From IMG/VR virus record IMGVR_UViG_3300035698_012650, positions 1 through 25,836 of that record: DNA of 25,836 nt; one strand, given 5' to 3'. The notes beneath the pieces were generated by a model, which saw only the letters and a list, made by a program, of their open reading frames with translations, did not search any database and was not told the origin of the DNA. Below are positions 1-25,836 of the stretch, one piece after another. This DNA is from a virus. Within the stretch, counting starts at the first letter, position 1, and every line of letters begins with the position of its first letter. Position numbers and translations under genes: made by a program.

Positions 1-128
1 GAAGTGAAACCAAAAGGCGTAGTTACTGTAGCCCATACTAATTTTCCAAAAGTTAGTGCTACTTGGACTTGTACAAAATTATTATCATTAGTTCTAACCA
101 CCTTTATTTTTCCGTAATGTAATTTCAT
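1..128 (-). CDS. Partial baseplate or spike protein (N-terminus only)
   Basis: An ATG at 128 opens a frame that runs off the left edge after 42 codons, so only the N-terminus is seen. It begins MKLHYGKIKVVR and continues with alternating hydrophobic residues (VQVQVALTF, then LVWATVTTPFG), which suggests a small beta-barrel. The gene starts 9 bases after the stop of the gpP-like hub gene. In Mu-like and P2-like tails the gene after the hub usually encodes the OB-fold spike or baseplate assembly protein (Mu gp45, P2 gpV). The beta-rich start fits that, but it is inferred from position; the fragment is too short for a firm family call. It is too short to be found by a usual ORF length cutoff. 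Confidence 0.6.
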   Translation of the reverse strand, partial: MKLHYGKIKVVRTNDNNFVQVQVALTFGKLVWATVTTPFGFT

Positions 129-137
129 AAAATTTTA

Positions 138-1109
138 TTAGTATAAAGGTTTTCCTGGAGGGGTAAAGTACAGAGTTGTTTCAGTAGATTTCTCATCAAT
201 TTTGGTAGCTTTCTTTGTCAGTATTAATACGCTATTTAAATTATAGTAAGAATTTTGAACTTTTATAGGACTATTTAAATCCTTATTGAATAGCCCTTTT
301 ATTGTGCATTGGAATTGTTCTGCAGGCTGTAATTTGTAAGAAACTTCTTCAACTATATCTTGTAAATTCGCTTCATCATCACCTGAAATTCTAACATATT
401 CCGTTCTATCTATAGGAGTACCGTCATATCTAGTAAGTTTTTTTCTTACAGGTAATTCTAAATACAATTCAACTGATTTTGTAGTTAGTATATTAGTAAG
501 CTCCTCACTAGAACTAGCCATAACTATCTTATTTCTACAATGATCGGTTCTATTTCTTAATACTGGATTATTTAATTCACGAGTACTTAACGTAAGTAAA
601 GGAGTAGTACTAGTAGATATTTTCTGTTTGTAAATTTTATTGCCATTATTCCAAAAATAAAATCCGTTCTTTTTTGCGTATTTCTGACAGACAGAAGCTT
701 TAGTTTCTCCCGTACTTATCTCAACTTTATTTAAAAATTTACTAGTAGCCAAATCCAGAGTATATTTACCGCCCAATAAATTTGTAATTAAAGTATTGTC
801 ATTTAATTCACCTAAACTTTGTGGTAATACTCCCTCCTCAGCTGCCTCGCTACCAGTACTTTTACCTTTTATTATTATCCTTCTAGGATTATCTTGGATA
901 ACAGGATTAGATACTCTGAATTCATGCTCATTATTATTAAGATTAAACTTAATTAAACTCTCACCTAAAAATCTGTTAATAAGAGTGGAATACTGATCTC
1001 CTAAAGTTATAATAACTGAATCAGAAAAACTATCCATCGATTCTTCTAATACAAAAGATAAAAATTGTTTTATTTCATATCCATCTATATATACTTTAAC
1101 TGTTGTCAT
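138..1109 (-). CDS. Baseplate hub protein, Mu gpP-like / late-control-D-like
   Basis: This 323-aa protein starts with a short beta-strand segment, 'VKVYIDGYEI', followed by a stretch around residues 15-40 of the kind seen at the N-terminus of Mu gpP (gp44) hub proteins. The middle (about 125-160) contains a 'TKASVCQKYAKKNGFYFW' segment, like the region of gpP/gpD/VgrG proteins that reads 'a...v...a...g....w'. The C-terminus is beta-rich. Known role of the family: a trimeric hub at the centre of the baseplate that joins the tube to the spike. Gene order supports this: it follows the tape measure and LysM baseplate genes and precedes the probable spike. The ATG at 1109 has an A/T-rich leader and no Shine-Dalgarno. 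Family inferred from pattern and order, not from a search. Confidence 0.75.
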   Translation of the reverse strand: MTTVKVYIDGYEIKQFLSFVLEESMDSFSDSVIITLGDQYSTLINRFLGESLIKFNLNNNEHEFRVSNPVIQDNPRRIIIKGKSTGSEAAEEGVLPQSLGELNDNTLITNLLGGKYTLDLATSKFLNKVEISTGETKASVCQKYAKKNGFYFWNNGNKIYKQKISTSTTPLLTLSTRELNNPVLRNRTDHCRNKIVMASSSEELTNILTTKSVELYLELPVRKKLTRYDGTPIDRTEYVRISGDDEANLQDIVEEVSYKLQPAEQFQCTIKGLFNKDLNSPIKVQNSYYNLNSVLILTKKATKIDEKSTETTLYFTPPGKPLY

Positions 1110-1146
1110 AATTACCTTTTATATTGTATACATACTACCTCGACAA

Positions 1147-1833
1147 CTATACCAAAATCTTATTAGATTTTAAGTTATTTAAAGTCAAAACAGTTCCAGG
1201 GAATATTAAATTAGGATCAGGACTTGTTTCCGCAGGGTACTTATTTAATATAGCTTTTTGATTTGTCTTACTATCCCAAATTTTTCTATATAATCTCCAA
1301 TCGCCGTAATATTTCTTAGCTATTAAACCCAAACTGTCACCTGATACTACCTTATAGGTTGAGGTAGTATCAGATTTCTGCGCTTCATAACTTTCTTCCG
1401 CTAAACTCTGTGAAATTTGCACCTCTACTATTTTAGTTCTTTTAACCATACTTATCTGAAATTTATAAACATCTTCTTCATCACCAGATTCTTCCAAAAC
1501 AATATTTTCCATCATAACTGTCCATACTCCTAAAGTTGGATGTACAAATTTTATAATTTTATTATCCCTTAAATGTTTATTTAATCTTCGATCTAAATCT
1601 TTAAATTGTACGTCTCTATCACTACCAAAATTTATAAAGTCCATAAATTTTCCCTCAATTTTTATCTTCTCTTCTCCTAATCTCGTTTCATAATCTATAC
1701 CGTCTTGATAAGGATAATCGTACTTTTTTAATTTTGCTTTTTTCTCATACCTAAAAGAAAATACGGCATAGAATTGCACATCACCAAGTATAAAATTTGA
1801 AGGTTGTTGAAAAAATTCTATTCTATTAGGCAT
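1147..1833 (-). CDS. LysM-containing baseplate protein (DNA-circulation-N-like plus LysM)
   Basis: A 228-aa two-part protein. Residues about 5-130 resemble the N-terminal domain annotated as 'DNA circularisation' in Mu gpN-type baseplate proteins: a 'YPYQDGIDYETRLGE' segment (40-54), then 'FVHPTLGVWTV' (96-106). Residues 159-218 are a LysM fold: YKVVSGDSLGLIAKKYYGD, then a 'W' strand, and a closing 'PNLIFPGTVLTL' segment. LysM domains in contractile tails (for example gp53-type proteins) sit in the baseplate and are thought to help it bind the tube end or peptidoglycan. It lies between the tape measure and the hub, as in other contractile tails. The linker (about 140-158) is polar. The start at 1833 is the first ATG, 22 bases after the tape-measure stop. 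Confidence 0.82.
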   Translation of the reverse strand: MPNRIEFFQQPSNFILGDVQFYAVFSFRYEKKAKLKKYDYPYQDGIDYETRLGEEKIKIEGKFMDFINFGSDRDVQFKDLDRRLNKHLRDNKIIKFVHPTLGVWTVMMENIVLEESGDEEDVYKFQISMVKRTKIVEVQISQSLAEESYEAQKSDTTSTYKVVSGDSLGLIAKKYYGDWRLYRKIWDSKTNQKAILNKYPAETSPDPNLIFPGTVLTLNNLKSNKILV

Positions 1834-1855
1834 AATATTTTAATGTTATAATTTT

Positions 1856-3676
1856 TTATTCATCTGATACTAAATCAAGTTTAGCCCCCGACCCCTCGCC
1901 TGAAGAAAACTGTAGGCTATTTATCTCATCCGATTTAGTTTTAATTACTTCAGCAAGTTTCTCTAGTACTAAAGTTGTAAATTCTGTTGCGGGTTTAAGT
2001 CTATCGTTAAATTCCTCTATATTCTCACTAACATTTTTAAATATATCTAAATTATCCAATACACCCTTATCACCCTCACCTAATTTATTAGATATTTCAT
2101 CTATGAAAAACTTATCGTCTTTAAAATTTCTAACGCTATTTAGCATAGGACTTCCAGGTATAAAAGGGGAATATTCAGTATTACTCTTATACTGTTCTAA
2201 CTGATCAGGAGATAACAATTTACCGCCATTTAAAGCAGATTGTACTATTAAGTTATCCATGAATTGCTGCTCTGAATCACCTACATTATTTAGTAATCTA
2301 GTTTTTGCCTTCACTACTTTTTCTCGGTCTGAAGAAGCTAATTCAATAGTTCTAACTGCTCCAATAGAAGATTTTCCTCCTCCACTATATTCTTGACCAG
2401 AAAATAAATTTAGATAATGAGATATTTTCTGTAAACCCTTAGAAAATCTATCTACAGCATCTGAAGTGGCTATGAAATTATCAGTCATATTTTCAAATGA
2501 AGTAACAAATTGTTTATGTTTTGCTTCAGCAGTATCGCTAGCCCTATTGAAGTCATCTATACTTTTAGTATTTAAAACTAATTCTTTTGACTCACCAAAA
2601 CTTTCCCTACCTTCCTCAGAAGCAACAGCCAATACCGCTCTCATAGCTCTTATATTAGGAAATAATTCTGACAAATTCTTACCTCTAGTATCCGCATCAG
2701 CCATTATAGGGGCTAATTTTTCTAATATACCCTCAATACCTCCCTCCCTTATTAACTTAGGCGTTATTCCATACTCTCCTGCCTCATCTCTATCTCTAGT
2801 TAGTAATGCAAATAGACCACTTAATGCGGTAGCTGATTCTGAAGCATTTCCTAATTTTAAAGTAGTTGAAGCAAATAAAGCTAAAGCATCTTCGGTACTT
2901 AGACCTAAAATCTGGGCTGTAGGAAGAAAAGTACCTACATTAGTAGAAACTTGTTGCATAGTTGTTCTACCTGCATGTACAGTACCAGCTAGGTAGTTTC
3001 CAGCTGTTTTTGGATCTAATTCTTTATAGGCTTCCAAAGTAGAAATAAGTGCTGCGGTAGTAGTTGATACATCCGTTCTACCACCAGTTGCCAATATACC
3101 AGCTTCTTTTACTAACGCTTTACCCCCTTCTTCTCCAAACTGGGAAGATAGGGCATCATAATATGCTGTAATAACATCTTTATTACTTTGCATTGAAGAG
3201 AAAGCTACTTGCCTCAGATCTCCTATAGTTCTATTTGATACATTAGCGTTCATCATATTACCTACTTGAGCCAACCCAGCTTGTCTATCAACAAAACCAG
3301 ATACTGCATTTGAACCTACCCTATAAGCACCATAAGCCAAAGCGGCAGGACCAAGATATCTAGTAAGTAAACTAGAACTCATCATACTTCCTGATCTACT
3401 AGGAGCTACTGTATTTCTTGTTCTAGCATTTCTATCCATGCTTTTCATTTGTTTGTTTAGCCTAGAATATTCTTTGCCTAATGTTCTTACCAGAGTAGTT
3501 TGTTTTCTTAAATTAGTATTAGTCTTTTTTAATGAAGTAGCCTGTTTATTATAACCAGTACTTAATTTTCTTTGTTCTCTTAAAGCAGAACTAGCTAACT
3601 TCTTTTGGTCTTTTAAACTAGACAGAAGTTGCTTATCCTCAATTTCATATTTTATTCCTACTTTCTTTAATCCCAT
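1856..3676 (-). CDS. Tail tape measure protein
   Basis: A 606-aa protein with a lysine/arginine-rich coiled-coil N-terminus (about 10-85), a small hydrophobic stretch (104-126, 'LTRYLGPAALAYGAYRVG') and then the TP901-type core (about 130-400). The core is rich in Ala, Gly, Ser and Thr, with segments such as 'GGRTDVSTTTAALIS' and 'STEDALALFASTTLKLG'. The C-terminal third is polar. Tape measure proteins line the inside of the tail tube and set its length; at the usual 0.15 nm per residue this would give a tail of roughly 90 nm, a short to medium contractile tail. It follows the chaperone gene directly: the -1 frame of that gene stops only two bases before this ATG. No lysozyme or peptidase domain was seen. 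Confidence 0.9.
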   Translation of the reverse strand: MGLKKVGIKYEIEDKQLLSSLKDQKKLASSALREQRKLSTGYNKQATSLKKTNTNLRKQTTLVRTLGKEYSRLNKQMKSMDRNARTRNTVAPSRSGSMMSSSLLTRYLGPAALAYGAYRVGSNAVSGFVDRQAGLAQVGNMMNANVSNRTIGDLRQVAFSSMQSNKDVITAYYDALSSQFGEEGGKALVKEAGILATGGRTDVSTTTAALISTLEAYKELDPKTAGNYLAGTVHAGRTTMQQVSTNVGTFLPTAQILGLSTEDALALFASTTLKLGNASESATALSGLFALLTRDRDEAGEYGITPKLIREGGIEGILEKLAPIMADADTRGKNLSELFPNIRAMRAVLAVASEEGRESFGESKELVLNTKSIDDFNRASDTAEAKHKQFVTSFENMTDNFIATSDAVDRFSKGLQKISHYLNLFSGQEYSGGGKSSIGAVRTIELASSDREKVVKAKTRLLNNVGDSEQQFMDNLIVQSALNGGKLLSPDQLEQYKSNTEYSPFIPGSPMLNSVRNFKDDKFFIDEISNKLGEGDKGVLDNLDIFKNVSENIEEFNDRLKPATEFTTLVLEKLAEVIKTKSDEINSLQFSSGEGSGAKLDLVSDE

Positions 3677-3678
3677 TT

Positions 3679-4325
3679 TTACGCTTTGCTATAAGATTTT
3701 TTGGGCAAATTTTTGAACAGATTCTTTTTCACTTTAGAGGTTTCATTTTCTGATCTGTTAGCTTCTCTGTCCAAGAGGTAAATGTAAGACCATTCCTCGT
3801 CAGTAATTTCGATACATGGCTTACCAAAGATAGCGTAAGCATCTTGACATCTCCGTAATTGCAGAGAAGCAATATCTGGTCGAAGTCTTTTTTTTTATTT
3901 ATATCGTCACCTTTTAACGCCTTTTCAAGAATTTCACTAACTTTATCCTCAGTAATTTGATATACAGAAGGAACTACTTCTGTCTTAAAATTTACTATTT
4001 TCTCCATTAGAAATTCGTGATCATCTTGGCTAATATTAGGATCAGTTGTATACGCTTCAATACTTTGCCAACGCATACTACCCATTTCTGTAGGAGGATT
4101 TATACTAGAAGAAAATTTCCTTACTGAATGAATTACTTCTACTGCTTCAGTTATCAGATTAAATAAATAACTTCCAGCTTTAATTTTTCTTGTCTCAATT
4201 ATTTTATTCGCTTCTTCCTGACTGGTGATTATTTTACTAATAGGAACTTTTACCAAAATGACTTTCTCTTCGCTGTTAGGTAAAATTATAGTTTGTCTTG
4301 GGTGTAATTTGTCTATTAATTCCAT
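3679..4325 (-). CDS. Tail assembly chaperone, predicted -1 frameshift product (about 215 aa)
   Basis: If ribosomes slip back one base on the A-run, residues 1-146 are joined to 69 codons of the -1 frame, which begins with AGA at 3888 and ends with TAA at 3681-3679. The tape-measure ATG follows after two bases. The extension is charged and ends in a lysine-rich tail (KVKKNLFKNLPKKS). Of its 69 codons, 24 end in G or C, closer to the genome's habit than the zero-frame alternative. Known precedent: lambda G/GT and P2 E/E' make the long tail chaperone by -1 frameshift in the same gene position, and in P2 the two frames overlap extensively as here. A homopolymer sequencing error that splits one gene is the main alternative. 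Confidence 0.65.
3729..4325 (-). CDS. Tail assembly chaperone, short (unshifted) product
   Basis: The zero-frame ORF gives 198 aa. It lies between the tail tube and the tape measure, the standard place for the G-type tail assembly chaperone, which binds the tape measure and recruits tube subunits. The protein is mostly helical and charged, and I recognise no named domain. At residues 144-146 it reads three AAA lysine codons in a row of nine A's; downstream the -1 frame is also open (see the frameshift product). The last 52 zero-frame codons have unusual use for this genome: 25 of 52 end in G or C by my count, against AT-ending codons elsewhere. That suggests the downstream stretch is constrained mainly by the other frame. 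Assignment is from position and the slippery site. Confidence 0.72.
   Translation of the reverse strand: MELIDKLHPRQTIILPNSEEKVILVKVPISKIITSQEEANKIIETRKIKAGSYLFNLITEAVEVIHSVRKFSSSINPPTEMGSMRWQSIEAYTTDPNISQDDHEFLMEKIVNFKTEVVPSVYQITEDKVSEILEKALKGDDINKKKDFDQILLLCNYGDVKMLTLSLVSHVSKLLTRNGLTFTSWTEKLTDQKMKPLK
3887..3896 (-). promoter_or_regulatory. Slippery site for -1 ribosomal frameshift (A AAA AAA G)
   Basis: Minus-strand bases 3896-3888 are nine consecutive A's followed by G at 3887. In the chaperone reading frame this contains the heptamer A AAA AAA followed by G, the most efficient known bacterial -1 slippery sequence, including in tail chaperone genes. About 20 bases downstream a weak 6-bp stem (TCTCTG with CGGAGA, loop CAATTA) can form; it is farther away than typical stimulators. 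Confidence 0.65.
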
Positions 4326-4362
4326 GATAATTAAATTTTAATTAGTAATTAAACAATACAGA

Positions 4363-4393
4363 GGGTAAATAATTTATTATATAAAATTTACCC
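4363..4393 (-). repeat. Intergenic hairpin after the tail tube gene
   Basis: An 8-bp perfect inverted repeat, GGGTAAAT with ATTTACCC, encloses 15 bases in the 91-base gap between the tail tube and chaperone genes. No run of T's follows on the minus strand, so it is a poor intrinsic terminator. A role in transcript stability or partial read-through after an abundantly needed gene is possible but inferred. Confidence 0.55.
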
Positions 4394-4416
4394 ACCCTCC
4401 TTATTTTAGCTCCTAT

Positions 4417-4803
4417 TTAGCTTACTTTTATTTTGTCGCAAGTAGCATCTATTGATATAGAACTTCCTCCTGTCGGCTGTAAGTTCATATTCTTATTCTG
4501 AAAATCACAATTAGCAAAAGTATAATTTACTATATTAGTTCCTGTATTAATTCTTAAAGTAATATCAAATTCAGATTCTCTCTCAAGAATATCATTAATA
4601 AGGTCTGTATATTCTTTTACATAAGGTATATCAAAACTTATATTTCTATCCGTTTCACCACTTTTCTGTTTAATCTTTGCCCCAATAGCTAGTGCAGTTT
4701 GGGCAGGGGTACTATCAGTGTATGAAAAGTTATTTACAGGAGCTGTTCTTCCATCGAAAGCTAACGTGGCATTTTCTATTTTTACTTCATTTAAAGTATC
4801 CAT
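4417..4803 (-). CDS. Tail tube protein
   Basis: A 128-aa beta-rich protein immediately after the sheath gene, the usual tube position in contractile tails. It begins MDTLNEVKIENATLAFDG; its centre contains 'ETDRNISFDIPYVKEYTDLI' and its end 'LQPTGGSSISIDATCD'. These fit the small two-sheet barrel of Mu gpM/FII-like and phage SU10-type tube proteins. Six-fold rings of it would form the inner tube through which DNA passes and around which the sheath contracts. The length of about 130 aa is normal for the family. A hairpin lies just beyond its stop. I identify it by order and overall pattern; no catalytic features are expected. Confidence 0.78.
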   Translation of the reverse strand: MDTLNEVKIENATLAFDGRTAPVNNFSYTDSTPAQTALAIGAKIKQKSGETDRNISFDIPYVKEYTDLINDILERESEFDITLRINTGTNIVNYTFANCDFQNKNMNLQPTGGSSISIDATCDKIKVS

Positions 4804-4837
4804 ATATTTTTAGTTAAATTCTAGTAATTAATTTATG

Positions 4838-6226
4838 TTAAGCCAAAGTAACTTGTCTAGTAAAGATGAAAGTTATTTGTTGAGCAGCATCTACGTCTTT
4901 ATAAATTATAGTTATATTTACAGCATTGGTAACATCTGGGTCTGCTATTGCTTCAACTGAAAAACTTATTAAGAAACTATATCCTGATAATACCGCTTCA
5001 ATATGCGCCTTTATTTTTTCTAGGTCTTCATCCCTAGTAGTTAAAGGATCTCCAACAGTAGTTAATTCAGTGGTCCATAAATCAAAATCATTAGCTATAT
5101 CTTTTCTCATATAATCCTCCACTGAAATTCTACTGATATTAGAATATAAAGTTGAAGGGTTACTATTAACATCAGTAGTCCATGATGTAACCATCTGATA
5201 AATTCTAACAGCAGATGTTGCCTGAATTACTCTAGATTTTAAACCAGTAACTCTTCCCTCAATAATAACACTTAGATCATCATTTGTAATTTTACCACCA
5301 TCTTCCCCATCTACTACTTCTGAAGCATTACTTAATGATATATCATTCATTGAAATAACCGCTTTATTTTCTCCTGCTAGTTTTCCCTTTTGGTATCCAT
5401 AAGTAGCTCCAGCTTTTACAGCAGAAATAAACCCTTGCTGATAAGAATCAGAATCAGTTTGTTTACAAATACCTCCTACTTGAAGAATTCTTTTACTATT
5501 TACCGCTGTGCTATCCACAACCATATCAGCAAAACTTTTTCCTTCCTCTTGCCCAAAGAAACCTAATGAAAATAACTCCTCGTCATCTTGGCTATCAAGT
5601 AATGTTTGAGCTAATTCCATATATGTAGAACCGTAACTTTGTTCTAGATATATTTCAAAATCCTGATTAGCTATACTTGCTCTTGCTGTTACTAATTCTC
5701 CTGCTGTTGCAACTTCTACATCTTTTACGGTACTTCCAACTGCGAATGTTTTATCTAAAGGTATATAAACTGAAAAATGAGTACTATCATCTACGGTACT
5801 AATTTTCCTCAAATTTTTATCCCCGCTAGCATTTTCCAATTCTACATGAGTGGTACCCTCAACTAATCCAGTAGTATCACTTACTTCAACTTGTACCAAA
5901 TTTTCTACCACCGCTCCCGAAACAGCTACAGCCATTGTATCAGAATAGCTTCCAAAATCGTTATTACTAACAGGAACAATATATATTTTTTGTTTATTAT
6001 TTACTCTAAAAATTTCTTCAACAGCCAAAGGTAATAAATTACCTTTTGAAAAATCACTTCCTATAGCATCCAAGCAAGCTTGTTTACTCGTATAAGGTCC
6101 ATACAGAGTTCCTGGAGTACCCTGTGGGGACGATCCAACTAAAGCTATTGGAACGGTCGTCTTTGCGGCTAAATTCGCTGATTCAGATGTGTCAACATCT
6201 GTTTTGATATACCGTTCTAGTCCCAT
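4838..6226 (-). CDS. Contractile tail sheath protein
   Basis: At 462 aa this has sheath length. The N-terminus reads 'TTVPIALVGSSPQGTPGTLYGPYTSKQACLDAIG' in parts (about 24-57), the typical 'pva.vG.a..Gp.n.p.lv.s..d....fG' pattern of sheath proteins. An 'EEIFRVNNKQKIYIVPV' strand follows (about 68-84). An inserted domain occupies the middle (about 95-185). The C-terminal third ('SRISVEDYMRKDIANDF', then an ending in strands 'VTNAVNITIIYKDV...ITFIFTRQVTLA') is the conserved part that locks sheath subunits to each other and to the tube. Known role: an extended tube of stacked hexamers that contracts to drive the tail tube into the cell. It shows the tail is contractile. The tube gene follows 34 bases later. 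Confidence 0.92.
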   Translation of the reverse strand: MGLERYIKTDVDTSESANLAAKTTVPIALVGSSPQGTPGTLYGPYTSKQACLDAIGSDFSKGNLLPLAVEEIFRVNNKQKIYIVPVSNNDFGSYSDTMAVAVSGAVVENLVQVEVSDTTGLVEGTTHVELENASGDKNLRKISTVDDSTHFSVYIPLDKTFAVGSTVKDVEVATAGELVTARASIANQDFEIYLEQSYGSTYMELAQTLLDSQDDEELFSLGFFGQEEGKSFADMVVDSTAVNSKRILQVGGICKQTDSDSYQQGFISAVKAGATYGYQKGKLAGENKAVISMNDISLSNASEVVDGEDGGKITNDDLSVIIEGRVTGLKSRVIQATSAVRIYQMVTSWTTDVNSNPSTLYSNISRISVEDYMRKDIANDFDLWTTELTTVGDPLTTRDEDLEKIKAHIEAVLSGYSFLISFSVEAIADPDVTNAVNITIIYKDVDAAQQITFIFTRQVTLA

Positions 6227-6244
6227 AATATTATTGTTACATTT

Positions 6245-6394
6245 TTATTTAGTACTTCTCCTTTTCTTCTTCTTATAAGTAGGAGTACACTCACGTATAT
6301 TTAAAATAACTAATTTTTCTTTTTCCTCTACCACTTCAGTAGTACTATTTGTATTAGCAAAAGTCGTATTAATTGTTTTTGTTCTTAAAGGCAT
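6245..6394 (-). CDS. Small 49-aa basic-tailed protein, function unknown
   Basis: An ATG at 6394 opens a 49-codon frame that fills the gap between the tail-terminator candidate (stop 10 bases upstream) and the sheath gene (start 18 bases downstream). It begins MPLRTKTINTTF, has an acidic middle (TTEVVEEKEKLV) and ends with a strongly basic tail (YKKKKRRSTK). The tight fit in the operon and the A/T-rich leader argue that it is real. I recognise no family. A short adaptor or assembly peptide would fit the place, but that is a guess. Confidence 0.55.
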   Translation of the reverse strand: MPLRTKTINTTFANTNSTTEVVEEKEKLVILNIRECTPTYKKKKRRSTK

Positions 6395-6403
6395 AGACTA
6401 TTG

Positions 6404-7054
6404 TTATGATAGGGCTAATTCGTATTCAAAAGTTTTATCAATTATTATTTCACCAGTAACAGCTTTTTGCACTTTTACCCAAATAGGTATTTCTATGACT
6501 AATTGCTGAAGATTATATTCGGGCTGAGGTATATTATTGAAAGTAACTGGTTTTTCTCTATTACTGTATTCCCATTGTACTAACATAGTAGTATCTACAG
6601 GATATCCCTCTATTGTGAAATCTTTAATTGGAAAAGAACTATTACTACTTAATATTTTACGCATTTTCCCTTTTAATTGCAATAAATCCTTTATACCATT
6701 AATTTTATTCTTCCTGTCGTAAGAATTTGTAAGTAATCTTATATTTAAAATAGTACTATACCAATATGCTGAATATATGTATTTCAAATAGTTATCCTGA
6801 TCATAATAGGAAGAGTCATTAACTTTATCCCATGCTCCTTCTATTTGAGATAACTCTATTGAAATTATTCCTTTTTTAGTATTTAATATATTCTTGATAA
6901 TTGCGTCATCAGAAAAAGCCCTATGGGTGTCATACAAAGTAGTTAGATCTACTGTACCATCGGCATACTCTTTAAAGTATTTAATAATACTTCTGTAAAG
7001 GTATTCATCAAAATTCAATTCTGAAATTAAAACTGGTTTAGTAGTATATGGCAT
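6404..7054 (-). CDS. Probable tail terminator / tail completion protein
   Basis: This 216-aa protein lies between the HK97 gp10-like neck gene and the sheath, the position of tail terminator proteins (lambda gpU-like, T4 gp15-like) in many phages. It is helical at first (residues about 10-110, 'FDEYLYRSIIKYFKEY') and beta-rich at the end ('LQQLVIEIPIWVKVQKAV'). The terminator family caps the tail tube and joins it to the head connector. No diagnostic motif was seen, so the role comes from gene order. Its length is somewhat above gpU's. It follows the neck gene after 6 bases. Confidence 0.55.
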   Translation of the reverse strand: MPYTTKPVLISELNFDEYLYRSIIKYFKEYADGTVDLTTLYDTHRAFSDDAIIKNILNTKKGIISIELSQIEGAWDKVNDSSYYDQDNYLKYIYSAYWYSTILNIRLLTNSYDRKNKINGIKDLLQLKGKMRKILSSNSSFPIKDFTIEGYPVDTTMLVQWEYSNREKPVTFNNIPQPEYNLQQLVIEIPIWVKVQKAVTGEIIIDKTFEYELALS

Positions 7055-7060
7055 AGGGTA

Positions 7061-7483
7061 TTATAATTTTCTTATTTCTTTATTTAAATTTTTTATAGAA
7101 ATTTTATCTATATATTCTTTTTCAGCCTTAGCTATTTCTGGTATTACTACAGGTCTAGGAGGTAGATGAGGAGCTACCCCATATTCCATCCAAACCGCCT
7201 TATCTAATGAGCTACCTACTTCTATTACCGTTTTACTTACTTTAGTCTTAACGTAAGAATCTCTTAATTCTCCGGTTTCTAATAATGGCGTATCACCTCT
7301 TTTTTTAGAGGAAACTGTTTCCTCTTTTAAAGATTTCCAACTTATATCTTTAGGATATTTACCATGCCTAGCTTTTATGTTCTTTAATCCTTTACTACTT
7401 ATCTCCTCAATAGTTTCTTTTGCACCTAAATCTAAATTACTTATTTTATTGACAAAATCTACTGAATTTTTATACTTACTCAT
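7061..7483 (-). CDS. Neck / tail-completion protein, HK97 gp10-like
   Basis: The 140-aa protein has the hallmark of the HK97 gp10 / Mu gpG virion morphogenesis family: 'PLLETGELRDSY' (residues about 85-96), 'VGSSLDKAVWMEYG' (about 107-120) and 'PPRPVVIPEI' (about 125-134), in the usual order 'L..tG.Lr.S', 'y...hE.G' and 'pRPfl'. Proteins of this family sit at the head-tail junction or finish the tail. The start at 7483 overlaps the end of the upstream gene by 8 bases, which suggests translational coupling. The length is normal for the family. Confidence 0.82.
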   Translation of the reverse strand: MSKYKNSVDFVNKISNLDLGAKETIEEISSKGLKNIKARHGKYPKDISWKSLKEETVSSKKRGDTPLLETGELRDSYVKTKVSKTVIEVGSSLDKAVWMEYGVAPHLPPRPVVIPEIAKAEKEYIDKISIKNLNKEIRKL

Positions 7484-7895
7484 TATTTGTTGTTTTTATT
7501 GTACCTACATAGTATTCTACTCTCGCCTTTCCCAACCATACAATTTCATAATCTTCTCCTTCAAATTCTACAATACTATTTTTACTAAAAGTATTTCCTG
7601 CTAAGTTTTCTATAGTTACTCTGAATATCCAATCAACTTTTTCCAAAACACCTTCAGGGATAAATATTTTTGAATTATTCTTAGTAACTGCTTTGCTATT
7701 CCATCTATAAGGATTTCTAATTAATCCTATAACATCAAAAGAACTCTCATAAGTTATAACAGCATCTTCAATAAAACCCAATTCATTTTCTTCTGAATAA
7801 ATAGGAGTATTTTTTATTGTAACTGTAACTCCCCAATCACTATGAAGTTCTTGTTTTGCATCTTTAAATTCTAATTTATCCGCTTCTCCAAACAT
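7476..7895 (-). CDS. Probable head closure (head-tail stopper) protein
   Basis: A 139-aa beta-rich protein between the connector and the gp10-like protein. It contains 'GEDYEIVWLGKARVEYYVGTI' near its C-terminus (split here as GEDYEIVWLG and YYVGTI), which resembles the small barrel of head-closure proteins such as SPP1 gp16 and HK97 gp7-like families ('..G..y.V.....'). These proteins dock on the adaptor ring and close the channel after packaging. Gene order (connector, closure, gp10-like, terminator) is the classic one. The gene overlaps the next by 8 bases. Identity is from order and fold impression; no motif proves it. Confidence 0.6.
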   Translation of the reverse strand: MFGEADKLEFKDAKQELHSDWGVTVTIKNTPIYSEENELGFIEDAVITYESSFDVIGLIRNPYRWNSKAVTKNNSKIFIPEGVLEKVDWIFRVTIENLAGNTFSKNSIVEFEGEDYEIVWLGKARVEYYVGTIKTTNNE

Positions 7896-7903
7896 AAAAT
7901 ATG

Positions 7904-8539
7904 TTATACATTTCCAAAACTGTCTTTATATCTCCATAATACTGAAGAAAAATCATTGACATTCATAGTATGAGCATCTACCGTACTATTTCCTGCACTA
8001 TTACTTGTTGCCCAAGAACCATATTCAACTTTATAATCCTCAATAGTTTTAGCTCTTATCAATCCTGCTGCTGTTGGATTACCTGAAGTAGTTACAAATT
8101 TTCTATATTCATTTCCTACTATCTGGTTAGTTAGCATTTTAAGATCTTCAGGAATTTCATTCTCATCAAAAAATCCTACTGTATTGGTCAGTTTTAATCC
8201 CTTATAATTTCTATCAACAGGTTCTTGCAAACGAATAAAATCCTTGTAAGTAAAAACCTCATAACCATAATCTCTTACTTTAACATTATTTTTATATATT
8301 TCGATACTATTTATGGTAACTATAGGAGTATTTTTAACAGTATATGTATCAATATAATCATCCGTATCAATCCATTCTTCAGCTTCGTGGTAATATAGTC
8401 TTTCCCCTATAGGATATTTATTTACTAAACTATCAATAAAATCTGAAGCTTGTGTTAATAAAGATTCAATAACTGTATCGTTACCCGAAATAGTTATTCC
8501 GTAATATAATTTAAAACTTTCTAAAGTTGAATAGTTCAT
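7904..8539 (-). CDS. Head-tail connector / adaptor, gp6-like
   Basis: A 211-aa protein whose start, 'MNYSTLESFKLYYGI', and following 'DTVIESLLTQASDFIDSLV' (residues about 20-40) match the helical opening of HK97 gp6 / SPP1 gp15-like adaptors ('v..yl.i..d..d..l..lI..A...i...'). A long beta insertion follows. The 'DLKMLTNQIVGNEYRKF' segment (about 137-153) matches the last helix of the family ('p..l..a...lv...y'). Adaptors form a 12-mer ring under the portal. It begins the connector cluster. The family usually has about 100-170 aa; this one carries extra strands between helices. Confidence 0.7.
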   Translation of the reverse strand: MNYSTLESFKLYYGITISGNDTVIESLLTQASDFIDSLVNKYPIGERLYYHEAEEWIDTDDYIDTYTVKNTPIVTINSIEIYKNNVKVRDYGYEVFTYKDFIRLQEPVDRNYKGLKLTNTVGFFDENEIPEDLKMLTNQIVGNEYRKFVTTSGNPTAAGLIRAKTIEDYKVEYGSWATSNSAGNSTVDAHTMNVNDFSSVLWRYKDSFGNV

Positions 8540-8561
8540 TATTAAAATTTAATTTATTTAG

Positions 8562-8645
8562 TTATTTATCCTTCCTTTTAATTAACTTATTTTTATCTAA
8601 CTTAATTAATTTCTTTTTCCATTTTGCAGTTCTCCGTCTAGACAT
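8562..8645 (-). CDS. Possible 27-aa strongly basic peptide
   Basis: An ATG at 8645 opens 27 codons between the holin-like gene (stop 13 bases upstream) and the connector gene (start 22 bases downstream). The peptide begins MSRRRTAKWKKKLIK, and about half of its residues are Lys or Arg. The fit into the gap and the lack of any other content there support translation. Against it, A-rich DNA gives lysine codons by chance. Function unknown. Confidence 0.35.
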   Translation of the reverse strand: MSRRRTAKWKKKLIKLDKNKLIKRKDK

Positions 8646-8658
8646 AATTAATTATAAA

Positions 8659-8886
8659 TTAGAAAATTGCTTTCACACTATCTATTATAACACCCTTTAT
8701 GAGTGCGCCAACAATACCAGCAGTAACTAGACATATCACGTATATCCATCCTTTTTCTACCCATTTTAACGAGTATCTTTTATCCATACGTTCGAATAAG
8801 TTGGCAAAATCTAAAGATAAACCCTGTACTTTATTGAATAGCTCCTTGTGTTGGTCACTGTTAGATTTTTTGTCAAAATCATCCAT
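8659..8886 (-). CDS. Small membrane protein, holin- or XhlA-like
   Basis: A 75-aa protein with a charged helical N-terminus (residues 1-40) and one membrane segment (about 48-70, 'YVICLVTAGIVGALIKGVI'), preceded by a 'KWVEKGW' interface. The layout recalls XhlA-type haemolysin/holin partner proteins: coiled coil, then one C-terminal membrane helix beginning near 'KW'. Holins of this class hold the lysin or permeabilise the inner membrane at lysis. No lysin gene is seen next to it in the window, so the lysis role is only a guess. The start ATG is at 8886. Confidence 0.5.
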   Translation of the reverse strand: MDDFDKKSNSDQHKELFNKVQGLSLDFANLFERMDKRYSLKWVEKGWIYVICLVTAGIVGALIKGVIIDSVKAIF

Positions 8887-8894
8887 ACTTGTAT

Positions 8895-9065
8895 TTATAT
8901 ATTAGTAATAGTGAAATCTCCATCAGATGTAAAGGTATGTATTGTCTTACCTCCTACTGTAGTTATTGTACCTCCTGTAGCTACCATGATTCCAGTCACA
9001 TAAGAAATTATAACGATTCCCTTGCCACCACCACCAAGTCCATGTTTATCTTTTATAATTAATAA
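8895..9065 (-). pseudogene. Remnant of a glycine-rich tail-fibre C-terminus
   Basis: The 160 bases between the holin-like gene and the 112-aa gene contain an open frame without a good start. It reads GLGGGGKGIVIISY, then GGTITTVGGKTIHTF and TSDGDFTI, ending at TAA 8897-8895. This is the typical last domain of glycine-rich phage fibre or collar proteins, in which a Gly-rich loop is followed by a 'GGTIT...IHTFTS.G.FT' strand pair. The frame is closed upstream by TGA at 9068-9066 and has no ATG before residue 27. It overlaps the end of the next gene in the +1 frame. I take it as a fragment left by recombination or insertion. Translation from a non-ATG codon or by a +1 shift out of the upstream gene cannot be excluded. 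Confidence 0.6.
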
Positions 9066-9384
9066 TCATTTTCTCGATTAATTGTCCGTAATTTTTTTCA
9101 GACATAATTCCTGCAAGGTATTTGTCTACGTTTCCAACAAATTCAGTTAGATTATTCGCTTCGGCAAATTCATTTAGTTTACCCATAATCTCTCCTTCTA
9201 TCATCTTAGGAGTAATACCAATAGAACTCAAGATAATAGTATATCTTGTTAGCTCAATTCTAGCATTCTCTTCGTTTGAAGTTTTCATTTCCTCAACCGT
9301 TGGTTGCATGCAATCATTCAACTCTTTGAAGATTTCTCTTTTTTCTTCCACTGTAGCCTCTTTTATTTGTTCTAATAAAGTCAT
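9046..9384 (-). CDS. Small helical protein of unknown function (112 aa)
   Basis: A 112-aa, highly helical, acidic protein (MTLLEQIKEATVEEKREIF at the start). I do not recognise the family. It has a single Cys and no membrane segment or signal peptide. It lies between the LamG-like gene and the glycine-rich fibre remnant, within the stretch of raised GC, and probably arrived with these. Its end overlaps the remnant frame. It could be a chaperone or a small fibre accessory protein; nothing in the sequence decides this. Confidence 0.6.
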   Translation of the reverse strand: MTLLEQIKEATVEEKREIFKELNDCMQPTVEEMKTSNEENARIELTRYTIILSSIGITPKMIEGEIMGKLNEFAEANNLTEFVGNVDKYLAGIMSEKNYGQLIEKMIINYKR

Positions 9385-9404
9385 ATTTGTAAGTTAGTTG
9401 TTAA

Positions 9405-10091
9405 TTACCATGTGCATAATATTTCTTGTAGATGATTATTCCTATCAGCTACAGATAAAGCAGAGTTGAAATTCGCAAAGTAGGCACAATCATTTTGTCC
9501 GTCATAATAAAAATTAGCAGATGAGGTTCCTTGGAAGATAGCCCCTAGAGCCATCTTTCCACCGGAGATATATAAATTCCCTAACAGAGTGCCAGAAGCT
9601 GACTCGGTATCATCAGTAGAAATTCCGTCAATAAACGTAGTTAATATACCATTGTCCCAATGAAGTATCGCTTGATGCCACTTATCATCATTGTATGTAT
9701 TTAAAGTAGTCCAAATTCTATAATTATTCACCTCCCTTACATAAAAACGAATTACTCCTCCGGGTCGGAAATCAATAGAGATTCTTGTCCCATTTATAGT
9801 TTGCTTCGCTATACTAGCAATAACTTCTGTATCTGCAACAATACTCGTATTTCGCTTAAAACGACAAGACCAAGCAAAACTATCTGAAGTATGATACTCA
9901 AAATCAGTTTGTACCATTTCTACTCTTTCCCAACTTCCTCCATAACCACAGTGATATATACCAAAATTAACGAAATCAGCCTCACCCCATGTTGCACCAC
10001 CAGTTAATAATCCATTCGTTAACCCCATTCCGTCAGCAACGAAAGTGCCTGAACCCTCCTTTAAATTATAGCTATTTTTTTTATTAGTCAT
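9405..10091 (-). CDS. LamG / concanavalin-like lectin-fold structural protein
   Basis: A 228-aa protein with the pattern of a LamG/ConA-like jelly roll. Residues about 70-85 read 'SDSFAWSCRFKRN' (strand 'sFtvs.w.k'). 'ISIDFRPGGVIRFYV' comes next, then 'YNDDKWHQAILHWDNGILTTFID' in pieces (about 133-155, the classic 'd..WHh.a...d...l.lYiDG' motif). The end is 'FANFNSALSVADRNNHLQ', close to the 'i..fnraLs..ei..ly' terminus. Such domains bind sugars or decorate the virion surface. It sits among decoration-like genes between the capsid and connector, rather than with the tail fibres, so a head-surface or receptor-binding role are both possible. DNA here is richer in GC than around it. Confidence 0.78.
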   Translation of the reverse strand: MTNKKNSYNLKEGSGTFVADGMGLTNGLLTGGATWGEADFVNFGIYHCGYGGSWERVEMVQTDFEYHTSDSFAWSCRFKRNTSIVADTEVIASIAKQTINGTRISIDFRPGGVIRFYVREVNNYRIWTTLNTYNDDKWHQAILHWDNGILTTFIDGISTDDTESASGTLLGNLYISGGKMALGAIFQGTSSANFYYDGQNDCAYFANFNSALSVADRNNHLQEILCTW

Positions 10092-10092
10092 T

Positions 10093-10797
10093 TTAGTCGT
10101 TTAGAGTGTAAAGAATTTGAGGAACAATGTAAGTATAAATATGTAATCCTTGGGGTAGTGTAGTTGTTCCTGTCACTGAAGTTATACGAGCAGTAATATT
10201 GGCACCTGCTGCTAAATCATCGTCTGCTGTAACCCTGTTTTCATTTGCTTCACTTGTGGAGCCTAAGTCAACAGCAGCGCTAAACAAAGCACCTGCGCCT
10301 TCGTAGAGGTTGTAGGCACAAGCTTCTGCGCCGCCGACAGCAGCTACATCAAGATTAGAATCAACAGGAAGAATATAAGAAGCCAGTTTGAGGTCATTTA
10401 TGGGTTTACCTTGTGAATTCGATGCGTCGACTTCTAGCCCTCCGACACCTGCGATATAAATCTCTTCTTTGTAGTCATCTACCTTACGATGAGGCGTAAT
10501 CCTGAAATCTATGTCTCCTGCTGCCATATCCGAATTCGTAACAACTGTGACTGTTACTATTCCCTCAGCTTCAGAAGCGGACTTAATATACCCATATCTT
10601 CGGGTAGAACCACCCGAGTCCGTACAGGTGAATAAACATCGAACGATTAAGTCTGCATCGTCCGCGTCTCCACTAAATGTAAACGTAGCAACAGCCGTTT
10701 GAACCCCTTCAAGATCAATCCATTGCTCTAAATAGTTTTGGTTTATGATTGGTCTACTATCGCCAACATTGTCACTAGCTTCAATTTTTATTATCAT
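10093..10797 (-). CDS. Beta-rich virion protein, possible fibre/decoration (234 aa)
   Basis: A 234-aa protein of Ser/Thr/Gly/Ala-rich strands with no charged coiled coil. The sequence 'VQTAVATFTFSGDADDADLIVRC' (read in parts, 33-55) and the closing 'GLHIYTYIVPQILYTLND' indicate a mostly beta structure like fibre or decoration proteins. I recognise no named domain. The gene stands out for base composition: the 60-base row at 10261-10320 is 53 percent GC by count, while ordinary rows nearby are under 30 percent, for example 12301-12360 at 28 percent. It contains G/C-ending codons (GCC, GCG, GAC), suggesting recent transfer from a less AT-rich source. It is separated by one base from the LamG-like gene and was probably acquired with it. 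Confidence 0.65.
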   Translation of the reverse strand: MIIKIEASDNVGDSRPIINQNYLEQWIDLEGVQTAVATFTFSGDADDADLIVRCLFTCTDSGGSTRRYGYIKSASEAEGIVTVTVVTNSDMAAGDIDFRITPHRKVDDYKEEIYIAGVGGLEVDASNSQGKPINDLKLASYILPVDSNLDVAAVGGAEACAYNLYEGAGALFSAAVDLGSTSEANENRVTADDDLAAGANITARITSVTGTTTLPQGLHIYTYIVPQILYTLND

Positions 10798-10806
10798 ATA
10801 TAATTA

Positions 10807-10911
10807 TTAGGTTTCTAAATCTGTCCATGTTTTTTCGTAAGTTCCTCCTGTTTCCATATCTACCCATGTTTGAGGATTCTCTCCGCCTGTTTCAAACGAT
10901 TCCCAGCTTTT
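10807..10911 (-). repeat. 39-base tandem coding repeat in the 62-aa gene
   Basis: Two full copies and one partial copy of a 39-base unit encode the 13-residue W..ETGG repeat. Copies have drifted at the DNA level but keep the Trp and ETGG codons, so the repeat is kept by protein function rather than being a new duplication. Confidence 0.55.
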
Positions 10912-10995
10912 TGTACTTAAATCGGAATCACCTCCCTGATCGGGGATTCCTAGTTCTATAAATCGTAGATATATTGGTACGTTTGGTATAAACAT
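10807..10995 (-). CDS. Small protein with a 13-residue tandem repeat (62 aa)
   Basis: Residues 29-62 are three consecutive copies of a 13-residue unit: KSWESFETGGENP, QTWVDMETGGTYE, KTWTDLET (last truncated by the stop). The conserved pattern is (K/Q)(S/T)W..(F/M/L)ETGG. The N-terminus 'MFIPNVPIYLRFIELGIP' is hydrophobic without a clear cleavage site. The tail aromatic/acidic repeat could be a binding or assembly peptide. It fits the gap between two structural genes (9 and 14 bases). Function unknown. Confidence 0.55.
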   Translation of the reverse strand: MFIPNVPIYLRFIELGIPDQGGDSDLSTKSWESFETGGENPQTWVDMETGGTYEKTWTDLET

Positions 10996-11009
10996 TTCTA
11001 TCGGTTATT

Positions 11010-11381
11010 TTATCCATTTACTACTGACGGAATATATAAAGACCTCATTCCAAAAAATACACTTGAAACATCATCAGTGAAATCATCATTATATTCTACT
11101 TTTAACATTCCACCTTTTTCTATAAATGGTGGCATTTTACTAAGATCAGTAAGTTGAAGTGTCTGTCTTCCTGGTCTTAATCTTAATTTATTCAAAACGC
11201 CTTTTCCTACTAAAAAACTTTCACTATTAGCAGTCTGCTTTGTATATGTAATTGGAACACCTTTACTGTTAGCAAATATACTATCATCTTGCTTATCTTC
11301 TGTCGCAGGGTTAATAACAACACCTAAAGCGTTGAGTAGTTTCTTTTTTATACTGCTACCACTAATACCAAAAGGGGACAT
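11010..11381 (-). CDS. Small virion surface/fibre-like protein (123 aa)
   Basis: A 123-aa protein. Residues about 22-31 read 'VINPATEDKQDD', the 'NPATE..q' motif that often opens linker segments in phage fibre and decoration proteins. A beta-strand domain follows ('NKLRLRPGRQTLQLTDLSKMP', read in parts). The end has aromatic strands ('VFFGMRSLYIPSVVNG'). The motif and place among decoration-like genes point to a structural role on the virion. It is probably a partner of the adjacent 312-aa protein, which shares the 'NP.P' and 'TE.TL' motifs. No enzyme features. Confidence 0.6.
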   Translation of the reverse strand: MSPFGISGSSIKKKLLNALGVVINPATEDKQDDSIFANSKGVPITYTKQTANSESFLVGKGVLNKLRLRPGRQTLQLTDLSKMPPFIEKGGMLKVEYNDDFTDDVSSVFFGMRSLYIPSVVNG

Positions 11382-11399
11382 ATTTTGTCGGTTAGGTTA

Positions 11400-12338
11400 C
11401 TAAGAAGAAATATACGCACCAACAAAAGAAACTCCATCAGTAGAATGAAAACCATTAATATACCATTTACTTAAATCTTCTAAGGATAAAGTTACCGATT
11501 CTCCAGCTGATAATAAATCGGGAGTTGCAGCTACTCCACTAGCTCCAACAACTATTCCTCCTACATTATCATCTAATGCTTTTACAGACATATATCCTTT
11601 ATTACTAACAGCAGTTATCTGAGTAGCTACTCCTGAAGCTGAAATATATTTAGATCCATCAAAAGGTACATCAGGATATTTTAATCCGTCAGCGATAATT
11701 GATAAAAAATCAGTAGGTATATCTTCATCCCCCACACCTGATACAACTACAGGTAAAGGATTAGTATCTACTAAAGTCTGTGTCAATACTTTTATAGCAT
11801 CTAAAGTTGCTTCTGTTGAAAAATCTTTTTCTGACACTGTTTCTGTCAATACCCTTAACTCCTCTAAAGTTTCTTCAGTAGCATAATCCTCTCTATTGAT
11901 ATTAGTATTCAAAATAAATTCATCTGTAGGTACAAAATTTTGACCTACTACAGTAATAATCCCACTAGAAACTAACATTTCAGCATCTGTTCTACTAATA
12001 TTCTTTGTTACTCCACCCAAAGAATCAATTTGTTGTATTGAAACTATATCTTGATCTGTTAAATCAGGATGATAGGAAGGTAAACCAGACACCAAAATTT
12101 TAGTTAAACTTGAATAAGCAGTAACAAAATCACCATCTTTTCCTGAAGATTTTCCAACCAATGCCCCTGATTCATTTGATAAATTTAAAACATCAATTTC
12201 TGCACCAGATATAGTTACACCCCCTGCAACTTCAACAGGAAACGGATTTGAACTATTTACTGGATTGCCATTTTCTGTAGCTATTTGCTTGAATCTTGGA
12301 TCTAATGTTCTAGTTTCAGTCGGTGATTTTTCTGACAT
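11400..12338 (-). CDS. Fibre- or decoration-like structural protein (312 aa)
   Basis: A 312-aa protein. The N-terminus carries 'GNPVNSSNPFPVEVAGGV' (24-41), and residues 149-189 hold two copies of a 21-residue unit, DYATEETLEELRVLTETV and DFSTEATLDAIKVLTQTL, of the 'TE.TL..i..l' kind common in phage fibres and whisker proteins. 'NPLPVVVSG' follows. The C-terminal domain (about 225-312) is beta-rich, 'PDLLSAGESVTLSLEDLSKW' in parts, as in small capsid-binding or fibre heads. Together with the 123-aa and 195-aa proteins it is likely to form surface fibres or decoration on the head. Identity as a fibre is inferred from repeats and place. Confidence 0.62.
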   Translation of the reverse strand: MSEKSPTETRTLDPRFKQIATENGNPVNSSNPFPVEVAGGVTISGAEIDVLNLSNESGALVGKSSGKDGDFVTAYSSLTKILVSGLPSYHPDLTDQDIVSIQQIDSLGGVTKNISRTDAEMLVSSGIITVVGQNFVPTDEFILNTNINREDYATEETLEELRVLTETVSEKDFSTEATLDAIKVLTQTLVDTNPLPVVVSGVGDEDIPTDFLSIIADGLKYPDVPFDGSKYISASGVATQITAVSNKGYMSVKALDDNVGGIVVGASGVAATPDLLSAGESVTLSLEDLSKWYINGFHSTDGVSFVGAYISS

Positions 12339-12367
12339 CTTAGTATATTAAAATATTATTTTATACT

Positions 12368-12412
12368 AGCTCTACTTATATTCTACCCATAAGGCTTCTT
12401 ATAAGTAGAGCT
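12368..12412 (-). repeat. Perfect 13-bp intergenic hairpin
   Basis: AGCTCTACTTATA and its exact reverse complement TATAAGTAGAGCT flank a 19-base loop in the 90-base gap between the 195-aa and 312-aa genes. No T-run follows immediately on the minus strand; the sequence after it is A/T-rich. It could be a weak terminator, an RNase site or a stability element between highly and weakly expressed structural genes. Confidence 0.65.
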
Positions 12413-12428
12413 TTAATTCTGATTAACC

Positions 12429-13016
12429 TTATACTAGATAAGTGTTATAGTAAGCTACAAAATCTTTACTACCATCAGGAGAAGTAGTAGGCGTTACAGT
12501 ATTATTGGTAACATCAGTAGCCGAATCATCTTCAGCAGTTCCGTCTACGGTCAATTTTTGCAAATCTGCTTCTAAACTAATCGGTCTATTCAACCCTAAT
12601 TTTTCAGTAGAACCTATCTCGATAGTTTCTACACCTGAACTTGCTACAGCAGGGAAATCAATAAAATCTACGGATGTAAATGCTTTATTACCATTAACCG
12701 CACTAGATCCTGAAGCTAAGATTGTTTCACTTATACTATTTCCTGCCCAATTCTTACCATATATAGTTACATTTCCATATACATCAGCAGAACTACCTTT
12801 TACTTTCAATGCTCTTGGTACATCTGGATCTGTTATACCTCCTGATACAGCTAATACAGCTGCACTAGATAGAGTATAAGCGGCTTTTATCGCATCGTCA
12901 GCTTCTGCATCAGGTGCTGCAATATATTGAGCTATAGGTAGTTTTCCTAAAGGGGTATCATAGGCATACCCTTTACTTATTTGTCCTAAAGTTTTACTAA
13001 GTCGTTTTTCAATCAT
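12429..13016 (-). CDS. Probable capsid decoration protein (195 aa)
   Basis: The 195-aa protein has a central repeat-like beta domain, 'DPDVPRALKVKGSSADVYGNVTIYGKNWAGNSISETI' (read in parts, 63-99), ending with 'NKAFTSVDFIDFPAV' (about 110-124). This pattern, 'PR.l.v........G.vti.G.d..G..i.Eti......v.g.kaF..v..i.fpa', is widespread in phage structural proteins near the major capsid gene. The preceding region is Ala-rich (AAPDAEADDAIKAA). Genes of this type encode abundant head decoration or surface proteins. It follows the 111-aa gene after two bases, in the same unit as the capsid. The exact function is not proven by sequence. Confidence 0.65.
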   Translation of the reverse strand: MIEKRLSKTLGQISKGYAYDTPLGKLPIAQYIAAPDAEADDAIKAAYTLSSAAVLAVSGGITDPDVPRALKVKGSSADVYGNVTIYGKNWAGNSISETILASGSSAVNGNKAFTSVDFIDFPAVASSGVETIEIGSTEKLGLNRPISLEADLQKLTVDGTAEDDSATDVTNNTVTPTTSPDGSKDFVAYYNTYLV

Positions 13017-13018
13017 AA

Positions 13019-13354
13019 TTATTTTTTAGAGGTTTTTATATTTTCTTCTTTGTTTCCCTCCCCTTTATCAACAGGTTTTTTTATATTTTCTTTATCGTCA
13101 GAAATTTCTTTTTCAATTACCTTAGTTTTATTCTTTGATCCTTTCTTTCTACCTCTTGATTTTTTAGGGGCTTTTGGTACTACATCATTAACTTCTATTT
13201 TACTTAGAACCTCATATCCATTCTGGGGTAAGAACTCTAAGTATGTAGAAGGAATTTCTGTTATCCCCTCTTTAAATTTCACTATGAAACCATTTAAATT
13301 CAAGGTTTCATTTGGATAATCTAAAGATTTAATTTTAATTAAACTTTTTTTCAT
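13019..13354 (-). CDS. Small protein with lysine-rich tail and AT-hook-like patch (111 aa)
   Basis: The first 55 residues form a compact mixed domain ('NLNGFIVKFKEGITEIPSTYLEF' in parts); residues 60-111 are a charged, disordered tail including 'KKSRGRKKGSKNK' (64-76), which looks like an AT-hook or simple DNA-binding patch. It lies directly downstream of the major capsid gene. Small proteins at this place include head-tail or capsid-vertex proteins, often called hypothetical. Its basic tail could touch packaged DNA, which is an inference. No known family recognised. Confidence 0.6.
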   Translation of the reverse strand: MKKSLIKIKSLDYPNETLNLNGFIVKFKEGITEIPSTYLEFLPQNGYEVLSKIEVNDVVPKAPKKSRGRKKGSKNKTKVIEKEISDDKENIKKPVDKGEGNKEENIKTSKK

Positions 13355-13390
13355 AACATAATCCGTTAACTTGTAATATTTTTATTCGCG

Positions 13391-13423
13391 GTAGGGATAT
13401 ACTATTTTTTAATATACCCCTAC
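13391..13423 (-). repeat. Intergenic hairpin after the major capsid gene
   Basis: On the minus strand GTAGGGGTAT pairs with ATATCCCTAC (10 bp with one G-U) around a 13-base loop. It lies 31 bases beyond the capsid stop. No run of T's follows, so full termination is unlikely; it may protect the capsid transcript or reduce read-through. Confidence 0.6.
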
Positions 13424-13453
13424 GGTATTTTCATGTTGACTAAACAAGATCAA

Positions 13454-14422
13454 TTATGAAATTCTAACATTCCTAATTCTTACATGAAATTCTTCCGCTC
13501 GGCATACAAGAACAGTACATTCAGTAACCATGAACTTAATAGAAGCACCTGTTCTATCCAGCATACTTTTACCAAGAGAATATAGATCTTCCATATAGAT
13601 AACATCTTGTCCTGCGGTCTTTTCAGTAACTACATATATATCAGAAACAATATTACCAACATATGTAGTAGAATCATCAGCAATAGCAAAAGTAGGAACA
13701 AAAGGTATTTTACCTATCATCGACTGATAAAAACCAATATCAACACCTGTAGAAACTTGATTAGTCTGGTCTAGATTTACTCTGACATCTCCTTGTAATG
13801 ACTGATTTATAGCTCTCTTCATTCCATAAGAACAATAGATAGCTGTAGGTCTTACTCCATATCCATTTACAATATCGACAATCGCTTGATCCAAAAGATC
13901 AGTTCTAAATCCAAGAGCATTATTATTATCATTAATAATGTTACTTGTGATATAAGTTTGAAGTCCGTCAAACTGAAGAGCTGAAGTACTTGTATTTCCA
14001 GTTACAATTAACTGTTCCTCATCTTGTATCACTTCTCTAATAGCTACTTCAGTCTGCTCACTTTCTTGTTCAAGGAAAGTCTTACCTGCTGCAAGCATCC
14101 TATCAGTAATACTCTTAACTTTACCAAGTTCTTTGTATATCGCTGATCTCCTTACATAAGTCGTATCATCTTCACTAGGAGTTCCTCCTTCGGCAAATTC
14201 TGAATTATTTAAACCCATTCCTGTCATAACATTCCAAGAAGCCGCTAAACCTGAACCAGATTTACGCGGTAACCTATCCTTCAGAGGGGTTTCCTTATAA
14301 GGAAGTCTGTCTACAAAACTAGATAAGTTTTCTCTTACCAGTATCGGACCAGCTATATAAGTTGGCGTATTCAGTACTTTGTTAACATTTTCCAATGTTT
14401 TGTCTAAATTTAATGCATCCAT
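13454..14422 (-). CDS. Major capsid protein, HK97 fold
   Basis: The 322-aa protein lies directly after the protease-scaffold gene, as major capsid genes do. Residues about 28-75 ('RENLSSFVDRLPYKETPLKDRLPR' in parts) form the N-arm and E-loop region. The P-domain helices and the A-domain follow, with 'ALGFRTDLLDQAIVDIV' (about 168-184), 'RPTAIYCSYGMKRAINQSL' (about 191-209) and 'GKIPFVPTFAIADD' (about 236-249), then 'DIYVVTEKTAGQDVIYMEDLYSL'. This is the usual path of HK97-fold capsids of the DUF5309 or SU10 type. No N-terminal delta domain is evident, which fits the separate scaffold upstream. It has an ATG at 14422 with leader AACAAACAGAA and no Shine-Dalgarno. Confidence 0.88.
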   Translation of the reverse strand: MDALNLDKTLENVNKVLNTPTYIAGPILVRENLSSFVDRLPYKETPLKDRLPRKSGSGLAASWNVMTGMGLNNSEFAEGGTPSEDDTTYVRRSAIYKELGKVKSITDRMLAAGKTFLEQESEQTEVAIREVIQDEEQLIVTGNTSTSALQFDGLQTYITSNIINDNNNALGFRTDLLDQAIVDIVNGYGVRPTAIYCSYGMKRAINQSLQGDVRVNLDQTNQVSTGVDIGFYQSMIGKIPFVPTFAIADDSTTYVGNIVSDIYVVTEKTAGQDVIYMEDLYSLGKSMLDRTGASIKFMVTECTVLVCRAEEFHVRIRNVRIS

Positions 14423-14452
14423 TTCTGTTTGTTAATTCTTCTAAATTTCTTT

Positions 14453-15823
14453 CTATTGACGATGACCTACAACTTTTGCAGCTTTAGCATACGCATCCGC
14501 AAAAGACATTTTATCCTCATCCATATACTTCAAAGCAGTTTCTTCAAATTTCTGTTTCAGATCAGCCCCTGGTGATTCATCATTTTTATCATAACTTTTT
14601 TCTAAAGCTTGATATGATGCAATAGATTTTCTTCCAATAGGGAGTTTAGCAAGTTTGTCTATAATAACATTTTGCTTATTTACTGTTTCCTCAATAACTT
14701 CAAATTTCTTATCAAATTTATTACTAGTATTCTTTTTAATATCCTGCATTTTGAATACTACTTTGGCTAATTTATTAAAATTAGTTTTTACTTCTATTAC
14801 CTTATCAGTTAAAACCTTAACAGTTTTTTCTAATTCACTTGGTTCTTCCTCTTTCTTCTTTTCTTCAACAACCTCTTCCGCTACTTCCTTCTCTTCTTTA
14901 ACCTCCTCAGCTTCTTTTTCAATTTCAGGTTCTTCCTTTTCCTCTATTTTTTCTCCGACTACTTCCTTCTTTATTTCTTCCTCTTCCTCTTCTTCCTCTT
15001 TTTCTGTCTCACTTTTAGCTAAGAATTCATCTAGTCTATCTCCAATCTTTTTTTCAGTTTCCTCTTCTTCCTTTTCCTCTATTTTTTCTCCAACTACCTT
15101 CTCTTCCTTTACTTCTTCAGCAGTTTTCTTAGCTTCATCATCAATCTTTTTATCAGCTTCTTCTACTACCACTACTTCCTCTTCTTCCTCCTCTTCTGAT
15201 TTTTTAGCTTTACCTTTGTCCTCTTTCATATCTACTTTATCTCCTTTTCTTCCTTCACTATCCATATCTTCCTTTTTATCCTTCTTTTCTTTTTTAGCTT
15301 TTTCAGCATCTTCCACTTTTTCTTTAACCTCTTCCTTTTCCTCTACCTTTTTCTCCTCAACTTTTACTTCTTCAGGAGTTTCTTCTTTATATAAATATTT
15401 AACTACTCCATCTTCAATCTTAACAGAATTATGTCTTTTAGCTTCTTGTAACTTAACGTAAGACATACTCATTTTAGCAATTACTTCCCCGCTCAATCCA
15501 TTTAATTCTTTAGGAATAGTATCACCCTTTCTATACTCAAAAGCTGATTTAAATAACATAACTTCTTCAGGAGTAAAAATAACTTCTTTTACAACTGCTC
15601 CTACATTAACCCCCATTATAGTATGCTCAGGAGAAACTTTCGCATTACTATCAATATTAGCTTGCCCTTCGGCTACTACTGGTTGATTATTTGATACTGA
15701 CTCCTTACCCATATCTTTACCTGAAGCAGTAGGATTACTGTGAGAAACACCTTGATTAGTTTTTTGACCCATAGCGTTAGCATAAGGTTTAGTAGCCGCT
15801 ACTTGTTTTTTTGTATCACCCAT
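14453..15823 (-). other. Possible internal start for a nested scaffold (codons 377-832)
   Basis: An in-frame ATG at 15823 (Met377, MGDTKKQVAA) follows a Asn/Ile-rich leader that, like the other gene starts here, is A/T-rich. Translation from it would give a protease-free scaffold of 456 aa, as in lambda C/Nu3. Nothing else in the sequence proves use of this start. Confidence 0.3.
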
Positions 15824-16951
15824 AGAATTAATGTTATTATTTAATTTATTATCACTCTCATTTATATTAATAGACTTTTCTTCATAATCTTCTTTCACCA
15901 TATTTGCCTCTTTGGCATGATAAAATAAATGATTAATAGCTATATTAAAGTCTTTAGGTTTCATATATTTTCTGTCATTAACTACATTCTTAATAGCGTA
16001 AGCTAAAAATTCTTCATTTAATGAATAATCGATATTATGATGAGGGTAGGAATAATGACCATCTGAAAAGACAATAAAACTTTCTTGCCTTAATTTTTGG
16101 TAAAAATCATAGTCTTCAAATTCTTTAGGCATCTTAGCACTTTCATCAATAATAACCGCGTCCATAAATTTGATCATATTACCTATAATTTCTAAATCGG
16201 GTGTTTCAGTATACTCAACACAAAAAACATCATCAACCATCCTTTCATATACTTCATTATAATCTTTACATAGAACTCCCTCCTTATCTTCCGTTGCTAA
16301 TGATTTAATTTCATTTTGTAATCTATCGTGAGCTTCTTTTACTTGATCTTCGGTAGCAGGTGACATAGCTCTGTAATGATTTACCATTTTTTTAGCCTCT
16401 GAAGAATAAGTTAGATCCTCAACTTTTTTATTCTTTTCAGTTGCATTTTTTACCTTAGACCAATTTACTGACTTAGCCATGCTTAATGAAGCATTATAAT
16501 TAGCAGGATTTTCCACAATTGAAATCTCTTGCAATATTACATCCGTATATACTTTTATATTTCTACCTAGTTCTTTAGAATATTCAAAACTAACGTCTAT
16601 TACTTTACCTCCTACTGAGAGAGCTAATTCTTTTCCTTTCTTTAATAACACAGAAATGTCATTTCCTAATGACATTTCTGTATCAATTTCTCCTTCTACT
16701 TCAAGTTTATTACTCTTATTCAATAAAGCTTTCGACCATTCGCCTATATTGGTATAAACTTTGTCTTCATGCTCCATTCTAATAGGTATTCCATCACCAG
16801 AATTAATGGAACTCTCCATACTCTTTAAAGCTTTCAAATCAAATCTTTCCTCATCCCTATCTATAGTAGGATCAGAAGCAATTCCTTTGACTATTAATTT
16901 ACCATTTTTTTTCTTCGTAAAGCTGGTAATAGGAACAATAATTTGAAACAT
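14453..16951 (-). CDS. Prohead protease fused to a long acidic scaffold
   Basis: An 832-aa protein. Residues 1-160 are an HK97/XkdF-type prohead serine protease. They contain 'IASDPTIDRDEERFD' (24-38), His61 in 'RMEHE', Ser112 in 'LALSVGG', and 'QEISIVENPAN' (141-151), the expected order of the catalytic His and Ser and of the conserved strand. Residues about 170-350 hold a domain rich in 'FSDGHYSYPHHNIDYSLNEE' in parts and helices to 350; it loosely recalls the His-containing DUF6582-like segment found in other phage proteases. Residues 377-520 are a Met/Gly/Asn-rich linker. Residues 522-708 are an extreme Glu/Lys-rich, mostly disordered or coiled region. Residues 709-770 form a coiled coil and 770-832 a helical end (FADAYAKAAKVV). 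Known role: the scaffold guides capsid assembly and is digested by the protease. The length is very large for this fusion. The ATG is at 16951. Confidence 0.85.
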   Translation of the reverse strand: MFQIIVPITSFTKKKNGKLIVKGIASDPTIDRDEERFDLKALKSMESSINSGDGIPIRMEHEDKVYTNIGEWSKALLNKSNKLEVEGEIDTEMSLGNDISVLLKKGKELALSVGGKVIDVSFEYSKELGRNIKVYTDVILQEISIVENPANYNASLSMAKSVNWSKVKNATEKNKKVEDLTYSSEAKKMVNHYRAMSPATEDQVKEAHDRLQNEIKSLATEDKEGVLCKDYNEVYERMVDDVFCVEYTETPDLEIIGNMIKFMDAVIIDESAKMPKEFEDYDFYQKLRQESFIVFSDGHYSYPHHNIDYSLNEEFLAYAIKNVVNDRKYMKPKDFNIAINHLFYHAKEANMVKEDYEEKSININESDNKLNNNINSMGDTKKQVAATKPYANAMGQKTNQGVSHSNPTASGKDMGKESVSNNQPVVAEGQANIDSNAKVSPEHTIMGVNVGAVVKEVIFTPEEVMLFKSAFEYRKGDTIPKELNGLSGEVIAKMSMSYVKLQEAKRHNSVKIEDGVVKYLYKEETPEEVKVEEKKVEEKEEVKEKVEDAEKAKKEKKDKKEDMDSEGRKGDKVDMKEDKGKAKKSEEEEEEEVVVVEEADKKIDDEAKKTAEEVKEEKVVGEKIEEKEEEETEKKIGDRLDEFLAKSETEKEEEEEEEEIKKEVVGEKIEEKEEPEIEKEAEEVKEEKEVAEEVVEEKKKEEEPSELEKTVKVLTDKVIEVKTNFNKLAKVVFKMQDIKKNTSNKFDKKFEVIEETVNKQNVIIDKLAKLPIGRKSIASYQALEKSYDKNDESPGADLKQKFEETALKYMDEDKMSFADAYAKAAKVVGHRQ
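14932..15097 (-). repeat. Direct repeat inside the acidic scaffold region
   Basis: A 31-base block at 14932-14962 recurs at 15067-15097 with one difference (135 bases apart). Both encode the 'VVGEKIEEKEE' unit. Further Glu/Lys-rich units lie between and outside. This shows growth of the acidic region by duplication within one frame. Confidence 0.7.
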
Positions 16952-16978
16952 ATAACTTAGGTTATTAATTAATATACA

Positions 16979-17020
16979 CCAATAAAAAAGTGTTATTTAT
17001 ATCTAACTCTTTTTTATTGG
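16979..17020 (-). repeat. Perfect 12-bp inverted repeat in the gap before the protease gene
   Basis: CCAATAAAAAAG and its exact complement CTTTTTTATTGG flank an 18-base spacer between the zinc-ribbon gene (stop side at 17072) and the protease start (16951). The whole 120-base gap is otherwise without a gene. On either strand an A- or T-run closes the stem, so it could act as a weak bidirectional terminator, or as a leader structure upstream of the protease-capsid unit. Confidence 0.6.
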
Positions 17021-17071
17021 ACTCTGAGGTCTCTTAGGGTAGTTTATCCCTTTTGAAACGATATGTTAATG

Positions 17072-17440
17072 TCAAAGGCAATACTTAACTAAATTAGGTT
17101 TTGAATCAAATTTAAATTTCTTATGCGCCTTCATAAGTACTGTATCAAATATTCTTATAGTATTGCAAGACTTACACTTTGATTCTATTTTCAAATCACC
17201 TATCGCCTTCCCTAAAACTTTACCGCATTTACATCTCAAATCGACAGCTCTTTTATGAAATTCTTCTCCTCTTAATCCTGATGAAATACCTCCACATATT
17301 AAATAGTTTATCTTTCTACAGTTACATTTAGACCCATCTATTACTTCCTTTTTACCACCATTACAGATAATTTCTATCTCACCAGCTCCTGTAGCCTTAC
17401 AAAGTAATTTCTTACAGTTATAGCACCTTAATTCATTCAT
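17072..17440 (-). CDS. Double Com-like zinc-ribbon protein
   Basis: A 122-aa protein with two tandem segments that match Mu Com (CxxC, then CxxC, with 'r C...L.ka.....IeikC..C' between). Copy 1 is at about residues 5-50: C6, C9, C26, with the expected fourth position 29 occupied by Gly, and further C39, C41 and C49. Copy 2 is at about 68-95: C70, C72 (CxC instead of CxxC), C89, C92. Com in Mu is a zinc-binding translational activator of mom. Com-like genes also occur beside portal and MuF genes in many phages, where their role is unknown. Its ATG follows the MuF stop directly (TAA then ATG), so the genes are likely coupled. No mom gene is seen here. Confidence 0.72.
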   Translation of the reverse strand: MNELRCYNCKKLLCKATGAGEIEIICNGGKKEVIDGSKCNCRKINYLICGGISSGLRGEEFHKRAVDLRCKCGKVLGKAIGDLKIESKCKSCNTIRIFDTVLMKAHKKFKFDSKPNLVKYCL

Positions 17441-18793
17441 TTATAATTCTTTAACTTTATATGTTAATAATTTCAAATTTCTTAAAAGTTGGGCATACCC
17501 ATACTTAGTTAATTTTGCTCTAGCCTGAATAAAAAAGTACGCTATATTATTACTAGGTATCAGATTATAAAATAATTTTAAATATTTATCCTCAGAAGCA
17601 TTTATAGCTTTCCTCATATCATTTATATTTTTGAATACGTTTAACTTAGGAAATTCTTTAGATAATTGTATTAAATATAAAGAGGCAGTGTCTAAATCTT
17701 TTTTTCCTAACTCTCTATATCTTTCTTTATATTCTGGATCAGAAGAAATCAAATTCTGATAAAAAGTAAAATCTCTATCCTTTCCTGCGAAACTATTACC
17801 ACCTAACCATAAAGCCAAAATATTTGTAACTCTATTAGGTATTTTAGGAAAACTTATACCTGATCTATAATCCTCTTGAGGAGCATTTTTAGTAAATGAT
17901 TCACTCATCAAAATATCTTTACCTTTAGTATAATTTCCTGCCATAGAAGTACTGAAATCATATTCTAGAAAACATCTACAATTTGGGTGTAGGGGAGGAA
18001 AATAATCACCACTAGAAAATGGTCTATTTATTTTTACAGTCTCTCCATCTAATGCTGCATCTAATTCTCCTGTCCTATCATCTAATACAGCAGTCCATGT
18101 TTTTATTTCAATACCGTTAATTCTAGCCGTTTCATTCCGCATAAATTCAACCGCTGCTGAAGACTCTGTTCTTAATATAAGTTTTGCCCTATTCATAGAT
18201 ATTTTAGGACTTATCTTCATTAAAGATTTTATTATTTGCTCAGAACTTTTACCCTTTTGAAAACCTATTCTTAATGAAGTAGCTAGTCTAAGTTTAGTGG
18301 ATTTATCAATACCAGATATTAAAGAATTTACCCTCTGTGTTATTTTCTGCTTATAAAGAGTACTAGTAAGTTTGAATATTTTTGGACTAGTACCAGCCTG
18401 TCTTGTTATACCATTTATAATATCCTGACCCCCTAAATTTTGCATTTTAAGTAAATAAGCACTTAATTTATTCTTAAATTGAGGATTTTTTCTAATACTG
18501 GTAACATATTTTGCCGTTAATGCTATAAGGGCAATATCTATTATTCTACGTTGGCTCTTTGTTAATTTTACTTCCTTGCCTTTTCCTATCTTTTTCTCTG
18601 GAATAAACTTTTGTATTATTTTTTGGGAATCTATAATCAAACTTAAACCAATAGCAGAAAGCCATTGATTATCAATAGCCTTTTTTACAGATACCCTTTC
18701 TTTGTTGTAAATAGAACTATCTTCAATATCATCCAATAGATCGTTAGAGATACCATTAGTCTTTTTCAAAAAATTTAATCCTATATTTTTCAT
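17441..18793 (-). CDS. Minor head protein, Mu gpF-like (SPP1 gp7 type)
   Basis: A 450-aa protein with a helical first half. The MuF domain occupies about residues 185-278: 'RAKLILRTESSAAV' (202-215), 'TWTAVLDDRTGELDAALDG' (232-250) and 'FPPLHPNCRCFLEYDF' (265-280), with the characteristic 'R(T)E', 'W....D.RT...h..l.G' and 'hHPnCRC' blocks. MuF-type proteins bind the portal and enter the prohead; some fuse to toxins. Here the C-terminal 170 residues are a helical, basic extension without an obvious known domain ('AKLTKYGYAQLLRNLKLL'), possibly for delivery with the DNA or for portal binding. It directly follows the portal gene. The length is above the usual 250-350 aa. Confidence 0.88.
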   Translation of the reverse strand: MKNIGLNFLKKTNGISNDLLDDIEDSSIYNKERVSVKKAIDNQWLSAIGLSLIIDSQKIIQKFIPEKKIGKGKEVKLTKSQRRIIDIALIALTAKYVTSIRKNPQFKNKLSAYLLKMQNLGGQDIINGITRQAGTSPKIFKLTSTLYKQKITQRVNSLISGIDKSTKLRLATSLRIGFQKGKSSEQIIKSLMKISPKISMNRAKLILRTESSAAVEFMRNETARINGIEIKTWTAVLDDRTGELDAALDGETVKINRPFSSGDYFPPLHPNCRCFLEYDFSTSMAGNYTKGKDILMSESFTKNAPQEDYRSGISFPKIPNRVTNILALWLGGNSFAGKDRDFTFYQNLISSDPEYKERYRELGKKDLDTASLYLIQLSKEFPKLNVFKNINDMRKAINASEDKYLKLFYNLIPSNNIAYFFIQARAKLTKYGYAQLLRNLKLLTYKVKEL

Positions 18794-18819
18794 AAATAAA
18801 AATTAATATAGGTAATACC

Positions 18820-20274
18820 CTAAAGTTTTTTTTCCTCAGTCTCTTCTATATCCTCATCATCAAACTCTGTATCTACAGTATAATCTTCCGATTCAGCTAT
18901 AGGTAAATATCCCCTTCTTATTCTAACCTCATCAGCACTTAATATTCCAGATTCTACATCCATTTTATCTATCTCTGATTGAATCTTTTCTTCGTCTACA
19001 TTAGATGCCTTTTCAAATTTGAATTCTATATTCTCATATCCTTCAGATTTTATTATTTCCCTTGTTAAATACTCTTCTACTACTCTCTTATATTTTCTTA
19101 CTCCTCTGGCATTACTCATTTTGAATTGAGTTTCACTAGTGCTTCTATTTACATCTTGAGTTATATTCGCATCTAAAGATGACAAACCATACTTGGCTAA
19201 TTTAATTCTGGATAACCAATCTGTATACTCAACAAATTGCATATCTCTATTATTTGTTTTAAAAGGCGTATACTTTTTAGTATTTTCAGATCCGTAAACA
19301 AATTTCATTTTATGCTTATTGTTATTAGTTGTGTAATTCCATAACTGCATAAACTCCATTGCCTTTTCTCTTGATACATCACCTAAATCTAACATTCCAG
19401 GTGGAATATTGTCTTCATCAAAAGTCTGAGCATTATGTATACTTGCATTTAAACTGGATTGAACCTCTAGTAAAATCGCCTCAATAGGGGACATACCATA
19501 ACTAAATAGCTCAACTGAATTTTGAGGATTCGCCATCATATAAATCATCTCATTTGCTTTAAATTCAGCTACTGCTCCTTGCCCTCTAGGATCATCATTA
19601 TTTATACCTCTAGAATTATTATTATGAGAATTATATCCTCCTTGCTCTATTACTTGTAAATAAGCTGGATCACCAAATTCACCATATTGATTATAAACTG
19701 GTCGTATAGTTGTGCCGTCTACTGAATTAATACCTACTATTTCTCCTAGACTATTTGATACTTTTTCTATTGCTCCAGCATCATAAATAAGAAGGTCTTC
19801 TAAAACCCTGCTTAACAATAGTCTGAAATTCTCTCCGTTGTTATTTACATTATTAAATAGGTAATTAAATTTTTTAATACCTTCAGCAATTCCTTCATCA
19901 TCTCTATCCTTCTGATCCATATCATCTGGTAATTCAATTTTTTTTTGTTTACCTTTTTCAGATATATTCCAATCACATTGAGATACGGTATCTTTAATTA
20001 GATCTACACATATACTAATTAGAGCATCATATTTATAAATCTGGAATAACTTTTTAAAACTAATTCCTGGCTTTTTCAACCCCCATTTTTTTACTAAATC
20101 ATCGTTACCAGCTAAACCCATTGTTTCTGTTGTCCATAAAGATATACTTTTAAATTGAGATTTTGTTACTATTCCTAATTTGTTAGCTATACGATTAGTA
20201 ATTCTGGAAAATAAACTATCTTTTGAATCTGAAGATCTTTTATCTAACATTGATTGAACGATGTCTTTAGTCAT
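18820..20274 (-). CDS. Portal protein
   Basis: A 484-aa protein of the HK97/SPP1-type portal family. It follows the terminase and precedes the MuF gene, the usual order. Features seen: 'YKYDALISICVDLIKDTV' (about 80-97, the first conserved helix after the N-arm), 'RVLEDLLIYDAGAIEKV' (about 156-172, the 'l..l..d.ll.Gna..e....' segment), 'MMANPQNSVELFSYGMSPIEA' read in parts (about 246-266, the 'h.....g...G.Spi..a' motif), 'AQTFDEDNIPPGML' and a closing acidic tail (EDIEETEEKKL). Twelve copies would make the ring through which DNA enters and leaves, with the terminase docking on it. The ATG is at 20274. Confidence 0.9.
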   Translation of the reverse strand: MTKDIVQSMLDKRSSDSKDSLFSRITNRIANKLGIVTKSQFKSISLWTTETMGLAGNDDLVKKWGLKKPGISFKKLFQIYKYDALISICVDLIKDTVSQCDWNISEKGKQKKIELPDDMDQKDRDDEGIAEGIKKFNYLFNNVNNNGENFRLLLSRVLEDLLIYDAGAIEKVSNSLGEIVGINSVDGTTIRPVYNQYGEFGDPAYLQVIEQGGYNSHNNNSRGINNDDPRGQGAVAEFKANEMIYMMANPQNSVELFSYGMSPIEAILLEVQSSLNASIHNAQTFDEDNIPPGMLDLGDVSREKAMEFMQLWNYTTNNNKHKMKFVYGSENTKKYTPFKTNNRDMQFVEYTDWLSRIKLAKYGLSSLDANITQDVNRSTSETQFKMSNARGVRKYKRVVEEYLTREIIKSEGYENIEFKFEKASNVDEEKIQSEIDKMDVESGILSADEVRIRRGYLPIAESEDYTVDTEFDDEDIEETEEKKL

Positions 20275-20283
20275 TTAATTTTA

Positions 20284-20487
20284 TTAAAAATGTTTTTTCT
20301 TAAACTCAGTAGTAATTGTAGTCTTACCTAAAATAAGATGATAAACAAACTTATTTTCACTAACTTTATCAATCTGAACATGTATCACATCATAATCTCC
20401 TCCTGTACTATAATGTTTGATCTGCTTATTTGCTTCATCAATATTGTCATAGGACTCTATCTTACTTACTTTTACATTTTTTTGCAT
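20284..20487 (-). CDS. Small protein of unknown function (67 aa)
   Basis: A 67-codon gene between the terminase and the portal. The frame is open from TTG at 20520, but the first ATG, at 20487 (MQKNVKVSK), has an A/T-rich leader like the other genes, so I use it. The protein has the compact 'IESYDNIDEANKQIKHYSTGG' (in parts) and 'HVQIDKVSENKFVYHLIL' pattern of a small alpha-beta fold. I recognise no family. With the TTG start it would have 78 aa. Confidence 0.5.
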   Translation of the reverse strand: MQKNVKVSKIESYDNIDEANKQIKHYSTGGDYDVIHVQIDKVSENKFVYHLILGKTTITTEFKKKHF

Positions 20488-20520
20488 CTTTATATAATTA
20501 ACTAATATATAGTTTATCAA

Positions 20521-23500
20521 TCAGAGTAACCCTTGGTCAATTAAACCCTGAACATCCCTATAATGCTCCTCTAATGCTTTTTCTTTATTCCCCTCTACTA
20601 TTTTAGGGTCTTCTATACTTACTGGCTTTATCTTATTCAAATCTCCGCTTAAAAATCCTATTTCATTATCTTTTGTATTTACAATACAATTATATACACT
20701 TCCTGCTAAAGCATCAGAACAATCTTTTGACCCTCCTATAGGATGATCAATTTTACTGGAATTTATAATTTCAAGACTTAATAACTCATCTTTTACCTCC
20801 GGCATAGGATGGACATCTAATCTGTCATCATATACAACTTCCTTTAATGTTTCATAAGGACCAATATCTCTATCAACGGATAATAGTTCACATTTAAATC
20901 CTTTTTTTGTTAATTGTTGAATTGAATCAACTGAATTATGGACAAAAACACCCGCAGTAGTAGCAAAATTATGTAACCCTTCTACCTCAATATCCCAAGT
21001 TTCATCTTTGATATTTAATTTTTCTATTCTAACTATCTTATGATTTTTTCTTAATTTGGTATTCCTTATTTTTTCTATTGTTTGTAACGAACGCTTCTTG
21101 CCTTTCCAATAACCTTCATTTCCTTTATGTGAATCACTTTGAATTTTTCTATTTTCAGGCTTTGCCCACCATTCTTTCATTTTATCTGAAATACTTTTCT
21201 TAATTGTATCTTTTAATGTCTTTCCAGTTCTATAATTATTTTTACTATTTCTTTCTGAAATAAATTTACTCATTTTTGTATGCTCTTCTTCTTTTAACCA
21301 TCTTTTCCTATTTCCTTCTGCTAATACCCTTTTCATTTTACCGGGATTTTCTTTCCAATTTCTTTTACTTGTTTCTTCTAGTGCTTTATTCCTTCTCTCC
21401 TGCGCTTCTGGATTCTTGGATAATAATTTTCTCCCTTTTTCATACGCCTTAATAGCGTTATCTTTATGTATTCTACCGTGATCTTTATAAGTTAAACTGA
21501 CTAAATTAGGGGGAGTATTATCTTTCTTCCTAGCGTTTCTATGATGTACTACCTTACCTTTTCTTATCTCATTTTTTTGTCTCATCACAGCTCTATGTGT
21601 ATACTCCCATTTTCCTCTGGGATGTAATACCATCTCGTAATCTCTCAAATCCTCATTTCCTTTTTTCCTATAAAGAGGCATTAAACTATCTCCCACTTTT
21701 AAATCTAACACTTGTTTATATGAACCATCCCTAATCATAAAAGGATGATTTTCAGAGCAATCTATAAATTCATTATTATCTAAATGTATTCTAAAAATAT
21801 CCTTTGTACCCGAACGCCGCACCTTCTTTACTTTTCCAAAGCCTATATCACCTTGTTTATTTATAGAATATACATACTCTCCTTCTTTTATATCTTCTAT
21901 ATTTTTGTCAACTCCTGATAATAAAGGGATACTCGAATTCTTTTTTAAAGGCATATCTTCTATATTAGTAATTATACCCTTATTATACATTGTACTTTGC
22001 GAACTATCAAAAGTAACTATTGGAATCTTAGTTCCCTTTCTTAAACACTGCCATCCATCGTATGAAACTAATGATATATTATATCCCATTTCTTTTAACG
22101 CATAAATTCTATTTCTAATATCTTCAAAATCTATTTCTTTTTTATCACCGCACGTTATCTTTTCCAAAACATCAACATATACTTTCTTTTTACGTTCTCC
22201 AAAAGGGGTTTCAATCCATCCTTCAAAATGACTCATACAAAATCCCGCACTATCTCCTTTATTATTTCTATTCAGTGCTAGATCAACATGTATATAATAA
22301 GAAGTTCTTAAAGCACTTGGCATTAAATATCCTCCTGTTTCCAAAACGGGATTTTCTCTTTCATTATTAAATATTCTACTAACTATATCTTCATGAGGGA
22401 AGTATCCTTGTAAAGCTTTACCAGGTACGGCAGCAAAATCTCTCTTAGCTTTATCAGGGTTAGTCTGAAAAGACTTTTTGTACTCTCCAGGAATTTCCCA
22501 TACCTCTTTACTTAGATCATATTTTTCATCTGATAGAAAAGCTATTTTATTTCTGTTTACGCTTTCAAGCTCTCTATCTTCTATTATCCTAGATTTTCTA
22601 CTATTGAAATAAAATTTAGTAACTAAACTTTTCTTACCCGATGGTTTAGAACCCCATGTTGGAAATTGATTTCCATAAACTTTATCAGGATATTCCTTAC
22701 TCTCTGCAAATTTAGTCATAACAAAATCTCCTTCTCTTTGTGGGGAACTTATTGCGACTACTAAACCATAAAATCCAAATCGTGAAACTATCCTCCTCTG
22801 AAGACTATGATATATTTCTTCAGCGATATTCTTCTCATCATTATCTAAATAGAAAGCTGCCTCATCTAATATTCCTGTAAATATACTATAACCTAATGCC
22901 TTTGTACTTTTACTATTACCAGCTATTAACATTATCTCCTCCCCCCTGAAATGAATAGTGGCATTTAGTATCTTTGGATTGAATTGGCAAAAAAATGGGG
23001 AGTTTTCTACCATTGACCTAATTCCTTTAAATACTACCTGCTGTGCCTGTGTTGCAGTAGTTCCCATATTAATAACTGCAATAGGTTTATCTTTGGTTAA
23101 ACAAAAATAATCATGTGCGCTTTTAAAACACAATAGAAATTGAGTGTTATAACAAGACAATATCTGAGATAAAAAGGATTTTCCACTATTATGTGTAACT
23201 GTAAAATCATCCCACAAATATAAATTATCTCCTGTTACTTCTATTCCTATATAATTTCCTCTACCTATATTTTCAACCGATAAACCTGTTCTCAATACAT
23301 TTTTCTTCTGTAATCTAATCGTTGCCTTTTTCCTTTCTACTTTTGTAGGTATTTCATCTAAATTACCTGATATACTAACAATCCATGAATGGAACTTTTT
23401 ACCTTCACATGTAGTTATTTTATTATTTTTATAAGCAGCAAATCCCAAACTTCTACAAAGATATACTGCGTCATCAATAAGCTTTTCATTAGAATTATAA

Positions 23501-24525
23501 AAACTAAAACAATTATTATAAAAACTTCTATCACTATCTAATAGACCAGCTAATACTTTTAACCTTATTTCTCTAGAATTAAATTTATAACGATTTGGTA
23601 GATGTTTATTTCTTAGAAGGTTTAACTCTTTCATCTCCTTAAACAAAATATTTCCAGATCGTTTTCTTCCATTAGTTATTTTATACGTTGGACAAGTCCT
23701 AGTAGTGTTGTAATTTATAGTAACTTTTAAATTATATTTTGAAGCTAATTTATAAATATAATCTTTAATCTCTTCATCCGCAGTAGTTATACCTGTATTG
23801 TGCGAAGTTCCGTCACCTAACCATAAACCTATATAGTAAGGATCAACTGATACTTTCTGATAACTAAAATCTACTCCTGTTCTCCATAACTTTAGTATTC
23901 CTTTCATCTTCTTAGATTGACCCAAATACTCTTCTACAGTCATATTAACTATACTATTAGCCAATTTATCCTTAGACCCATTCTTACTAATAATTCCTTT
24001 ATTAGTCCTTATAAAACTCAAAGTATGAAATCCTGTAACTATCTTTTCCTCTCCTTTAACAGGAGTAATTCTATACATATCGGATACGCCAGAATGTATA
24101 TCTACTATTGTCCTAGATTTACTATCGTGTCCCATTACTTTATCTCCTAACTTTAAATCATCATTTCTTTTTACCGAACCATCAGCCATTAATATTTTTG
24201 TTCCTACTGCTTCACATCCGATTCCTCCTACAATTACAGCTTCACTAAACTTTCCATTAATAATATTACAGCAATCTTTTCTGATTTCAGGGTATATGTA
24301 TTTATTCAAATTTAAATAATGAGGACTATCAATAAATGTTTCTATTGATATTTGAGGGACCCTATATAATTCAGGGTGTTCTAAATAGTCCACTAAAAAC
24401 TTAATGTCTTTATCATTTATACATTTAGGTAAATGCTCTGAAATTACCCTTTGAACGCATTTAGGTAACTTATCAAAACAGTCATTTAAATTATCTAGAA
24501 TATCCTCTACCTCTTTACTAAACAA
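20521..24525 (-). CDS. terL: Large terminase subunit with two inteins (precursor, 1334 aa)
   Basis: The large terminase pumps DNA into the prohead by ATP hydrolysis and cuts it with an RNase H-like nuclease. The precursor has 1334 codons, but residues 104-446 and 827-1197 are inteins. Spliced, it is 620 aa, normal for TerL. ATPase: Walker A 'GGIG' (100-103) joined to 'SGKS' (447-450), Walker B 'GILDEAAFY' (551-559, acidic D554/E555) and coupling motif 'AISSPQ' (591-596). Nuclease: Asp748 in 'YIHVDLA', Asp823 in 'YDGWQ' continuing at Ser1198 'SVDSIQQL', and Asp1268/Asp1271 in 'DCSDALAG'. The start is TTG at 24525; a stop lies two codons before and no ATG occurs before the first intein. No small terminase gene is recognised nearby. 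Confidence 0.96.
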   Translation of the reverse strand: MFSKEVEDILDNLNDCFDKLPKCVQRVISEHLPKCINDKDIKFLVDYLEHPELYRVPQISIETFIDSPHYLNLNKYIYPEIRKDCCNIINGKFSEAVIVGGIGCEAVGTKILMADGSVKRNDDLKLGDKVMGHDSKSRTIVDIHSGVSDMYRITPVKGEEKIVTGFHTLSFIRTNKGIISKNGSKDKLANSIVNMTVEEYLGQSKKMKGILKLWRTGVDFSYQKVSVDPYYIGLWLGDGTSHNTGITTADEEIKDYIYKLASKYNLKVTINYNTTRTCPTYKITNGRKRSGNILFKEMKELNLLRNKHLPNRYKFNSREIRLKVLAGLLDSDRSFYNNCFSFYNSNEKLIDDAVYLCRSLGFAAYKNNKITTCEGKKFHSWIVSISGNLDEIPTKVERKKATIRLQKKNVLRTGLSVENIGRGNYIGIEVTGDNLYLWDDFTVTHNSGKSFLSQILSCYNTQFLLCFKSAHDYFCLTKDKPIAVINMGTTATQAQQVVFKGIRSMVENSPFFCQFNPKILNATIHFRGEEIMLIAGNSKSTKALGYSIFTGILDEAAFYLDNDEKNIAEEIYHSLQRRIVSRFGFYGLVVAISSPQREGDFVMTKFAESKEYPDKVYGNQFPTWGSKPSGKKSLVTKFYFNSRKSRIIEDRELESVNRNKIAFLSDEKYDLSKEVWEIPGEYKKSFQTNPDKAKRDFAAVPGKALQGYFPHEDIVSRIFNNERENPVLETGGYLMPSALRTSYYIHVDLALNRNNKGDSAGFCMSHFEGWIETPFGERKKKVYVDVLEKITCGDKKEIDFEDIRNRIYALKEMGYNISLVSYDGWQCLRKGTKIPIVTFDSSQSTMYNKGIITNIEDMPLKKNSSIPLLSGVDKNIEDIKEGEYVYSINKQGDIGFGKVKKVRRSGTKDIFRIHLDNNEFIDCSENHPFMIRDGSYKQVLDLKVGDSLMPLYRKKGNEDLRDYEMVLHPRGKWEYTHRAVMRQKNEIRKGKVVHHRNARKKDNTPPNLVSLTYKDHGRIHKDNAIKAYEKGRKLLSKNPEAQERRNKALEETSKRNWKENPGKMKRVLAEGNRKRWLKEEEHTKMSKFISERNSKNNYRTGKTLKDTIKKSISDKMKEWWAKPENRKIQSDSHKGNEGYWKGKKRSLQTIEKIRNTKLRKNHKIVRIEKLNIKDETWDIEVEGLHNFATTAGVFVHNSVDSIQQLTKKGFKCELLSVDRDIGPYETLKEVVYDDRLDVHPMPEVKDELLSLEIINSSKIDHPIGGSKDCSDALAGSVYNCIVNTKDNEIGFLSGDLNKIKPVSIEDPKIVEGNKEKALEEHYRDVQGLIDQGLL
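20935..22047 (-). other. Intein 2, nuclease-domain site, HNH endonuclease type
   Basis: A 371-residue in-frame insert (TerL residues 827-1197). Splicing features: Cys827 in 'CLRKGTKI', 'KNIEDIKEGEYVYS' after an unusual insert, block B 'CSENHPF' with His927, block F 'TWDIEVEGLHNF', and the end 'VHN' (His1196, Asn1197) followed by Ser1198. Endonuclease: an HNH motif with His994/His995, Asn1007 ('PPNLVSLT') and His1016/His1020 ('KDHGRIH'), then a basic tail of NUMOD3-like helices ('GKTLKDTIKKSISDKM', 'GKKRSLQTIEKIRNTKL'). The insertion is after Gln826, three residues past Asp823 in the 'SYDGWQ' block of the nuclease domain. Confidence 0.92.
23188..24216 (-). other. Intein 1, P-loop site, LAGLIDADG endonuclease type
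   Basis: A 343-residue in-frame insert (TerL residues 104-446). Splicing features: Cys104 first residue with block A 'CEAVGTKILMADGS', 'LKLGDKVMG' next, block B 'TGFHTLS' with Thr164 and His167, block F 'YIGIEVTGDNLYLW', and the end 'THN' (His445, Asn446), followed by Ser447 of the extein. Endonuclease: two LAGLIDADG motifs, 'YIGLWLGDG' (Asp238) and 'LAGLLDSDR' (Asp332), both with their acidic residue. So splicing and homing residues are all present and it appears active. It cuts the Walker A motif, between Gly103 and Ser447; this ATPase position is used by inteins in unrelated proteins. Confidence 0.94.
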
Positions 24526-24596
24526 TTTTTATATTTTAGATAAATAAAAATATATAAAAACTACTTATATAAAATACCTTATATAACTGTAAAAGT
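24526..24596 (-). promoter_or_regulatory. Leader of the terminase operon (no confident promoter)
   Basis: These 71 very A/T-rich bases lie between a strong terminator and the terminase start, so a promoter for the packaging and head genes should be here or the genes are reached by antitermination. A TATATTTTT stretch resembles the Bacteroidota -7 element (TAnnTTTG) only partly, and no Shine-Dalgarno precedes the TTG start. I do not call the boxes. Confidence 0.3.
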
Positions 24597-24628
24597 AAAA
24601 AGACCCCAGATTTCTCCAAGATCTTTTT
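24597..24628 (-). terminator. Intrinsic terminator, 14-bp stem with GAAA loop
   Basis: On the minus strand AAAAAGATCTTGGA, loop GAAA, TCTGGGGTCTTTTT pair over all 14 positions, four of them G-U. The stem ends in five T's. Because G-U pairs become A-C mismatches on the plus strand, only the minus-strand transcript folds fully. The hairpin overlaps the stop of the short replisome-like ORF. Confidence 0.85.
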
Positions 24629-24821
24629 ACCAATAACATAAATAAGCTTTATTGAATTTTTTACTAATATCAAATTCGCAGTTTTCGGCTTGTCCAATTA
24701 TTCCATTCAAAGCCCAAAACTTACCTTCACCCGCCCATCCATACTTAGTACGCAACATTTTAATCTTTGCATTATTATGAGCATCTACTTCATGTCTGTA
24801 ATAATCGATATTGTTTTTCAT
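24627..24821 (-). CDS. Short replisome-organiser-like protein (DUF4373-like), probably truncated
   Basis: A 64-aa ORF reading 'YYRHEVDAHNNAKIKMLRTKYGWAGEGKFWALNGII' in parts (residues 7-42). This is the pattern of the Lin1244/Lin1753-like (DUF4373) N-terminal domain of phage replisome organisers, which have 'YF.hD.dar.d.Ki..Lr.kyG..GyG.yw.ll'. Full-length members run to 100-300 aa. Here the protein ends soon after the domain start ('KKFNKAYLCYW'), and the stop lies in the terminator stem. I take it as a truncated or minimal version that may bind DNA, or a remnant. The ATG at 24821 has an A/T-rich leader. Confidence 0.6.
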   Translation of the reverse strand: MKNNIDYYRHEVDAHNNAKIKMLRTKYGWAGEGKFWALNGIIGQAENCEFDISKKFNKAYLCYW

Positions 24822-24952
24822 AATTTTAAAATCAAAAATACCCCTGCCATAAAGAACTACATTAAAGTGGATAACCTAGGAAGCTCCAGACCGATCCTTG
24901 AACTTGCTAGTTATTTCTTCTCTGCTTGCTGTTGTGATCTTATCTTGTGACG

Positions 24953-24972
24953 ATTAACTAAATATTAACTAA
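24953..24972 (+). repeat. Short direct repeat, ATTAACTAA twice
   Basis: ATTAACTAA at 24953-24961 and 24964-24972, period 11 bases, about one DNA turn, so two proteins could bind on the same face. Function unknown. Confidence 0.5.
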
Positions 24973-25053
24973 AGAGCCATTTTCCTGATGTCGGGAATAT
25001 GGTGAACGAAACATAAGTATAGTTATATCTATTTTATACCTGTTTTGTACCTA

Positions 25054-25139
25054 TTTTTACCGGACATTGCATTTTTTATGTTTTTACCGGACTTCCGGTA
25101 ACATGTTAAGTGTATGTTAAATACATGTTAACACTTAAC
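25054..25139. promoter_or_regulatory. Palindrome cluster (putative operator)
   Basis: TTACCGG-ACTT-CCGGTAA (25084-25101) is a perfect 7-bp inverted repeat with a 4-base spacer. The 12-base block TTTTTACCGGAC occurs at 25054 and again at 25081. Next comes GTTAAGTGT (25105-25113) with its complement ACACTTAAC (25131-25139), containing ACATGTTAA twice (25101, 25123). Such closely stacked dyads are typical of repressor sites or replication-initiator binding sites. No cognate protein is identified. Confidence 0.5.
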
Positions 25140-25189
25140 GTATAGGATCGTTATGCTGGTTCCGGCAAAACGTAGATTTACATAGATAC

Positions 25190-25213
25190 AAAAAGAACCT
25201 CTTTCGAGGTCCT
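25190..25213 (-). terminator. Intrinsic terminator after the small gene cluster
   Basis: On the minus strand AGGACCTC, loop GAAA, GAGGTTCT pair over 8 bp (one G-U), followed by a T-run (TTTTT). It ends transcription from the three small genes to its right. Plus-strand transcription would lack a T-run of this quality (only the A-side is present). Confidence 0.85.
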
Positions 25214-25237
25214 GATTGTTGAGAAAAAACAAGTGAT

Positions 25238-25378
25238 TTATATAATGTTAACAAAGCTAGTAGTGGGCTCATCATCTACTCCATATTTCCAGAAGCAGAG
25301 TAAGGATTTCCAAGTCTTCCATCTAAATATAGAAAGTCTGGTGTTGAATGCTATCTCGTCTGTTGGTGACATATTCAT
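25238..25378 (-). CDS. Small protein of unknown function (46 aa)
   Basis: An ATG at 25378 opens 46 codons that end 25 bases before a terminator. The protein begins MNMSPTDEIAFN, has a Trp-rich centre (WKTWKSLLCFWKYG) and an acidic-polar end. It follows the 74-aa gene after 23 bases and is the last of three small genes. No family recognised; the aromatic-basic segment could associate with a membrane or nucleic acid. Confidence 0.5.
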   Translation of the reverse strand: MNMSPTDEIAFNTRLSIFRWKTWKSLLCFWKYGVDDEPTTSFVNII

Positions 25379-25401
25379 AATTAATTGTTAATAACAATAT
25401 A

Positions 25402-25626
25402 TTAAGACGGTGGTGGAGTCAAATTTGCTGTGAGAAACTCAGCTACTCCGGCTAGTAATATCATTCCCCATATAGCAAATACAACGACAGCCAAAACGAG
25501 TATTGTTTCCAGGATTTCTGTAATGTAGGGGGCTATTTCTCCGGCACGTTTGATCCATTCATGCTGTCTGAATTCTGGCTTTGGATTGCCAAGTTTTTGC
25601 AGATTGATGTTAATTTGTCTAGTCAT
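25402..25626 (-). CDS. Small single-pass membrane protein (74 aa)
   Basis: A 74-aa protein with a polar N-terminus (residues 1-35) and one membrane segment, about 38-62 (ILETILVLAVVVFAIWGM), followed by a Pro-rich end. The ATG at 25626 overlaps the TGA of the upstream gene by four bases (ATGA), the classic sign of translational coupling. Base composition is somewhat less A/T-rich than in the structural genes. It could be a holin-like or membrane-anchoring protein, but no family is recognised. Confidence 0.6.
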   Translation of the reverse strand: MTRQININLQKLGNPKPEFRQHEWIKRAGEIAPYITEILETILVLAVVVFAIWGMILLAGVAEFLTANLTPPPS

Positions 25627-25823
25627 TTTTGCATGTTAAACTTAATCAAATTCTCCCACGTACTCTCTTCGTCCATCTGCTCTATCTTTTGCTCATAAGC
25701 TTTCTCTGCTTGTACTGTGTTGTACCAGTATACTCCGGCTACTAGAGGCATAAATAGAAGTATGTAGGCGATGTATAGAATCGCCACGACTGGTCCTGAT
25801 CTTTCCATTAATGTTTTTTTCAT
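25623..25823 (-). CDS. Small membrane protein (66 aa)
   Basis: A 66-aa protein with a membrane segment at about residues 11-34 (VVAILYIAYILLFMPLVAG) and a charged helical tail (AEKAYEQKIEQMDEES). It starts 13 bases from the window edge with leader TAACAAAACAAAA and no Shine-Dalgarno. It overlaps the next gene by ATGA. The pair may act together in the membrane, for example in lysis or in superinfection exclusion, but this is inferred from topology only. Confidence 0.6.
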   Translation of the reverse strand: MKKTLMERSGPVVAILYIAYILLFMPLVAGVYWYNTVQAEKAYEQKIEQMDEESTWENLIKFNMQK

Positions 25824-25836
25824 TTTTGTTTTGTTA

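Follow-up and report, generated by a model that had tools for sequence, protein, structure and literature searches.

The window (the whole 25,836-nt stretch of virus record IMGVR_UViG_3300035698_012650) holds a long minus-strand reading frame that raises three questions: whether one large terminase (TerL) gene carries two inteins of different endonuclease classes, how such a pair came about, and whether it controls DNA packaging. A preliminary description, which gave no strand, placed inteins at residues 104–446 and 827–1197 of this frame and predicted a spliced product of 620 aa; these positions and the product length proved residue-exact. The ORF is confirmed to encode a phage large terminase in which both catalytic domains are interrupted, each by one complete class-1-type intein, and the endonucleases of the two inteins belong to different classes. 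Its parts are listed below, with ^ marking insertion points.

20521–24525, minus strand: TerL precursor ORF, 1334 codons (1334 aa), TTG start
24217–24525, minus strand: N-extein, residues 1–103, ending with the first half of Walker A (GGIG)
23188–24216, minus strand: intein A, residues 104–446 (343 aa), Hint plus LAGLIDADG, PI-SceI family, at G^SGKS
23809–23838, minus strand: LAGLIDADG motif 1 of intein A (YYIGLWLGDG), acidic Asp retained
23527–23556, minus strand: LAGLIDADG motif 2 of intein A (VLAGLLDSDR), Asp retained, Arg for the last Gly
22048–23187, minus strand: middle extein, residues 447–826, with SGKS, Walker B GILDEAA, nuclease motif I IHVDL and motif II SYDGWQ
20935–22047, minus strand: intein B, residues 827–1197 (371 aa), Hint plus HNH plus NUMOD3, at DGWQ^SVDS
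21466–21552, minus strand: complete HNH motif of intein B (HH...N...H)
21055–21102, minus strand: NUMOD3-like DNA-binding motif of intein B (approximate extent)
20524–20934, minus strand: C-extein, residues 1198–1334, with nuclease motif III KDCSDAL

Terminase identity and the two inteins

The frame reads from 24525 to 20521 with no internal stop or frameshift across its 1334 codons. Removal of intein A and intein B leaves a joined extein of 620 aa, which matches the PHROGs terminase profile phrog_2 (1e-18) and, over at least 80% of its length, 263 phage records, annotated terminases included; those of Streptomyces, Gordonia, Tsukamurella and Vibrio phages share ~30% identity with it. Walker A occupies residues 100–107 of the joined extein and Walker B (GILDEAA) starts at 208, while the nuclease acids D405, D480 and D557 are invariant in six aligned sequences and, judging by the known terminase fold, would be catalytic. 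The Walker A/B ATPase and the RNase H-like nuclease acids are found together in one protein, with a portal gene adjoining (18820–20274) and genes for a Mu-F-like head protein, a prohead protease and the capsid coming after the terminase. Chance is excluded by the length of the ORF and by homology on either side of each joint.

No Pfam terminase family matched the precursor, and no PDB sequence relative was found for the joined extein or for the extein profile; the TerL identity, a sequence-based assignment, rests on PHROGs and the annotated homologues. PHROG terminase profiles compared with the unjoined precursor matched mainly intein A (phrog_36964 at residues 119–406; phrog_15 at 106–338), so only evidence from the extein counts towards the terminase. 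Intein sequence has apparently been incorporated into these two profiles, which can then give the wrong label to other genes that carry an intein. The case calls for caution in annotation: searches recognise the interrupted terminase gene poorly, and certain terminase profiles detect the intein rather than the host protein.

Intein A splits Walker A (GGIG^SGKS), and its assignment to the LAGLIDADG class was borne out by Pfam (Hom_end_hint 1.8e-14, Hom_end 1e-7, LAGLIDADG_3 3.8e-7). It matched a PI-SceI-type PDB profile at 6e-42, and its AlphaFold2 model (pLDDT 91) aligned with PI-SceI in Foldseek (1vde; 1e-25, TM 0.82); profile and fold alike thus place it in the family of the yeast VMA1 intein. 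PI-SceI likewise interrupts an ATPase P-loop, but it is longer and its host is a eukaryotic V-ATPase. The splicing residues of intein A, namely C1, H64, the penultimate H342, N343 and the +1 Ser, occupy columns that vary little or not at all in the family, and the LAGLIDADG acids D135 and D229 are invariant in 20 aligned rows. Its endonuclease could be weakened, because Arg replaces the last Gly of LAGLIDADG motif 2.

Intein B lies in the nuclease domain, three residues past D480, the Asp that is invariant in nuclease motif II. Searched alone against Pfam, it matched Intein_splicing (5e-17), and the HNH endonuclease with a NUMOD3-like tail that had been proposed for it holds by narrow margins (HNH_3, 25.0 bits against a cut-off of 24.8; NUMOD3, 22.0 bits against 20.4). 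Its model, whose confidence is low for residues 1–37 and around 270–332, has the Hint fold (Foldseek to 5e-6), with the Ssp DnaB mini-intein and Npu DnaE as best PDB matches. C1, H101, the penultimate H370, N371 and the +1 Ser make up its splicing residues, in columns that are again invariant or nearly so, the penultimate His less than the others. Both inteins begin with Cys and end in HN^S, as the preliminary description had read them. A relative of intein B, the HNH intein in the dCTP deaminase of phage CL131, has been demonstrated to excise itself in E. coli.

The Arg in intein A, together with a TTG start that lacks a clear ribosome-binding site, might suggest that the gene is decaying or that the inserts remain in the protein as retained domains. 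However, every splicing residue is intact in both A and B, and the Walker motifs A and B and three nuclease acids are all retained in the extein, within an unbroken frame; we consider dead or retained inteins highly unlikely.

Empty sites, gain and loss among relatives

Relatives lacking exactly both inserts were sought and found. A six-way protein alignment of the window's terminase with five inteinless relatives runs without gaps through both joints; at site B, the +1 Ser (S484 of the joined extein) is the same in every sequence. The terminase nearest to the window's, that of L178 (53%), is empty at both intein sites. At the DNA level, three empty/occupied pairs from other phages of the family were aligned: L019 (empty) with L184 (site B and a motif-III site occupied; 82% nt), L180 (empty) with L185 (a degenerate P-loop intein; 87–91%), and L183 (empty) with L276 (site B occupied; 75–76%). 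Homology breaks and resumes at most 2 nt (0–2) from the predicted intein ends in these pairs. The L185 intein (4777–5199), 141 aa long, lacks an endonuclease and occupies the P-loop site that intein A uses in the window. A search of IMG/VR for the whole precursor by short, over-specific patterns gave no match; the relatives came from alignment-based searches.

In a tree of 75 related exteins, 45 terminases are free of inteins both in the P-loop and at site B, 15 have a P-loop intein only, 10 have B only and 5 have both, one HNH intein (that of L302) being counted among the P-loop inteins; the loci were collected partly through intein searches, so these counts are biased and are not frequencies for the whole terminase family. 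The window's terminase falls within a 12-row clade (support 100/100) whose members carry no intein, A alone, a degenerate A of 141 aa, B alone, B together with another intein, or both A and B; most of them have one intein or none. Parsimony on the 75-terminase tree gave 16 changes for the P-loop intein and 12 for site B, and paired comparisons on it detected no association between the two. The suggestion that the inteins reflect two separate invasions agrees with these data: they belong to unrelated families, and all four presence/absence combinations occur in relatives. Repeated, separate gain and loss of both inteins by homing is well supported by the comparison of sequences, and invasion or loss appears to be frequent. 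Terminase genes that are close relatives but carry anything from no intein to three, some of them degenerate, form a natural series for studies of intein homing.

Over 700 phage records contain relatives of intein A. At the loci that were read, most members of the family interrupt a P-loop, in one of two registers 9 nt apart (GK^S/T or G^SGK), and the family tree implies ~10 switches of register, even between close terminases. Intein A of the window groups with that of L211/L212 (SH-aLRT 98), both in the G^SGK register. The inteins of L052/L053 were first taken as intein A at the window's site, an assignment we rejected since theirs lie at GK^S, three residues on. Both registers are seen among window positions 23188–24216, L052, L053, L196, L202, L206 and L211. 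The closest relatives of intein B occupy exactly its insertion site in the terminases of L184, L098 and L276, and a second HNH-intein clade is found at site B in those of L200, L206, L207, L084, L299, L294, L277 and L113. HNH inteins cluster by insertion site, with 9 site changes on the tree against at least 15 in 300 shuffles.

These placements bear on the possibility that inteins of different phages were merged into one contig during assembly, which the origin of the window as a metagenomic virus record would permit. Yet both joints are in frame and residue-exact, family-specific inteins occupy the same sites elsewhere (A in L211/L212; B in L098, L184 and L276), and four other A+B double lineages come from independent contigs. 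An assembly chimera is extremely unlikely.

An intein hotspot and known terminase systems

In the terminase family as a whole, inteins are found just before the P-loop, at G^SGK, at GK^S, near Walker B, at profile positions 298 and 363, and at FDxxQ^S (site B), with one or two further sites around the third nuclease motif (G^SKD; KDV^SDA); the hotspot comprises about eight to ten sites. A LAGLIDADG intein in the P-loop is combined with an HNH-type intein at B in four other terminase lineages (L200/L201/L203; L206; L207; L294), and the L206 terminase carries both at exactly the window's two sites. Three-intein terminases are also seen, in L310 from 3073 and L331 from 2407 (ORFs of 1502 and 1578 aa). 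We found no description in the open-access papers searched of the extent of this hotspot, nor of FDxxQ^S, a nuclease-domain insertion site repeatedly used by HNH inteins, as a recurrent site of this kind.

The preliminary description suggested that such a pair in one terminase might be new. That view is rejected because of these double lineages and the TerL of Microcystis phage Mic1 (PMC7156551; MN013189, L017), reported in 2020 with one intein per domain and a proposed regulatory role. As in the window, the two Mic1 inteins differ from each other, interrupt the ATPase and nuclease domains, and include a homing endonuclease in the larger. Their sites are different, however (TG^C..HN^TPKG in the ATPase; DHL^C..SN^CDALRY near the third nuclease acid), and the second Mic1 intein is small and not HNH, whereas intein B is HNH. 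The TerL of crAss-like delta phage OBYQ01000140 (PMC7886860) also consists of three in-frame parts separated by two inteins, but both are described as of Hint-Hop type and the gene contains recoded TAG. The window's pair is an instance of an intein hotspot that was already known, rather than a singular case.

Mycobacteriophage terminases (PMC5050341) share with the window the P-loop sites, TerL being the main phage intein host. All seven of their sites (a–g) are in the ATPase domain, whereas the window's inteins also reach the nuclease domain, and neither 'two inteins' nor 'multiple inteins' occurs in the text of that paper. Splicing and endonuclease activity were demonstrated there for several of them: five of five tested spliced readily, and both of those tested for cutting cut inteinless alleles. 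Variation at the penultimate His changes the splicing rate of mycobacteriophage inteins. The TerL intein of the Salmonella phage Segz_1 type (L003) belongs to the same LAGLIDADG family as intein A, with 38% identity to it, and splits Walker A at precisely the same point (G^SGK), although its terminase is unrelated to the window's and no second intein was seen in the ORF.

Bacillus phage SP-15 has a related terminase (SP15_022/SP15_026) with an HNH intein related to B. That intein lies just upstream of the P-loop rather than in the nuclease domain, and an apparent second, fractured intein is found at Walker B. SP15_022, annotated as hypothetical (L013/L005, SP15_022 to SP15_026), comprises the N-terminal part of the terminase and the HNH intein, and SP15_026 starts with the C-terminal half of an intein (VHN^CGLLDEVEF). 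The SP-15 terminase looks fractured, with endonuclease-like genes between its parts and ~60 aa of extein unaccounted for.

Probable homing and splicing, and genomic surroundings

Two homing inteins very probably colonised this terminase gene of an uncultivated tailed phage independently, and each is predicted to splice out and leave a normal 620-aa ATPase–nuclease. Based on known homing biology, we propose that each intein inserts at the DNA level into an unoccupied terminase gene, at one of the conserved catalytic motifs, where the intein's own endonuclease would cut and repair would copy the occupied allele. Catalytic motifs may be targeted because they are the most invariant DNA and imprecise loss from them would be lethal. 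From the intact motifs and the fold, each intein would then leave the precursor by protein splicing through Cys1, the C-terminal Asn and Ser+1, yielding the normal 620-aa packaging enzyme.

Both inteins interrupt a catalytic motif, and an unspliced precursor is trivially inactive. The preliminary description went further and suggested that packaging might be held off until splicing occurs. In its full form this idea has the ATPase and the nuclease locked until a late-infection signal triggers splicing, with packaging starting after both are released. The Mic1 authors put forward this idea for the two TerL inteins of their phage, and the two inteins of M. smegmatis DnaB are reported to answer stress differently (PMC6195587). 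Against this, most terminases of the window's clade have one intein or none, A and B are uncorrelated across the 75-terminase tree, homing by itself accounts for sites in invariant motifs, and the penultimate His is kept in both inteins, while tested TerL inteins splice readily. No sequence feature for signal-controlled splicing was found in either intein. Since both keep residues associated with fast splicing, delayed packaging finds no support beyond logic. Such a double lock is very unlikely, and it is just as improbable that the multi-site hotspot acts, through joint occupation of ATPase and nuclease, as a post-translational timer for packaging. Plain homing with constitutive splicing is the most likely account; conditional splicing is possible, and only in that case would a regulatory role gain importance.

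In Rfam, the window matched no structured RNA, whether a group I intron or any other kind. The only match in a cellular genome is an inteinless relative terminase (L355, 4941–6650) on a contig of a Patescibacteria MAG, near genes resembling queuosine-pathway enzymes; this is a possible hint of a Patescibacteria host, too thin for assignment. Directly upstream of the terminase, a 64-aa ORF on the minus strand (window 24627–24821) matches Lin1244_N (PF14297) over a length that is cut short, and it looks truncated. A head-protease-like protein of 832 aa with a very long Glu/Lys-rich region is encoded at window 14453–16951, also on the minus strand.
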